Assembly: GCF_014193585.1 (NCBI RefSeq)
Contig: NZ_BLXY01000010.1
Coordinates: forward strand, 1-64,000
Source: Geomonas paludis
GTDB lineage: Bacteria; Desulfobacterota; Desulfuromonadia; Geobacterales; Geobacteraceae
Length of the DNA: 64,000 nucleotides
Direction: 5' to 3'
Part shown: one piece after another, positions 1-64,000 of the stretch
Layout: each line of letters starts with the position of its first letter
How positions within the stretch are numbered: the stretch's first letter is position 1
Notes under the pieces: generated by a model
Databases searched by the model: none
What the model saw: the letters and a program-made list of their open reading frames with translations, nothing else
What the model was told of the DNA's origin: nothing
Made by a program: the position numbers and the translations under genes

Positions 1-103
<103 letters not shown>

Positions 104-116
104 AATTTAATAGAGA

Positions 117-147
117 AAGCCCCGTCTGATTACAGGCGGGGCTTTTT
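117..147 (+). terminator. rRNA operon terminator
   Basis: Stem AAGCCCCG(T)/(A)GGCGGGGCTT-type hairpin (AGCCCCGTC … GGCGGGGCT) with a short loop and a following TTTTT run, immediately after the 5S gene. Confidence 0.9.
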
Positions 148-213
148 CGCGTTCTGGCTGCTAGCTTGTTTGCGGCTCGTTGCTGCGGTCCTTTCCTCCC
201 GCTGCTGCCGGCG

Positions 214-283
214 CCCTCACCCCTGCCCCTCTCCCACCTTCGGGTCGCAGCCCTTCGGTCGGCAAGCCCAGGGGGAGAGGGGG
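214..283. repeat. Degenerate REP-like intergenic hairpin
   Basis: Segment of CCCTCACCC, CCCTCTCCC-like and GGGGGAGAGGGG blocks that matches, in degenerate form, the repeat family seen in full at 10498, 27082, 28121, 48461 and 54631. It fills the gap between the rRNA terminator and the end of the radical SAM gene. Confidence 0.5.
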
Positions 284-295
284 ATCACATTATCA

Positions 296-1822
296 TCACA
301 GCGCGGTCTCTCCTTGCACCATGGGACACTGTGCCGGCGGCACCAACACGCTTCCCGAGTGGAAATAGGCGTCGCGGAAACAGTATCCTGCCTTGCTGTG
401 ACACTTCGCCAGGTTCTTACAGTCGTAGCACACGGCACCCTTGAACTGTTCCGTCTTCGGGAACGGGTAGTTCAGCAGCGGCTCGCTGTTCCAGACTTCC
501 AGGATCGAATTGGTCGACACGTCGCCTACGAACAACGCTTCGTCATGCGGGACGGTGTCGTAGAGCATAACCTTGCCGTCCGGGGTGATGGTCATGCTGC
601 TTTGCGCGCCGAATGAGTGATCCCCTTCCCTCCAATGCCTGATCTTCTCGTGGATTTCCGAATCCTCACACGGGAGGGCCGTCACAGGTTCAGCCAACCG
701 TCGCTGTACCGCAACGCGGTCCTGGACCGGCTCGCATCCTATGGTTCTCAAGTCGATCTCGGGGAAGTCGATCCTGGCTCGGCGACACTGGTCGATGATG
801 GACGCCCTGTCTTTCTTGCTCAGGAACAAACTCTCGTTTTTGCCGTCGAGGCTTCTGTTATAGGCCGCCACCGAGATCTGGCGCACCCCCATGTCCTGCA
901 ACTCTTCGACCCAGTCGTAGATATGACGCACGGTAAGTGCCGTCACCACGGCCTTCACCCTTACGTTGAACCCTCTTTTCAGCAGGTTCCTGATGCTATG
1001 CACCGCCCTGTGGTAGTACCCCGGGCTTCCGGCGAGGTTGTCCGCCGTCGGCTCGTTGGGGTCCATGTTCAGCTGGATCTCGCGCACGTACTGGTTGACC
1101 GGCTGCGTCATGCCGATGGAGACCAGCCGGTCTGCTATTTCTTCGGTGATGTAGCACTTGGTGGAAAGAGTGAAGAGCATCTCGAGGTCGATCAATTCCT
1201 CGATCAACTTCAAGGCGTCCTTTCGGAACAGGGGATCCCCGCCGGAGAGCGAGACCTGCTCGATCCCCAGCGATTTCGCTTCGCGCAGCAGCTCTTTCCA
1301 GCGCTCGGTCGACAACAGCTTGCTTTCGGGAACGCAGTGCCCTTTGGCGAAGCAGTACGAGCAATTGGTGTGGCAGTCGTTGGAAAACATGAGGTTCAAC
1401 GCGAGCGGCACAGCAGGCCGCTCTTGAGCCTTCCATTTGGATGCCTTGACGGCGAACTCGAAAGGGTCGATGCGCTTGACGTAAGGTTCGAGCTCCGGGG
1501 TCATGCTGACCACGGCGTCATCCTCCCTGTTTGCCGCCATGATCACATCGGTGACAAACCCCTGCGACACCTCCTGTGATTCCAGGTCGAAGGCGTACTG
1601 CGCGATCATGGACAGATGGCGTAAGGTCAGTCTGCCGTCCATCAGTGCCAGCGTAGCCCCCATCTTGGGGGACAGCATCGAGTAACGAACCTGCTCCTGC
1701 TCGTAACGGCACAGCAGGGCCCAGTGACCATTTCGTTTCAGGCGCCAGTAAGGAGATATAACGGGAACTGTGGTTTCGGTGATAGCTATGTCCTTGCCCA
1801 AAACGGAACATTCTAGTGGCAT
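296..1822 (-). CDS. Radical SAM/SPASM domain protein (putative peptide maturase type)
   Basis: Product of 508 aa. The radical SAM cluster motif CHTNCSYC (CX3CX2C, residues ~150-157) would bind the SAM-cleaving 4Fe-4S cluster. A C-terminal cysteine set, CYDCKNLAKC followed by CFRD and a last Cys near the end, fits a SPASM auxiliary-cluster domain. The ~120-residue N-terminal region resembles PqqD-like peptide-recognition modules in position, but I cannot prove this. Start chosen at 1822 because GGAGGAGG sits just upstream; an in-frame ATG at 1864 lacks this. SPASM proteins usually modify ribosomal peptides or act as anaerobic maturases. No precursor peptide gene was found on either side, so the substrate is unknown. 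Confidence 0.85.
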   Translation of the reverse strand: MPLECSVLGKDIAITETTVPVISPYWRLKRNGHWALLCRYEQEQVRYSMLSPKMGATLALMDGRLTLRHLSMIAQYAFDLESQEVSQGFVTDVIMAANREDDAVVSMTPELEPYVKRIDPFEFAVKASKWKAQERPAVPLALNLMFSNDCHTNCSYCFAKGHCVPESKLLSTERWKELLREAKSLGIEQVSLSGGDPLFRKDALKLIEELIDLEMLFTLSTKCYITEEIADRLVSIGMTQPVNQYVREIQLNMDPNEPTADNLAGSPGYYHRAVHSIRNLLKRGFNVRVKAVVTALTVRHIYDWVEELQDMGVRQISVAAYNRSLDGKNESLFLSKKDRASIIDQCRRARIDFPEIDLRTIGCEPVQDRVAVQRRLAEPVTALPCEDSEIHEKIRHWREGDHSFGAQSSMTITPDGKVMLYDTVPHDEALFVGDVSTNSILEVWNSEPLLNYPFPKTEQFKGAVCYDCKNLAKCHSKAGYCFRDAYFHSGSVLVPPAQCPMVQGETAL

Positions 1823-1865
1823 GGTCTCCTCCTCCTTCGGATTACGCCTCTTTTTCAACTCCAAC

Positions 1866-1893
1866 AGTCTACTTCGGCATTAAAAACTGTCAA
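1866..1893 (-). promoter_or_regulatory. Candidate sigma70 promoter of the radical SAM gene
   Basis: On the minus strand TTGACA (1893-1888), 16-base spacer, TAGACT (1871-1866), about 45 bases before the chosen start codon. Confidence 0.55.
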
Positions 1894-2063
1894 TGTACGT
1901 TGCCTTCATGCGTTTACCTGCAACAAACGTTGCTCTTGGCACCTACTGACAGCGCGACGATGTGCTGATGCTGAGACTGGAGGGTGTAGATTCGGCTTGG
2001 CGGCCCGGGGAGGGTATGGTAATTTCAGCCTATTCCATGGATGAGGCATGCGGAGCTGCCACG

Positions 2064-2756
2064 ATGTCGACTGAATCACAGGTACGTCTGGAAACGAGCT
2101 GGAAAAACCACCTCCTGGACGAGTTCGAGAAGCCCTACATGCGGGACCTCAGAGAGTTCCTGCGCCAGGAGATGTCCAGGCGGAAGGTGATCTATCCCAA
2201 GGGGAGTGAATACTTCAATGCCTTGAATTCGACCTCCTTCGACCGGGTCAGGGTGGTCATCCTGGGGCAGGATCCCTACCACGGGCCGGACCAGGCCCAC
2301 GGACTGTGCTTCTCCGTGCAGCACGGGATCGATGCTCCACCTTCGCTGGTGAACATATTCAAGGAAATTCAGAGCGACCTGGGACTGGCGCCGGCCGACT
2401 TCAGGCACGGCCACCTGGGGGCATGGGCGGATCAGGGCGTGTTGCTGCTCAACAGCGTGCTGACGGTGGAGGCGGGCAGGGCGGCTTCGCACCAGGGGAA
2501 GGGGTGGGAGGTTTTCACGGACCGGGTCATCGCCCTGTTGAACGAGAAGAAGGAGCACGTGGTCTTCATGCTGTGGGGTGCCTACGCGCAAAAAAAAGGG
2601 GCCGTCATCGACGAGAGCCGGCACCTGGTACTGCGCGCCCCGCACCCGTCTCCGCTTTCGGCGCATCGGGGCTTCCTGGGGTGCCGCCATTTCTCGCAGG
2701 CCAACGCCTACCTGGCCCGGCACGGCCTGCCCCCCATCGACTGGCGCCTGCCCTGA
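2064..2756 (+). CDS. ung: Uracil-DNA glycosylase, family 1
   Basis: Removes uracil from DNA to start base-excision repair. The 230-residue product has the water-activating loop GQDPYHG, the uracil-recognition core [12 protein letters not shown] and the DNA-intercalating loop [11 protein letters not shown], all diagnostic for the Ung family; length is typical. Start placed at ATG 2064 (MSTESQ), with CGGAG eight bases upstream, because its N-terminus aligns with the known start of E. coli Ung. In-frame upstream ATGs at 1962, 2016 and 2037 would add a non-conserved extension; the one at 2016 follows GGGGAGGG closely, so a longer form cannot be excluded. Monocistronic, ending in a bidirectional terminator. 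Confidence 0.96.
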
Positions 2757-2765
2757 ACCCACCCA

Positions 2766-2802
2766 TAAAAAAACGGCCCGGGCATCACGCCGGGCCGTCC
2801 TC
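2766..2802. terminator. Bidirectional terminator between ung and the chemoreceptor gene
   Basis: Perfect stem ACGGCCCG/CGGGCCGT (2773-2780 with 2791-2798), preceded by an A-run and positioned between two convergent genes. Confidence 0.8.
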
Positions 2803-2823
2803 GTATCCGGTTTTCCTTTTCTA

Positions 2824-4422
2824 CTAATAGCTGAACCGGCTGATCTGCCCCTTGAGGTTCGCCGACAGCGAGTTGAGCTTGTCGGCCGTGGCCATGGACT
2901 CGCGGTTGGCCCGCGCCGTCCCCTGGATGATCCCGGTAATCTGGTGCACGTTGTTGCTGATCTCACGGCTGGTGGCGCTCTGCTCCTCGGCGGCGGTAGC
3001 AATCTGGCCGATCTGCAGGGTCACCTCGTTGATCTGCTTCAGGATCCCTTCCAGGCTCTGCCCTGATTTCACCGAATCCTCGGCCCCCTTGGCCGCTTCC
3101 CTGGCGCTTTCCTGCATCACCTGCACCGCACGCGTGGTCTCGTCCTGGATCGACCGGATGTTGCTCTCGATCTCCTTGGTGGCGTGGGTGGTCCGCTCCG
3201 CCAGGCTGCGCACCTCGTCGGCGACGACGGCAAAGCCGCGCCCCTGCTCGCCGGCGCGGGCCGCCTCGATGGCCGCATTGAGGGCCAGCAGGTTGGTCTG
3301 GTCGGCGATGTCCTGGATGGTGTTGATGATCTCCCCGATCTGCTGGGACATGGCGCCCAGGCTGCTGACGCTTTCGGAGGTAAGGCGCACCTTCTCGTTG
3401 ATGAGCTGCATGCCGCGGATGCTCCGCTCCACGTCGGCGGAGCCGATGGTGGCCATGTCGCAGGCGCGTTGCGCGCTCTCGACCGCCTGCAGGCAGTTCC
3501 TGGAGATGTCGGCTGAGGTCGCCGCCATTTCCTCTCCGGCGGTGGAGACGGTTTCGGTCTGCCCCGCCACTTCTTCGGTGGTGCGCGCCAGTTGTTCGGT
3601 GCTCTTATGCAGTTCCGAGCTTGCCTCGGTGACCGAATTGGCGTTGTCGGCGACGGTCTGGACGATGGCGTGCACCCGCTCAATGAAAAGGTTGAAGTAG
3701 CGGCTCGCGGTCCCGATTTCATCGTCGGACTCCGCCAGGCGGCGGGTGAGGTCGCCGTCACCCTCGGCGACGTGCTTGAGCGTAGCGATCAGTGCCCGCA
3801 TCGGCTCGAGCGCGCGGTGCATCACCAGGAAAGCGACCAGCGCCAAAAGCCCCGCCAGCAGTACCGAAATGCCCAGGCTCAGGTATTTCAGGTCGTCGAA
3901 GACGGCGAGAAACTGCGACTTCTTTTCGCCGACGAAGAGGGCGCCGATGACCTTGCCCTGGTTGTCCAGAAGCGGCAGGTATGAGGCGAAGTGGGGGGTG
4001 CCCAGGATTTTGGCCTCGCCCACGTAGGTGGCTGCCCGGTCCATGACCGCTTCCCGCGCGGCGCCCTGCAGCGACGTGCCTACGGCCCGGCTGCCGTCGT
4101 CCTTCTTGATGGTGGTGGCAACGCGGACGTCGCCCCGGAAGATGGTGGCCTCGCCTCCGAAGATTTCCTTCATCTTGTCGGTCAGATCATTGCGGCCGTC
4201 CAGCACTGTCCCGTTTGCCTGCAGTTTCCCGTCCACCATCGCGAACCCGGAGCCGTTGGGGGCGACCAGTTCGCGGAAAGCCTTGCTCCGCGCCGTGAGG
4301 CCCACCGTGACCTGCCGGGTGATCTCCTTCTTGATAACGTAGAGCGTGACTGCCGATGTAGTGATGGTGGCGATCAGGACGATGGCCACGTTGGCGATGA
4401 AAATCTTTTTGCTGATGTTCAT
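2824..4422 (-). CDS. Methyl-accepting chemotaxis protein with periplasmic Cache-type sensor
   Basis: Product of 532 aa. Layout: transmembrane helix near residues 8-30, periplasmic region of ~155 residues ending in the sCache-like pattern [20 protein letters not shown], second transmembrane helix around 185-210, HAMP segment, then a cytoplasmic signalling coiled coil. The hairpin tip carries the CheA/CheW-contacting sequence [20 protein letters not shown]. It should pass ligand binding to the CheA kinase. Start at 4422 has AGAGGT eight bases upstream; an upstream in-frame ATG at 4566 would add a Cys/His-rich, non-membrane leader with no ribosome binding site. No che genes are nearby, so this is an orphan receptor. 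Ligand unknown. Confidence 0.93.
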
Positions 4423-4654
4423 TAATGCACACCTCTTGCGCTGATGGTGGACGTGATGCTTCCGTCGTTTTGTAATACTTTTCGGCTTAGCCGCTGGAAT
4501 ATTTAGGGAAATTGACGATATTTTTGTATACAGTATGCCGAAAGTCGCGCACTGGCAGATCGACACGCGGGGACTGTCATAGAAGAGACAGGGAAAGTCC
4601 GATGGGAGTTACAGGCGATAGGATTTCAGATCGTTTGCCGATAAAGAAAATCAC

Positions 4655-4683
4655 TTGCAAAGACAAATCGCGTTCCCTATACT
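4655..4683 (+). promoter_or_regulatory. Candidate sigma70 promoter
   Basis: TTGCAA (4655-4660), 17-base spacer, TATACT (4678-4683), 39 bases before the small exported protein gene. Confidence 0.65.
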
Positions 4684-4722
4684 CATAATATCCTGAATTG
4701 TCACTGAAAAAGGAGGTTCGTC

Positions 4723-5025
4723 ATGAAAGGTGTTGTCAGGAAACTGGGTTTCCTTGCCACGGTAACTATCATATCCGCCCTCCCGGTTGCTGCTGAAACA
4801 GGCATGGGGATGAGCGGGGGAGATAACATCCAGAAAGACCAGTGCCTGCTGGTAGCACAGACCTGCCGGGACAGCGTTGACTCACTGCAGCAAAGGATAG
4901 ACAGGCTCGAGCGTGAGATCGGTAAAGGTACCAGCGTGTACACGAAGGAAGAGCTGAGGAGCCTGGAGTTCAAGCTTCAGGACGCCATTCAGAGCATGGA
5001 GGTTCTGACCAGGGGGGGCGCATAG
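4723..5025 (+). CDS. Small exported coiled-coil protein, unknown function
   Basis: Product of 100 aa with an N-terminal signal peptide (basic start, hydrophobic core to about residue 24, cleavage near VAAET). The mature part has two cysteines about eight residues apart (QCLLVAQTC), which could form a disulfide, and then a heptad-patterned charged helix (DSLQQRIDRLEREIG). AAGGAGG lies upstream of the ATG, and it has its own promoter and terminator. Not recognised as a named family; similar small Cys-containing periplasmic proteins are common in Geobacterales. Predicted periplasmic. Confidence 0.8.
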   Translation: MKGVVRKLGFLATVTIISALPVAAETGMGMSGGDNIQKDQCLLVAQTCRDSVDSLQQRIDRLEREIGKGTSVYTKEELRSLEFKLQDAIQSMEVLTRGGA

Positions 5026-5059
5026 CGGCGCCTCACTTAAAAAAACGCAACGCACGAGA

Positions 5060-5089
5060 ATGGGGGCTGCAGTTCAAGCCTCCATTTTT
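5060..5089. terminator. Terminator after the small exported protein
   Basis: Stem ATGGGGGCT/AGCCTCCAT (one G-U pair) with an eight-base loop followed by TTTTT. It lies between convergent genes and probably serves both. Confidence 0.7.
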
Positions 5090-5097
5090 GTTGCCTT

Positions 5098-7249
<2,152 letters not shown>

Positions 7250-7263
<14 letters not shown>

Positions 7264-8125
7264 CGTCACCCCCGAAGAGTGCGGAGACGGTCTGCTCGTA
7301 GGTGGCATCGACCTGCTTCACCAGCGTCGGGAGGTAGAAGCTGGAGATCTGCAGCCGGTCCCACACGCCGTGGTCCAGCTCCGGTACGAAGACCTCGCCG
7401 CTGTTGCCTATCTGCAGGGCGTGGGCGATCAGGTCGGCGAAGTGCAGGATGGCCCCCTCTCTCGGGTACTGGTCACCCTTGCTGCTGTCGTGGTGGGTAC
7501 CCACGGGCTCGGCCACCCGCGGCGGGATCTTCCAGCGCTTGAGCAGGGCGCTCCCCACCTCGGCGTGGTCGAAGCCGAGCCTGTCGCGCTCGGCGCGGTG
7601 CAGCAGGGTCCCGGTGGCGCGGCACTGCTCGAGCAGTTCCAGGCAGATCTGGGGCACCTTGACGTACATCACCAGCCTCCCCACGTCGTGCAGGATGCCG
7701 GCCACGAAGAACCGTTCCAGGTTGGACTCCCGCTGGCTGGTGGCCAGAAGCCTCGAGGCCAGGCCGGTGGCGATGCTGTGTTTCCAGAACTGCTCCATGT
7801 TCACCAGGTCTTGCGGGATCCCCTTGAACACGTCCATGACCGAGAGGGCGAGGGCCAGGTCGCGCACCTGGAGCACCCCGATGATGGTGACCGCCTGGGT
7901 GATGGTGTCGATCTTGGAGAAGTAGCCGAACAGCGGGCTGTTGGCGAGCTTCAGGATGCGGGCGGTGAGCCCCTGGTCCTCGGCGATGATCTTGGCGATG
8001 TCGCCGATGGAGCTGCGGGGATGGTCGATCGCCTCCGACAGCTGCGAATAGAACAGGGGAAGGGAGTGGATGGTGGAGACATCCTCCACCATGTGCTCCA
8101 CCGAGAGTTGGGGCTTACGCAGCAC
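7250..8125 (-). CDS. HDOD domain protein
   Basis: Product of 291 aa, nearly all of it an HDOD (HD-related output) domain: conserved [21 protein letters not shown] and a partially retained HD pair in [17 protein letters not shown] proteins usually lack full metal sites and act as signalling or scaffold modules in two-component and cyclic dinucleotide networks. It overlaps the upstream small gene by 11 bases and the downstream kinase by 14, so the three genes form a tightly coupled operon. The biochemical activity is unknown. Confidence 0.88.
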
Positions 8126-8456
8126 GGGTCGCCCTCCTCTCGGTGCAGATGCGCATCAGTTCCTTGATGGCGGGGTGCTCGGGGTCGTTGTAGATGAAGA
8201 GCCGCTCCATTTCCGCCCTGGCCTCGGCAAGGCGCTCCGGGTCGATCTCCAGGTTCAGCGGCGCCGGCGTCTCGGCATCCTCGACCACGGCGTCCCCGGC
8301 CACCTCGACCTCGAGGACGCCCCACATGCGGAAGATGGAAAAATGCTTGTCGGTAAGCTCGGCGCCGGCGGGAAGGAGCATGCGCCCGCTGCGGTCGCAG
8401 ACGTTGCGGCTAAGCACCATACCCGGGGTGAGATTGTCGATGTGGACCACTGCCAA
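8115..8456 (-). CDS. Small HD-GYP-N-terminal-like regulatory protein, TTG start
   Basis: Product of 113 aa. The first ~60 residues (HIDNLTPGMVLSRNVCDRSG, then LLPAGAELTDKHFSIFRMWGV) match the short beta-rich module often found in front of HD-GYP and HDOD signalling domains; the rest is a charged helix. Start codon is TTG at 8456, supported by GGAGG seven bases upstream; no ATG is in a suitable place. First gene of the operon with the HDOD protein and hybrid kinase, and likely a stand-alone version of a module that is fused in other proteins. Confidence 0.8.
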   Translation of the reverse strand: MAVVHIDNLTPGMVLSRNVCDRSGRMLLPAGAELTDKHFSIFRMWGVLEVEVAGDAVVEDAETPAPLNLEIDPERLAEARAEMERLFIYNDPEHPAIKELMRICTERRATRAA

Positions 8457-8637
8457 GGCAAAGCCTCCTGTTTCTTTGGCGAGGGCTGCAAACAGAGCCT
8501 GTTTGGATTGTATCGGTAGGGGGCAGGTATTACTTTAGCGAAGATAAAGAAGCCTCCAGTGCTGACAACTGTCCACGCCGGTTCATTTTTGTTTGCTTAA
8601 AATGCTCTAAGTGGATGCCGCACCTGCGTCACGACAG

Positions 8638-8667
8638 TTGACATCTGCAGCCGCCCCTGTCTTTAAT
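8638..8667 (+). promoter_or_regulatory. Candidate promoter of the DMT transporter gene
   Basis: TTGACA (8638-8643), 18-base spacer, TTTAAT (8662-8667). The expected transcription start falls at or next to the ATG at 8674, suggesting a leaderless message. Confidence 0.45.
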
Positions 8668-8673
8668 ATGCGG

Positions 8674-9600
8674 ATGCACAATTCCATTCAACACGATCAC
8701 CGTTCATCCAAAGCAACCTTCTGGCTGATACTGACCACCGTCTTTTGGGGCGGCAGTTTCATCTTCAACAAGATCGGCTTCCGCGAAATTCCCCCGGTCA
8801 CCTTCCTGTTTTACCGCTTCGCCCTGGCGACGCTGCTCATGGGGGTACTGTGCCTGCCGCGGCTCAAACGCTTCAACCGGCGCACCTTCAGGACCGGGCT
8901 CATCGTGGGTCTTGCCCTTGCCGCCACCAACCTTTCCTTCGTGCTCGGCGTGAGCGGCACCAGCGTTTCCCGGGCCGGGTTCCTGAACAACCTGTTCGTG
9001 CTCCTGATCCCGCTGCTTTGCTTCGCCTTCTGGCGCGAGCGGCTGGACCGCCTGAGCGCGGTCGGGCTGGTGCTGGCCCTGGCGGGACTGTGGCTTCTGG
9101 CCCGCGGCGGCGTGGACGGCTTCAACAAGGGGGACCTGCTGTCGACCCTGTGCGCGCTGTTCATCGCGCTGCACATCATCTCGGTATCGAAGCTTCTGCG
9201 TGACGAGGACATCTACCTGCTCAGTTTCGTCCAGTTCGCCACCGTGACCGTGGTAGGGGGGACGCTGGACCTGCTCTTTCCTTCGCCCCCCCTGTCGGTC
9301 ACCTGGGTCTCGATAGGCTCGCTCATCTACTGCGCCATCTTCCCGACCGTGATCTGCTTCACCCTGCAGAACACCTACCAGCGCTACACCACCCCGACCA
9401 AGGCGGGGCTCATTTACACCATGGACCCGGTCTGGAGCATGCTGGGGGGGACGCTGCTTTTGGGCGAGCGACTGACCACGGAGGAGTGGACCGGCTGTGC
9501 CCTGATCTTTGCCGCCGTGGTGCTTCCCCTGTCCGTGAAGCGCCTGCGCGAGCGGCAGCTCGGCCTCGACTACCGGGCCGAGGGAGCTGCCGCCGACTGA
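8674..9600 (+). CDS. EamA/DMT-family permease
   Basis: Product of 308 aa with ten predicted hydrophobic helices in two EamA repeats, the usual size for drug/metabolite transporters. Repeat 1 opens with FWGGSFIFNKIGFREIPPV and repeat 2 carries the conserved end region TKAGLIYTMDPVWSMLGG followed by GERLT. Probable inner-membrane exporter of amino acids or metabolites; substrate cannot be told. Start is uncertain: ATG 8674 (used) and ATG 8668 lack a Shine-Dalgarno sequence, and a GTG at 8611 would add a non-hydrophobic 21-residue leader. No operon partner. Confidence 0.85.
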   Translation: MHNSIQHDHRSSKATFWLILTTVFWGGSFIFNKIGFREIPPVTFLFYRFALATLLMGVLCLPRLKRFNRRTFRTGLIVGLALAATNLSFVLGVSGTSVSRAGFLNNLFVLLIPLLCFAFWRERLDRLSAVGLVLALAGLWLLARGGVDGFNKGDLLSTLCALFIALHIISVSKLLRDEDIYLLSFVQFATVTVVGGTLDLLFPSPPLSVTWVSIGSLIYCAIFPTVICFTLQNTYQRYTTPTKAGLIYTMDPVWSMLGGTLLLGERLTTEEWTGCALIFAAVVLPLSVKRLRERQLGLDYRAEGAAAD

Positions 9601-9614
9601 CCTCTGCCCCGGCG

Positions 9615-9642
9615 TTGACATCGCGCCGTTGCAGGCTACGCT
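9615..9642 (+). promoter_or_regulatory. Candidate promoter of the Fpg/Nei gene
   Basis: TTGACA (9615-9620), 16-base spacer, TACGCT (9637-9642), 33 bases before the start codon. Confidence 0.45.
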
Positions 9643-9675
9643 CACCCAGTTATCTTGCGCCGTGAAGGAGGAACC

Positions 9676-10461
9676 ATGCCGGAACTCCCCGACCTCACCG
9701 TCTACGCTGAAAATCTCGCCAAGGCCCTGACCGGGAGGAAGGTCCGTACGGTGGCGTACCACCAGCGGGGGAAACTGAACGTCGCCGAGGGGGAACTGGC
9801 CCAGGCGGTGACCGGCGCCCAAGTGACCGGCATCGAGAGAGCCGGCAAGCAGGTCGCCTTCCGGTTCGGCAACGGCAACGTCGTGCGGGTGCACCTGATG
9901 CTGACCGGCGGCTTCGTCCTCACCGACTCGCGGCAGCTCGACCGCCTGCGCTACCCGGTGCTCACCGTCACCTTCGAGGACGATGCCGTCCTTGCCGTCA
10001 CCGATGAAAAGGGGTGGGCCAGCGTGGCGCTCAACCCCGCCGAAGAGAAGGACGCACCCGACGCCCTCACCGTCACCGCCCAGCAGTTGGAGCAGCTGTG
10101 CCGGAAGAAACCGAGGACCCTGATCAAGCCGCTGCTGCTCGACCAGGCGCTCATCGGCGGTATCGGCAACGCCTACGCCGACGAGATTCTCTGGAGCGCG
10201 TGCATCTCCCCGAAGTCCCCGGCAGGCAAGCTTCCCCCCGAAGCGGTACAGGCCCTGGCGGACGCCATCCCGCAGGTGCTCACAGATGCCATCGCCGAAC
10301 TGAGGAAGCGGCACCCGGACATGGTGTCCGGCGAGTACCGGGAATTTTTGAAGGTGCACCGTCCCGAGCTGAAGACCTCGCCCACCGGCGCCAGGATCAT
10401 CAAGGAGAACGTGCAGTCCAAGCGCACCTACTACACCGACGAGCAGCAGCTGTACCAGTAA
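9676..10461 (+). CDS. Fpg/Nei-family DNA glycosylase without zinc finger
   Basis: Product of 261 aa. It begins MPELPDL, keeping the catalytic Pro2-Glu3 pair of Fpg/Nei enzymes; the conserved Lys of the lesion-binding loop is present (RAGKQVAF), as is the helix-two-turn-helix (LIGGIGNAYADEILW). The C-terminus, KTSPTGARIIKEN to the end, contains no cysteines where Fpg has its CX2C…CX2C zinc finger, so this is a zinc-less member comparable in layout to eukaryotic NEIL1-type proteins. Expected role: excision of oxidised bases and AP-lyase cleavage. ATG 9676 has AAGGAGGA upstream. Monocistronic. Confidence 0.88.
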   Translation: MPELPDLTVYAENLAKALTGRKVRTVAYHQRGKLNVAEGELAQAVTGAQVTGIERAGKQVAFRFGNGNVVRVHLMLTGGFVLTDSRQLDRLRYPVLTVTFEDDAVLAVTDEKGWASVALNPAEEKDAPDALTVTAQQLEQLCRKKPRTLIKPLLLDQALIGGIGNAYADEILWSACISPKSPAGKLPPEAVQALADAIPQVLTDAIAELRKRHPDMVSGEYREFLKVHRPELKTSPTGARIIKENVQSKRTYYTDEQQLYQ

Positions 10462-10497
10462 CGGCGCTGCACCACGTGCCCGTAAGACATCACCATT

Positions 10498-10673
10498 CCC
10501 CGATTAGTCATGATCTTCCGCCAAATGCCTCTACATCCCCTCTCCCTCCGGGAGAGGGCTAGGGTGAGGGCGTTGCCCAGAGCGGATCATCTGAGCCGGC
10601 AGAGCCCTCACCCGCCCGTTGGGCACCCTCTTTCAGAGGGAGAGGGACTAGCGGAAGATTGTCGCTAATCGGG
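10498..10673. repeat. REPIN/MITE-like repeat, full copy (subtype 1)
   Basis: Ends are inverted: CCCGATTAGTCATGATCTTC at the left and the complement-like GAAGATTGTCGCTAATCGGG at the right. Inside are two hairpins, CCCTCTCCCTCCGGGAGAGG and CCCTCACCCGCCC…GGGCACCCTC, facing one another. The interior is very similar to the copy at 28121. The element and a terminator fill most of the gap between the Fpg and DUF4142 genes; nothing else is seen in 10462-10741. Confidence 0.8.
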
Positions 10674-10692
10674 TCACCATTTAAGTTCCACG

Positions 10693-10716
10693 AAGCGCCC
10701 GCAAGGGCGCTTTTTT
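10693..10716 (+). terminator. Rho-independent terminator
   Basis: Stem AAGCGCCC/GGGCGCTT with GCAA tetraloop and six Ts; ends the Fpg transcript downstream of the repeat element. Confidence 0.85.
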
Positions 10717-10750
10717 GTTGCCTGCGGCTGCCGTCCGCCCTCCTCCCGGG

Positions 10751-10778
10751 TTGACAAGAGAATGAAGGCCGCTACTTT
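10751..10778 (+). promoter_or_regulatory. Candidate promoter of the DUF4142 gene
   Basis: TTGACA (10751-10756), 16-base spacer, TACTTT (10773-10778). Confidence 0.5.
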
Positions 10779-10841
10779 TAGATGGTTAGATTTTACTAAT
10801 CTGACATATCGTCGGCTTCGGCCACAAAAAAAGGAGGCAAC

Positions 10842-11369
10842 ATGAAGAGAAAACTGGTGTGGATGGCGGTGGTTTCCCTGTTTGCGGTGTGCAGCCTGGT
10901 TCTCCCGGCACTGGCGGCGGACAAGCTGACCATGGGCGAGAAATCATTCGTAAAGGAAGCGGCCAGCGCGGGGATGATGGAGGTCGAACTGGGGCAGATG
11001 GCCAAGGAAAGGGGCAAGTCGCAGGAGGTGAAGGACTTCGGTCAGCGCATGGTGACCGACCATGGCAAGGCCAACGACGAGCTGAAGAGCCTCGTGGACA
11101 ACCGGATGAAGCTGCCGACCAAGCTGGAGCTCAAGCACAAGGCGATGGTGGACAAGCTCGCCAACGCCTCTGCCGACGAGTTCGACAAGAAGTACGCCCA
11201 GGCCATGCTGAAGGACCACAAGAAGGACGTGGAGAAATTCAGGAAGGAAAGCAAGAAGGCGAAGGACCCCCAGCTGAAGGGGTGGATCGACAAGACCCTG
11301 CCGGTGCTGGAGCAGCACCTGCAGCATGCCAGGGACCTCGCCCACAAGATGGGCGTAGCCGAGAAATAA
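10842..11369 (+). CDS. Exported DUF4142 family protein
   Basis: Product of 175 aa with a signal peptide (cleavage near LPALAAD) and a helical DUF4142 domain, recognised by FVKEAASAGMMEVELGQMA, the DFGQRMVTDHGKAN segment and the later AQAMLKDHKKDVEKF. These proteins are ferritin-like four-helix bundles in outline, located in the periplasm or outer membrane; function is not established, though they are often stress-related. Very rich in lysine. AAAGGAGG precedes the ATG. It has its own promoter and a strong terminator and is monocistronic. Confidence 0.9.
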   Translation: MKRKLVWMAVVSLFAVCSLVLPALAADKLTMGEKSFVKEAASAGMMEVELGQMAKERGKSQEVKDFGQRMVTDHGKANDELKSLVDNRMKLPTKLELKHKAMVDKLANASADEFDKKYAQAMLKDHKKDVEKFRKESKKAKDPQLKGWIDKTLPVLEQHLQHARDLAHKMGVAEK

Positions 11370-11404
11370 CAACAGTGCGGCGTGAGCCGCACGGTGCTGA
11401 CCAT

Positions 11405-11437
11405 GAGGGGCTTCGTCATACGACGAAGCCCCTCTTT
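11405..11437 (+). terminator. Terminator of the DUF4142 gene
   Basis: Perfect 13-bp stem GAGGGGCTTCGTC/GACGAAGCCCCTC followed by TTT. It ends just before the stop codon of the convergent 48-codon gene. Confidence 0.85.
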
Positions 11438-11440
11438 GCT

Positions 11441-11587
11441 TCAACGCGCCCTGCCGTACCGAAGCGTCATGTCGGCCAACCGCCCGGCGACGTCGGCCAA
11501 GTCGCACGACGGTGGCAGCCGCCACTGCATCTGCTCACGCACTTCGGCGGTGATCACGCCGAGGATCCCGCTGGAGCGCTTTTTCAT
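11441..11587 (-). CDS. 48-residue protein, unknown function
   Basis: ATG at 11587 with GGAGGAG five to six bases upstream opens a 48-codon frame (MKKRSSGILGVITAEV…, ending LRYGRAR). About 85% of third positions are G or C, as in neighbouring genes, which supports real coding. No signal peptide or membrane segment; mixed basic and acidic, likely helical; one Cys. It begins 11 bases beyond the T-run of the cytochrome terminator, leaving no room for its own promoter except inside the hairpin, so read-through or regulated antitermination is the likeliest source of its mRNA. Family not recognised. Confidence 0.6.
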   Translation of the reverse strand: MKKRSSGILGVITAEVREQMQWRLPPSCDLADVAGRLADMTLRYGRAR

Positions 11588-11597
11588 ATCTCCTCCG

Positions 11598-11631
11598 TAA
11601 AAAAAGCCCCACCTCGTAGAAAGTGGGGCTT
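11598..11631 (-). terminator. Terminator/attenuator between the cytochrome gene and the 48-codon gene
   Basis: On the minus strand, stem AAGCCCCAC/GTGGGGCTT (11631-11604) followed by a run of seven to eight Ts, directly ahead of the small gene's ribosome binding site. Confidence 0.85.
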
Positions 11632-11660
11632 GGGCAGCGAGATGATGTATGCCGTGACGA

Positions 11661-13199
11661 CTAGAGCACCCGCAGGAAGGCGACCAGGTTGTCCTGCTCC
11701 TGTTGGTTGAGCCTTAGACCCAGCACGAGGTCGAAGAACTTGACCGTGTCCTCGAGGGTGAAGCAGCGGCCGTCATGCATGTAAGGCGGACTCTCCTTGA
11801 TGCCGCGCAGGGTGAAGGTTTTGATCGGGCCGTCGCCGGGCTCCCTGGTGAAACGCTCCAACTGCAGGTCGTGCATCATGTGGTCGAGGTAGAAGGGGGC
11901 CGGATGGCAGCTCGCGCACCGTCCCTTGCCGTTGAAGATCTCCTCCCCGGCGATCTCCTGCTGGGTCGCCAGCCGGCGGTCCAACCGCCCGGACGGATCA
12001 AGCTTGGGCGCCGGCGGGAAGTCAAACATATTCTGCATCTGTGCCATGTGCGAGACGTGGATGCGGTCGATGATGGGGAACCCCTTCTTCATGGCGTGGA
12101 TGGGGTCGCCATTGAAGTAGGCGGTCCGGAACTCGAACTCGGTGAAGTCCTCGACGGAGCGTAGGCTTCGCTTGGACCCATGGATCTGCTGGTTGAACAT
12201 GCCGCGCAGGCTCACGGTGTCCAGCCTGAAACGCCGCTCCCAAGGGCGGAAGTCGGGGCTTTGATGAAACTGGCCCGTGGTGTGGCCGTTAATATGGCAA
12301 TCGAGGCAGGCAACGCCGAGGACGGGCTGAGCAGTTTTGCGGTCGTCGGTGGGGTTGAACTCTTCCTGGGGAAGCGGCGTAAGCAGGAACTGGAGCCCGT
12401 TCAACTGGACGGGCGTCAGTATGTCCTTGAAGAGCCGGTAAAAATTATTTATGGACACCACCTCTCCCCGTGAGACATCGCCCAATTCCGGCCTGTTCTG
12501 CAGGAACATGGCCGGAGGGAATTCAGGCAGGAACGCCTCGGGAAGGTCGAAATCTATGTCGAAGCGCTGTAGCCGCGGGAACATGTCGATCTGCATCCGG
12601 GGAAAAACTTGGCCTCCATTGGCGTTGTTCGGATGAGGAAGCGGGGGGTAGGGGAACAGGTTGGCGGACCTTATCTGCACCGGAGACATAGCACTCAGTT
12701 TTTCCCATGTCGTTCCCTGCGGCAGCCTTGCTGTCGGGCCGACTGCTATAGGTTTGCCGCGTGTCATCTTCACATCCGGAGATAGTCTGGGCCTCAGGTC
12801 ATATCTCATCTCGAGCAGGCGCTGATGGATCTCGGCAACCTTGGGCTTTGCGGCGACATCCTTTTGATATATCTCCTCGAAGGTCGTGAAGGGCTTTTTC
12901 GCATTGAGCGGGTCACGGTAGAACTCGAATCCCAGGTGCCTTCCCTCGTCGGGTTGGTTCTTGAAAGCCTGCGACGCAAGTTCCGCATTGGATTCCTTGA
13001 AAACCGGTGAGTTGTCATGTTGGTTCTTTTGCTGCTCGGGGCGGGTCCTTGCCACCTCCCTCTGCGACTGGACCTCCTGGACCGCGTCCGGTGGGGGCTT
13101 GTGCGAGGGGTGTCCCTCGGCCGTCCACGAGTTGACGGCGGGAAGAATCAGAGCTGCTGCAAGAAAAAGGGACGAGACGATGGTTGCATCTTTTCTCAT
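11661..13199 (-). CDS. Di-haem cytochrome c, MauG/cytochrome-c-peroxidase-like, exported
   Basis: Product of 512 aa with a signal peptide (core ~8-25). Two c-type haem sites: CLDCH in the middle (~residue 310) and CASCH near residue 435. The C-terminal segment TFTLRGIKESPPYMHDGRC then LEDTVKF is typical of the di-haem peroxidase/MauG domain, including the Met/His region that ligates the electron-transfer haem. The ~280-residue N-terminal part is rich in Pro and Asn and not assigned. Probably a periplasmic peroxidase or electron-transfer protein. AGGAG lies seven bases before the ATG. Transcribed alone, with a possible read-through to the 48-codon gene. Confidence 0.85.
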   Translation of the reverse strand: MRKDATIVSSLFLAAALILPAVNSWTAEGHPSHKPPPDAVQEVQSQREVARTRPEQQKNQHDNSPVFKESNAELASQAFKNQPDEGRHLGFEFYRDPLNAKKPFTTFEEIYQKDVAAKPKVAEIHQRLLEMRYDLRPRLSPDVKMTRGKPIAVGPTARLPQGTTWEKLSAMSPVQIRSANLFPYPPLPHPNNANGGQVFPRMQIDMFPRLQRFDIDFDLPEAFLPEFPPAMFLQNRPELGDVSRGEVVSINNFYRLFKDILTPVQLNGLQFLLTPLPQEEFNPTDDRKTAQPVLGVACLDCHINGHTTGQFHQSPDFRPWERRFRLDTVSLRGMFNQQIHGSKRSLRSVEDFTEFEFRTAYFNGDPIHAMKKGFPIIDRIHVSHMAQMQNMFDFPPAPKLDPSGRLDRRLATQQEIAGEEIFNGKGRCASCHPAPFYLDHMMHDLQLERFTREPGDGPIKTFTLRGIKESPPYMHDGRCFTLEDTVKFFDLVLGLRLNQQEQDNLVAFLRVL

Positions 13200-13294
13200 A
13201 CGTTAGCTCCTCTTATGCTGGTAATATTTGAACCAGCTAATTTTTGCATAGGCGGCAGGGAAGTCAAACTGCTTCAGGGGGAGGTAGCGTCGGC

Positions 13295-13339
13295 GAAGGC
13301 CGGTGCTGTATCAGCCACCCCCTTTGCGGTACCGGCTTC
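13295..13339. other. Nested inverted repeat in the cytochrome 5' region
   Basis: GAAGGCCGGT (13295-13304) pairs with ACCGGCTTC (13331-13339), enclosing a small GCTG-TAT-CAGC hairpin and the sequence TTTGCGG. It lies 95-140 bases upstream of the cytochrome start codon and could be a structured leader. It does not fit the c-di-GMP (GEMM) consensus. Confidence 0.4.
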
Positions 13340-13385
13340 ACATTGACAGGGGTGGCACTCCAGGTATGCTGTCTCGGGTTAGCTT

Positions 13386-13414
13386 TTGCAGATATTTCGG
13401 CCCGGTAGTATACT
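13386..13414 (+). promoter_or_regulatory. Sigma70-type promoter for the Gly/Tyr-rich protein and lipoprotein genes
   Basis: TTGCAG (13386-13391), 17-base spacer, TATACT (13409-13414), 40 bases before the ATG. A second candidate, TTGACA-N16-TATGCT, lies at 13344-13371. Confidence 0.6.
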
Positions 13415-13453
13415 GAAATCGCTGTAAAACATCCCTCAAAGGAGGGCCAGGTC

Positions 13454-13993
13454 ATGAAGAAGATCCGGATTAGCATCCTTTTACTTCCGTTGTTCCTGAT
13501 CGCTGTGTCAGTGACCGGTTCCGTTACCAGTAGCCACGCGGATTCGGGAGCACGCGGCGAAGCTTTCACGCGCGTTGCGGGTCGAGGCGGCGGTGAGGTC
13601 GCGGCCCGCACGTCAGGGCGTGGCGGGTACACCCGTGGCTACAGCCGCGGCGGGTACAGCTACGGCGGCCACAGGGGCGGCAGCCACTTCTCCGGCAGCG
13701 TCTATATCGGTCCGGGTTGGGGCTGGGGATGGGATCCCTTCTTCTACCCCTACTACTACAGCTACCCGGCCTATCCGTACTACTACACTCCGCCGACGGT
13801 CGTGGTGCCTCAGGAACCGCAGGAATACATATCGCCGGACACCGGGACCGGCGAGGAGCAAACCGGGTACTGGTATTACTGCCGCAAGCCGGAAGGATAT
13901 TACCCATACGTGGAGCGCTGCCCGAGCGGCTGGATGAAGGTCGTACCCGATACCACGCCACCGTCCCAGTCAGAGGAAGACAAGGAGGATTGA
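13454..13993 (+). CDS. Exported Gly/Tyr-rich protein
   Basis: Product of 179 aa. Signal peptide (hydrophobic core ~8-24, cleavage near SSHAD), a Gly/Arg-rich stretch with repeated GGY, a Trp/Tyr/Pro-rich segment (GWGWGWDPFFYPYYYSYPAY) and a compact C-terminal block WYYCRKPEGYYPYVERCPSG that recurs in many proteobacterial envelope proteins. The paired cysteines in that block could form a disulfide. Low-complexity composition suggests a surface or periplasmic structural role. CAAAGGAGGG precedes the start. One base separates it from the next gene, so the two form an operon. Confidence 0.85.
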   Translation: MKKIRISILLLPLFLIAVSVTGSVTSSHADSGARGEAFTRVAGRGGGEVAARTSGRGGYTRGYSRGGYSYGGHRGGSHFSGSVYIGPGWGWGWDPFFYPYYYSYPAYPYYYTPPTVVVPQEPQEYISPDTGTGEEQTGYWYYCRKPEGYYPYVERCPSGWMKVVPDTTPPSQSEEDKED

Positions 13994-13994
13994 C

Positions 13995-14522
13995 ATGAGA
14001 ACAACCAGGATAACAGTTTGGTCGTTGCTAGCCTTCCTGGTGCTTGGCGGTTGCGCCACCATGCCCACGGGCCCAAGCGTCAGGGTGCTGCCGACCCCGG
14101 GGAAATCCTTCGAGCAGTTCATGGCTGAAGACGGGTTGTGCCGCAGGTACGCCGAGCAGAGCCTGGGCATGAGTCCGCAGGACACGGCAAACCAGAACAC
14201 CGCCACCAGCGCGGTCGTCGGCGGCGCCGTCGGGGCCGGCGTCGGTGCCCTGTTGGGCGCGGCCGGCGGCAATGCGGGGGCCGGCGCGGCCATCGGCGGC
14301 GGCACGGGCCTTCTCTTCGGCGCGGCGAGCGGTTCCGAGTCCGGCCGGGTCTACGGCTACGAGGCGCAGCGCCGTTACGACAACACCTACGTGCAGTGCA
14401 TGTACGCCAAGGGGAACCAGATCCCGGGATCGGTGCGCAAGGTGCGTCGGGCGCGGCCGTACACCCCGCCCCCTCCGCCCGACATGTACTCGGTTCCGCC
14501 GGATTACTATCCGGAGCGTTGA
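13995..14522 (+). CDS. Glycine-zipper outer-membrane lipoprotein
   Basis: Product of 175 aa. Lipobox LGGC gives a lipid-modified Cys at about residue 20. The middle is a glycine zipper (AVVGGAVGAGVGALLGAAGG, then GAGAAIGGGTG), a motif that packs helices in membranes, as in Rick_17kDa/YMGG-type proteins. The tail carries YDNTYVQCMYAKGNQIP, common in this family, and ends in a Pro-rich stretch. Probably envelope-anchored with a structural role. Co-transcribed with the Gly/Tyr-rich protein and followed by a terminator. Confidence 0.88.
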   Translation: MRTTRITVWSLLAFLVLGGCATMPTGPSVRVLPTPGKSFEQFMAEDGLCRRYAEQSLGMSPQDTANQNTATSAVVGGAVGAGVGALLGAAGGNAGAGAAIGGGTGLLFGAASGSESGRVYGYEAQRRYDNTYVQCMYAKGNQIPGSVRKVRRARPYTPPPPPDMYSVPPDYYPER

Positions 14523-14524
14523 AA

Positions 14525-14558
14525 GAAGTAGGGGCGCCTTCCCAGGCGCCCTTTCTTT
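14525..14558 (+). terminator. Terminator of the lipoprotein operon
   Basis: Stem GGGCGCCT/AGGCGCCC with a TCCC-type loop, extended by flanking GAAAG/CTTTC, followed by TTT. Confidence 0.85.
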
Positions 14559-14567
14559 GTTGGTAGA

Positions 14568-14597
14568 AGGGACAGGCTCCGCAAGGTGCCTGTCCCT
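14568..14597. repeat. GGGACAGG hairpin repeat, copy 1
   Basis: AGGGACAGGCTCCGCAAGGT continuing into GCCTGTCCCT: an inverted repeat with AGGGACAGGC/GCCTGTCCCT arms. Related copies are at 14641-14672 and 59165-59194. Confidence 0.7.
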
Positions 14598-14640
14598 CTA
14601 GCGGAACGCCCTTTTCAGCTCAGCCAACTCCCAACTGCTA

Positions 14641-14672
14641 AGGGGACAGGCACCTGGCGGAGCCAGTCCCCT
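14641..14672. repeat. GGGACAGG hairpin repeat, copy 2 (inverted)
   Basis: AGGGGACAGGCACCTGGCGG then AGCCAGTCCCCT; arms AGGGGAC/GTCCCCT. It lies in the opposite orientation to copy 1. Confidence 0.7.
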
Positions 14673-14864
14673 CGCCGTCTGCTCCCCTGTTAGATTGTTT
14701 CCTGGTTCCCAAGCTCCAGCTTGGGAACCCCATATGGCGCAAAGCTCCAGCTTTGCATCCGAGGGAAGTTGGAGCTTCCGAGAGGCTTTGCGTTCCCAAG
14801 GCGGACCTTGGGAACGAGATCAAAGGGGACAGTCCCCTCGCCATCTGCTCCCCTGTTAGATTGT
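14664..14864. repeat. Composite repeat nest bounded by 35-bp direct repeats, upstream of lnt
   Basis: A 35-base direct repeat (CAGTCCCCTCGCC(G/A)TCTGC to TAGATTGT, one mismatch) occurs at 14664-14698 and 14830-14864. Between the copies are three palindromes: GGTTCCCAAG/CTTGGGAACC (14704-14729), GCAAAGCT/AGCTTTGC (14739-14756) and CGTTCCCAAG/CTTGGGAACG (14791-14816). No coding frame with a ribosome binding site was seen in 14523-14952. Confidence 0.75.
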
Positions 14865-14952
14865 GATTATTAAGCGGCTGTGCTATCGTGCCACCCTGCG
14901 CAGGCGCGGGCGTCCACCCGCAGCTGCAGTTATTCAGACAAGAGGTCCATCC

Positions 14953-16497
14953 TTGACTACCTCCGCAACTTTCAAGTCCCTGCTCCCCTGGTGTGCCGCC
15001 GTGGTGAGCGGCGTGCTCATGTTCCTGGGCTACGCCGGTTTCGATCACTTCTACCTGGAATGGTTTTTCCTGGTCCCCCTGCTCTGGGCGCTTCGGGACC
15101 AGCGACCGGCGCGTGCCTTCTGGCTGGGCTGGCTGGCCGGCATCGTCGGGCACGGCGGCGGTTTCTACTGGATCATCCAGATGTTCCAGCAGTTCGCCGG
15201 CGCCCCGTGGATCGCCGGTGTCTTCGGCCTCATCCTCCTGGCCGCCGCCAACGGCATGGTGCTGGCGCTCTGGGCCCTGGGGACCCGGCTGCTCACCCGT
15301 GAGAGGCAATGGTACGTGCTCTGGGCCGCACCGGTACTCTGGACGGCGATCGAGAAGCTCTGGCCGGAGGTTTTCCCCAACTACATCGGCGCCAGCCAGT
15401 ATCGCATCTCGCACCTGACCCAGATCGCCGACTTCGCCGGCATCCTCGGCGTCTCCTTCCTGGTGGTCTACATCAACGCCACCCTGTACTGGGTGACGCT
15501 GCGCTGGCGCGAGCAGAGGGTGGTGCCGTGGCGGGCCGTGGCGGCGCTCACCGTGACGCTTGTGCTGGTGGCGGGGTACGGGGAGCTGCGTCTCAGGGAG
15601 GTGGACCGAAAGCTCGCCAAGGCGCAGACGCTGACCGTGGGGCTGGTGCAGACCAACCGGGGGGCGGCCGACAACCACCTGGCGGTCGACCTGATGCAAC
15701 AGGAACATCGCGAGATGTCGCAGCAACTGGTAGCCACGCACAAGCCCGACCTGGTGGTCTGGCCCGAGGGGGTGTTGAGTGTCGCCCTCGACTCCCGCAC
15801 GGGAAGCCTCCCCACCTGGGCGCTGGGTGACCTGCGCACTCCGCTGCTCTTCGGGACCTGCCTGCAGATCAGGGAGGAGGGGGAGACCCGCTTCTGCAAC
15901 AGCGCCCTGTTGGCCGACCCCTCCGGGCGCATCATGGGGAGCTACGACAAGACAGTGCTGGTCCCCTTCGGCGAGTACATCCCCTTCGGCGACATCTTCC
16001 CGCAGCTCTACACCTGGTCTCCCTACAGCGCCAAGTTCTTCTCGGGGCGCAGCGTGGAGCCGCTCAAGCTGGGGGACCACCTCCTCTCGGTGAGCATCTG
16101 CTACGAGGACATCTTCCCCACCCACATCAGGAAGCTCATGCGCGACGGGCGCACGGGACGCAGGCCCGAGGTGATGGTCAACATCACCAACGACTCCTGG
16201 TACGGCAAGTCGGTGGAGCCGATGGAGCACCTGGCGCTGGCCAGCTTCCGCTCCATCGAGAACCGCCGTGCGCTGGTGCGCGGCACCAACACCGGCATTT
16301 CCGCCTTCGTCGACCCGGCCGGCCGCATCGTCAGCCGCACCGGGGTCTGGACCCGCGAAGTCCTGGTGGGCCGGGTGCCGCTTTGGGAAGGGGGGACGGT
16401 GTATGGCGCGGCCGGGGACTGGATCGGCTGGCTCTGCGCCGCCATCTCGGTGTGCGGGTTTGCCGCTGTGACTCTTTCTAAAAAAGCACGCACCTGA
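14953..16497 (+). CDS. lnt: Apolipoprotein N-acyltransferase
   Basis: Transfers the third acyl chain to the N-terminal Cys of lipoproteins in the inner membrane. Product of 514 aa: about seven N-terminal membrane helices, then a periplasmic nitrilase-like domain with the full catalytic set, Glu in VVWPEGVL, Lys in SYDKTVLVPFGEY and Cys in SICYEDIFP. One more helix closes the C-terminus. Start chosen at TTG 14953, which has AGAGGT upstream; the frame is open back to a GTG at 14863, but that codon lies in the repeat nest and would add 30 basic residues. Not in an operon with other lipoprotein genes (lgt and lspA not seen). Confidence 0.94.
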   Translation: MTTSATFKSLLPWCAAVVSGVLMFLGYAGFDHFYLEWFFLVPLLWALRDQRPARAFWLGWLAGIVGHGGGFYWIIQMFQQFAGAPWIAGVFGLILLAAANGMVLALWALGTRLLTRERQWYVLWAAPVLWTAIEKLWPEVFPNYIGASQYRISHLTQIADFAGILGVSFLVVYINATLYWVTLRWREQRVVPWRAVAALTVTLVLVAGYGELRLREVDRKLAKAQTLTVGLVQTNRGAADNHLAVDLMQQEHREMSQQLVATHKPDLVVWPEGVLSVALDSRTGSLPTWALGDLRTPLLFGTCLQIREEGETRFCNSALLADPSGRIMGSYDKTVLVPFGEYIPFGDIFPQLYTWSPYSAKFFSGRSVEPLKLGDHLLSVSICYEDIFPTHIRKLMRDGRTGRRPEVMVNITNDSWYGKSVEPMEHLALASFRSIENRRALVRGTNTGISAFVDPAGRIVSRTGVWTREVLVGRVPLWEGGTVYGAAGDWIGWLCAAISVCGFAAVTLSKKART

Positions 16498-16499
16498 GT

Positions 16500-16527
16500 T
16501 TGACTGAAAAGTATAATCATCTATAGT
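16500..16527 (+). promoter_or_regulatory. Candidate promoter of the debranching enzyme gene
   Basis: TTGACT (16500-16505), 16-base spacer, TATAGT (16522-16527). A TATAAT also occurs at 16512-16517 inside the spacer. Confidence 0.45.
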
Positions 16528-16607
16528 CTCACAGGGTAAAAAGCTAAGTAACAGCCTCACCCTCACAGAGAAAGCGTTCAGGCTATGTAATCGGTCGGAA
16601 GGAAACA

Positions 16608-18740
<2,133 letters not shown>

Positions 18741-18755
18741 GGGGAAGGAGCTGAT

Positions 18756-19838
18756 ATGTCCTCCGTTTTCGGCACCTTGTTCAGAGTCTCCACCTTCGGC
18801 GAGAGCCACTGCCCGGCGGTGGGCGCCATCGTCGACGGTGCACCGGCCGGGATGCGCCTAGCCGAGTCGGACATCCAGCCCCAACTGGACCGCCGCCGTC
18901 CCGGCCAGAGTGCGCTGAGCACCCTGCGCGAGGAAGAGGACCTGGTCACCATCCTCTCCGGCGTGGAGGACGGCATCACCCTGGGCACCCCCATCGGGCT
19001 CATGGTCCACAACAAGGACCAGCGCCCGGGCGATTACCAGGAGATGTCCCAGGTCCCCCGCCCTTCGCATGCCGACTACACCTACCAGGTCAAGTACGGG
19101 GTGCGCGCCTCCAGCGGCGGCGGGCGCTCCTCCGCCCGCGAGACCATTGCACGGGTCGCGGCCGGCGCCATCGCGGAGAAATTCCTGGCCGAGCGCCACG
19201 GCGTGGAGATCGTTGCCTGGGTGGACAGCGTCGGAGCGCTGGACGCAGGGAGCGTCGACCTGGAGCGGATCACGCGGGAGCTGGTGGACCGGCACCCGGT
19301 CCGTAGCGGCAACCCTGACATGAGCCAAGCCATGGCCGACCTGATCGCCCAAGTGAAAAGCCGGGACGATTCGGTGGGGGGGACCGTCTGCTGCGTCTGC
19401 CGCAACCTTCCCGCCGGGCTCGGCGAGCCCGCCTTCGACAAGCTGGACGCCCTCCTTGCCCATGCCATGCTCTCCATTCCCGCCAGCAAGGGGTTCGAGA
19501 TCGGTTCCGGATTCAGCGGTAGCCGCATGCTGGGCAGCGCCCACAACGATCCCTTCGTGGACAAGGGGGGACGGCTGGGGACGGCGACCAACTACTCGGG
19601 AGGCGTGCAGGGGGGGATTTCCAACGGTGAGCCGGTCTACTTCCGGGTGGCCTTCAAGCCGCCGGCGACGGTGGCCCTGCCCCAGAAAACGGCGCGCTTC
19701 GACGGCAGCGAGACCGTCCTGGAGGCCAAGGGGCGCCACGACCCCTGCATCGTGCCGCGGGCGGTGCCGGTCGTGGAGTCGATGGCGGCGCTGGTGCTGA
19801 TGGACCTGTTGTTGAGGCAGGAGTACCGGAAAAGGTAG
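18756..19838 (+). CDS. aroC: Chorismate synthase
   Basis: Last step of the shikimate pathway, 5-enolpyruvylshikimate-3-phosphate to chorismate, requiring reduced FMN. Product of 360 aa, full length. Family signatures: [20 protein letters not shown] at the start, the [11 protein letters not shown] segment, [13 protein letters not shown] (residues ~110-125) and GIQGG-type [11 protein letters not shown] near 290. GGGGAAGGAG lies upstream of the ATG. It follows the debranching gene at 15 bases; no other aro genes are in the window. Confidence 0.97.
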
Positions 19839-19844
19839 GAACTG

Positions 19845-20273
19845 CTAAGGCTGGCAGGCCTGCTTGATGACCAGCCCCATGCGCGTGTCGGGGGGAAGGT
19901 ACTGCCATTGGGTGGCGGCGGCGAGGTCGCTCGACTTCAAGATGTTGCCGTTGTTGTCCAGGTGGGTCGCGGCGAGCAGGTGCCCCTCCCGTTCCACGCA
20001 GTTGATCTCGTAGCTGTACAGGGTTTCATGCAGCATGGCCGGTTGCGGCAGCCCCTTGAGCACCTTGACGGCCTCCTTCCTCCCCGCCTCGCTGTAGATT
20101 ACACGCGTCCTGACCTGGATCACCCCTTCGCTCGTCTTGTTGCCGCCGCTTCGGTCGTAGAAGAAGCTCGACTCCGGGTTCTCGTCCAGGAGGAACCAGT
20201 CCGGCGTCGCGCACCAGGCCGCGGTCGCGAAAAGGGACCCCGCGCACACTGTCGCAAGAAACAACGCTCGCAT
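19845..20273 (-). CDS. Exported protein resembling surface-adhesin protein E
   Basis: Product of 142 aa with a signal peptide (cleavage near AWCAT). The mature part has SSFFYDRSG, then VIQVRTRVIYSEAGRKEAVK, CVEREGHLLAAT and a terminal Cys, the general pattern of the Surface-adhesin_E family (beta-sandwich, secreted, two cysteines that probably pair). Function unknown. It starts four bases after the stop of the next upstream gene (20278), so the two form an operon. Confidence 0.72.
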   Translation of the reverse strand: MRALFLATVCAGSLFATAAWCATPDWFLLDENPESSFFYDRSGGNKTSEGVIQVRTRVIYSEAGRKEAVKVLKGLPQPAMLHETLYSYEINCVEREGHLLAATHLDNNGNILKSSDLAAATQWQYLPPDTRMGLVIKQACQP

Positions 20274-20277
20274 CGTC

Positions 20278-20727
20278 TCACCCCCTCGAGTCCGATTCCT
20301 CTGCCCGGATCTTCACCTTCTGCATTTCCGTTTCCAGGTCGGTGAGGATTTCCTCTTCCCCCCGTACCACGCCCTGGACCTTCAACGACTTGCGCAAGAG
20401 GTCCAGGTCATACTCGAGGTAGAGCGGGGCGACGGGGCTCTGCCGCGCCGATTTGACGATCTTCCTGACGATAAAGCCGGTGAACTGTGGGTGCTCTATC
20501 AGTTCGTGGCGCAATTCCCCATCGTAGGGGCGCGCCAGGACCCGCTCCTTGACCCGTTCGCCATGGAGCGTCATCTCGCAGATATAGACATCGCGGCTTT
20601 CCTCGGTGACCCGTGCCTCGGCCACTCCCTGCATGTAGCGCTCCGGGTGCTGCAGCCTGTCCATCAGCATGTTCCACAGCGTCTTGTGCTCGCAATGTAC
20701 CACCACCTGCAGGGTGCGGACCAGCAT
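20278..20727 (-). CDS. SRPBCC/AtaL-like (DUF1857-type) protein
   Basis: Product of 149 aa, cytoplasmic, no signal peptide. The pattern LWNMLMDRLQHPERYMQGV followed by beta strands (SRDVYICEMTLHGERVKERV) and a long C-terminal helix suits a START/SRPBCC ligand-binding fold; specific family uncertain. Start at 20727 is supported by GGAGG five to six bases upstream; an in-frame extension to 20817 lacks one. Upstream member of a two-gene operon with the adhesin-E-like protein. Confidence 0.65.
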   Translation of the reverse strand: MLVRTLQVVVHCEHKTLWNMLMDRLQHPERYMQGVAEARVTEESRDVYICEMTLHGERVKERVLARPYDGELRHELIEHPQFTGFIVRKIVKSARQSPVAPLYLEYDLDLLRKSLKVQGVVRGEEEILTDLETEMQKVKIRAEESDSRG

Positions 20728-20942
20728 GGGAGCCTCCTGATGTTCGGTTGCGCTACTGCCGGGGATCGGCCGAGCAATTATAAAACGCTCTATCACGTGG
20801 TCAAGCGGCTGAACCAAAGTAAAAACCCAGCGTTGCCGCCTGTTGGGGGAAAATTGACAGCTGAACTGCGGGGGCTACAATGGGGAAATTGCCCGCGCCA
20901 GCGGCAAAATCAAACATCGATGCAGGCTCGAAGGAGGCTGTC

Positions 20943-21458
20943 ATGTTCACGCAAGCCGATTTGCGGTCTCAGGCGTCGCGACACCCGTTCCTGGTGGCCA
21001 TGGCGGCCGGCCTCGTGGCCGGTGTGGCGGCGGCCGGCAGCGACCGGGTGCTGGACCGGCTGGTGACCGACAAGCAGAAGCGTCGCGACCGGCGGGTGCG
21101 CGAGGCGCCGGCCCACCAGATGGCGGGGCCCTATTTGGCTGCCAAGGTGCTGGGGCGCAGGCTGAACACGGTGGAGAAAAAACGGGCCAGGACCGCCTTC
21201 AGCATTCTCTACGGACTGGGGTGGGGTATCATCCACGCCAGGCTAACGGCGAGGTTCCCGCGCCTTACCCGCTGGGGCGGGTTTCCCTTCGCCGTCCCCT
21301 TTTTCTGCGCCTGTGACGGGTTGATTGCGCCCGCCCTCGGGGTCTCGCCGACTCTGCGTCGTATTCCGTGGCAGCCCAGCGCCAAGGAACTGGGCAACCA
21401 TGTCGCCTGGACCGCGGCGGCCGAGCTGGTGCACCGGGTGGCGGGGGACAGATCGTGA
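20943..21458 (+). CDS. Membrane protein of DUF1440/YagU type
   Basis: Product of 171 aa with a helix at ~15-33 containing small residues (AAGLVAGVAAAGSDRV), a second hydrophobic stretch around 85-100 (FSILYGLGWGIIHAR), a third near 110-130 and a last at the end. Layout resembles DUF1440 inner-membrane proteins; function unknown. AAGGAGG precedes the ATG at 20943. It is followed after 51 bases by the fatty-acid-hydroxylase-like gene and probably co-transcribed. Confidence 0.65.
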   Translation: MFTQADLRSQASRHPFLVAMAAGLVAGVAAAGSDRVLDRLVTDKQKRRDRRVREAPAHQMAGPYLAAKVLGRRLNTVEKKRARTAFSILYGLGWGIIHARLTARFPRLTRWGGFPFAVPFFCACDGLIAPALGVSPTLRRIPWQPSAKELGNHVAWTAAAELVHRVAGDRS

Positions 21459-21509
21459 AGCATGCCGGCGACGGCAGTAGCGCCAGGCGGTGCAAGGGGG
21501 GAAATAGAA

Positions 21510-22379
21510 ATGTCCGGTCGCAGAGATCGTCTCAAGGGGGAACTCCCCAGCTGGCTGAACGCGGTACTGATTTGCGGAACCGTTGCCGTGGTTGCGGCCA
21601 TGGAGCTCAGGCGCCCGCTCAGGAAAGACAGGGATGACAAGCTGCGGCGCGACACGCGTAACGTCGCTTTCGCGGCCTTGGCCGCCGTCACGGTCGGGGT
21701 CGCCGAGAAGCCGGTGGTGGGGCCGCTTGCGCTGCAGGTGCAGTCAAGGCGCCTGGGCCTTCTGAAGCTGTTCGGCCTCCCCGCCTGGGCCGAGGTCGCG
21801 CTGTCGGTCCTGCTTCTCGACTACACGCTGTTCATCTGGCACGTGCTGACCCACAAGGTCCCCTTGCTCTGGCGCTTCCACAGGCCGCACCACGTCGATC
21901 TCGATCTCGATGCCAGCACCGCGCTCCGCTTCCATTTCGGCGAACTGATCCTTTCGGTCCCCTGGCGCGCGGCCCAGGTTCGCCTGATCGGAGTCTCCCC
22001 CTTCGCCCTGGCCTTGTGGCAGACCCTCACCCTGATGGAGATCCTGTTTCATCACTCCAACCTGAGGCTTCCGCACCGTATCGAGCGGCGTCTGTGCCGT
22101 ATCATCGTCACCCCGCGCATGCACGGCATCCATCATTCCGTGGTGCGGGAGGAGCGGGACTCCAACTGGTCCACCATCTTCTCCTGGCCCGACTACCTGC
22201 ACGGCACCATTCGCCTGAACGTGCTGCAGGATGCGGTGGATATCGGCGTCGCCGGTTGCCAGGACCCCAAGCAGCTCACCCTCGGCAGGGTGCTGGCAAT
22301 GCCCTTCACCCCCCAGCAGGAAGTGGAAGGCCCCAAGCGCGAACCGCTGCCGGTGCCGCCGACCGTGCTGGCGGTCTGA
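21510..22379 (+). CDS. Sterol desaturase/fatty acid hydroxylase superfamily protein
   Basis: Product of 289 aa, integral membrane. The diiron histidine boxes are present: HVLTH (HX3H), HRPHH (HX2HH) and HGIHHS, plus HHSN ahead of the last box. Such proteins hydroxylate or desaturate lipids using O2. In a mostly anaerobic lineage this suggests a microaerobic or stress-linked lipid change. Substrate unknown. ATG 21510 is preceded by AAGGGGGG; the frame extends back to 21462 without a signal. Ends in a strong terminator. Confidence 0.85.
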   Translation: MSGRRDRLKGELPSWLNAVLICGTVAVVAAMELRRPLRKDRDDKLRRDTRNVAFAALAAVTVGVAEKPVVGPLALQVQSRRLGLLKLFGLPAWAEVALSVLLLDYTLFIWHVLTHKVPLLWRFHRPHHVDLDLDASTALRFHFGELILSVPWRAAQVRLIGVSPFALALWQTLTLMEILFHHSNLRLPHRIERRLCRIIVTPRMHGIHHSVVREERDSNWSTIFSWPDYLHGTIRLNVLQDAVDIGVAGCQDPKQLTLGRVLAMPFTPQQEVEGPKREPLPVPPTVLAV

Positions 22380-22396
22380 CTCCCCCCGCCACAACG

Positions 22397-22432
22397 AAAA
22401 AGACCCGCCAGATTCTCTGGCGGGTCTTTTTT
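22397..22432. terminator. Bidirectional terminator
   Basis: Near-perfect stem AAAAAGACCCGCCAGA/CTGGCGGGTCTTTTT between convergent genes. Confidence 0.9.
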
Positions 22433-22456
22433 ATGTCCGGTAAACCGGGCGTCGGC

Positions 22457-22642
22457 TTATGCGAGCGGCCCCCGTGGCGGGTCTTTGGGTCGGGTATGCA
22501 CCACGCCGGTGAGAATGCCGATGCCGAGCAGGATGATGGAGACGATGGCGATCTTGAACATGGCCACACCTGCCGTGACCAAGGCCCAGGCGATGCCGGA
22601 GATGACCAGAATGAACCCGATGATGTAGAGCGCGAACGACAT
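22457..22642 (-). CDS. Small two-helix membrane protein
   Basis: Product of 61 aa: helix 1 at residues ~4-24 (LYIIGFILVISGIAWALVTA), helix 2 at ~29-48 (FKIAIVSIILLGIGILTGVV), then a short Pro/Arg-rich tail. AAGGAGGAT lies right before the ATG, and composition matches neighbouring genes, so it is a credible gene. Function unknown. Confidence 0.8.
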   Translation of the reverse strand: MSFALYIIGFILVISGIAWALVTAGVAMFKIAIVSIILLGIGILTGVVHTRPKDPPRGPLA

Positions 22643-22805
22643 GGGATCCTCCTTGTGCCAGGTTGGACGGGTGGCGAAAGATTGGTGTTTGTTAATTTTT
22701 GAACAAGGTAAATGCTAGCGGTAGGGCTGCCGTTGTCAATGGAGGGATGGCGGGGGACCGTTGAGGACCGTTGAGGTGCGGTGAGGGGCGGCGCTAAGGG
22801 ACTGT

Positions 22806-23318
22806 TCAGGCTTCCTGGTACAGCGGGCCGAAGGCGTCCAGGTGGGTCAGGTACAACCGCATGTCGAATTCGAGTTGGTGGTAGGCGGGCTCCATGTACT
22901 CGCAGAGCTGGTAGAAAGCCTTGTTATGTTCCTTTTCCTTGAGGTGAGCCAGTTCGTGTACCACGATCATGCGCAGGAACTCGACCGGGGCGGTCCTGAA
23001 GACGGTGGCGATCCGGATCTCGTGCTTCGCGGTCAGCTTCGCTCCCTGGACCCGGGACACGAAGGAGTGCAGGCCGAGGGCGTGGTTGATGACGCTGATC
23101 TTCGGGTCGTAGCTCACCTTGCTGAGCGGCTGGGACTTGCGCAGGAATTCGTTCTTCAGGTTGACGGTGAAATCGTAGAGCGCCCGGTCGGTCCGGACCT
23201 GGTGTGGGGTAGGGTACTTGGCAAGCAAAACGCCCCCCAGTTCGTTGTTCGCCAGGAGGCGCTCCACCTTCGACGTGACTTGTTCGGAATATCCTGCCAG
23301 GTATTTCAATCCGCGCAT
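22806..23318 (-). CDS. YgjP-type (M48-like) metallopeptidase domain protein
   Basis: Product of 170 aa. The zinc site HELAHLKEKEH (HEXXH with a third His) near residue 117 and the FRTAPVEFLRMIVVHE lead-in are typical of the YgjP/WLM-like family found beside restriction and repair genes in many bacteria; physiological substrate unknown. Start used is ATG 23318. Its ribosome site (CGGGA) is weak, and an upstream in-frame start at 23405 would overlap the end of the ferredoxin gene, so the exact N-terminus is uncertain. Probably follows the ferredoxin gene in an operon (gap 83 bases). Confidence 0.8.
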   Translation of the reverse strand: MRGLKYLAGYSEQVTSKVERLLANNELGGVLLAKYPTPHQVRTDRALYDFTVNLKNEFLRKSQPLSKVSYDPKISVINHALGLHSFVSRVQGAKLTAKHEIRIATVFRTAPVEFLRMIVVHELAHLKEKEHNKAFYQLCEYMEPAYHQLEFDMRLYLTHLDAFGPLYQEA

Positions 23319-23401
23319 CTGTTTTTTCCCGGGATCCTGTGTATGAGCAACAGGGAAACTAGCATATCCCCCCGGGAAGTGCAAACCGTGAGACCAGGGC
23401 G

Positions 23402-24709
23402 TCACAGCCGCAAGGGCATCCTGCTGGAGCGCTCCGCCACCCGCTGCATGATGCCGCCCAGGTAGCGCGAGCCGAGCTCGCTGGCGGCCAGCTTCTGTTT
23501 CACCGCCGGGAGCCTGAGGATGGCCCCGACCAGGGCCGCCATGGCGCGATGATTGAACATGGCCCGGTTGTCCCAGATCAGGTGTTGCAGCTTGCCGTGC
23601 TCCAAAGCCATTAGCACCAGCCGGTGCGCATTGTCCACCGGGGTGACCACACGCTCCGCCTTAGGGACGAGGGCCAGTGAGTTGGTGCGGCACACCCTCA
23701 CGCAGACGCCGCAGCCGAGGCAGCGCTCCTGGTCCTGCACGCACCTGCGCTGCCAGGGGTGCTGCGGATCGTTGGCGGAGACCAGCCGCATCGCTTCGGC
23801 GGGGCAGGCGTCCACGCAGCGGCCGCAACCGCTGCAGCGCTGCGGCTTGAGCTCGGCGAGGTAGTTGGTGCTGCAGACCGGCTGCAGGTCGCTGAACTTG
23901 CGCGACCGGATCAGCGTTTCGCAGCAGCAGCTGCAGCAGTTGCAAATGGAGCTGACGCCGAACTGGGCGTTGTCGGCCACCTGGACCAGGTTCTGCTCCC
24001 TGCTCTGCTGCAGCAGTTCCAGGCATTGCTCGGCGCTGATTTCCCGCGCGTGCTCGTGCCGGATCAGGGAATCCGCCAGGTCGTCGAACACCATGCAGGT
24101 CTCCAGCGGTGCCGAACACGCCCGGCCCACGTGCCTCATCTTGTGGCGGCAGCTGCAGGTGCCGACGCCGATGCGCTTGGCCCCCTGGATCACCTCGGAG
24201 GCGCGCTCGTAGTTGAACAGGCGTGCCAGGTTCGAGGGTGGGACCTGGTCCTCGTCCACCATGATCCTGGTGCTGGCGGTGTTGCCGTCGGTGTAAAGGT
24301 CGCGGATGTACTCCTCTTCCTGGTTCAGGTACTGGTCGAGCAGCCTGCTGAGCGCGGGTTGGTCCACATCCTTTCGGACCCGCATCAGCACGAAATCGAG
24401 GAACCCCGCCATGGGAGGCGGCAGGATGTAGAGCTTTTCTCCTTCGTGCTCTGTGTCCAGCAGCAGGCCCCGCTCCGTCAGCCCTTCCAGGGTACGGTAG
24501 GCCTCCACCTCCCTGACACCCCAGACGTGGGCCGCCCGTGCCGGGGAGAACGGGTGCATGGGGAGCTGGCCCACGAGCTTGGCCTCCTGTTCGGTGAAGA
24601 GCAGGGCGAGTATCTTCGCGAACAATTCAGAAGGGGGAGCTCCCTGCGGGAATCTTTCCAGGCGCTCCATTAACGAGCTGTATCCGTTGCGGTTTTGGAG
24701 ATGCGGCAT
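23402..24709 (-). CDS. 4Fe-4S dicluster ferredoxin-like protein with winged-helix-like N-terminus
   Basis: Product of 435 aa. N-terminal ~110 residues have a winged-helix look (MHPFSPARAAHVWGVREVEA). Then a cysteine-rich central part with GTCSCRHKMRHVGRACSAP and CNCCSCCC, and a bacterial-type 2x4Fe-4S module, CSGCGRCVDACP and CLGCGVCVRVC. The central motifs are seen in Desulfobacterota ferredoxins of unknown partner. Likely a cytoplasmic electron carrier or sensor. AGGAG precedes the ATG. No oxidoreductase subunit is adjacent. Confidence 0.82.
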   Translation of the reverse strand: MPHLQNRNGYSSLMERLERFPQGAPPSELFAKILALLFTEQEAKLVGQLPMHPFSPARAAHVWGVREVEAYRTLEGLTERGLLLDTEHEGEKLYILPPPMAGFLDFVLMRVRKDVDQPALSRLLDQYLNQEEEYIRDLYTDGNTASTRIMVDEDQVPPSNLARLFNYERASEVIQGAKRIGVGTCSCRHKMRHVGRACSAPLETCMVFDDLADSLIRHEHAREISAEQCLELLQQSREQNLVQVADNAQFGVSSICNCCSCCCETLIRSRKFSDLQPVCSTNYLAELKPQRCSGCGRCVDACPAEAMRLVSANDPQHPWQRRCVQDQERCLGCGVCVRVCRTNSLALVPKAERVVTPVDNAHRLVLMALEHGKLQHLIWDNRAMFNHRAMAALVGAILRLPAVKQKLAASELGSRYLGGIMQRVAERSSRMPLRL

Positions 24710-24889
24710 GGCGGCTCTCCTGATGGTCCTGCGGGTTCCAGTAGCAGTTTGAGGCAGGGAGTTGGATGAAAAAACTTTAAGAGTATATCCCTCTTCGTAA
24801 GGGGCGCAATTCGGGCCGGGCCTGGCTGCCGGTGTTGGCCTTGCAGGTTTCTCTTTTCAGATCAGGTGCATAGGGTAAGCTGTATGTAT

Positions 24890-24921
24890 TTGTCAACCGT
24901 AGCTGGTTGTCAGGTTGACGA
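24890..24921 (+). promoter_or_regulatory. BirA-type biotin operator
   Basis: TTGTCAACC (24890-24898), exactly 14 bases, GGTTGACGA (24913-24921). This matches the known bacterial BirA operator architecture (TTGTAAACC-N14-16-GGTTTACAA) and sits 62 bases before bioF. It should repress the biotin operon when biotin is plentiful. Confidence 0.8.
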
Positions 24922-24983
24922 ACCGGAGCGCCTGTGCTAATAACAAGGGCTCCGCCGTTACCCCGGCATGGAAAGGAGAGGCT

Positions 24984-26153
24984 GTGCAGACATTCGCAGA
25001 AGAACTGGACCAGTTGCGCGCCCAAGGGCTGTACCGCAGCATGAGGGTAATAAATGGGGCGCAGGGAAGCCACGTCGAGCTGGATGGTAGACGGGTGCTC
25101 CTGCTTTGTTCCAACAACTATCTCGGGCTGGCTGATCATGCCGCACTGCGCAGGGCCGCGGTCTTCGGCGCGGCCTTGGGGACAGGTAGCGGCGCCTCGC
25201 GCCTGGTTTCCGGCACCATGGCGCTGCACGTGGAACTGGAGGAGCGCATCGCCCGCTTCAAGGGGACGGAAAAGGCGCTGGTGTTCAACTCCGGCTATGC
25301 CGCCAACACCGGCATCATCTCCGCCCTGGTCGGCCGTGGCGACGCCATTTACTCGGACAAGTTGAACCATGCCAGCATCGTCGATGGCGCCCTGCTGTCG
25401 CGGGCCGACTTCCACCGTTACCCGCACCGTGACATGGCGGCCCTGGAGCGGCTGCTGCGGGAAAAGCCGGGCAGCGGAAGGCGTCTGATCGTCACCGACG
25501 GGGTCTTCAGCATGGACGGCGACATCGCACCCTTGCAGCAGATGGTGCAGCTCGCCCGGCAGTACGATGCCCTGCTCATGGTGGACGATGCCCACGGTAC
25601 CGGCGTCCTCGGGGCGACCGGCCGCGGCACGGCCGAGCTTTTGGGAGTCATGGACGGCGTAGATATTCACATGGGGACGCTGGGCAAGGGGCTGGGGAGC
25701 TGCGGCGCTTATGCGGCCGCCTCGGCAGAGATCTGCGAGTACCTGGTGAACAAGGCGCGCAGCTTCATCTTTTCGACCTCGCTGCCGCCGGCGGTCCTGG
25801 CACCGTCCATCGCGGCGCTGGACCTGGTCGATTCCCGTGAGGGGAAGGAACTGCGGGAGCGGCTCTCGGCAAACGTGGCCCTCTTCAAGGGGAGGCTGGC
25901 GGTTGCCGGCTTCGACACCATGGGGAGCGAGACCCAGATCGTCCCTATCTTCGTGGGGCCGGCCGAGGCGACCATGCAGTTCAGCAAGGAGCTCTTGGAC
26001 GAGGGGATATTCGTGCAGGGGATCCGGCCGCCCACGGTTCCCGCCGGAAGCTGCCGGCTGCGCTGCACCATCATGGCGACGCACGAGCCAGCGGATCTCG
26101 AAGCAGCCGCCGACACCATCGCCCGGGTGGGGAAGACGCTTGGGGTAGTTTGA
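24984..26153 (+). CDS. bioF: 8-amino-7-oxononanoate synthase
   Basis: PLP enzyme condensing pimeloyl-ACP (or -CoA) with L-alanine, the first committed ring-forming step of biotin synthesis. Product of 389 aa; signatures [31 protein letters not shown] and the PLP lysine in [11 protein letters not shown] (Lys ~235). Start taken at GTG 24984 with AAAGGAGA ahead of it; an upstream ATG at 24915 overlaps the operator region and would extend past the conserved N-terminus. First gene of bioF-bioH-bioC under the BirA-type operator. CAI/KBL-type homologues exist, but context supports BioF. Confidence 0.93.
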
Positions 26154-26168
26154 AGTAATTCAAAAGCC

Positions 26169-26267
26169 GTTACGCAAAGAACGCGGAGTAGTCGCAAAGA
26201 GCCCAAAGGTAACCCAGATCAGGAATTCATTGCGTGCTTCGCGCATCCTTCGTGTTCTTTGCGAAAC
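26169..26267. repeat. Inverted repeat between bioF and bioH
   Basis: GTTACGCAAAGAACGCG (26169-26185) pairs with CGTGTTCTTTGCGAAAC (26251-26267), 15 of 17 positions, around a 65-base loop that contains a further CGCAAAG. Belongs to a CGCAAAGAAC-type intergenic repeat common in bacterial genomes. Confidence 0.65.
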
Positions 26268-26297
26268 TGCTTTTCGTCTTTAAGGAACAACATTCAG

Positions 26298-27077
26298 ATG
26301 ACTTTGCACTTTCAGGAAATAGGTGCCGGGCGGCCGGTGGTTTTCGTCCACGGCTGGGCCATGTCGGGCCGGGCCTGGCGTTTCCAGCAGGAGTTGCAGG
26401 ACGCGGGACGGCTCATCTTTCTCGACCTGCGCGGCCACGGCCATTCCGCGCCGGCCTCGTCCTACACCATCGACGACTACGCCTCGGACCTCGCTGCCTT
26501 CTTCGAGGAGCTGGCCTTGCAGGACGCGGTGCTGGTGGGGTGGTCGATGGGGGTCCAGGTGGCGCTGCAGGCATTCCCGGCGCTGCGCTCCCGCCTGGCC
26601 GGGATGGTGCTGGTCGGCGGCAACGCCAGGTACGCCAGCTGTGACGACTATCCTCACGGCAAGGCGCCGGTCGAGGTGAAGGGGATGGGGCTGCGCCTGC
26701 GGCGCGACCACCAGAAGACCATGGGCGACTTCTTCAAGGGGATGTTCGCGGAAGGGGAACTGGACCACGACCTCTACCAGCGCATTGTGCACGAGATCGT
26801 GCTCGGGGGGCGTTCCGCCGACCGTGAGGCGGTGATGCAGTCGCTGAACATCCTTTCCACGGCGGACCTGAGGGCGCAATTACCGCAGGTGGACCGGCCG
26901 GTGCTGGTGATACATGGCGACCAGGACACCGTCTGCACCGTTGCTGCCTCGGAATACCTGGCGCAGCACCTCCCGATGGCGCGGCTGGAGATATTCCAGG
27001 GGTGCGGTCACGCGCCCTTCATGACGAGGCCGCAGCGGTTCAACGCGGTGCTGCGCGAGTTCATCGCAGGGCTTTAA
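26298..27077 (+). CDS. bioH: Alpha/beta hydrolase, BioH-type pimeloyl-ACP methyl esterase
   Basis: Product of 259 aa. Alpha/beta-hydrolase fold: oxyanion region VFVHGWAMSG, nucleophile elbow GWSMG (Ser ~82), acid in VIHGDQDTVC and His in GCGHAPF near the end. BioH removes the methyl group from pimeloyl-ACP methyl ester after chain building. Assignment rests mainly on position between bioF and bioC plus the conserved GWSMGV; general hydrolases share the fold. AAGGAA lies 12 bases upstream of ATG 26298, a weak site. Confidence 0.82.
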   Translation: MTLHFQEIGAGRPVVFVHGWAMSGRAWRFQQELQDAGRLIFLDLRGHGHSAPASSYTIDDYASDLAAFFEELALQDAVLVGWSMGVQVALQAFPALRSRLAGMVLVGGNARYASCDDYPHGKAPVEVKGMGLRLRRDHQKTMGDFFKGMFAEGELDHDLYQRIVHEIVLGGRSADREAVMQSLNILSTADLRAQLPQVDRPVLVIHGDQDTVCTVAASEYLAQHLPMARLEIFQGCGHAPFMTRPQRFNAVLREFIAGL

Positions 27078-27081
27078 TTTT

Positions 27082-27257
27082 CCTGATTAGCGATGATCTT
27101 CCGCCAAGATGCCCATCCCCCTCTCCCTCCGGGAGAGGGGTGGGGTGAGGGCGCTGCAATAGGCAATGGTCCCGTTTCGTGGCACCTCCCTCACCCGCCC
27201 TGCGGGCACCCTCTCCCGGAGGGAGAGGGCATTAGCGGAAGATTGTGGCTAATTAGG
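27082..27257. repeat. REPIN/MITE-like repeat, full copy (subtype 2)
   Basis: Left end CCTGATTAGCGATGATCTTC, right end GAAGATTGTGGCTAATTAGG (inverted match). Interior has CCCTCTCCCTCCGGGAGAGG, then GCTGCAATAGGCAATGGTCC and the opposing hairpin. Nearly the same interior as copies 48461 and (reversed) 54631. It lies inside the bio operon between bioH and bioC. Confidence 0.85.
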
Positions 27258-27282
27258 TTAATTTTTAATTGAGAAGGTATAG

Positions 27283-28101
27283 ATGGCGGCAGAGATAGAC
27301 AGAGACAAGGTGCGCGAGTCCTTCCACCGGCAGGCAACCGATTACGACCGGCATGCCGTGGTGCAGGGGCGCGTGGTGGACAAGGTGCTCGCGCTGTTGC
27401 AGGCGGAGCAGGTGGCGCCTGCGTCCCTGCTCGATATCGGTGCCGGGACCGGGAGGCTGCTGGCGCGGCTGACCGGGCTTTACCCGGAGATGGATGCCGT
27501 CGGCGCGGATCTCGCGCCGGGAATGTGCGAGGCCGCCGCCCGCAACCTGGCCGGCAGGCGGGTGCGGATGGTGAACGCCGACGCCGAGTCGCTTCCCTTC
27601 GACGCGGAAAGCTTCGACGTGGTGGTCTCCACCTCCACCTATCAATGGCTGGCCACCTTGGATCAGGCCTTTGCCGAGGCGCGGCGGGTCCTCAAGCCGG
27701 GCGGGGTGTTCTGCTTTGCCCTCTTCGGGGAGCGCACGCTGTTCGAGTTGCGGGAGTCGTACCGGGCGGTGCTGGAAGGGGGCGCCGACCGCACCCACAG
27801 CTTCTTTGCCGCCGCCGAGGTGTCGGCTGCGCTGGAGCGGGTGGGGTTCTGCGGGCCGCGGGTCAGCTCGGAGCTTGAGGTGGAAATGCACCCGGACGTG
27901 CCGGAGTTGTTGCGGTCTTTGAAGAAGATCGGGGCGGGGAGCACGGCGCCGGCCAGCGGCAAGGGGCTTTCCGAGCGGCGGGTGATGTTGGAGATGATGG
28001 CGAGCTACCGCAAGAGGTTCGGCAGGGAGGATGGCGTGCCGGCAACCTACGAAGTGGTGTACGGGGTGGCGCGGAAGAAAGGGCGGTCGGAGTCGGACTA
28101 G
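27283..28101 (+). CDS. bioC: Malonyl-ACP O-methyltransferase
   Basis: SAM-dependent enzyme that methylates malonyl-ACP so fatty-acid synthesis can build the pimelate chain. Product of 272 aa; class I methyltransferase motif I LLDIGAGTGRLLARL, an acidic residue in AVGADLAPGM, and the BioC-type start VRESFHRQATDYDRHAVVQ. GAGAAGG precedes the ATG. With bioF and bioH it completes the early BioC-BioH route; bioA, bioD and bioB are not in the window. Confidence 0.9.
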   Translation: MAAEIDRDKVRESFHRQATDYDRHAVVQGRVVDKVLALLQAEQVAPASLLDIGAGTGRLLARLTGLYPEMDAVGADLAPGMCEAAARNLAGRRVRMVNADAESLPFDAESFDVVVSTSTYQWLATLDQAFAEARRVLKPGGVFCFALFGERTLFELRESYRAVLEGGADRTHSFFAAAEVSAALERVGFCGPRVSSELEVEMHPDVPELLRSLKKIGAGSTAPASGKGLSERRVMLEMMASYRKRFGREDGVPATYEVVYGVARKKGRSESD

Positions 28102-28120
28102 TCGGATCGGTCAGAAAAAA

Positions 28121-28292
28121 CCGATTAGGCATGATCTTCCGCCAAATGCTTCTACATCCCCTCTCCCTCCGGGAGAGGGCTAGGGTGAGGGTGTTGCCCG
28201 GAGCAGATTATCTGAGCCGGTAGAGCCCTCACCCGCCCTTCGGGCACCCTCTCCCAGAGGGAGAGGGACTAGGGGGAGATTGTCACTAATCC
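28121..28292. repeat. REPIN/MITE-like repeat, full copy (subtype 1)
   Basis: Left end CCGATTAGGCATGATCTTCC; right end GGAGATTGTCACTAATCC. Interior near-identical to the copy at 10498, including GAGCAGATTATCTGAGCCGG. It separates bioC from the convergent ettA terminator. Confidence 0.85.
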
Positions 28293-28303
28293 AAAAAATA
28301 AAA

Positions 28304-28336
28304 GGGGGCGGCCGATTTTTCGGCCGCCCCCTCTGT
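28304..28336 (-). terminator. Terminator of ettA
   Basis: Perfect 12-bp stem GGGGGCGGCCGA/TCGGCCGCCCCC with a TTTT loop; the A-rich side (28293-28303) is the T-run for the minus strand. Confidence 0.85.
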
Positions 28337-28355
28337 TTTACTGTGCTGGCGCCGC

Positions 28356-30041
28356 CTACGCCCTGGTGAGCTGGCGATACCGGATGCGGTGCGGCTGGTC
28401 GGCCGCGGTGCCCAGGCGGGCATGACGGTCTTCCTCGTACTCGGAGTAGTTCCCCTCGAACCAGACCACCTTGCTGTCCCCCTCGAAGGCGAGGATGTGG
28501 GTGGCGATCCTGTCCAGGAACCAACGGTCGTGGGAGATGACCACGGCGCAGCCGGCGAAGTTCTCCAGCGCTTCTTCCAGCGCACGCATGGTGTTGACAT
28601 CGAGGTCGTTGGTCGGCTCGTCAAGCAGGATGACGTTGCCGCCTTCCTTGAGCATCTTGGCGAGGTGCACGCGGTTACGCTCGCCGCCGGAGAGCATGCC
28701 GACCTTCTTCTGCTGATCGGCGCCGGAGAAGTTGAAACGGGCCACGTAGGCACGGGAGTTCACCAGCTGCTTGCCGAGCTGCAACTGCTCCTGCCCTTCG
28801 GAGATCACTTCCCAGATGGTCTTGTCCGGGTCGAGGGCGTCCCTGCTCTGGTCTACGTAGGCCAGTTTGACGGTCTCGCCGGTCTTGAAGGTGCCGGAAT
28901 CGGGCTTCTCTTCGCCGGTGATCATGCGGAACAGGGTGGTCTTGCCGGCGCCGTTGGGGCCGATCACGCCGACGATGCCGCCCGGCGGGAGCCGGAACTC
29001 CATCCCCTCGATGAGGAGCTTGTCGCCGTACCCCTTGCTGACGTTGTCCGCCTCGACCACCACGCCACCCAGACGCGGCCCGGGCGGGATGAAGATCTCC
29101 AGGTCCTTGGCGCGCTGCTCGCTCTCGGTGTTCAGCATCTCCTCGTAGGAGTTGATGCGCGCCTTACCCTTGGCGTGACGCCCTTTCGGGGACATCCTGA
29201 TCCACTCCAGCTCGCGCTTCAGGGTCTTCTGGCGCTCGCTCTCGGTCTTCTCCTCCTGGGCCAGGCGCTTTTCCTTCTGCTCCAGCCACGAGGAGTAGTT
29301 CCCCTGCCACGGGATCCCCTGGCCGCGGTCGAGCTCCAGGATCCAGCCTGCCACGTTGTCCAGGAAGTAGCGGTCATGGGTGACGGCGATGACGGTGCCG
29401 GCGTAGCGCTGCAGGTGCTGCTCCAGCCAGGCGACGCTCTCGGCGTCCAGGTGGTTGGTCGGCTCGTCCAGGAGCAGGATGTCCGGCTTCTGCAGCAGCA
29501 GGCGGCACAGGGCGACGCGGCGCTTTTCACCGCCGGAGAGGTTGGCGACGTTGGTCTCGGGCGGGGGGCAGCGCAGCGCGTCCATGGCAAGCTCCAGGCG
29601 GCTGTCCAGGTCCCACGCGTCCAGGTGGTCCAGCTTCTCCTGCACCTTGGCCTGGCGGTCGCACAGCTTCTCCATCTCGGCGTCGGTCATCTCCTCGCCG
29701 AACTTCATGTTTATCTCGTTGAACTCGTTGACCAGATCAACCACTTCCTGCACGCCTTCCTCGACGCACTGGCGCACCGTCTTGGAGGGGTCCAGGGTAG
29801 GCTCCTGCTCCAGGAATCCGACCGTGTAGCCCGGGGAGAGGATGGTCTTGCCGTTGAACTCCTTGTCGGTCCCGGCAAGGATCTTCAGCAGCGAACTTTT
29901 GCCGGAGCCGTTCAGACCGAGCACGCCGATCTTGGCGCCGTAGAAATAGGAGAGGTAGATGTCTTTCAGCACCGGTTTCTTGTCGTAAAACTTGCTCACA
30001 CCGATCATCGAGTAGATGACCTTGTTCGGCTCGATAGCCAT
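28356..30041 (-). CDS. ettA: Energy-dependent translational throttle protein, ABC-F ATPase
   Basis: Ribosome-binding ABC-F protein that gates entry into the elongation cycle according to ATP/ADP level. Product of 561 aa with two nucleotide-binding domains: Walker [10 protein letters not shown] and GPNGAGKTT, signatures [13 protein letters not shown] and [13 protein letters not shown], Walker [12 protein letters not shown] and [11 protein letters not shown]. The inter-domain linker includes [17 protein letters not shown], and the arm insertion in domain 1 is of EttA type. No membrane segments. ACGGAGGA precedes the ATG. Monocistronic. Confidence 0.95.
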
Positions 30042-30146
30042 GACTTCCTCCGTATTGTTTTATTAACCTTTGTATCGCTTTGTAAAAGGGCCATTATTAC
30101 ATGCAACTACCGCGGCATGTCAACTGCCATCCCCCGGAGTCCGTCC

Positions 30147-30175
30147 TTGACATTCCCTTTTATGTATAGTTAAAT
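30147..30175 (+). promoter_or_regulatory. Candidate promoter of the RCC1 lipoprotein gene
   Basis: TTGACA (30147-30152), 17-base spacer, TTAAAT (30170-30175), 36 bases before the ATG. A TATAGT at 30165 is too close to the -35. Confidence 0.4.
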
Positions 30176-30211
30176 CCGCCGGATCGAATTCACCATCAAG
30201 GGGTCTCTCAT

Positions 30212-31558
30212 ATGCAAAATTGCAGGCGTTTCAGGCTTTTGATCTGCGCCGGGCTTCTCACTGCCGCCCTTTCCGGTTGCGGTGGTTCTTCCTCCAACGA
30301 CCACATCCCTTCTACGGTTTCCATCTTCTACGAGCACAGCGTCCTGTTGAAGGACGGTGCCACCTACACCATGGGATACAACGGTTTCGGCCAGTTGGGC
30401 GACGGGACCCTAAAGACCCGTGAGATCGCCGTTCCGGTCCCGGGGATGGTGAACATGACCAAGGCCGTCGCCGGCGTCGCCCACACCATGGTCACCGACG
30501 GCACTAAAGTCTATGCCTGGGGCTACAACCTCTTCGGCCAGCTGGGCAGGGCCGGCGTCTCGACCAGCTACCCGGACGCGTACAAATCCACGCCCGGGGA
30601 CGCGGTTTCGCTCCCCAACACCGTCACCGCGGTGACCGATATCGCCGCAGGAGGGTATCACTCCCTCGCCGTCGGCAACGATGTGCTCTACGCCTGGGGC
30701 AACAACACCAACCGCCAACTCGGCGACAGCACCATAATCAACAAATCCGTCCCCACAGAGATCGTGCGGGGGCACGCGGATGAGGACCTGAAGACGCTGA
30801 AGACGGTCCAGGTCGCCGCCAGCGGGCTGCACTCGCTTGCCCTCATGGGCGACGGGTCGGTCTACGCCTGGGGGGACAACCGCAAAGGCCAGTCCGGCCA
30901 CGTTGTGCTGGGCACCTACTCGACCGCCATTTCCAGCCCGCGCAAGGTAACCATCCCGGTAACCGCCGGCGGGGCGATCACCAGGATCGCCGCCTCTTCG
31001 AGGACCAGTTATGCCCTCGAAGAGAATATCTCCGGCGCCCAGACGCTTTGGGGCTGGGGCTACAACGGCTACAAGGATGCGACTGACCCCCAAAAGACCT
31101 CCGGTGGGGAGCTGGCACAAGACCCGGCGGTGCTGCAGGAAACTGCCACCCCCGTCGCGGTGCTGTCCATTGCCGCCAATGACACCTACATCATCAAGAA
31201 GATCGCCACCGGCATCAACCACCTGCTGCTCCTCATGGGACGGCGCGACAGTGAAGCCGACAACTTCGTCCAAGGCGTGGGCTACAACGACAAAGGCCAA
31301 CTGGGCAACAACCGCGGGCTGAGCACGACCAACAAGGACACCTCGCTCAGCAGTTTCGAGTTTGTCCATGCCCTGATGTCGGTGGGGACCGATCTCACCG
31401 GGGTAACCGACATAGCCGCCTTCGGGACCAGTTCCTTCGCCCTCGTCAACGGTACCTGGTATGCCTGGGGAGACAACGGCAACGGACAACTCGGGAACAG
31501 GATAGCCACCGACACGATCACATACTTCCAACTCCCGGTCACGGTCAAGTTCCAGTAG
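30212..31558 (+). CDS. RCC1-repeat beta-propeller lipoprotein
   Basis: Product of 448 aa with a lipobox (ALSGC, Cys ~23), so probably anchored to the outer membrane, followed by a Gly/Ser linker. At least six RCC1-type blades are visible by their recurring core: YTMGYNGFGQLGDGT, YAWGYNLFGQLG, YAWGNNTNRQLGD, YAWGDNRKGQSG, WGWGYNG, GVGYNDKGQLGN and YAWGDNGNGQLGN. In eukaryotes RCC1 folds into a seven-bladed propeller for protein binding; in bacteria the role is mostly unknown and likely surface interaction. Weak ribosome site (AAGGGG). Stand-alone gene with its own terminator. Confidence 0.85.
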   Translation: MQNCRRFRLLICAGLLTAALSGCGGSSSNDHIPSTVSIFYEHSVLLKDGATYTMGYNGFGQLGDGTLKTREIAVPVPGMVNMTKAVAGVAHTMVTDGTKVYAWGYNLFGQLGRAGVSTSYPDAYKSTPGDAVSLPNTVTAVTDIAAGGYHSLAVGNDVLYAWGNNTNRQLGDSTIINKSVPTEIVRGHADEDLKTLKTVQVAASGLHSLALMGDGSVYAWGDNRKGQSGHVVLGTYSTAISSPRKVTIPVTAGGAITRIAASSRTSYALEENISGAQTLWGWGYNGYKDATDPQKTSGGELAQDPAVLQETATPVAVLSIAANDTYIIKKIATGINHLLLLMGRRDSEADNFVQGVGYNDKGQLGNNRGLSTTNKDTSLSSFEFVHALMSVGTDLTGVTDIAAFGTSSFALVNGTWYAWGDNGNGQLGNRIATDTITYFQLPVTVKFQ

Positions 31559-31572
31559 CACATTTGTCAGGA

Positions 31573-31620
31573 GGGATACGGCTTTAGCCTGGCATTACCG
31601 GGCTGAGCCGTACCCCTTTT
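31573..31620 (+). terminator. Terminator of the RCC1 gene
   Basis: Long stem GGG-TACGGCT/AGCCGTA-CCC with inner TAGCC/GGCTG pairing, ending in TTTT. Confidence 0.75.
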
Positions 31621-31623
31621 CCC

Positions 31624-31652
31624 TTGACTTGGTTGGCGCAAATAGTTTAGTT
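31624..31652 (+). promoter_or_regulatory. Candidate promoter of the lysS-lol-bam-lpx supercluster
   Basis: TTGACT (31624-31629), 17-base spacer, TTAGTT (31647-31652), 50 bases before lysS. No other clear promoter or terminator is seen until after the heptosyltransferase. Confidence 0.5.
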
Positions 31653-31701
31653 TGACGGATTGTTTCACAGCCCAAAGCGGTAAAGAAAGGTTGCAGATAA
31701 C

Positions 31702-33180
31702 ATGGAAGAGTTGAGCGAACTGCTGCTGCAGAGAAGACGCAAGGTAGATGCATTGTGGGAGGCGGGGATCAACCCGTACCCGAACGACTATAAGCCTCAG
31801 CATACCTCGGCCGACGTGCGCGACGCCTACGGCGACAAGGAAGTGATCGAGGACGACCCGCAGACCTTCGTGGTCGCCGGCCGCATCATCATGCGCCGCT
31901 CTTTCGGCAAGGCGGCCTTCGTGCAGGTGCAGGATCGCAAGGGGCGCATGCAGCTTTACCTGAAGAAGGATACCCTGGGCGAGGAGCTCTTCGCCGAGTT
32001 TGAAAACTACGACATCGGCGACATCATCGGCGCCACCGGCACCCCGTTCCGCACCAAGACCGGCGAGCTGTCCCTGGCGGTCTCCACCGTGCGCCTTTTG
32101 ACCAAGTCGCTGCTGCCGCTGCCGGAGAAGTTCCACGGTCTGACCGACGTAGAGACCCGCTACCGCCAGCGCTACGTCGACCTGATCGTCTCCCCGGAGG
32201 TGCGCGAGGTCTTCTACAAGCGCTCCAAGGTCGTGCAGCTCATCCGCGAGTTCATGACGAAAAACGATTTCCTCGAGGTCGAGACCCCGATGATGCACCC
32301 GATCCCGGGGGGCGCCACCGCGAAACCGTTCGTGACCCACCACAACGCGCTGGACATGGAACTGTTCCTGCGCATCGCCCCGGAGCTCTACCTGAAGCGC
32401 CTGGTAGTCGGCGGCTTCGAGCGCGTCTTCGAGATCAACCGCAACTTCCGTAACGAAGGTATCTCGGTGCGCCACAACCCCGAGTTCACCATGATGGAGT
32501 TCTACCAGGCCTACGCGACCTTCGAGGACCTGATGAACTTCACCGAGGAACTGCTCTGCCACGTGGCCCAGGAACTTTTGGGGACGCTGGACTTCACCTA
32601 CGGCGGCGAGGCGATCAGCTTCCAGCGCCCCTGGAAGAGGTTCACCGTGAAGGAAGCCATCCTCGAGTACGGCGACATCGACGCCAAGAGCCTCGAGGAC
32701 CGCGACCTGGCCTACGCCTACGCCCAGAAGATCGGGCTGGAGCTCCCCGAGGACATCGGCTACGGCAAGCTGATCACCGAGATCTTCGAGGAGGTCGCCG
32801 AGACCAAGCTGATCCAGCCGACCTTCATCACCAGCTACCCGACCGAGGTGTCGCCGCTGTCCAGGAAGAACGACCACGACCCGGACTACGTGGACCGCTT
32901 CGAGTTCTTCTGCGCCGGCCGCGAGATGGCCAACGCCTTCTCCGAGCTCAACGACCCGCGCGACCAGAAGGAGCGCTTCCTGGCCCAGGTGGCCGCCAAG
33001 GACAAGGGTGACGAAGAGGCGCACTACATGGACGAGGACTACATCCGCGCCCTGGAGTACGGCCTGCCGCCGACCGCGGGCGAGGGGATCGGCATCGACC
33101 GCCTGGTCATGCTTCTCACCGACTCGCCGTCCATCCGCGACGTCATCCTGTTCCCGCAGCTGCGCAAAGAGGGCAAATAA
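31702..33180 (+). CDS. lysS: Lysyl-tRNA synthetase, class II
   Basis: Charges tRNA-Lys. Product of 492 aa: N-terminal OB-fold anticodon domain (VAGRIIMRRSFGKAAFVQVQ), then the class II core with motif 2 NRNFRNEGISVRHNPEFTMM and motif 3 GEGIGIDRLVML. Length typical. Its stop overlaps the start of lolC/E by one base (TAATG), so the synthetase is translationally coupled to the outer-membrane transport genes. Confidence 0.97.
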   Translation: MEELSELLLQRRRKVDALWEAGINPYPNDYKPQHTSADVRDAYGDKEVIEDDPQTFVVAGRIIMRRSFGKAAFVQVQDRKGRMQLYLKKDTLGEELFAEFENYDIGDIIGATGTPFRTKTGELSLAVSTVRLLTKSLLPLPEKFHGLTDVETRYRQRYVDLIVSPEVREVFYKRSKVVQLIREFMTKNDFLEVETPMMHPIPGGATAKPFVTHHNALDMELFLRIAPELYLKRLVVGGFERVFEINRNFRNEGISVRHNPEFTMMEFYQAYATFEDLMNFTEELLCHVAQELLGTLDFTYGGEAISFQRPWKRFTVKEAILEYGDIDAKSLEDRDLAYAYAQKIGLELPEDIGYGKLITEIFEEVAETKLIQPTFITSYPTEVSPLSRKNDHDPDYVDRFEFFCAGREMANAFSELNDPRDQKERFLAQVAAKDKGDEEAHYMDEDYIRALEYGLPPTAGEGIGIDRLVMLLTDSPSIRDVILFPQLRKEGK

Positions 33181-34430
33181 TGCCCTTCGAGCTCTTCATA
33201 GGGCTGCGTTACCTGAAGGCCAAGCGCAAATCGACCTTCATCTCGCTGATCACGCTGATCTCGGTCGCGGGGGTGGCGCTGGGGGTCATGGCCCTCATCA
33301 TCGTGCTGGCCGTGATGACCGGCTTCGAGGAGGACCTCAAGGACAAGATCCTGGGGACCAACGCGCACATCGTGGTCCTGAACAGCGTGGGCGCGGTGCA
33401 GGACTACCCGCAGCTGATGAAGAAAATCGAAAGCATTGACGGCGTCGTCGCATCGACGCCGTTCATCTACAACCAGGTCATGCTCTCCACCGGCAAGAAC
33501 GTCTCCGGGGTGGTCCTGCGCGGCATAGACGTCGCCACCGACGCCAAGGTCACCAACCTGCACAAGTCGATGGTGGAGGGTGACCTGAAATCGCTGGAAA
33601 GCGAGGTGGGCAAGACCCCCGGGGTGGTGATCGGCAAGGAACTGGCCAAGAACCTGGGGCTCTTCCAGGGGGACACGGTGGACGTGATCTCCCCGATGGG
33701 CAACATCACGCCGCTGGGCATGATGCCCAAGCTGAACCGCTTCCGCATCACCGGCATCTTCAACACGGGCATGTTCGAGTACGACTCGACCCTCGCCTAC
33801 GTTTCCCTGCAGGAAGCGCAGCAGTTCCTGGGGCTGGGGGACGTGGTGACCGGGATCCAGCTGAAGGTGCGCGACGTCTACAAGACCGGTGAGTTGGCCC
33901 GCAAGATCGACCGCGAACTGGGCCCCCCGTACCATGCCCGCGACTGGATGCAGATGAACAAGAACATCCTGTTCGCGCTGAAGACCGAGAAGAGCGTCAT
34001 GTTCATCATCCTGACCCTGATCGTGCTGGTGGCCGCCTTCGGCATCGCCTCCACGCTGTTCATGGTGGTCATGGAGAAGACCCGCGACATCGCGATACTG
34101 AAGTCCATGGGGGCGACCAGCCGCAGCATCATGCGCATCTTCGTCTTCGAGGGGCTCATCATCGGCGTGTTCGGCACCATCATCGGCGTCCTGGGGGGAC
34201 TGCTGGTGGCCCTGAACCTGGAGCCGATCGTCTCGGTGATCCAGAAGCTGACCGGTTTCGAGCTCTTCAGCAAGGACATCTACTACCTGGACCACTTCCC
34301 GTCCCAGGTGGTCACCTCCGACGTGGTGCTGATCAGCGTCACCGCCGTGCTCATCTCCTTCGCCGCGACGCTGTACCCCTCCTGGGCCGCCTCGCGCATG
34401 GCTCCCGCCGAGGCGCTGCGCTATGAGTAG
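33180..34430 (+). CDS. lolC: Lipoprotein-releasing ABC transporter permease, LolC/LolE type
   Basis: Inner-membrane subunit that extracts mature lipoproteins for delivery to LolA. Product of 416 aa: first helix with [20 protein letters not shown] near residues 20-45, a ~210-residue periplasmic domain, then three C-terminal helices with [20 protein letters not shown] and [13 protein letters not shown], the FtsX/LolE core. A single LolC/E gene here suggests a homodimeric LolF-like transporter with LolD. Overlaps lysS by one base and lolD by eight. Confidence 0.92.
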
Positions 34431-35103
34431 CCTGCTCGAGGTAAAGAACCTGTTCAAGTCCTACGGGACCGGCGAGGCGAGGGTCGAGGTCCTGAAGGGG
34501 ATCGATCTTACCGTGGCGGCGGGCGACACCATCGCGCTGGTGGGACCCTCCGGCGCCGGCAAGAGCACGCTTCTGCACGTGATGGGGACCATCGACCGTC
34601 CCACTTCCGGCGACGTGCTCTTCGACGGCGAGAAGATCTTCAACCTGGCCGACCAGCCGCTGGCCGCCTTCCGCAACCGTTCCATCGGCTTCGTGTTCCA
34701 GTTTCACCACCTGCTGCCGGAGTTCTCGGCGCTGGAAAACGTGATGATGCCGCTTCTGATCGGCGGGGAGAAGCGCTCCCGCTGCGAAGGGCGGGCGCTC
34801 AAGCTTTTGAAGGACGTGGGGCTTTCCCACCGGGTCACCCACCGGCCGGGCGAGCTTTCCGGCGGCGAGCAGCAGAGGGTGGCCATCGCGCGCGCCCTGG
34901 TGCGCGAGCCGAAGCTCCTTTTGGCCGACGAGCCGACCGGCAACCTGGACATGAAGACCAGCGAAGAGGTGCATGCGCTCCTGTACGAGATCCAGCGCAA
35001 CACCGGCATCTCGCTGGTGATCGTGACCCACAACGAGCAACTTGCGGCCGGCATGGCGCGCACCGTCCGGATGGTGGACGGCAAGGTAGTCGAGGCCGCC
35101 TGA
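34423..35103 (+). CDS. lolD: Lipoprotein-releasing ABC transporter ATPase
   Basis: Product of 226 aa, a MacB/LolD-type ATPase powering the LolC/E permease. Walker [11 protein letters not shown]-loop [19 protein letters not shown] (the LolD-typical stretch), signature [15 protein letters not shown], Walker [12 protein letters not shown] and H-loop VTHNEQLA. Eight-base overlap with the permease gene indicates coupled translation. Confidence 0.95.
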
Positions 35104-35157
35104 GCGCGCCTGTCTTTTCATTGATGATTATTTTCTTTGGCTTTTTCGGGGGACCCT

Positions 35158-37569
35158 TTGCTGCGTAAATCGTTATCTACCCTGCTTGCCGCACAGCTGA
35201 TGCTCTGTCTCACGGTTTCCGCCCAGGCGCAGCAGGCTGCTGCCGGGAAGGCCACCGATACCACTTCCGCGGACAAGGCCGCGGCCGACAAGGCTGCCGG
35301 CGACAAGGCTACCGAGCAGACGGCCGGCGACAAGGTCGTGGCGGTCAGGATCAGCGGCAACCACCGCATCGAGACGGCAGCCATCCTCCCTGCGGTGCGC
35401 CTGAAGGCCGGTGACGTCGCCACCGCCGACAAGGTCGACGCCGACATCCGGGCCATCTACAAGCTCGGCCACTTCACCGACGTCAAGGCGCAGAGCGAGA
35501 CCAGGGACGGGGGCGTCGTCCTCGAGTACGTGGTCACCGAAAAGCCGATCGTGCGCGAGGTGAAGATCGAGGGGGCCAAGGAACTCTCCACCGACAAGGT
35601 GCGCGAGGCCATCGAGATCAAGCCCAACACCGTTTTCTCCCAAAAGGACCTGCAAAAGAGCGTCAAGAAGGTGAAGAAGCTCTACGCCGACGAGGGGTAC
35701 TACCTCGCCGAGGTCTCCGGCGACCTGAGCATCCGCTCAGAAACCGAGGTCCACGTCATCTTCCGCATCAAGGAAGGGGACAAGGTCCTGATCCAGAAGA
35801 TCGAGTTCGAGGGGAACCACGCCTTCACGGACAAGAAGCTGAAGAAGACCATGGAGACCGGCGAGAAGTGGTTCCTTTCCTGGCTCACCGGCGCGGGGAC
35901 CTACAAGGAAGAGGTGCTGAAGAACGACATCAACCTCCTCACCGAACACTACATGAACAACGGCTACGTCAACGTGAAGATCGGCGAGCCCAAGGTGGAA
36001 CTGGACCCCGACCGCAAGGGGCTCAAGGTAAGGATCGGCATCACCGAAGGCGAGCAGTACCGCATCGGCAAGCTTGGTTTCAAGGGCGAACTGCTGGAAA
36101 CGGAGAGCGTGCTGACCGGCAAGCTCAAGGAGAAGCCGGGCCAGCTCTTCAGCCGCGCCGACCTGCGCACCGACGTCTTCGGCCTGACCGACCTGTACGC
36201 CGACAAGGGCTACGCCTTCGCCAACGCCAACCCGCTCACCAAGCTGAACCCCGAGAGCCACACCATCGACATCACCTTCGACATGGAGAAGGGGCAGAAG
36301 GTGAGCATCGACCGGATCAACATCTCCGGCAACGTGAAGACCCGCGACAAGGTGGTGCGCCGCGAACTGAGGCTCGACGAAGGGGACCAGTACAGCTCCA
36401 CCGCGCTCAAGAAGAGCAAGCAGAACCTGATGAACACCGGGTTCTTCGAGGAGGCCAACCTGGCCACCGCCAAGGGGAGCGCACCCGACAAGCTCGACCT
36501 GAACGTCGAGGTCAAGGAGAAGCCGACCGGGACCTTCAGCATCGGCGCCGGTTACAGCTCGCTGGACGGCATCATCGGGCAGGGTTCCGTGCAGCAGGCG
36601 AACTTCCTGGGCCTGGGCCTGAAGATGACCGCCGCCGCCTCGCTCGGCAGCAAATCGCAGACCTACAACCTCGGTCTCACCGATCCCTACTTCATGGACA
36701 CCAAGTGGACCCTGGGGGCCGACATCTACCGGAACGAGCGGCAGTACCTCGATTACACCCGCAGGGCGACCGGCGGCGACATCAAGGCGGGCTACCCCCT
36801 CTCCGACACGGTGAGCACCTTCTGGCTCTACAAGTACGAGATCAAGGACATCTTCGACGAGTCGCCGGAACTGAGAAAGAGCATCAACGACGGCGCCGTG
36901 CTGGAGCCGGAGAAGCAGTCCACCACCAGCGCCATCATTGCCAGCATCTCCAGGAATACCACCGATTACCGCCTCGACCCCTCCACGGGTATGCTGAACT
37001 CGCTCTCCGTCGAGTTCGCCGGTCTGGGCGGCAGCAACCGTTACGTGAAGTACATCACCGAGCACACCGTCTTCCAGCCGCTGTTCTACGGCGTGGGCTC
37101 CGTGCGCGGCACCCTGGGCTACGTCCAGTCCTACGGCGGCAAAGAGATCCCCATCGACGAGAAGTTCTACCTGGGCGGCATCAGTTCGCTGCGCGGCTTC
37201 TCCTCCAGGACAGTGAGCCCCTTCAAGACCACCACGGTCTTCGACAAGGACGGCAACGGCTATGAAGGCAAGCCCAAGGACAACCGCGTCTACCTGGGCG
37301 GTTCCGTCGAGGCGGTGGCCAACGTGGAATGGACTTTCCCGCTGTTGAAGGAAGCCGGGCTCAAAGGGGTGGTCTTCTTCGACGCCGGTAACTGCGACAA
37401 CAGTTTCGACAAGACCTTCGGCACCGTGCTGACCAGCTACGGCGGCGGCATCAGGTGGTACTCCCCGATCGGCCCCTTGAGACTGGAATACGGGGTGCCC
37501 ATCAACCCCAGGGAGGGGATTGACAACAAGGGCGGCAAACTCGAATTCTCGATCGGCAGCATTTTCTAA
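35158..37569 (+). CDS. bamA: Outer-membrane protein assembly factor BamA
   Basis: Inserts beta-barrel proteins into the outer membrane. Product of ~803 aa: signal peptide (STLLAAQLMLCLTVSAQAQ), a Lys/Ala/Asp-rich linker of about 40 residues, five POTRA domains (for example VRISGNHRIETAAILP, REVKIEGAKELSTDKV, IEFEGNHAFTDKKL) and a 16-strand barrel with the conserved GGISSLRGF. It ends with the expected aromatic residue (SIF). Start taken at TTG 35158, five bases after GGGGGA; another TTG at 35137 is in frame. Downstream of lolD and upstream of its periplasmic partner skp. Confidence 0.95.
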   Translation: MLRKSLSTLLAAQLMLCLTVSAQAQQAAAGKATDTTSADKAAADKAAGDKATEQTAGDKVVAVRISGNHRIETAAILPAVRLKAGDVATADKVDADIRAIYKLGHFTDVKAQSETRDGGVVLEYVVTEKPIVREVKIEGAKELSTDKVREAIEIKPNTVFSQKDLQKSVKKVKKLYADEGYYLAEVSGDLSIRSETEVHVIFRIKEGDKVLIQKIEFEGNHAFTDKKLKKTMETGEKWFLSWLTGAGTYKEEVLKNDINLLTEHYMNNGYVNVKIGEPKVELDPDRKGLKVRIGITEGEQYRIGKLGFKGELLETESVLTGKLKEKPGQLFSRADLRTDVFGLTDLYADKGYAFANANPLTKLNPESHTIDITFDMEKGQKVSIDRINISGNVKTRDKVVRRELRLDEGDQYSSTALKKSKQNLMNTGFFEEANLATAKGSAPDKLDLNVEVKEKPTGTFSIGAGYSSLDGIIGQGSVQQANFLGLGLKMTAAASLGSKSQTYNLGLTDPYFMDTKWTLGADIYRNERQYLDYTRRATGGDIKAGYPLSDTVSTFWLYKYEIKDIFDESPELRKSINDGAVLEPEKQSTTSAIIASISRNTTDYRLDPSTGMLNSLSVEFAGLGGSNRYVKYITEHTVFQPLFYGVGSVRGTLGYVQSYGGKEIPIDEKFYLGGISSLRGFSSRTVSPFKTTTVFDKDGNGYEGKPKDNRVYLGGSVEAVANVEWTFPLLKEAGLKGVVFFDAGNCDNSFDKTFGTVLTSYGGGIRWYSPIGPLRLEYGVPINPREGIDNKGGKLEFSIGSIF

Positions 37570-37595
37570 AATCCATGCACGGCAAGGAGCAAGTC

Positions 37596-38111
37596 ATGAA
37601 ACGTTTCATCGTGGCAATTTCGCTGGTTCTGGCACTTCCTCTTTCGGTAATGGCTGCCGACGGTTCCAAGATCGGTTCCGTGGACATCCAGAAAGTGCTG
37701 TCGCAGTCCGACGCGGGAAAAGAGGCGAAGGACCAACTGATGCAGAAGGCCTCCAAGTACGAGGCTGAGAAGGCCGCCAAGGAAGCCGATCTGCTCAAGC
37801 TCAAGGGCGAACTGGAGAGCCAGGGGACGGCGCTCTTGAACGAGTCCGCCCGCAGCGCCAAGGACCGCGACTACCAGAAGGGGATGAAGGAGTACCAGCG
37901 TTTCCTGAAGGATGCCCAGGACGACCTGCAGCTGAAGAACGGCGAGTACACCAACAAGATCCTGGACGAGATCGGCAAGGTGGTGCAGGAGTTCGGTCGC
38001 AAGAGCGGCTACACCGCCATCTTCAGCAGGGAGATGATGGTCTACATCGACCCGTCCGCCGACGTCACCGACCAGGTGCTGAAGGCATTCAACGAGAGCA
38101 GAAAGAAATAA
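37596..38111 (+). CDS. skp: Periplasmic chaperone Skp/OmpH
   Basis: Product of 171 aa with signal peptide (cleavage near VMAAD), then the OmpH pattern KIGSVDIQKVLSQSDAGKEA, a long Lys/Glu-rich coiled-coil arm and the C-terminal trimerisation strand YTAIFSREMMVYIDPSADVT. Holds unfolded outer-membrane proteins in transit to BamA. AAGGAGC precedes ATG 37596. 26 bases after bamA, the usual neighbour pair. Confidence 0.93.
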   Translation: MKRFIVAISLVLALPLSVMAADGSKIGSVDIQKVLSQSDAGKEAKDQLMQKASKYEAEKAAKEADLLKLKGELESQGTALLNESARSAKDRDYQKGMKEYQRFLKDAQDDLQLKNGEYTNKILDEIGKVVQEFGRKSGYTAIFSREMMVYIDPSADVTDQVLKAFNESRKK

Positions 38112-38116
38112 CACCC

Positions 38117-38313
38117 GTTCAACGTTCAACGTTCGACGTTAAGACCCTCCCCCCTTGCCAAAGGGGGGCAGAGGCTGCAGCCGCGCAGTGATGCGGCGCA
38201 GTCCTCCTGCCCTCGCGAGCTCGGGGGAATTGTCATTTTTGAGAGGCGACACGTCGAACTGAACGCTGTATAGCGGCACCCACTTTACGAACGTTGAACA
38301 TTGAACGTTGAAC
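38117..38313. repeat. Inverted-repeat cassette without a gene (GTTCAACGTT family)
   Basis: Left arm GTTCAACGTTCAACGTTCGA continuing to CGTT (38117-38140) pairs with the 24-base right arm (38290-38313), 22 of 24 positions. The ~150-base interior includes a CCCCCCTTG/AAGGGGGG hairpin and no plausible frame. It starts five bases after the skp stop codon and ends just before the lpxD ribosome site. The same arms bound the four-helix-bundle gene at 60352-60879. Confidence 0.8.
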
Positions 38314-38330
38314 GTTTTTTTGAGGTTCGC

Positions 38331-39374
38331 ATGAAAAAGACACTTCGTGAGATCGCAGAGTACCTGGGAGGCACCGTCTCCGGGGACGGCGAGATCCTGA
38401 TCGGCGGGCTGGCCACCCTGGATGACGCAGGGGAGGGGCAGCTCACCTTCCTCGCCAACCCCAAGTACGCCGGCAAGGTGGCCACCACCAACGCTTCGGC
38501 GGTGCTCATGGGCACCGGGGGGAACACCCACGGCAAGAACGCCATCTTCCACGCCACCCCCTACCTGGCCTTCGCCAAACTGCTGACCCTGTTCTACACG
38601 GCACCCCCGCCGCGGCTGGGCGTGCTGCCCGGTTCCTTCGTGGCTCCCGGCGCCAAGATCGGGGCGGACGTCACCATCTATCCCGGCGCCAGCGTCGGCC
38701 CCGGCGTCACCGTCGGCGACCGCGTCACCCTCTACCCCGGCGTCGTGCTCTATCCTGGCGCCAGCGTGGGCGACGACGTGACCCTCTACGCCAACGTCAG
38801 CGTCCGCGAGCGCTGCCGCATCGGCAACCGGGTCACCATCCACGACGGCACCGTGATCGGCTCGGACGGCTTCGGCTACGCGCCCGACGGCAGCTCCTGG
38901 TACAAGATCCCCCAGATCGGCATCGTGGTCATCGAGGACGACGTCGAGATCGGCTCGAACACCGTCATCGATCGCGCCGCCCTGGAAGTGACCCGCATCA
39001 AGCGCGGCACCAAGATCGACAACCTGGTCCAGATCGGGCACAACTGCGTCATCGGCGAGGACTGCATGATCGTGTCCCAGGTGGGCATCTCCGGCAGCAG
39101 CCAGCTCGGCAAGCACGTTATCCTGGGCGGCCAGGTGGGCGTCGCCGGCCACATCAAGATCGGCGACAACGTGATGATCGGCGCCCAGTCCGGCGTGCCG
39201 GGGAACGTGGAGCCGAACCAGGTCCTTTCCGGAACCCCGGTCATGCCGCACCGCGAATGGCTGAAGAGCTCCACCCTGGTCCCCAAGCTCCCCGAGTTCA
39301 GGAAGACCCTCTCCGCTCTGGAGAAGCGGGTGGCCGAGCTCGAGGAAAAACTGGCGCAGACCCAAAACGACTAG
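38331..39374 (+). CDS. lpxD: UDP-3-O-(3-hydroxyacyl)glucosamine N-acyltransferase
   Basis: Third step of lipid A synthesis; adds an ACP-linked hydroxyacyl chain to the 2-amino group. Product of 347 aa: N-terminal uridine-binding domain ([20 protein letters not shown]), a left-handed beta-helix of hexapeptide repeats from ~105 to ~310 with the catalytic His in [15 protein letters not shown], and a C-terminal helix. GAGGT lies upstream of ATG 38331, just right of the inverted-repeat cassette. Confidence 0.96.
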
Positions 39375-39435
39375 AATGCAATTACTTCGGCTCAAGCCCA
39401 GCGGGCGTGAGGCCGATGCGAGGAGAGAAATAAGC

Positions 39436-39867
39436 ATGCTCGACATAGTACAGATTATGGAAATCCTGCCCCACCGTTACCCGTTCCTCCTGATCGACAA
39501 GGTGCTCGAACTCGAGCCGGGCAAGCGCGTGGTCGCAATGAAAAACGTCACCATGAACGAGCCCTTCTTCCAGGGGCACTTCCCGGGCTTCCCGGTCATG
39601 CCGGGGGTCCTCATCATCGAGGCGATGGCGCAGTCGGCAGCCATCCTGGCCTACACCGCCATGGCCGACGCCAAGGACAAGGTCAGCTACTTCATGGCCA
39701 TCGACAACGCACGCTTCCGGAAGCCGGTCAAGCCGGGCGACACCCTGAGGATCGAGGTGGAGACCCTGTTCAGCAAGCGCGGCATCTGGAGCTGCGCCGC
39801 CAAGGCCTACGTGGGCGACACCCTGATGACCGAGGCGGAACTGAAGGCAACGCTGGGCGACAAGTAG
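39436..39867 (+). CDS. fabZ: 3-hydroxyacyl-ACP dehydratase FabZ
   Basis: Hot-dog-fold dehydratase of fatty-acid elongation, here within the lipid A cluster where it competes with LpxA/LpxD for hydroxyacyl-ACP. Product of 143 aa; catalytic His in GHFPGFPVMPGVLIIEAMAQ with the acidic residue, and the family start ILPHRYPFLLIDKVLELEPG. Start at ATG 39436 with AGGAG upstream; the frame reaches back to 39376 with no conserved sequence. Confidence 0.95.
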   Translation: MLDIVQIMEILPHRYPFLLIDKVLELEPGKRVVAMKNVTMNEPFFQGHFPGFPVMPGVLIIEAMAQSAAILAYTAMADAKDKVSYFMAIDNARFRKPVKPGDTLRIEVETLFSKRGIWSCAAKAYVGDTLMTEAELKATLGDK

Positions 39868-39882
39868 TAAACGGAGAACGTT

Positions 39883-40659
39883 ATGATTCACAGCACCGCA
39901 ATAATCCACCCGGGCGCCAAGATCGCCGAGGGTGTCGAAATCGGCCCGTACGCCGTCATCGGTGAAAACGTCAGCATTGGCAAGGGGACCAAGATCGGTC
40001 CGCACGCGGTCATCGACGGCTGGACCGAGATCGGCGAGGCGAACACCATCTTCCATATGGCCTCGGTGGGCGCCGTTCCCCAGGACCTCAAGTACCGCGG
40101 CGAGAAGACCTGGCTCAGAATCGGCAACGGCAACACCATCCGCGAGTTCGCCAGCCTGCACCTCGGCACCGTCACCGGCGACGGCGAGACCACCGTCGGG
40201 GACAACAACCTGTTCATGGCCTATTCGCACGTGGCGCACGACTGCCACATCGGCAACAACGTGATCATGGCCAACTCCGCGACCCTCGCCGGCCACGTCA
40301 CCATCGAGGACTACGCCATCCTGGGCGGCCTGTGCGCCGTGCTCCAGTTCATGCGCGTCGGCGCGCACGTCATGGTGGGGGGCATGACCTCGGTCCCCAT
40401 GGATGTTCCTCCCTACACCATCATCACCGGCGACCGCTCCGAAAGCCGGTTGCGCGGCCTGAACCTGATCGGGCTGAAGCGCCGCGGCTTCTCCGATGAG
40501 ACCATCTCCAGCCTCAAGAAGGCGTACAAGCTCCTCTCCATGTCGGGGCTGAAGCTCACCGAGGCGGTCGAGAAGATGAAGGCCGACGTGCCCAAGTGCC
40601 CCGAGGTGGACCACTTCATCGAGTTCATCGAGAGCTCCAAGCGCGGGGTAGCGAGGTAA
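39883..40659 (+). CDS. lpxA: UDP-N-acetylglucosamine acyltransferase
   Basis: First step of lipid A synthesis; moves a 3-hydroxyacyl chain from ACP to the 3-OH of UDP-GlcNAc. Product of 258 aa, a trimeric beta-helix of hexapeptide repeats (IHPGAKIAEGVEIGPYAVIG) with catalytic His in MAYSHVAHDCHIGNN (near 122), and the helical C-terminal domain. ACGGAGAA precedes the ATG. 15 bases after fabZ. Confidence 0.96.
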   Translation: MIHSTAIIHPGAKIAEGVEIGPYAVIGENVSIGKGTKIGPHAVIDGWTEIGEANTIFHMASVGAVPQDLKYRGEKTWLRIGNGNTIREFASLHLGTVTGDGETTVGDNNLFMAYSHVAHDCHIGNNVIMANSATLAGHVTIEDYAILGGLCAVLQFMRVGAHVMVGGMTSVPMDVPPYTIITGDRSESRLRGLNLIGLKRRGFSDETISSLKKAYKLLSMSGLKLTEAVEKMKADVPKCPEVDHFIEFIESSKRGVAR

Positions 40660-40663
40660 GAAA

Positions 40664-40745
40664 AAGGCAGACTAAGACTAAGATTAAGACATAGATTGAG
40701 TCTAAAACTCCTTCTTAGTCTTAATCTTTATCTCTATCTGTCTTT
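40664..40745. repeat. AT-rich imperfect palindrome between lpxA and lpxB
   Basis: Left arm AAGGCAGACTAAGACTAAGA continuing to TTAAGACATAG pairs with right arm CTTCTTAGTCTTAATCTTTA continuing to TCTCTATCTGTCTTT. The loop is ~16 bases. Composition (about two-thirds A/T) contrasts sharply with the GC-rich genes on either side. The right end touches the ribosome site of lpxB. Confidence 0.7.
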
Positions 40746-40756
40746 AAGAGGTTCTT

Positions 40757-41899
40757 TTGCAAGAGAAGAAACAATCAGTGATGATCGTCGCCGGGGAGGC
40801 TTCCGGCGAGATGTACGGCGCGCAGATCGCGAACGCCATCCGCGCGCTGTCCCCCGAAATCCGCTTCTTCGGCATGGGGGGTAACTGCATGCGCGAGGCC
40901 GGGGTGGAGACCCTGGTCGATGCCAACGTGATGGCCGTGATGGGACTGGTCGAGGTGGTGGCCCACCTCCCGACCATCGTGCGCGGCTTCACCACCCTGA
41001 AGAAAAAGCTCCACGCCGATCCCCCCGACCTGCTGATCCTGATCGACTACCCCGACTTCAACCTGCGGCTCGCCAAGGTGGCCAAGAAGGCAGGCGTCAA
41101 GGTGCTCTACTTCATCTCGCCGCAGGTCTGGGCCTGGAGGAGTCACCGCGTGCACGGCATCGGCCGCGTGGTCGACATGATGGCGGTGCTCTTCCCGTTC
41201 GAGGTCCCCTTCTACCAGAAGGCAAATGTCCCCGTCACTTTCGTGGGGCACCCCCTTTTGGACCTGGTCAAGCCGACCATGAAGCGGGACGAGGCGCTCG
41301 CCTCGCTGGGGCTCGACCCGCAGCGGCGCTGCGTGGGGCTCTTCCCGGGGAGCCGCCGCTCGGAGCTGCAGAAACTCCTCCCCATCATCCTGGAGTCGGC
41401 ACAGATCCTCAAGGAGCGCATGCCGGACTTGCAGTTCGTGCTGCCGCGGGCGACCTCGCTGAAAGACGAGGACCTGGCCCCGTACCTTGCCGGCACCCGG
41501 CTCGAGGTGAAGGTGGTGGCCGGGAGAAACCACGACGTGATGAGCGGCTGCGACGCGGTCATCGCCGCCTCGGGGACCGTGGTCATGGAACTCGCCCTGG
41601 TGGGGGTTCCCCACGTGATCATCTATAAGATGTCCACCCTGACCTACGAGATAGGGAAGAGGGTGATCAACGTGCCGCACATCGGCATCAGCAACATCGT
41701 CGCGGAAAAACGCATGGTCCAGGAACTGCTCCAGCACGAGGCGGAGCCGGTGCCGATTGCAGACGAGATCGACGCCCTGCTGAACCGGCCGGGTTACGCG
41801 GCGCAGATGCGCGAGGATTTCGCGGCCATGAGAGTGAAGCTTGGTAACGGCGGGGCCCTGGGCCGGGTGGCCCGACTCGCCTTGGAGATGATGAAATGA
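40757..41899 (+). CDS. lpxB: Lipid-A-disaccharide synthase
   Basis: GT19 glycosyltransferase joining lipid X and UDP-diacylglucosamine. Product of 380 aa: VMIVAGEASGEMYGAQIANA at the N-terminus, IDYPDFNLRLAKVAKKAGV, YFISPQVWAWRSHRV and the C-terminal nucleotide site with LFPGSRRSELQKLLP and IAASGTVVMELALVGVPHV. Start is probably TTG 40757 with AAGAGGT ahead; ATG 40781 is an alternative that would cut into the first strand. Overlaps msbA by four bases (ATGA). Confidence 0.95.
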   Translation: MQEKKQSVMIVAGEASGEMYGAQIANAIRALSPEIRFFGMGGNCMREAGVETLVDANVMAVMGLVEVVAHLPTIVRGFTTLKKKLHADPPDLLILIDYPDFNLRLAKVAKKAGVKVLYFISPQVWAWRSHRVHGIGRVVDMMAVLFPFEVPFYQKANVPVTFVGHPLLDLVKPTMKRDEALASLGLDPQRRCVGLFPGSRRSELQKLLPIILESAQILKERMPDLQFVLPRATSLKDEDLAPYLAGTRLEVKVVAGRNHDVMSGCDAVIAASGTVVMELALVGVPHVIIYKMSTLTYEIGKRVINVPHIGISNIVAEKRMVQELLQHEAEPVPIADEIDALLNRPGYAAQMREDFAAMRVKLGNGGALGRVARLALEMMK

Positions 41900-43638
41900 G
41901 CAGTGCTGCACCCGTAAAACCCAACGTATTTAAACGCCTGTTAGGCTACAGCCGCCCCTACGGCTGGCGCATCGCCCTGGCCGCTATCGGCTCGGTCGGC
42001 GTGGGCGGCATGGACGGCGCCATGGCCTACCTGGTGGAGCCGGTCCTGAGAAGGATCTTCTCCGGCAAGGAGACGGCCATCTTCGTCCTGCTCCCCCTGG
42101 GCATCGTCTTCCTCTACGCCCTGCGCGGCCTGTGCCGCTATACTAACGACTATTTCATCCGCAGTGCCGGGCAACTCGCGGTCCAGGACGTGCGCAACGA
42201 CCTGTACGCGAAGAACATGAGCCTCAGCATCGGCTACTTCCACCGCCACGAGACCGGCACGCTGATGTCGCGCGTCCTCTCCGACGTGAGCATGATGCAG
42301 GAAGGGGTGGGGCAGGTGATCACCGGCCTGTTCCGCGACGGCCTCTCCGCCGTGGCGCTCCTGGGGGTCATCTTCTACCGCGACTGGCAGCTCGCGCTGA
42401 TCTCCTTCGTGGTCATCCCGCTCACCGTGGTCCCGGCCAGGAAGATCGGCAAGCGGATCAAGCGGGTCGCGCGCCAAGGGCAGGAGAAGATGGGCGATCT
42501 CGCCAGCATCCTGCAGGAGACCTATTCCGGTATCAAGGTGGTCAAGGCGTTTGGCCTGGAGAACCGCGAGATCGAGCGCTTCCGCGCGCGCAACCGCGAC
42601 TTCTACCACTTCACTCGCAAGAACATCAAGTACGAGGGGCTGTCCACCCCGATCATGGAGTTCATCACCTCCTTCGGCATCGCCGCGGTGATCTGGGTCG
42701 GCGGCAGCAACGTCATGCACGGCACCAAGAGCGCCTCGGAGTTCTTCTCCTTCATCACCGCCATGGTGCTGGTGTTCAACCCGATCAAGAGGCTTTTGAC
42801 CGCGTTCAACAACCTGCAGCGCTCCATGGGCGCCGCGGAGCGGGTCTTCGAGGTCATGGACGAGAAACCGGAGATCGTCGACGCACCCAACGCCCGCGAT
42901 CTCGGCAAGGCGCGCGGCGAGGTGGAGTTCCGCGACGTCCGCTTCAAGTACGAGGACGACTACGTGCTGCAGGGGGTGAACCTGACCGCCAAGCGGGGCG
43001 AGGTGATCGCCCTGGTGGGCCCCTCCGGCGGCGGCAAGACTACCCTGGTCTCGCTGATCACCCGCTTCTACGACCCGACCGGCGGACAGGTGCTCATGGA
43101 CGGCGTGGACATCCGCGAGCGCACCATGAAGAGCCTCCTGGAGCAGATCGCGCTGGTCGACCAGGAAACCATCCTGTTCAACGACACCATCGCCAACAAC
43201 ATCCGCTACGGCAGGATGACGGCGACCGATGCCGAGGTCGAGGCCGCGGCGCGCGCCGCCTTTGCCCACGACTTCATCCAGGAGCTTCCCGAGGGGTATC
43301 TGACCAACATCGGCGACCGCGGCGTGCGCCTCTCCGGCGGACAGCGCCAGAGGTTGTGCATCGCCCGCGCGATACTCAAGGACGCGCCCATCCTGATCCT
43401 GGACGAGGCCACCAGCGCGCTCGACACCGAGAGCGAGCAGATGGTGCAGAAGGCCCTCAACAACCTGATGCAGAACCGCACCACCTTCGTCATTGCCCAC
43501 CGTCTCTCCACCATCACCCACGCCGACCGGATCGTGGTGCTGGAGAAAGGCGTGGTGGCCGAGATGGGCAGCCACGACGACCTGCTCCAGGCGGAAGGGA
43601 TCTACAGCCGCCTGCACGGCATGCAGTTCAGGGCGTAG
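41896..43638 (+). CDS. msbA: Lipid A export ABC transporter, MsbA type
   Basis: Flips lipid A-core across the inner membrane. Product of 580 aa: six-helix ABC exporter domain to ~330, then ATPase with Walker A GPSGGGKTT, signature LSGGQRQRLCIARAIL, Walker B ILILDEATSALD and IAHRLSTI. Position directly after lpxB (four-base overlap) and before the acyltransferase supports MsbA rather than a drug exporter. Confidence 0.92.
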   Translation: MSSAAPVKPNVFKRLLGYSRPYGWRIALAAIGSVGVGGMDGAMAYLVEPVLRRIFSGKETAIFVLLPLGIVFLYALRGLCRYTNDYFIRSAGQLAVQDVRNDLYAKNMSLSIGYFHRHETGTLMSRVLSDVSMMQEGVGQVITGLFRDGLSAVALLGVIFYRDWQLALISFVVIPLTVVPARKIGKRIKRVARQGQEKMGDLASILQETYSGIKVVKAFGLENREIERFRARNRDFYHFTRKNIKYEGLSTPIMEFITSFGIAAVIWVGGSNVMHGTKSASEFFSFITAMVLVFNPIKRLLTAFNNLQRSMGAAERVFEVMDEKPEIVDAPNARDLGKARGEVEFRDVRFKYEDDYVLQGVNLTAKRGEVIALVGPSGGGKTTLVSLITRFYDPTGGQVLMDGVDIRERTMKSLLEQIALVDQETILFNDTIANNIRYGRMTATDAEVEAAARAAFAHDFIQELPEGYLTNIGDRGVRLSGGQRQRLCIARAILKDAPILILDEATSALDTESEQMVQKALNNLMQNRTTFVIAHRLSTITHADRIVVLEKGVVAEMGSHDDLLQAEGIYSRLHGMQFRA

Positions 43639-43646
43639 GGGATAAA

Positions 43647-43805
43647 ACCCCTCACCCGGCCTTCGGCCACCCTCTCCCAAAGGGCGAGGGGGTGGACGAG
43701 TTCTCTGTGGATGAGGACGAGGCTGTGTGTGGATGAGGGATGGACGAGTTGATGTTACCCCTTCTCCCCCCGGGAGAAGGTGCCCCGCAGGGGCGGATGA
43801 GGGTG
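43647..43805. repeat. Degenerate REP-like hairpins between msbA and the acyltransferase gene
   Basis: Two half-elements: ACCCCTCACCCGGCCTTCGG with the matching CTCTCCCAAAGGGCGAGGG (43647-43692), and CCCCTTCTCCCCCCGGGAGA with GGCGGATGAGGGTG (43757-43805). They are separated by a short GATGAGGA/GGATGAGG repeat region. Related to the 10498 family but lacking its outer GATTAG ends. Confidence 0.6.
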
Positions 43806-43861
43806 TCGCCACGCAGACCAGGACGGGGCTTTGCTGCCCCGTTTTCTTCTGAGGTTTTTGT

Positions 43862-44788
43862 ATGTTACGACAGCTGCGCTGGTATTTGGAGATGGCGTTT
43901 TTCGTGGTGATTTCCTCCACGATCGCCCGGCTCCCCAACAGCATCGCCCTGGCGGCGGGGCGGTTCCTGGGGCGCATCGCCTTCCGCCTGCTGGGCAGGA
44001 GACGCAAGATCGCCATCGCCAACTTCGAGGCGAGCCTTCCGTTCCTTGAGCGCCAGCCGGGTTGGCAGGGGGGAAGCGCGCGGGACCTTGCGCGCGGCGT
44101 CTTCGAGAACCTGGGCTGCTGCATCGTCGAGGTCTGCAAGATCTACGGCGGACGCGGTCAGCAACTGATCGACACGGTCGAAATCCGCGGGGCCGAGCAT
44201 TTCGACGCCGCCTTCGCCAAGGGGAAGGGGCTCATCTTCATCACGGCCCACAGCGGCAACTGGGAGCTTCTGGCGCTCGCCTTCGGGGTGCGCAAGCACG
44301 AGCTCTCCGTGGTGGCCAGGCGTCAGGACAACCCCTACCTGAACGAGATGATCGAGCGCATCCGCAAGAGCTACGGCAACGGGCTCATCTACAAGGACGG
44401 GGCGTTGCGGGCGATGTTTTCCGCGCTCAAGAAGCGCGAGGTGGTCGGGTTGCTGATCGATCAGGCGGTACAGTCGGAGTGGGGCATCCTCGCCGATTTT
44501 CTCGGCCGGCCCGCCTGGACCATGTGCATGCCCTCGCTCATTGCCAGAAAGAGCGGCGCGCCGCTTTTGTCCGCCTTCATCCACCGCGAGGGGAACAAAA
44601 GCGTCATCACCATTCATCCCGAGTACCGGCTTTCGGACGCCGAGGATCCGGAGGTCGCCGCCGCCGAGGACGCCAACGGGCTGAACCGCTATATCGAGGA
44701 GTACGTGGTGCAGCATCCCGAGCAGTGGTACTGGGTGCACAAGCGCTGGAAGAACGCGCCGCCGGCCGCCTCCAGCCAGACCAACTAG
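43862..44788 (+). CDS. LpxL/HtrB-type lysophospholipid/lipid A acyltransferase
   Basis: Product of 308 aa. One N-terminal membrane helix (MAFFVVISSTIARLP), then the acyltransferase core with the HX4E motif in FITAHSGNWELLALAFG, plus VVGLLIDQAVQSEWG and AWTMCMPSLIARKSGAPLL. Adds a secondary acyl chain to Kdo2-lipid IVA or a relative. TGAGG upstream of the ATG. It sits between msbA and waaA, in line with late acylation. Which chain position it serves cannot be told from sequence. Confidence 0.88.
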   Translation: MLRQLRWYLEMAFFVVISSTIARLPNSIALAAGRFLGRIAFRLLGRRRKIAIANFEASLPFLERQPGWQGGSARDLARGVFENLGCCIVEVCKIYGGRGQQLIDTVEIRGAEHFDAAFAKGKGLIFITAHSGNWELLALAFGVRKHELSVVARRQDNPYLNEMIERIRKSYGNGLIYKDGALRAMFSALKKREVVGLLIDQAVQSEWGILADFLGRPAWTMCMPSLIARKSGAPLLSAFIHREGNKSVITIHPEYRLSDAEDPEVAAAEDANGLNRYIEEYVVQHPEQWYWVHKRWKNAPPAASSQTN

Positions 44789-44805
44789 CCGCCTTTGGGG
44801 CAACA

Positions 44806-44901
44806 TTCCCTCCCCCGGAGGGGGAGGGTCAGGGAGGGGGCGCGTAGCGGCATATACAAACAGCTTCCCCCCTCCCAGCCTCCCCCCTCCGGGGGGAGGA
44901 G
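44806..44901. repeat. REP-like paired hairpins ahead of waaA
   Basis: CCCTCCCCCGGAGGGGGAGG and CCCCCCTCCGGGGGGAGG hairpins separated by CGTAGCGGCATATACAAACA. A variant of the CCCTCTCCCTCCGGGAGAGG family. Confidence 0.6.
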
Positions 44902-44924
44902 TTTTGACCAAGGATGTTTCTGCT

Positions 44925-46232
44925 ATGATCAACATCTTCTACAACCTGCTCCTGTGGCTCATCCTGCCACTCCTTGTTCCCTACCACGCTTACCGCTCGC
45001 TCTCCCGCGGGCGCCGGACCGCCTTCATGGAACGCTTCGGCCGCATCCCGGCCGAGGAACTCGAACTGATCGGCGACGGGGGCGTGGTCTTCGTTCATGC
45101 CGTTTCGGTGGGCGAGACCAACGCCGCTCTGCCGCTCCTGAAGGGGATCCGCCAGCGCTTCCCCGGCAAGAAGATCGTCATCTCCAACGTCACTGAGACC
45201 GGCCGCAGCGTCGCCCAAAAAAGCAAGGCCGCCGACCTCTGCATCTACTTCCCCTTCGACTTCCCCTTCGCCGTCCGCTCCGTGCTGGAAACTATCCGGC
45301 CGGAGGTCGTGGTGATCATGGAAACCGAGATCTGGCCCAACTTCATCGGCGTGGCGCGCGAGATGGGCATCCCGGTGCTTTTGGCCAACGGCCGCATCTC
45401 GGACCGCTCCTTCGGCCGCTACCTGCGCCTGTCCTGGTTCTTCCGCCCGGTGCTGCAGCGCCTCTCCGCACTCTGCATGCAGACGCCGGTGGACGCGGAG
45501 CGCATCGCGGCGATCGGGGCCCCGGCCGCGGCGGTCCACGTCGGCGGCAACCTGAAGTACGACATCCCGGTGGTCAAGGCAACGCCCGGGCAGGTGGCCG
45601 AGATCAAGGCGAAATACCAGGTCCCGACCGGCTGCTTCGTTTTCACGGCGGCGAGCACCCACGAGGGTGAGGAAGCACAAGTCCTGTCGGCCTACCGCGA
45701 CCTGCTGGCGCGGGATCCGCAGAGTTTCCTGATCCTGGCGCCGCGCCACCCGGAGCGGGCTCCTGGGGTTGCCGAACTGATCAAAAAAGAGGGCTTCCCG
45801 TTCCAGTTCCGCTCCGCGCTGGACGGTTCCGGCCCGCTGCCGGCGGGGGGGATCCTGCTGCTGGACACGGTGGGCGAACTGGCCGGGCTCTACCGCGCCT
45901 CCGACCTTGTCTTCGTCGGGGGAAGCCTGGTCGCGACCGGCGGTCACAACCCGCTGGAGCCGGCGGCCTGCCAGGTGCCGGTGCTGTTCGGGCCGCACAT
46001 GGAGAACTTCCGCGAGATCGCTGCGCTCTTCATCAAGCACTGCGGCGCGGAGGTGCAGCCGGCAGACCTGACTGGGCTCAAGGCCGAGCTGCTGCGGCTC
46101 TCCGCCGACGCCGCACTTCGGGAAGAGCTGGGGCGTCGCGGCGCCGGGATCCTGCTGGAGAGCGCCGGCGCCACTGATCGCCACCTGAACGTGATGGCCT
46201 CCCTGCTGGGGCAAGGAGGAACGCGTGGCTGA
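44925..46232 (+). CDS. waaA: 3-deoxy-D-manno-octulosonic acid (Kdo) transferase
   Basis: Adds Kdo from CMP-Kdo to lipid IVA. Product of 435 aa, GT30: a single N-terminal membrane helix ([20 protein letters not shown]), N-domain with [19 protein letters not shown], and C-domain with [29 protein letters not shown] and [19 protein letters not shown]. Start at ATG 44925 matches the family N-terminus (AAGGA ten bases before); TTG 44904 is an alternative that overlaps the repeat. Overlaps lpxK by eight bases. Confidence 0.95.
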
Positions 46233-47298
46233 CCTGGAAACCTATTATCGCGACCTGATGGCGGGTAAGCGCAGCGGCTTGGGCGACAAGGCCCTGCTCG
46301 GCCTGCTGCGGCTCTCGTCCCGCCCCTACGCGGCCATCCTGCGCCTGCGTGCGCTCGGCTACCGGCTCGGGCTCATCCCGTCGCACCGGCTGCCGCGCCC
46401 GGTGATCTCGGTCGGCAACCTGGTCCTGGGGGGCACCGGCAAGACGCCGACGGTGGCCTGGCTCGCGGCGTACCTGATGAAGCAGGGCAAGCGGGTCTGC
46501 GTGCTGTCGCGCGGTTACGGCGGCAGCGCCGAGGGCGAGATCCGCATCGTCTGCGACGGCGACAATCTGCTGGTCACGCCCGAAGAAGCCGGCGATGAGC
46601 CGTGCCAGTTGGCCGGGATGCTGCCGGGGCTCATGGTGGTGATCGGCTCCAACCGCTATCGCGCCGGGCTGCACGCCCTGGAAAAGCTGAACCCGGACGT
46701 CTTCATCCTGGACGACGGCTACCAGCACCTGAAGTTGAAAAGGGACCTGAACATCCTGCTGCTGGATGCGACCACGCCGTTCGACAACGGCCTGACCCTG
46801 CCGGGTGGCTTCCTGCGCGAGGCGCCTGCGGCGGCGGGCCGGGCGGACCTCGTCATCTGCACCCGGGCCACCGAAGGGAAGGCGAGGACGGCCCCCGTTC
46901 CCGGCAAGCCGACCTGCTGGACAAAGCATCGTCTTTCTGGCATGATCCCGCTCGGCGCCGGCCCCGCCACCGGCTTCGAGGCGGCGCAGGGACCACGCGT
47001 CATGGCCTTTTCCGGGATAGCCAACCCCGCGGCCTTCTTTGATGGTTTGGAAGCGGTCGGAGTGAGGCCGGTGACCACGCTCTCCTTCCCGGATCACGTG
47101 AGCTACGGCGAACCCGAGATCGCGGCCATTCTTCGACTGAAGACCGCTTCGCGTTCCACGGTGCTCCTCACCACCCAGAAGGATGCCGTGAAGCTGCTGC
47201 CGCACGCCGATAAGCTCGCCGGCTGCTTCGCTGTCGTACTTGAGCTGGAGTTCGAGGACTCGCGTCCGTTAGAAGCTGCCCTGACTGCGCTGCTTTAG
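46225..47298 (+). CDS. lpxK: Tetraacyldisaccharide 4'-kinase
   Basis: Phosphorylates the 4'-position to make lipid IVA. Product of 357 aa with P-loop [20 protein letters not shown] and the family segments [21 protein letters not shown] and [20 protein letters not shown]. Start is GTG 46225 with AAGGAGGA ahead. Membrane-associated amphipathic N-terminus ([20 protein letters not shown]). Overlaps waaA by eight bases. Confidence 0.95.
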
Positions 47299-47310
47299 AC
47301 CCTGTTCATC

Positions 47311-47333
47311 TCCCTCTCCCTCTGGGAGAGGGA
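47311..47333. repeat. REP half-element
   Basis: TCCCTCTCCCTCTGGGAGAG then GGA: a single hairpin of the repeat family, without the partner half. Confidence 0.55.
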
Positions 47334-47369
47334 ACACTTCGGGAAACACTTTGTGTGAGTGAAAGGCAA

Positions 47370-48425
47370 ATGCGCGTACTGATCATCAAACCATCCTCCT
47401 TGGGAGACGTCATCCAGACCCTGCCGGTGCTTGATTTCCTGCATCAGGCAGTGCCCGGTGTCGAAATCGACTGGGTGATCGAGGAAAGCCTCCAGGGGCT
47501 GCTGGCGGGGCATCCGCAGCTGAGCCAGGTGCACCCGGTCCCGGCGGCCCAGTGGCGCAAGCAGCGCTTCTCGGCCAAGACCTGGCGCGGCGTGTCGGCC
47601 CTGCGCAAGACCCTGTGCGAGCGGGCCTATGACCTCGTCTTCGACCTCCAGGGCGACCTGATCAGCGGGGTGATCTCCCGGTACTCCGGCTGCGCCGACC
47701 GGTTCGGCTTCGAGCGTGATGCCGTCCTCGAGCCGTTGAACACCTGGTGCAACACGCGCCTGATCCCGGTGCGCCGGCAGGAGTACCACAACGTCGACCG
47801 CTGCCTGCGCCTGGCCAGCATCCCGTTCGCCAAGGATTTCCGCACCATGGAACTTGCCGGCCACCTGGTCAGCTCTCCCGAGGACGAGGCCAACGCAGAG
47901 GCGCTCCTCGCCACGCTGGCGGACGGGCTGGTTTTCGTGTTCCACCACGGCGCGGCACAGCCGACCGAGGCCTGGAGCGAAAAGGGGTGGACCGAGTTGG
48001 GGCGGGAGGTGCTGGACCGGTTCCACGACGCCACCATCCTGCTCCCTTGGGAGAGCGAGGCGGAGCGCCAGGCGGCCTTCTCCATCGCCGCCGCCATCGG
48101 GCCGGGATGCCGGGTGCTGGACCGCCTGTCCCTGAAGGGGATGGCCGCACTCTTGAAGAAGGTCGATCTGGTGGTCGGGGGGGACGCCGGGCTGGTGCAG
48201 ATGGCCGCGACTCTCGGCACGCCGACGGTTTCGTTCTACCGCGGTACGCTCGCCAAGAGGAGCGCACCGCGCGGCGAGGCCCACGTTGCCCTGCAGTCGC
48301 CCATGCACTGCGCCGGGTGTCTTCGGGCGCACTGCGACAAGGACACCAAGTGCCGCGACAGCATCAAGGTGGAGGCGATGCTTTCCGCCGTGCAGCGTCT
48401 CCTGGCGCCCTCCGGTAACCACTAG
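47370..48425 (+). CDS. waaC: GT9 family lipopolysaccharide heptosyltransferase
   Basis: Product of 351 aa, GT-B fold. N-terminal MRVLIIKPSSLGDVIQTLPV and the ADP-heptose-binding C-terminal half with VFHHGAAQPTEAWSEKGW and VGGDAGLVQMAATLGTPTV are typical of heptosyltransferase I/II. Likely adds the first L-glycero-D-manno-heptose to Kdo, consistent with hldE in this window. Start at ATG 47370 preceded by GAAAGG; an in-frame GTG at 47355 is possible. WaaC versus WaaF cannot be settled by eye. Confidence 0.85.
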   Translation: MRVLIIKPSSLGDVIQTLPVLDFLHQAVPGVEIDWVIEESLQGLLAGHPQLSQVHPVPAAQWRKQRFSAKTWRGVSALRKTLCERAYDLVFDLQGDLISGVISRYSGCADRFGFERDAVLEPLNTWCNTRLIPVRRQEYHNVDRCLRLASIPFAKDFRTMELAGHLVSSPEDEANAEALLATLADGLVFVFHHGAAQPTEAWSEKGWTELGREVLDRFHDATILLPWESEAERQAAFSIAAAIGPGCRVLDRLSLKGMAALLKKVDLVVGGDAGLVQMAATLGTPTVSFYRGTLAKRSAPRGEAHVALQSPMHCAGCLRAHCDKDTKCRDSIKVEAMLSAVQRLLAPSGNH

Positions 48426-48460
48426 ACCAACGGCGGCCCGAGCCGCCATATGTATGAAAA

Positions 48461-48634
48461 CCGATTAGAGACTATCTTCCGCCAAGATGCCCATCCGCCC
48501 TCTCCCTCCGGGAGAGGGCGGGGTGAGGGCGCTGCAATAGGCAATGATCCTGCTTCGTGGCACCTCCCTCACCCGCCCTTCGGGCACCTTCTCCCGGAGG
48601 GAGAGGGAATTAGCAAAAGATTCTGGCTAATCAG
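48461..48634. repeat. REPIN/MITE-like repeat, full copy (subtype 2)
   Basis: Left end CCGATTAGAGACTATCTTCC; right end AAAGATTCTGGCTAATCAG. Interior like the 27082 copy, including GCTGCAATAGGCAATGATCC. The right end lies 21 bases before the acyl carrier protein start. Confidence 0.85.
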
Positions 48635-48655
48635 ATATTGAAATGGAGATTTGAA

Positions 48656-48889
48656 ATGGAACTGCAGGAGAGGCTGAACGAGGTTTTTTGCCAGGTATTT
48701 GACGATGAAGACATCCGCATCGCCCCCCAGATGACCGCCGATGACATCGACGGCTGGGATTCCCTGTCCCACGTGAATCTCATCGTGGCGGTGGAAACCA
48801 CCTTCGGTATCCGCTTCACCCACAAAGAAGTGCTCACCTTCAAGAACATCGGCGACCTGCTGAACTGCATCGCGGCGAAAGTGCAGTAA
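48656..48889 (+). CDS. Acyl carrier protein, DltC-like context
   Basis: Product of 77 aa with the phosphopantetheine attachment serine in GWDSLSHVNLIVAVE (residue ~37). Highly acidic four-helix carrier fold. GGAG lies ahead of ATG 48656. Next to an MBOAT O-acyltransferase and an SGNH protein rather than fatty-acid genes, so it is probably a dedicated donor carrier for surface-polymer O-acylation, as DltC is in D-alanylation. The loading ligase (DltA-like) is not in the window. Confidence 0.9.
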   Translation: MELQERLNEVFCQVFDDEDIRIAPQMTADDIDGWDSLSHVNLIVAVETTFGIRFTHKEVLTFKNIGDLLNCIAAKVQ

Positions 48890-48894
48890 CCTGG

Positions 48895-50346
48895 ATGCCT
48901 TTCAACTCGCTGGACTATTTTCTCTTCCTGCCGGCGGTCTACCTCGTCTTCTACCTGGTGGGTGATCGGGCGCGCTGGGGCGTGCTGCTTGCGGCAAGCT
49001 TCGGCTTCTATGCCGCCCTGAAGGTCCCTTATCTGCCGGCGGTGCTGGCGCTGGTGGCGGTGACCACCTACTGCTTCGGGATCTGGCTGCACCGGGCCCA
49101 GGCGCCGGGGACGAAGCGCGCCCTGCTTTGGGGCGGCGTGGCGGCCAACGTCCTGGTGCTGGTGGCGATGAAGTACCTTCCCTTCCTCTCGGAGAACCTG
49201 AGAGCAGTCACCCAGCTCTTCTCCCTGGAGATGCAGGTCCCGGCGGTCCGTGCGCTGGTGGCCATAGGCGTCTCGTACTACGTCTTCCAGGCGATTTCCT
49301 ACCTCATCGACATCTATTTCGAAATCGAGGAGCCCGAGCCGCATTTCGGCTACTTCGCCCTTTACCTCTCCTTCTTTCCGAAACTGCTGCAGGGGCCCAT
49401 CGAACGGGTCGGCGACCTGCTGCCGCAACTGAAGGCCCCGTACCGCTTCGACTACGACAACATGCGCTACGGCATGCTGCTCTTCGCCTGGGGCCTGTTC
49501 AAGAAGATGGTCCTCGCGGACCGGCTCGGCATCTACGCCGACGCCGTGTACAACGACGTCCACGCCGCGAGCGCAATGCAACTGGTGCTCGGCACCTACG
49601 CCTACGCCTTCCAGATCTTCATGGACTTCTCCGGCTACACCGACATGGCGCTGGGGACGGCGCGGCTCTTCAATATCAACCTGACCCAGAACTTCAACAG
49701 CCCCTACCTCGCCACCTCGGTGGCCGACTTCTGGCGCCGCTGGCACATCAGCTTCTCGCGCTGGATCCTGGATTACATCTTCAAGCCGCTGCAGATGCAG
49801 TGGCGCGACTGGAGGACCTGGGGCACCGCCCTGGCCCTGGTCGCCGCCTTCCTGGTCTCCGGCATATGGCACGGCGCGAGTTGGGGCTTCGTCATCTGGG
49901 GCGGCCTGCACGGGCTCTACATGGCCTGCTCGGTCTTCTACAAGCCGTACCAGAAAAAGATCTACCAGAAGCTCGGCATCCAGAAGAGCCCGTACCTCAA
50001 GTACTGGCAGATGCTCGTTACCTTCCACCTGGTCTGTTTAGCCTGGATCTTTTTCCGGGTCAACAGCCTGAGCGACGCCCTGTACATCTGCACCTTCAAA
50101 TTCCTCTCCGCCGGGCGCCAGGGCGCTTCGCTTCTCGTGCATGGCTTCGACAGGGGCGACGCGCGGCTGGTCGTTGCTGCCGGCGCGCTGGTTGCGTTGG
50201 GGGGATTGCTGGCGCGTCACCAGCGGGCGCAAGGCATCTGGAACGGTTCGGCGCTGCTGCGGTGGGGGTGCTACAACGGGCTGGTGCTGGCGCTGATCTT
50301 CCTGGGTGTGAAATCCAAGGGGACCTTCATCTACTTCAACTTCTAA
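48895..50346 (+). CDS. MBOAT O-acyltransferase, AlgI/DltB type
   Basis: Product of 483 aa with about ten to twelve membrane helices. The catalytic His is in SGIWHGASWGFVIWGGLHG (~326), and the second conserved block is FWRRWHISFSRWILDY (~283). It also has the AlgI-like LQGPIERVGDLLP and FQIFMDFSGYTDMALG. Moves an acyl group across the inner membrane to a periplasmic glycan or lipid. Five bases after the acyl carrier gene and 13 before the SGNH gene, so the three form an operon. Confidence 0.92.
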   Translation: MPFNSLDYFLFLPAVYLVFYLVGDRARWGVLLAASFGFYAALKVPYLPAVLALVAVTTYCFGIWLHRAQAPGTKRALLWGGVAANVLVLVAMKYLPFLSENLRAVTQLFSLEMQVPAVRALVAIGVSYYVFQAISYLIDIYFEIEEPEPHFGYFALYLSFFPKLLQGPIERVGDLLPQLKAPYRFDYDNMRYGMLLFAWGLFKKMVLADRLGIYADAVYNDVHAASAMQLVLGTYAYAFQIFMDFSGYTDMALGTARLFNINLTQNFNSPYLATSVADFWRRWHISFSRWILDYIFKPLQMQWRDWRTWGTALALVAAFLVSGIWHGASWGFVIWGGLHGLYMACSVFYKPYQKKIYQKLGIQKSPYLKYWQMLVTFHLVCLAWIFFRVNSLSDALYICTFKFLSAGRQGASLLVHGFDRGDARLVVAAGALVALGGLLARHQRAQGIWNGSALLRWGCYNGLVLALIFLGVKSKGTFIYFNF

Positions 50347-50359
50347 GGCAAAGGCTTCG

Positions 50360-51538
50360 ATGAAACGGCTGCTCACAAAATTAGCGCTGCTGGCAGCGCC
50401 CTACGCCTTGTACCTGGCCCTCCCGTTCTGGGTGCTGCTCGGTACGGGCGAACTGCGCTTCAACGTCGACGAGATCGTGGCCCGCGCGGTGCACGGGACT
50501 CCGCAGCTCTTCGGTTTCCGCTTCAACGAGTCGGCCTACAAGTGTCTCAAGTTGAGGACCCTGAGCACGCTGCCCCGCCGGGACGTGGTGGCGCTGGGAT
50601 CGTCTCGCGTGCTGCAGTTCCGCGACAAGATGTTCGCGCCTGCCACCTTTTACAACGCCGGCTATACCATTACCTCCGTGCCACACTTTCTCGCCTTTGT
50701 CTCCGCGCTACCTGAGGACAGGCTCCCGAAGACGCTGATCGTGGGGCTGGACCAGTGGATGTTCAACAAGAAAGCGGATTCCTTGGATCGGGCCTCCGCC
50801 AAGGTCAACTTCACCGGGTACGAGCAGATGGATTTCGTCTCCGTCTGCAACGCTTCGGACAAGATCTACAAGAAGGTTTTCGACGGCTCGCTGCGTCTTG
50901 GTGAGGTTGGCACGACGGGCGCGGCCGTGTGCGGCAAGGGTGTCGGCGCGGCGCCGCTCACCACGGTGGGTTTCAACGCCTGCGTCAACAAGACCGGCTT
51001 CCTGAACGACGGCAGCATGCACTATGGCGGACAGATCGATAGGCTGCTGGCTGGCGCCAAGTCCGCGGACGACTACCAGTTCAGGAACACCCTAAAAAAG
51101 ATTGAAAAGGGCGACACCAAGTTCAGTCACGGCGATCGGGTCAATCCGGAGGCCGTGCGCCAGTTGAGGCCGTTTCTGGATTTCTGCCGCAAGAGGAACA
51201 TCCAGGTGGTGGCCTTCCTGCCCCCGTTCTCCGACACGGCCTACCGCGCCATGATCGGCAGCGGCAAGTTCCAGTACCTGGACCAGTTGGCGCCCGCCCT
51301 GGCGCCCGTTTTCCGGGAGTACGGCTACGAGTTTTACGACTTCAGCAGTGTCAGCCGTGCCGGTTCCACGGATCAGGAGGCGGTGGACGGCTTTCACGGC
51401 AGCGAGTCGGTGTATCTCAACATGCTGATCAGGATGCTCGAGGCGGGGTCGGCGCTGAACGGCGTCTGCGACGTCAACGCTCTGCGCGAGTCGGCCGCAC
51501 ACAAGAAGAACAGGTACCTGGTCTACGACATGTACTGA
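50360..51538 (+). CDS. Membrane-anchored SGNH/DltD-like protein
   Basis: Product of 392 aa. One N-terminal helix (LALLAAPYALYLALPFWVLL) puts the rest in the periplasm. SGNH-type landmarks: block I VVALGSSRVLQF (Ser ~81-82), a late D-X2-H in DGFHGSE (Asp ~343, His ~346), and FLPPFSDTAYRAM between. In AlgJ/AlgX and DltD systems such a protein works with the MBOAT membrane protein to acylate the polymer. Family not certain by eye. Last gene of the acyl carrier-MBOAT operon; ahead of the pseudaminic acid genes. Confidence 0.72.
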   Translation: MKRLLTKLALLAAPYALYLALPFWVLLGTGELRFNVDEIVARAVHGTPQLFGFRFNESAYKCLKLRTLSTLPRRDVVALGSSRVLQFRDKMFAPATFYNAGYTITSVPHFLAFVSALPEDRLPKTLIVGLDQWMFNKKADSLDRASAKVNFTGYEQMDFVSVCNASDKIYKKVFDGSLRLGEVGTTGAAVCGKGVGAAPLTTVGFNACVNKTGFLNDGSMHYGGQIDRLLAGAKSADDYQFRNTLKKIEKGDTKFSHGDRVNPEAVRQLRPFLDFCRKRNIQVVAFLPPFSDTAYRAMIGSGKFQYLDQLAPALAPVFREYGYEFYDFSSVSRAGSTDQEAVDGFHGSESVYLNMLIRMLEAGSALNGVCDVNALRESAAHKKNRYLVYDMY

Positions 51539-51740
51539 AACCGTCTTGGTAGGGAATGCTTAACAAACGGCGAGGGGGATGTTGTCCTTACTCGCTTTTT
51601 TGTGGCGTTTCTGCTATGTTGTGCGTTGTTTTGCCCGGAGCCTGCCGTCAGGGGCAAGGGCACGGTAAAAGTAGTAGGCGGGACGGCGCTGCCGCCCGGC
51701 CTGAAAGATATCAATCGAAATAATCAAGCGAGGGACGAAC

Positions 51741-52751
51741 GTGTTAAAAAATCGCAGCATTCTGGTTACCGGTGGCACCGGGTCGTTTGGCAAGAAGTTC
51801 GTGGAAACCATTCTCACCGCATACCCGGAGATCGAGCGGGTGGTGGTGTACTCGCGCGACGAGCTGAAGCAGTTCGAGATGTCGCAGCAGTTTTCCCACG
51901 ACAAGTACAAGCAGATCCGCTACTTCATCGGCGACGTGCGTGACCGCGAGCGCCTCTCCAAGGCCATGGAAGGGATCGACATCGTCATCCACGCCGCAGC
52001 TCTGAAGCAGGTGCCGGCCTGCGAGTACAACCCGTTCGAGGCGATCAAGACCAACATCCACGGTGCGCAGAACGTCATCGAGGCAGCCATCGAGCGCGGC
52101 GTGAAGCAGGTGGTCGCCCTTTCCACCGACAAGGCCGCCGCACCGATCAACCTCTACGGTGCCACCAAGCTCTGCTCCGACAAGCTGTTCGTCGCCGGCA
52201 ACAACTTCAAGGGCAAGCACGACATCAAGTTCTCCGTGGTTCGCTACGGCAACGTCATGGGGAGCCGCGGTTCGGTCATTCCCTTCTTCATGAACAAGAG
52301 GGAGACCGGCGTCCTCCCCATCACCGACGAGCGCATGACCCGCTTCAACATCACCCTCGAGGACGGCGTCAAGCTGGTGCTCTACGCCCTGGAGAACATG
52401 TGGGGCGGCGAGATCTTCGTGCCCAAGATCCCGAGCTACCGCATCAACGACATCGCCGAGGCCATCGGCCCCAACTGCAAGCGCGAGGTCGTCGGCATCC
52501 GCCCGGGCGAGAAGCTGCACGAAGAGATGATCACCATGACCGACGCCATCTCGACGGTCGAGTTCGAGAAGTACTTCGTCATCCTCCCCTCCATCCCGCT
52601 TTGGGACGTGGACAAGTTCGCCGCCGCCTTCAACGGCAAGCTGTGCCAGGACGGGTTCTGCTACAACTCCGGCACCAACAGCGAGTGGCTCAACGTCGAG
52701 GAACTGCGCGAGCTGATCAAGGCCCACGTCGACCCGAATTTCACCTACTAG
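51741..52751 (+). CDS. pseB: UDP-N-acetylglucosamine 4,6-dehydratase (inverting)
   Basis: First step of pseudaminic acid synthesis, C5-inverting dehydration. Product of 336 aa, extended SDR: NAD-binding ILVTGGTGSFGKKFVETIL, DVRDRERL, HAAALKQVPACEYNPFEAI and LYGATKLCSDKLF with the catalytic Tyr/Lys region. Length and sequence match PseB rather than membrane PglF-type dehydratases. Start is GTG 51741 with GAGGGA ahead. 11 bases before pseC. Confidence 0.94.
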   Translation: MLKNRSILVTGGTGSFGKKFVETILTAYPEIERVVVYSRDELKQFEMSQQFSHDKYKQIRYFIGDVRDRERLSKAMEGIDIVIHAAALKQVPACEYNPFEAIKTNIHGAQNVIEAAIERGVKQVVALSTDKAAAPINLYGATKLCSDKLFVAGNNFKGKHDIKFSVVRYGNVMGSRGSVIPFFMNKRETGVLPITDERMTRFNITLEDGVKLVLYALENMWGGEIFVPKIPSYRINDIAEAIGPNCKREVVGIRPGEKLHEEMITMTDAISTVEFEKYFVILPSIPLWDVDKFAAAFNGKLCQDGFCYNSGTNSEWLNVEELRELIKAHVDPNFTY

Positions 52752-52761
52752 GAGGCTGGGC

Positions 52762-53931
52762 GTGAAACAGGCACCGATCCCCTACGGCCGGCAGTCCATC
52801 TCCGAGGCCGACATCCAGGCGGTTGTTGACGTCCTGCGTTCCGACTGGCTGACGCAAGGTCCGTCCATCGAGCGCTTCGAACAGGCGGTAGCGCAGTATT
52901 GCGGCGCGAAGTACGCGGTGGCCGTGAACAGCGCCACCTCCGCGCTGCACATCGCCTGCCTCGCCGCCGAACTGGGCGAGGGGGACACCCTCTGGACCAC
53001 CCCCAACACCTTCGTCGCCTCGGCCAACTGCGGCCTGTACTGCGGCGCCGGCGTCGACTTCGTCGACATCGACCCGCGCACCTACAACCTCTCCGCGGCG
53101 GAGCTGGAAAAGAAGCTGGTCCAGGCCAAGGCGGCCGGGAAACTGCCCAAGGTGGTGATCCCGGTGCACTTCTCCGGGCAGCCCTGCGAGATGGAAAAGA
53201 TCGCGGCGCTCTCCCGCGAGTACGGCTTCGCCGTCATCGAGGACGCCTCCCACGCCATCGGCGGCAAGTATAAAGGCGAGGCGATCGGCGGCTGCCGCTT
53301 CTCCGACATGACCGTGTTCAGCTTCCACCCGGTGAAGATCATCACCACGGCGGAAGGGGGCATGGTGCTCACCAACCGCAAGGACCTCTACGAGCGCCTG
53401 ATCCGCCTGAGAAGCCACGGCATCACCCGCGACCCCGCCTTCATGGAATGGGAGAGCGACGGCCCCTGGTACTACCAGCAGATAGAGCTCGGCTTCAACT
53501 ACCGCATCACCGACCTGCAGGCGGCGCTGGGACTCTCCCAGATGACCCGCCTGGACGAGTTCGTGGCGGCGCGGCACCGCCTGGCGGCGCGCTACGACGA
53601 ACTGCTGGCTCAGTTCCCGGTGGTGACGCCGTACCAGCACGCCGACAGCTATTCGGGCCTGCACCTGTACGTGATCCGGCTCAAGCTGGACCAGATCTCC
53701 AAGAGTCACCGCGAGGTGTTCGAATCGCTGCGCGGGCAGGGGATCCTGGTCAACCTGCACTACATCCCGGTGCACTCCCAGCCCTACTACCGGCGCCTGG
53801 GCTTCCAGCCGGGCGACTTCCCCGAGTCCGAGCGCTACTACGCCGAGGCGATCAGCCTCCCCATGTTCTCCAGCCTCTCCGAAGAGCAGCAGGATAGGGT
53901 GGTCGCGGCGCTCAAAGAGGCGCTGTCGTGA
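52762..53931 (+). CDS. pseC: UDP-4-amino-4,6-dideoxy-N-acetyl-L-altrosamine aminotransferase
   Basis: PLP-dependent second step of the pseudaminic pathway. Product of 389 aa, DegT/DnrJ/EryC1 family; PLP lysine in FSFHPVKIITTAEGGMV, conserved IPYGRQSISEADIQAV at the N-terminus and DASHAIGGKYKG. GTG start at 52762 after AGGAGG. Its TGA overlaps the pseF GTG by four bases. Confidence 0.93.
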   Translation: MKQAPIPYGRQSISEADIQAVVDVLRSDWLTQGPSIERFEQAVAQYCGAKYAVAVNSATSALHIACLAAELGEGDTLWTTPNTFVASANCGLYCGAGVDFVDIDPRTYNLSAAELEKKLVQAKAAGKLPKVVIPVHFSGQPCEMEKIAALSREYGFAVIEDASHAIGGKYKGEAIGGCRFSDMTVFSFHPVKIITTAEGGMVLTNRKDLYERLIRLRSHGITRDPAFMEWESDGPWYYQQIELGFNYRITDLQAALGLSQMTRLDEFVAARHRLAARYDELLAQFPVVTPYQHADSYSGLHLYVIRLKLDQISKSHREVFESLRGQGILVNLHYIPVHSQPYYRRLGFQPGDFPESERYYAEAISLPMFSSLSEEQQDRVVAALKEALS

Positions 53932-54623
53932 ACATCGCCATCATCCCGGCCCGGGGCGGCAGCAAGCGCATCCCCCGCAAGAACATCAAGGAGTTCTGCG
54001 GCAAGCCGATGATCGCCTGGTCCATCGAAGCGGCGCTTGAAAGCGGCTGCTTCAGCCGGGTGCTGGTCTCCACCGACGACGCCGAGATCGCCGAGGTGGC
54101 CAAAAAGTTCGGGGCGGAGGTCCCTTTCCTGCGCCCCGCGGAGCTTTCCGACGACCACACCGGCACCATTCCCGTGATCCGGCACGCCGTCGAGTGGGTG
54201 GCCAACGAGGGGGAGCGCCCCGAGTATGCCTGCTGCATCTACGCCACCGCCCCCTTCGTGACCCCGGCCGACCTGAGGCGCGGCCTCGACCTGATCACCA
54301 AGGCCGGCTGCTCCTACGCCTTCTCGGTGACCAGCTACCCCTTCCCGATCCAGCGCGCCATCAGGATCGACGGTAACGGCCGCGTCGGGATGTTCGACCC
54401 CGCTCAGTTCGGCACCCGCTCCCAGGACCTCGAGGAGGCCTTCCACGACGCGGGGCAGTTCTACTGGGGAAGCGCGGAGGCCTGGATCGCCGAGGAGAAG
54501 ATCTTTTCGGAAAAGGCGGTCCCTGTCCTTTTGCCGCGCCACCAGGTGCAGGACATCGACACCCTGGAAGACTGGCACCGGGCGGAGCTGATGTTCCGGG
54601 CCTGGCGCGAAGAGGCGAAGTAA
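53928..54623 (+). CDS. pseF: CMP-pseudaminate cytidylyltransferase
   Basis: Activates the finished nonulosonate with CTP. Product of 231 aa with IIPARGGSKRIPRKNIKEF (nucleotide loop), the sugar-binding AEVPFLRPAEL, and YATAPFVTPADL. Matches PseF; CMP-Neu5Ac and CMP-legionaminate synthetases are close homologues. GTG start overlapping the pseC stop. Confidence 0.9.
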   Translation: MNIAIIPARGGSKRIPRKNIKEFCGKPMIAWSIEAALESGCFSRVLVSTDDAEIAEVAKKFGAEVPFLRPAELSDDHTGTIPVIRHAVEWVANEGERPEYACCIYATAPFVTPADLRRGLDLITKAGCSYAFSVTSYPFPIQRAIRIDGNGRVGMFDPAQFGTRSQDLEEAFHDAGQFYWGSAEAWIAEEKIFSEKAVPVLLPRHQVQDIDTLEDWHRAELMFRAWREEAK

Positions 54624-54630
54624 AAACCAT

Positions 54631-54806
54631 CCTGATTAGCGAGAATCTTCCGCTAATTCCCTCTCCCTCCGGGAGAGGGTGCCCGAAGGGCGGGTGAGGG
54701 AAGTGCCACGAAGCGGGATCAATTGCCTATTGCAGCGCCCTCACCCCAGCCCTCTCCCGGAGGGAGAGGGGGATGGGCATCTTGGCGGAAGATCATCGCT
54801 AGCCAG
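54631..54806. repeat. REPIN/MITE-like repeat, full copy (subtype 2, reversed)
   Basis: Left end CCTGATTAGCGAGAATCTTC, right end GAAGATCATCGCTAGCCAG. Interior equals the reverse complement of the 27082 copy (GATCAATTGCCTATTGCAGC). It starts eight bases after the pseF stop and fills the pseF-pseH gap, the position where pseG is often found. Confidence 0.85.
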
Positions 54807-54824
54807 AAACCATCGAGGTGACAG

Positions 54825-55385
54825 ATGCGCCCTGAAGAGTTCAACCTGCGCCCCATCGAAGAGCGTGACCTCGACCTGGTCCTCTCCTGGCGCAACTCCG
54901 AGCGCGTGCGCTCCTACATGTACACCGACCACCTGATCGCTCCCGAGGAGCACCGGGCCTGGTTCGCCCGGACCCGCGACGCGGAATTCCCCGCCACCCT
55001 CATCTTCGAATACCAGGGACGGCCGGTCGGGCTGAAGAGCTTCAACCAGATCGACCGCCACTCCAACCGCTGCCACTGGGGCTTCTACTTGGGGGACGTG
55101 GAGCTGCCGCGCGGCTGCGGCACGGTGATGGGCTTTCTCGCCCAGGAGTACATCTTCGAGCAGCAGGGCTTCAGGAAGCTCTGCGCCGAGGCCTTCGCCT
55201 TCAACGAGGGGAGCATCAAGTACCACACCCGCCTGGGTTTCGCGCAGGAGGGGCGCCTGGTGCAGCACGTGCTGAAGAACGGGCGCTACGAGGACGTGGT
55301 CGTTTTCGGCACGTTCAAAGAAAACTGGCTGGCCAACAAGGAAGCGTTGGCGGCAAAGATATTCCGGGAGGACGCAGCACAATGA
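54825..55385 (+). CDS. pseH: GNAT N-acetyltransferase, PseH-like
   Basis: Product of 186 aa, GNAT fold. LRPIEERDLDLVLSWRNSE at the start and AFNEGSIKYHTRLGFAQEG near the acetyl-CoA loop are typical of PseH, which acetylates the 4-amino group of the UDP-altrosamine. GAGGTGACAG precedes the ATG. Overlaps pseI by four bases (ATGA). Confidence 0.85.
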   Translation: MRPEEFNLRPIEERDLDLVLSWRNSERVRSYMYTDHLIAPEEHRAWFARTRDAEFPATLIFEYQGRPVGLKSFNQIDRHSNRCHWGFYLGDVELPRGCGTVMGFLAQEYIFEQQGFRKLCAEAFAFNEGSIKYHTRLGFAQEGRLVQHVLKNGRYEDVVVFGTFKENWLANKEALAAKIFREDAAQ

Positions 55386-56440
55386 GTTCTATCCAGATCG
55401 GCGGCAGGTCCATCGGTCCCGACCACGCGCCGTTCATCATCGCGGAGATGTCGGGCAACCACAACCAGTCCCTGGAGCGGGCCCTGGAGATCGTCGAGGC
55501 CGCGGCCGCGTCCGGCGCGCACGCCCTGAAGCTGCAGACCTACACCGCCGACACCATGACGCTCGACATCAAGGAAGGGGAGTTCTTCATCGAGGACCCC
55601 AAGAGCCTCTGGAAGGGGCGCTCCCTGTACGACCTGTACCAGGAGGCGCACACCCCGTGGGAGTGGCATAAGCCGATCTTCGACCGCTGCCGCGAGCTGG
55701 GCCTCATCTGCTTCAGCACCCCCTTCGACGCCACCAGCGTCGATTTCCTGGAAGAGTTGGACGCACCCTGCTACAAGATCGCCTCCTTCGAGAACACCGA
55801 CCTGCCGCTGATCCGCAAGGTGGCGGCGACCGGGAAGCCGGTCATCATCTCCACCGGCATGGCGAGCCTCGCCGAGCTGGACGAGACGGTGCGCGCGGCG
55901 CGCGAGGCGGGGTGCCGCGACCTGGTGCTTTTGAAGTGCACCAGCACCTACCCGAGCACCCCGGAGAACACCAACGCGCGCACCATCCCGCACCTGCGTG
56001 ATCTTTTCGACTGCGAGATCGGGCTCTCCGACCATTCCATGGGTGTGGGTGTGTCGGTGGCGGCGGTGGCCCTCGGCGCCACCGTGATCGAGAAGCACTT
56101 TACCCTGCGCCGCGCCGACGGCGGGGTCGATTCCACCTTCTCGCTGGAGCCGGAAGAGCTGAAGAGCCTGGTGGTCGAGACCGAGCGCGCCTGGCAGTCG
56201 CTGGGAACCATCAGCTACGGCCCGACCGAGAAGGAGAAGAAGTCGCTGGTGTTCCGGCGCTCGCTCTACGTGGTCGAGGACGTCAAGGCGGGCGAGCCGT
56301 TCACCGACAAGAACGTCCGCGCCATACGGCCCGGCAACGGTCTCCCCACCAAGTACCTGGAGACCTTCCTGGGCAAGCGGGCGGCGGTCGATATCCGCAG
56401 GGGAACGCCGCTCTCCTTCGACCTCCTGGGCGGGCTCTAG
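55382..56440 (+). CDS. pseI: Pseudaminic acid synthase
   Basis: Condenses the 6-deoxy-AltdiNAc sugar with phosphoenolpyruvate. Product of 352 aa: NeuB-type TIM barrel (APFIIAEMSGNHNQSLERAL, STPFDATSVDFLEEL, GLSDHSMGVGVSVAAVALGA, EKHFTL) and a C-terminal SAF/antifreeze-like domain (SLYVVEDVKAGEPFTDKNVR). Better match to PseI than to NeuB or LegI by neighbours. Ends the pseB-I run. Confidence 0.93.
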   Translation: MSSIQIGGRSIGPDHAPFIIAEMSGNHNQSLERALEIVEAAAASGAHALKLQTYTADTMTLDIKEGEFFIEDPKSLWKGRSLYDLYQEAHTPWEWHKPIFDRCRELGLICFSTPFDATSVDFLEELDAPCYKIASFENTDLPLIRKVAATGKPVIISTGMASLAELDETVRAAREAGCRDLVLLKCTSTYPSTPENTNARTIPHLRDLFDCEIGLSDHSMGVGVSVAAVALGATVIEKHFTLRRADGGVDSTFSLEPEELKSLVVETERAWQSLGTISYGPTEKEKKSLVFRRSLYVVEDVKAGEPFTDKNVRAIRPGNGLPTKYLETFLGKRAAVDIRRGTPLSFDLLGGL

Positions 56441-56509
56441 CACCGGTCATTTTTACCTCTGCGGCACGGCGTCGCGGACGATGCAACTTTCAGAAAGGGT
56501 TTTGAGATT

Positions 56510-57988
56510 ATGGCAATGAGGCTCCTGTGCGTCTCCACATCTAAGAACACTAGCGTGATCTTGCAGAAGATCATGGACCAGTACAAGGACGAGATCGAGT
56601 TCCTGCTGCACGTCGGCGACAAGGACTCCGATCTCAAGGCCTCGTCCATGACCCGGATGACGAGGACCAGGGCGGTCGGCAAGACCCATGTCATGGACGG
56701 GCAGAAGTTCAACGGCCTGCTGCACTCGGTGATCACCCGGGACGACTTCGAGAAGGACATCTCCATTTTCATCGACCACCTGCATCGCAGGGACGAAAAG
56801 TTCTGCTATAAATCTCACAATCTGGCTTGCATGCAGGACTACCTGGATTATTACTACATCCTATTCGACGTCATGGCGGAGAAGGTCATCGAGAACAACA
56901 TCACCCACATGCTGTTCTTCAACGTGCCGCACCTGGCCTACGACACCATCCTGTACCAGATCGGCAAGAGCCTCGGGCTGAAGATCGTCATCGTGACCCA
57001 GTCGCTGTTTCCGAACAAGTTCTTCTCCATGCCCTCCATGGACGCCTACGGCAGCTTCGAGCCCAAGAAGCACCAGGCGCCGCCGGCGCACATCGAGAAG
57101 AACAAGGAAATCGACCTCTTCTACATGAAGAACGTGAAGCAGGAGCAGGGGGAGACCGGCAAGATCACGGCCAAGGCCATCGGCCACATCCTCTCCTTCC
57201 TGGCCATCAAGAAACCGTCGTACCTTCTGAACCCCGTCAAGCTGTACGACATCCTGAAGCGCACCAACGATATCTACCGGCGGCTGCCCAAGTGGCGCGA
57301 TCCCTTCGCACGGTTTTTCCATGTCAACGAGTTGGAGTACTTCGAGCACATCATCCAGTACGAGAAGGCCGAGTACGACCTGGACGTCCCCTTCGTCTAC
57401 TTCCCGCTGCAACTGCAGCCGGAGATGACCACCTCGGCGCTGGGAGGGTACTTCCGGGACCAGGCGCTCGCCATCGAATGCCTGGCCAGCATCCTGCCGG
57501 ATAACGTGAAGATCTACGTCAAGGAGAACCCGAAGCAGGGGGCGTACAACCGGGGACCGCTCTTCTACCACCGCCTGCGGCGCATCAAGAACGTGGTGGT
57601 GCTCCCGTCGTTCGCCAACACCCACACCCTGACCGACCGCTCCCTCTTCGTCTGCACCATCACCGGGACCGTGGGGTGGGAGGCTCTCATCAAGGGGAAG
57701 AAGGCGCTCATCTTCGGCAACACCTGGTACCAGTCCTTCCCGGGCGTGTTCAAGTACGGGGACGCTACCAGCTACGACGACATCATGAACTACCAGATCG
57801 ACCACGCCGAACTGGAGCAGGCCTTCGGGGCGCTGCTTCACAAGTGCCACGACGGCGTGGTGGACCGGCACTACACCAAGCTGGTCCCCGACTACGACGC
57901 CGGGAAGAACGACGCAGGTGTCTGCCCGCTCCTGATGGACCTGCTGAGGGGCAAGGCCGAGTTCACCTTCAGCCCCCGCTCCGTGTAG
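56510..57988 (+). CDS. Capsule-synthase-type (KpsC/KpsS-like) glycosyltransferase, putative nonulosonate transferase
   Basis: Product of 492 aa, no membrane segments. The C-terminal part has the Capsule_synth layout: [19 protein letters not shown], then [13 protein letters not shown], then [20 protein letters not shown] with FGNTWY. KpsC/KpsS proteins use CMP-Kdo. Here, right behind a CMP-pseudaminate route, a CMP-Pse donor is a fair inference but unproven. N-terminal ~250 residues are not assigned. Near the ATG is a GAAAGGG site. Composition is a little less GC-rich than neighbours in its first third. Confidence 0.7.
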
Positions 57989-58127
57989 GGGCGGAAACAG
58001 GCGCCGCCGCTTTGCCCGCGCGGCGCCTCGATGCCAAAAGCCGGCGCCAGATGCCGGCCTCCTGTTGCAGCCAGTACATATTTGCCATCCCAGAAATCTG
58101 GCCGCCCCCCGCGGCATAGGAGGAGTC

Positions 58128-59138
58128 ATGAGGAAGATGCTGGTTACCGGTGCCGCCGGTTTCATCGGCTTTCACCTGAGCAAGAGACTTTTGGCCGCCG
58201 GCGTCGAAGTGGTCGGCCTGGACAACCTGAACGACTACTACGATGTCAACCTGAAGTACGGACGCCTGAAGCAGCTCGAAGAGACCCCCGGCTTCCGCTT
58301 CGTCAAGATGGAACTCTCCGACCGGGAGGGCATGGCCTCACTGTTCGAGCGCGAGCAGTTCGAGGTCGTCGTCAACCTCGCCGCCCAGGCCGGGGTGCGC
58401 TACTCCCTGATCAACCCCTACGCCTACGTGGATAGCAACCTCTCCGGTTTCATGAACATCCTGGAGGGGTGCCGCCACCACGGGGTCAAGCACCTGGTGT
58501 ACGCCTCCTCCAGTTCGGTGTACGGCGCCAACACCGCCATGCCCTTCTCCGTGCATCACAACGTCGACCATCCGGTCTCGCTCTACGCCGCCACCAAGAA
58601 GGCCAACGAGCTGATGGCCCACACCTATTCGAGCCTCTACGGCATCCCCACCACCGGCCTGCGCTTCTTCACCGTCTACGGGCCGTGGGGGCGCCCGGAC
58701 ATGGCGCTCTTTTTGTTCACCAAGGCGATCCTCGAAGGGCGCCCCATCGACGTCTTCAACTACGGCAAGATGCAGCGCGACTTCACCTTCATCGACGACA
58801 TCGTCGAAGGGGTCACCCGCGTCATCGACAACGTGCCGGCAAAAGACTCCACCTGGAGCGGCGCCCACCCCGACCCGGGCACCAGCTACGCCCCGTACAA
58901 GATCTACAACATCGGCAACAACAACCCGGTTGAGCTGCTGCGCTTCATCGAGGTGCTGGAAAAGGCCCTGGGCAAGGAAGCGCAGAAGAACCTGCTCCCG
59001 ATCCAGGCCGGCGACGTTCCGGCCACCTATGCCGACGTCGACGACCTGATGCGGGATGTCGGCTTCCGTCCCGCCACCTCCATCGAGGACGGCATCAGCC
59101 GCTTCGTCGCCTGGTACCGCGAGTTCTACCGGCTCTAA
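58128..59138 (+). CDS. UDP-glucuronate 4-epimerase-type SDR
   Basis: Product of 336 aa. NAD-binding [36 protein letters not shown] (typical of UDP-GlcA/UDP-GalA 4-epimerases), [15 protein letters not shown], catalytic [11 protein letters not shown], and [19 protein letters not shown]. Supplies UDP-galacturonate for surface glycans. GGAGGAG precedes ATG 58128; the frame is open back to 58065 without a ribosome site. Confidence 0.9.
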
Positions 59139-59164
59139 CCCTAGAGGGGACTTGTTCCGCTGAA

Positions 59165-59194
59165 GGGGACTGGCTCCGCCAGGTGCCTGTCCCC
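59165..59194. repeat. GGGACTGG hairpin repeat, copy 3
   Basis: GGGGACTGGCTCCGCCAGGT then GCCTGTCCCC, related to the two copies near 14.6 kb. Followed by CTTGCTTT and may act as a terminator for the epimerase gene. Confidence 0.65.
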
Positions 59195-59230
59195 CTTGCT
59201 TTCGTTACCCTGTCAGCACGCTTTCAGGTT

Positions 59231-59324
59231 CCCTCTCCCTCCGGGAGAGGGTGCCCGGAGGGCGGGTGAGGGCTTTTTGAAGCTGGCATGCCCTCACCCT
59301 AACCCTCTCCCGGAGGGAGAGGGG
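59231..59324. repeat. REP-like paired hairpins (core only)
   Basis: CCCTCTCCCTCCGGGAGAGG, GTGCCCGGAGGGCGGGTGAG, and the mirror CCCTCACCCTAACCCTCTCC with CGGAGGGAGAGGGG. The outer GATTAG/CTAATC ends of the full copies are missing. Confidence 0.75.
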
Positions 59325-59406
59325 ATATGGACGTCTCTGGTGCAAACGCAGTAGCTCATCCGTCTCCACGCAGTTCTACCGCCAAAAAGCTGCAGAAAGG
59401 ATCGCT

Positions 59407-60351
59407 GTGAAATACCGGCCACTCGATTTTTCTGGTGTCAGCACCTACCCGATAGCATCCCGTAAAAACAAGATGAACGTGCAGGAGCACTTCGCCAAAC
59501 CGGTCAGGTCCGGCATGACCGTAGCCGAGCTCCTGGCCGCCATGCCCGACCAACTCGGCTCGCAGGCATTGAACGGCGTCATCGATGCCGTCGTTGCCGC
59601 CCGCGCCAAGGGGAAGCCCGTGGTCATGGCCATGGGGGGGCACGTCATCAAGTGCGGCCTGCAACCGGTGCTCAAATCCCTCATCGATGCCGACGTGATC
59701 ACCGCCGTGGCGCTGAACGGCTCCGGTTCCATCCATGACTTCGAGATCGCCCTCATCGGCGCCACCAGCGAGGACGTCGGAGCCGTGCTCCACGCCGGCA
59801 GCTTCGGCATGGCCGAGGAGACCGGCGCCCAGATCAACGAGGCGCTGAAGCAGGGGGTCGCGCAGGGGCTCGGGCACGGCGAGTCATTGGGGCGGATGAT
59901 CCTGGAGCGCGAGTTGCCCTATCGCGAGCAGAGCCTGATGGCCGCGTGCGTGCAGAAGGGGATCCCGGTCACCGTGCATGTCGCCATAGGCACCGACATC
60001 ACCCATCAGCATCCCTCCGCCGACGGCGCCGTGTTCGGGGCCGCCAGTTTCACCGACTTCCAGATCTTCACCTCAGTCGTCTCCGAGCTCGGTGACGGCG
60101 GCGTCTATCTCAACATCGGCAGCGCGGTATTGTTGCCCGAAGTGTTCCTGAAGGCCCTTTCCATAGCGCAGAACCTGGGGCACCACGTCGACCGGTTCAC
60201 CACCGCCAATTTCGACATGCAGCAGCATTACCGGCCGTTGGTCAACGTCGTCAAGCGCCCCACCTCCGGCGCCAGCCGCGGGTACACCGTCACCGGCCAC
60301 CACGAGATCATGCTGCCGCTGTTGGCGGCAGGCATTTTGGATAGAATCTAA
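59407..60351 (+). CDS. Deoxyhypusine-synthase-like protein of unknown function
   Basis: Product of 314 aa, cytoplasmic. Notable segments: VVMAMGGHVIKCGLQPVLKS, TAVALNGSGSIHDFEIALIG, GIPVTVHVAIGTDITHQHPS and a C-terminal TGHHEIMLPLLAAG. The pattern recalls the NAD-binding fold of deoxyhypusine synthases, but I see no eIF5A-like target and bacterial relatives have diverse or unknown roles. GTG start at 59407 with AAAGGAT ahead. Placed next to hldE, so a role in heptose or surface-sugar metabolism is possible. Confidence 0.55.
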   Translation: MKYRPLDFSGVSTYPIASRKNKMNVQEHFAKPVRSGMTVAELLAAMPDQLGSQALNGVIDAVVAARAKGKPVVMAMGGHVIKCGLQPVLKSLIDADVITAVALNGSGSIHDFEIALIGATSEDVGAVLHAGSFGMAEETGAQINEALKQGVAQGLGHGESLGRMILERELPYREQSLMAACVQKGIPVTVHVAIGTDITHQHPSADGAVFGAASFTDFQIFTSVVSELGDGGVYLNIGSAVLLPEVFLKALSIAQNLGHHVDRFTTANFDMQQHYRPLVNVVKRPTSGASRGYTVTGHHEIMLPLLAAGILDRI

Positions 60352-60879
60352 GCCGTTCAATGTTCAACGTTCGACGTTAACTTCTACACTGCTTTACCTG
60401 TACCGGAGGTGGCGACGTGAGAATACAGCGGTTCGAAGATGTTGATTCGTGGAAAGAAGCACGGCTGTTGGTACGCGAAATCTATCTGCATCTTGGCGGG
60501 TGCAGGGACTACGGATTTCGCGACCAGATTCAAAGAGCTGCCGTTTCGGTGATGTCCAACATTGCAGAAGGCTTTGATCGAGGCAGTAACAAAGAGTTTG
60601 TTCAATATCTCATTATCTCTCGTGGCTCTCTCTCAGAAGTCAAAAGCCTAGCGTATGCCGGACTCGACATCGGAGATCTTGATCAAAAGAACTTCGAGGC
60701 AGTGATGAAGCGCTGCAACAGAATAAGCAATATCCTAAACGGGTTCATCAGGTTCTTGAAGAGCAGCCAGCGCAAGGCCTAGGATTGGCATTGCCGGTTT
60801 TTCAATGGTACAACGTATTTTGCAGTAAAACTTTAGCCAGAGATGCCGATTGAACATTGAACGTTGAACGTTGAACGGC
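60352..60879. mobile_element. Inverted-repeat cassette carrying a four-helix-bundle gene
   Basis: Left arm (60352-60378) GCCGTTCAATGTTCAACGTT then CGACGTT; right arm (60853-60879) is its inverted match, 24 of 27 positions. The left arm begins at the first base after the stop codon of the upstream gene and the right arm ends immediately before the TTTAGGAG ribosome site of hldE. The interior is AT-richer than the flanks and holds one gene. The same arms without a gene occur at 38117-38313. Mobility is inferred, not shown. Confidence 0.65.
60417..60782 (+). CDS. Four-helix-bundle protein (23S rRNA intervening-sequence family)
   Basis: Product of 121 aa, all-helical. FEDVDSWKEARLLVREIYLH, then FRDQIQRAAVSVMSNIAEGF and SRGSLSEVKS are diagnostic of the bIVP/S23 four-helix-bundle family, first found in insertions inside 23S rRNA genes and related in fold to the Avd proteins of diversity-generating retroelements. 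Forms pentamers in known structures; molecular role unknown. GTG start at 60417 after GGAGGT. Codon use is clearly more A/T-ended than in all neighbours, a sign of separate origin. Sits inside the inverted-repeat cassette. Confidence 0.88.
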   Translation: MRIQRFEDVDSWKEARLLVREIYLHLGGCRDYGFRDQIQRAAVSVMSNIAEGFDRGSNKEFVQYLIISRGSLSEVKSLAYAGLDIGDLDQKNFEAVMKRCNRISNILNGFIRFLKSSQRKA

Positions 60880-60892
60880 TTTAGGAGACTGC

Positions 60893-62356
60893 ATGGATCG
60901 TAGAGAAGTAGAATCCCTTTTCGAACGCGCCGCCACCGTGCGCGCCCTGGTGGTGGGCGACCTGATGCTGGACGAATACCTGTGGGGGCGGGCGGAACGG
61001 ATCTCGCCGGAGGCGCCGGTACAGGTGGTCGAGGTGGCGCGCGAGGACCTGCGCCTGGGGGGCGCGGGCAACGTGGTCAATAACCTCGCCGCCCTCGGCT
61101 GCCGGGTCTCGGTTGGCTCGGTCATCGGCACGGACGAAGACGGCCAACTCCTGCGCCACGCCCTGGTGGAGAAGGGCGCCGGGGTGGACGGCCTGGTCGA
61201 GGACCCGCAGCGCACCACCAGCAAGAAGACGCGCGTCATCGCGGCCAACCAGCAGATCGTCCGCATCGATCGGGAGATGCGCTCCTCGATCGGCGCCGCC
61301 AGCGAAAAGGCGCTGCTCGATTACCTCCTCACCCGTCTCTCCGAGTTCGACGTGGTGGTGGTCTCGGACTACCTGAAGGGCGTGCTGACCCCGGCGCTGC
61401 TCGACGCGCTCTGCCGCAAGGGGCGCGAACTGGGCGTGCCGGTGGTGGTCGACCCCAAGGGGGATGACTTCGCCAAGTACCGCGGCGCCACGGTGCTCAC
61501 CCCCAACCGCAAGGAGGCGGAGGTCGCCTCGGGGACCGCCATCACCGACCAGGCCTCCCTGGAAGTGGCGGCCGGCAAGATCCTCTCCAACCTGGAACTG
61601 GACGCGCTCCTCATCACCCGCAGCGAGGCGGGCATGTCGCTCTTCCCGGCACAGGGGGAGGCGGTGCACATCCCGACCGTGGCCCGCGAGGTGTTCGACG
61701 TCACCGGCGCCGGCGATACCGTGATCTCGGTCCTCTCCCTGGGGCTTGCCTGCGGGCTCACCCTGGCGGACGCAGCCTGGGTGGCCAACGTGGCCGCCGG
61801 CATCGTGGTCGGCAAGCTGGGCACCTCCACGGTCTCGCCGCGCGAGATCATCGCGGAGGTCGGGCACTCCCTGCGCGACAGCGACTCGAAGATCAAGAAC
61901 CTCGACGTCCTGGCCCACCTGGTGGCCCGGGAGCGCGCCCGCGGTAAAAAGGTGGTCTTCACTAACGGCTGCTTTGACCTCTTGCACGTGGGGCACGTGA
62001 AGTACCTGCAGAAGGCGCGGGAGTTGGGCGACCTCCTGGTGGTGGGGCTCAACACCGACGACTCGGTGCGCCGGCTCAAGGGGGAGGGGAGGCCGCTCAT
62101 CGAGGAGACGGAACGGGCCCACATCCTGGCGGCCCTGGGGTGCGTGGACTACGTGGCGCTCTTCGACGAGGACACCCCGCTCAGGCTCATCGAAGCGCTG
62201 CGCCCGTCCATCCTGGTCAAGGGGGGGGACTACAGCATCGACCAGGTGGTGGGGCGCGAACTGGTCGAATCGATGGGGGGACGGGTCGAGCTGATCGAGT
62301 TCGTCGACGGCCGTTCCACCAGCCGCATCATCGACAAGATCCTCTCTTCCAAATAA
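60893..62356 (+). CDS. hldE: Bifunctional D-beta-heptose-7-phosphate kinase / heptose-1-phosphate adenylyltransferase
   Basis: Product of 487 aa. N-terminal PfkB/ribokinase domain ([34 protein letters not shown], and catalytic [17 protein letters not shown] near 270). C-terminal cytidylyltransferase-like domain with [20 protein letters not shown]. Makes ADP-D-beta-D-heptose for the LPS inner core. TAGGAG precedes the ATG. gmhA and gmhB are not in the window. Upstream lies the inverted-repeat cassette. Confidence 0.96.
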
Positions 62357-62429
62357 ACTTTCGGCGCCCCCGGTTGCCATACCGCCGCCGCATGCTATTC
62401 ATTATTGGATCAAATTTAATGGAGGCCTC

Positions 62430-63482
62430 ATGAAGAAGGCATTTATCACCGGCATTACCGGCCAGGACGGCTCCTACCTCGCGGAACTCCTGCTTTCCAA
62501 GGGGTACGAGGTGCACGGCATGATCCGCCGCTCCTCCTCCTTCAACACCGGCCGCATCGACCACATCTACCGCGACCCGCACGAGGCGGACACGCGTCTG
62601 TTCCTCCATTACGGCGACCTGAACGACGCCAGCTCCATCAACCGCCTGCTGCGGGAGATCCATCCCGACGAGATCTACAACCTGGGCGCCCAGAGCCACG
62701 TCCGCGTCTCCTTCGACGTCCCGGAGTACACCGGCGAGGTGGACGCCCTGGGGGCGGTGCGCATCCTGGAGGGGATCCAGGAGGCGGGGATCACGACCCG
62801 CTTCTACCAGGCCTCCTCTTCCGAACTGTACGGCAAGGTGCTGGAGACCCCCCAGCGGGAGACGACCCCCTTCTATCCCCGCTCCCCGTACGCCTGCGCC
62901 AAGGCCTATGCCTTCTACATCACGGTGAACTACCGGGAAAGCTACAACATGTTCGCCTGCAACGGCATCCTCTTCAACCACGAGTCCCCGCGCCGCGGCG
63001 AGACCTTCGTGACCAGGAAGATCACCCGCGCCGCCGCGCGCATGAAGCTTGGGCTGCAGGACCGGCTCTACCTGGGCAACCTCGACGCCAAGAGGGACTG
63101 GGGCTTTGCCGGCGATTACGTCGAGGCCATGTGGCGCATGCTCCAGGCGGACCGCCCCGACGACTACGTGGTGGCGACCGGCGAGACCCACAGCGTCAGG
63201 GAGTTCGCCGAGCAGGTGTTCGGCAGTCTGGGCATGGAGCTCTCCTGGCAAGGGAAGGGGGAGCAGGAGCAGGGGATCGACGTCAAAACGGGGAAGGTGC
63301 TGATCGAGATCGACCCGCGCTACTTCCGTCCCGCGGAGGTCGACCTCCTTTTGGGGGACGCCACCAAGGCCCGGCGCGAGCTCGGCTGGGAGCCGAAGAC
63401 GAGCTTCGCGCAGCTGGTCAAGATGATGACCGAGGCTGATATGGCCACCGCCGAACGGGAGCTGAGAGCCGATGGAAAATAA
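62430..63482 (+). CDS. gmd: GDP-mannose 4,6-dehydratase
   Basis: First step from GDP-mannose to GDP-fucose or GDP-rhamnose/perosamine. Product of 350 aa: [20 protein letters not shown] (NADP loop), [31 protein letters not shown], YxxxK in [38 protein letters not shown] precedes the ATG. Overlaps fcl by 11 bases. Confidence 0.96.
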
Positions 63483-64000
63483 CGCCAAGATCTTCGTGGC
63501 CGGGCACCGCGGCCTGGTCGGCTCGGCCCTGGTGCGGGAGCTGGAGCGCCAGGGGTACCGGAACCTGGTGCTGCGCAAGAGCTCCGAGCTCGACCTGCGC
63601 GACCAGGCGGCGACCAGGGCCTTTTTCGAGGCCGAGCGCCCGGAGTACGTTTTCTTAGCTGCGGCCAAGGTGGGGGGCATCGTCGCCAACAACAGCTTCC
63701 CCGCCGACTTCATCTACGACAACCTGATGATCCAGAGCAACGTGCTGCATTCGAGCTACCTTGTCGGCGTTAAGAAGCTGCTACTCCTGGGGTCCACCTG
63801 CATCTACCCCAAGCTCGCGCCGCAGCCGATCAAGGAGGAGGCGCTGCTCACCGGCCCGCTGGAGCCGACCAACGAGCCCTACGCCATCGCCAAGATCGCC
63901 GGCATCAAGATGTGCCAGTCCTACAACCGCCAGTACGGGACCCGCTTCATCAGCGCCATGCCCACCAACCTCTACGGCCCCAACGACAACTTCGATCTCA
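63472..64000 (+). CDS. fcl: GDP-L-fucose synthase, 3' end cut by window edge
   Basis: Partial, first ~176 residues. [20 protein letters not shown] binds [24 protein letters not shown] and [20 protein letters not shown] (YxxxK) are signatures of the epimerase/reductase that finishes GDP-L-fucose. It overlaps gmd by 11 bases, so the two are coupled. The window ends within LYGPNDNF. Confidence 0.95.

What the first reader, a model, noticed from the sequence alone, without database searches (positions are those of the whole stretch)
60352..60879. Inverted-repeat cassette carrying a four-helix-bundle gene wedged between a stop codon and the hldE ribosome site
Seen: 27-base inverted arms (24/27 matching) bound one gene whose base composition differs from all neighbours. 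The left arm begins on the base after the upstream stop codon; the right arm ends at the hldE Shine-Dalgarno. Known: this protein family was found in insertions of 23S rRNA genes and is related in fold to DGR Avd proteins. Inferred: the cassette is a small mobile or RNA-level intervening element that inserts into operons without disrupting coding, with the protein possibly acting on its own RNA hairpin.
Basis: partly seen in the sequence, partly recalled or inferred. Interest (0 to 1): 0.72.

Follow-up and report, generated by a model that had tools for sequence, protein, structure and literature searches.

The report
Mobile gene cassette with private repeat arms
A small gene of a widespread, poorly understood family sits in a cassette whose two ends are mirror-image runs of a seven-letter repeat; the same layout, with a different repeat from lineage to lineage, surrounds most genes of this family that were examined, which points to an overlooked kind of small mobile element.

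Summary
In detail: arms 60352-60378 and 60853-60879 match 24/27, enclose one S23 gene (PF05635), begin on the base after a stop codon and end just before the hldE Shine-Dalgarno. The arms are tandem heptads (TTGAACG). This is not local: of 191 S23 loci scored, 152 carry strong inverted arms, against 0 of 1910 shuffles and 1 of 183 shifted flanks (one gene counted twice). Elements differ in their ~7-mer but both arms share it; arm similarity follows the S23 protein, not the host genome. Gene-less arm pairs are dispersed in the genome (140 motif hits, reversed control 0). Congeners show full, internally deleted, relic and empty sites; in three, a Y1-transposase-like gene with palindromes fills the hldE slot. 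Arm mismatches show no G-U excess, so RNA pairing is not visibly what keeps the arms alike. Best reading: small mobile elements whose S23 protein recognises its own arms, kin of ORF-bearing 23S rRNA intervening sequences; catalysis unknown. Against a strict need for S23: two other heptads abound in congeners without a cognate S23.

The parts
60352..60378 (+). left arm, tandem heptads read as CGTTCAA (GTTCAAC)
60853..60879 (+). right arm, tandem heptads TTGAACG; the heptad run itself is 60850-60877
60417..60782 (+). S23 / 23S_rRNA_IVP four-helix-bundle gene, 121 aa, GTG start
   Evidence: PF05635 101.5 bits, TIGR02436 94.5 bits; dN/dS 0.05-0.18 in the 4 of 45 orthologue pairs with dS under 1
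60405..60410 (+). Shine-Dalgarno-like GGAGGT of the S23 gene, inside the cassette
   Evidence: sequence
59407..60351 (+). upstream gene, GSU2086 family protein; its stop codon abuts the left arm
   Evidence: NF052581 434 bits
60893..62356 (+). downstream gene hldE; its Shine-Dalgarno AGGAG is 60883-60887
   Evidence: NF008454 534 bits
38116..38314 (.). gene-less element with the same heptad arms (38116-38136 and 38294-38314) between another gene pair, 4 nt after a stop codon

Best explanation
This is one copy of a family of small mobile DNA elements: a single S23 gene between two inverted arms made of tandem ~7-mers. The S23 protein most likely recognises the heptad arms of its own lineage and, with host replication or repair enzymes, moves or copies arm-bounded DNA, including gene-less derivatives that have lost the gene by internal deletion. 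The two arms are kept alike at DNA level, probably by copying one arm from the other. Shown by computation: the arms, their association with S23 genes in many lineages, arms that follow the protein, placement at gene 3' ends, presence/absence differences among congeners, one internally deleted derivative, and joint change of both arms at one site. Inferred: binding of arms by S23, mobilisation in trans, and the copying mechanism.
For: Arms (score >=30) at 73 of 83 family loci, 61 of 79 loci from about 20 phylum-level lineages, 18 of 29 cyanobacterial loci; shuffles 0/830, 0/790, 0/290; flanks shifted 500 nt outward 0/79, 0/75, 1/29; other ORFs of the same loci 1/85 and 1/17 after S23-like regions were excluded and 2/139 without that exclusion. 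Best period 7 or 14 in 55 of 70 and 46 of 64 elements. Arm similarity rises with S23 identity (Mantel r 0.36, p 0.0005); 51 same-genome pairs of unlike S23 are at background. In the multi-phylum set alone r 0.17, p 0.0002 in the sense orientation, not significant in antisense. Dispersed gene-less pairs in the own genome and, in a verrucomicrobial genome, 134 hits (up to 3 mismatches) of its S23's heptad with 0 in the reversed control. Presence/absence and an internally deleted copy. Arms at the hldE site: similarity 0.83 within a locus vs 0.51/0.47 between loci of different heptad type.
Against: No catalytic domain is recognised in S23 and no clear target-site duplication was seen. GGGRCTA and TAGAACG heptads are abundant in congeners without a cognate S23, for example 105 GGGRCTA hits in G019 and 109 TAGAACG hits in G013, so S23 in the same genome is not needed for persistence. 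Protein and arm similarity do not correlate significantly between the family set and the phylum set (r 0.05, p 0.27). The hldE cassette itself looks old and mostly vertically inherited; one clade for it is not rejected (p-AU 0.335, tree poorly resolved). Linkage of protein and arms in cis alone could give part of the Mantel signal.
Confidence: 0.5

Rival explanations
1. RNA-level intervening element: the arms pair in the operon transcript, RNase III cuts them as in 23S rRNA intervening sequences, and the S23 protein acts on this RNA.
For: Both neighbours co-directional with S23 in 32 of 47 and 32 of 49 loci with both neighbours called, and, where the upstream gene is co-directional, a left arm starting a median of 4 nt after its stop. 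A published S23-bearing 23S element is cut out by RNase III and has tandem heptamers. Gene-less copies: 0 of 20 in divergent gene pairs.
Against: No excess of G-U-compatible over A-C mismatches in the arms (81:93 and 81:69), as selection for RNA pairing should give. Such placement can also follow from selection against harm and for expression of S23.
Confidence: 0.25
2. Host-domesticated hairpins: the arm pairs act as mRNA stabilisers, attenuators or terminators at gene ends, and S23 merely rides in some of them.
For: Gene-less arm elements sit at gene 3' ends, and one junction has an insert in 18 of 19 congeners.
Against: Does not explain why S23 genes in many lineages have arms, why arms follow the S23 protein, or why sites vary among congeners.
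Confidence: 0.12
3. Passive repeats: slippage and fold-back template switching make and maintain heptad palindromes at tolerant sites, and S23 is unrelated cargo.
For: Arms are more alike than independent draws from their heptad pool (0.897 vs 0.852, higher in 49 of 75 elements, p 1e-4), as arm-to-arm copying would give; no RNA signature; heptads persist without a cognate S23.
Against: Association with S23: other ORFs of the same loci rarely have such arms (1/85, 2/139, 1/17).
Confidence: 0.13

Closest known systems
ORF-bearing intervening sequences (IVS) of bacterial 23S rRNA
   Same: Same protein family, inverted-repeat ends, one ORF in sense, and in one published case tandem heptamers just before the ORF whose number varies among strains (PMC4990558: passages and Discussion read).
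   Different: Here the element lies between protein genes, not in 23S rRNA; heptads differ between elements; gene-less copies are dispersed in the genome; RNase III excision untested.
REP / RAYT (REPIN) systems
   Same: Dispersed inverted pairs of a short repeat with a gene copy flanked by the same repeats; in 3 of 19 congeners a gene of this kind with palindromes occupies the hldE slot (Y1_Tnp tested in one of them, 25.6 bits against a cut-off of 23; palindromes).
   Different: S23 has no Y1 transposase match; arms are tandem heptads rather than single palindromes. PMC3116915 seen in search listings only; features of the class otherwise recalled.
MITEs
   Same: Gene-less derivatives with the parent's terminal inverted repeats; one seen as an internally deleted S23 cassette.
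   Different: No recognised transposase in the parent, no clear target-site duplication, ends made of tandem repeats.
DGR accessory protein Avd
   Same: Related fold by recall (not tested here).
   Different: No other sense-strand ORF of 60 aa or more within the cassette, so no reverse transcriptase in it.
Dispersed heptanucleotide repeats (cyanobacterial STRR, recalled; TAACTGA direct repeats of Beggiatoaceae, PMC4679880, passages read)
   Same: Dispersed tandem heptads, mostly intergenic in the Beggiatoaceae case.
   Different: No link to S23 shown here for either; 'S23' and 'four helix' do not occur in the main text of PMC4679880. Cyanobacterial S23 genes do have arms (18 of 29).

Membership tests
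S23 / 23S_rRNA_IVP protein family (PF05635, TIGR02436) | profile match above curated cut-off | tested here: met
   101.5 bits vs 33.8; 94.5 vs 24
23S rRNA intervening sequence (IVS) | S23 ORF between inverted ends | tested here: met
23S rRNA intervening sequence (IVS) | location inside a 23S rRNA gene | tested here: not met
   between a GSU2086-family gene and hldE
23S rRNA intervening sequence (IVS) | excised from RNA by RNase III | not testable with these tools
   needs RNA data
REP/RAYT | Y1 transposase gene | tested here: not met
   window protein hits only PF05635 in Pfam at E <= 0.001
REP/RAYT | gene flanked by repeats that are dispersed as inverted pairs | tested here: met
   17 of 21 distinct places read are inverted pairs
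MITE / IS | terminal inverted repeats | tested here: met
MITE / IS | target-site duplication | tested here: inconclusive
   sites with and without the element compared by eye at three loci; flanks diverged, no clear duplication
DGR | reverse transcriptase with template and variable repeats | not tested
   only the cassette was looked at; the genome was not searched for RT

The most novel reading that the evidence does not exclude
S23 four-helix-bundle proteins define a widespread class of mobile elements in bacteria whose terminal repeats are self-complementary tandem heptads private to each protein lineage, and whose two arms are rewritten together over time; 23S rRNA intervening sequences are one special case of the class.
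Probability: 0.4. Interest if true: 0.9.

Novelty: new variant of a known kind. Interest (0 to 1): 0.77.

Why it matters
S23 proteins are common yet without a known role. Their constant company of heptad arms gives them a testable partner, offers an origin for some dispersed short-tandem hairpins in bacterial genomes, and places the old puzzle of 23S rRNA intervening sequences in a wider class. Arms that change together while differing between elements also make a natural case for studying how inverted repeats stay alike.

Tried and rejected
Strand test for RNA pairing by G-U versus A-C mismatches: no signal. Rfam on 19 loci with arms or S23, gathering threshold: no family. PADLOC and PHROGs for the S23 protein: none at E <= 0.01. 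Simple rule 'heptad copies need a cognate S23 in the genome': for TTGAACG the nine congeners with such arms at the hldE site have 31-167 hits, G022 (similar arms at another site) 15, those without 0-12, except G025 with 78 whose hldE arms are TAGAACG; the rule fails for TAGAACG and GGGRCTA, and the reversed GGGRCTA control is not clean outside the genus (22 hits in G008). Tree of the S23 clade: poorly resolved. Structure prediction not accepted when asked.

Literature: no paper linking intergenic S23 genes with heptad arms was found; the library lacks most subscription journals, so this is not proof of absence. PMC10910872 names '23S rRNA IVP' in a figure legend on proteins associated with CRISPR arrays (one passage seen); its figure and supplements were not seen.

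Corrections and dropped rows. Three of 83 family loci (L042, L059, L061) had wrong gene coordinates and fell below threshold there; one search has corrected counts. In some searches some 'other ORFs' were S23 genes themselves (6 of 102 family, 2 of 20 cyanobacterial at >=30); one search excludes them for these two sets, not for the phylum set (2 of 139). Of 86 family hits of at least 56 bits, 83 were scored; dropped were G045:C438:927 and G002:C167 (near contig ends, fetched as L075 and L102) and a fragment in G047 (not fetched); L118 (a broken copy) was fetched and not scored. Of the cyanobacterial hits 30 loci were given, one (L289) could not be scored. L170 and L294 are the same gene, so the 191 loci hold one duplicate. 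Searches use only elements with score >=28. The swapped-flank null has a heavy tail (99th percentile 46, maximum 61) because unrelated genomes share heptads; shuffles and shifted flanks were used instead.

Full report
1. Observation. The cassette lies at 60352-60879 between a GSU2086-family gene (stop 60349-60351) and hldE (start 60893). The two 27-nt arms match 24/27, and 26/29 if extended. The score of 43 exceeds all of 2000 shuffles (maximum 36), and the G+C of 47% is below all 240 tiles of the window. The sense-strand gene inside is a PF05635/TIGR02436 protein of 121 aa. The arms are tandem heptads, TTGAACG on the right and its complement on the left.

2. The motif in the own genome. A 17-nt piece of the arm occurs 59 times forward and 81 times reverse with up to one mismatch; the same motif read backwards occurs 0 times. 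Of these hits 30 loci, 21 distinct places, were read. In 17 of the 21 the heptads form inverted pairs, each in the order CGTTCAA...TTGAACG, 108-282 nt long, without an S23 gene; 4 show one arm only. For 20 of the 21 both neighbouring genes were called: 15 pairs are co-directional, 5 convergent, none divergent. A further such element lies in the window at 38116-38314. The genome has a second full-length S23 gene with other arms, a degenerate hexamer GATTAA (score 26, under the threshold of 30).

3. S23 genes in general. In 48 genomes of the family, 44 have a PF05635 match at E <= 0.001 and 41 one over the cut-off. Arms were sought between 350 nt upstream and 350 nt downstream of each gene. After correction 73 of 83 family loci score at least 30, against 0 of 830 shuffles, 0 of 79 flanks shifted 500 nt outward and 1 of 85 other ORFs. 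In 80 loci from about 20 phylum-level lineages (my count from record titles), 61 of 79 do, against 0 of 790, 0 of 75, and 2 of 139 other ORFs. In cyanobacteria, where 22 of 59 genomes have a match, 18 of 29 loci do, against 0 of 290, 1 of 29 and 1 of 17. The archaeal locus L211 scores 29. The best repeat period is 7 or 14 in 55 of 70 and 46 of 64 elements, in the rest 6, 8, 9 or longer. The repeat differs between most elements, and both arms of one element share it.

4. Placement. With a crude ORF caller, both neighbours are co-directional with S23 in 32 of 47 (family) and 32 of 49 (phyla) loci that had both neighbours called; where the upstream gene is co-directional, the left arm starts within 20 nt of its stop in 41 of 51 and 35 of 44 (median 4 nt).

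5. Arms follow the protein. Over 134 elements, arm similarity rises with S23 identity (Mantel r 0.36, p 0.0005): mean 0.78 at 80% identity or more, 0.17-0.20 in all bins below 50%. The 51 same-genome pairs with identity under 50% are at background (0.17), and the 7 same-genome pairs above 50% range from 0.11 to 0.56. In the 64 multi-phylum elements alone r is 0.17 (p 0.0002) for arms read in the sense of the gene and not significant in antisense; between the two sets it is not significant (r 0.05, p 0.27).

6. Gain, loss and derivatives. At the hldE slot of 19 congeners, 11 have the S23 cassette (in G012, G017 and G021 the gene is frameshifted), 3 (G013, G016, G028) have another gene with palindromes instead, one (G022) has a gene-less inverted element of another repeat, and 4 have a spacer of 60-153 nt. 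The gene in G016 matches Y1_Tnp at 25.6 bits, cut-off 23; the other two were judged by sequence likeness. A cassette also lies upstream of hldE in three members of another genus, and members of the same S23 clade lie at four or more other sites. At a second site (S23 with GGGRCTA arms) G012, G021, G022 and G023 hold the full cassette; G028 holds an internally deleted one with both arms and a 40-nt remnant of the S23 gene; the other 14 show no S23 match there, G024 having such an S23 about 2 kb away. There the element appears to replace the last codons of the upstream gene, and a heptad supplies TAG. At a third site (hexamer S23) G000, G014, G015, G016 and G025 hold it, G011, G012, G013 and G028 keep what looks like an arm relic, G019 and G024 a one-sided repeat, and the other eight neither (read by eye). 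No clear target-site duplication was seen.

7. Joint change of arms. At the hldE site 13 loci with scored arms (10 congeners, 3 of another genus) are of TTGAACG type in 8, TAGAACG in 4 (G024, G025, G030, G032) and TCGAACG in 1 (G033); left-right similarity within a locus is 0.83, while left-left and right-right similarities between loci of different type are 0.51 and 0.47 (44 pairs). At the 38116 junction 18 of 19 congeners have an insert. By eye, arms are TTGAACG in eight, TAGAACG or mixed in six, degenerate in G014, G015 and G022, and unlike in G019 (GGGRCTA left, TAGAACG-like right); G026 has one base between the two genes. Because the core there resembles another common repeat, orthology of all these inserts is not certain.

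8. RNA or DNA. If RNA pairing kept the arms alike, G-U-compatible mismatches should exceed A-C ones. They do not (81:93, 81:69). Whole-arm identity exceeds that expected for independent heptads from a shared pool (0.897 vs 0.852; 49 of 75 elements), which favours copying between arms at DNA level.

9. Heptad copies and S23. TTGAACG counts are 31-167 in the nine congeners with such arms at the hldE site, and 0-12 in those without such an S23, except G025 (78); G022, with similar arms at another site, has 15. TAGAACG and GGGRCTA are abundant also in congeners without a cognate S23. In a verrucomicrobial genome (that of L202) the heptad of its S23, with up to 3 mismatches, occurs 134 times, reversed control 0; in the other 14 genomes searched 0-16, the highest having a control of 12.

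10. The protein. Intact hldE-site orthologues show dN/dS 0.05-0.18 in the 4 of 45 pairs with dS under 1; one more pair (dS 3.5) gives 0.03, and dS is saturated in the rest. In an alignment of 157 sequences of both S23 subfamilies, E51 is found in 154 of 154 rows with a letter, E74 in 153, Q37 in 151, S44 and N48 in 150 and R40 in 145, striking for a mere scaffold; whether they form a site is not known. The only solved relative found at E <= 0.1 is 2gsc; the X. campestris S23 structure is described as a toroidal pentamer in PMC4990558.

11. Comparison. The Coxiella 23S rRNA intervening sequence carries an S23 ORF preceded by tandem heptamers of variable number and is cut by RNase III (PMC4990558, passages and Discussion read); the paper cites older proposals that such ORFs serve mobility. 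The searches listed under Tried and rejected found no description of the general association.

Noticed in passing
window 38116-38314: Gene-less heptad-armed element between another gene pair; in G026 the same junction has a single base between stop and start.
   Followed up: yes
window 59231-59323 and 27209-28267: Another palindromic repeat (CCCTCTCCC...); 22-nt arms fully complementary at 59231-59323.
   Followed up: partly
L121 2474-3301 (similar in L122, L125): Y1-transposase-like gene with GGGGCGAATAATCATTCGCCCC palindromes in the slot where relatives have S23.
   Followed up: partly
L128 (G022), hldE slot: Gene-less inverted element of CACAGAGGAA-type repeats in the same slot.
   Followed up: no
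L101, L103, L104, L106-L111, L113-L117: A second type of S23 protein (sequence around GTSIGANVEEA, judged by eye) also has arms scoring 30 or more.
   Followed up: partly
G033 C1 4460462-4471231; G045 C438; G034 C30: Two or three S23 genes lie within a few kilobases of each other.
   Followed up: no
L143, L145, L173, L191, L197: Five of 80 multi-phylum S23 matches contain an in-frame stop or a length not divisible by three, so decayed copies may not be rare.
   Followed up: no
L180 and L183: S23 proteins about 91% identical with alike arms in MAGs labelled Chloroflexi and Bacteroidetes: recent transfer or mis-binning.
   Followed up: no
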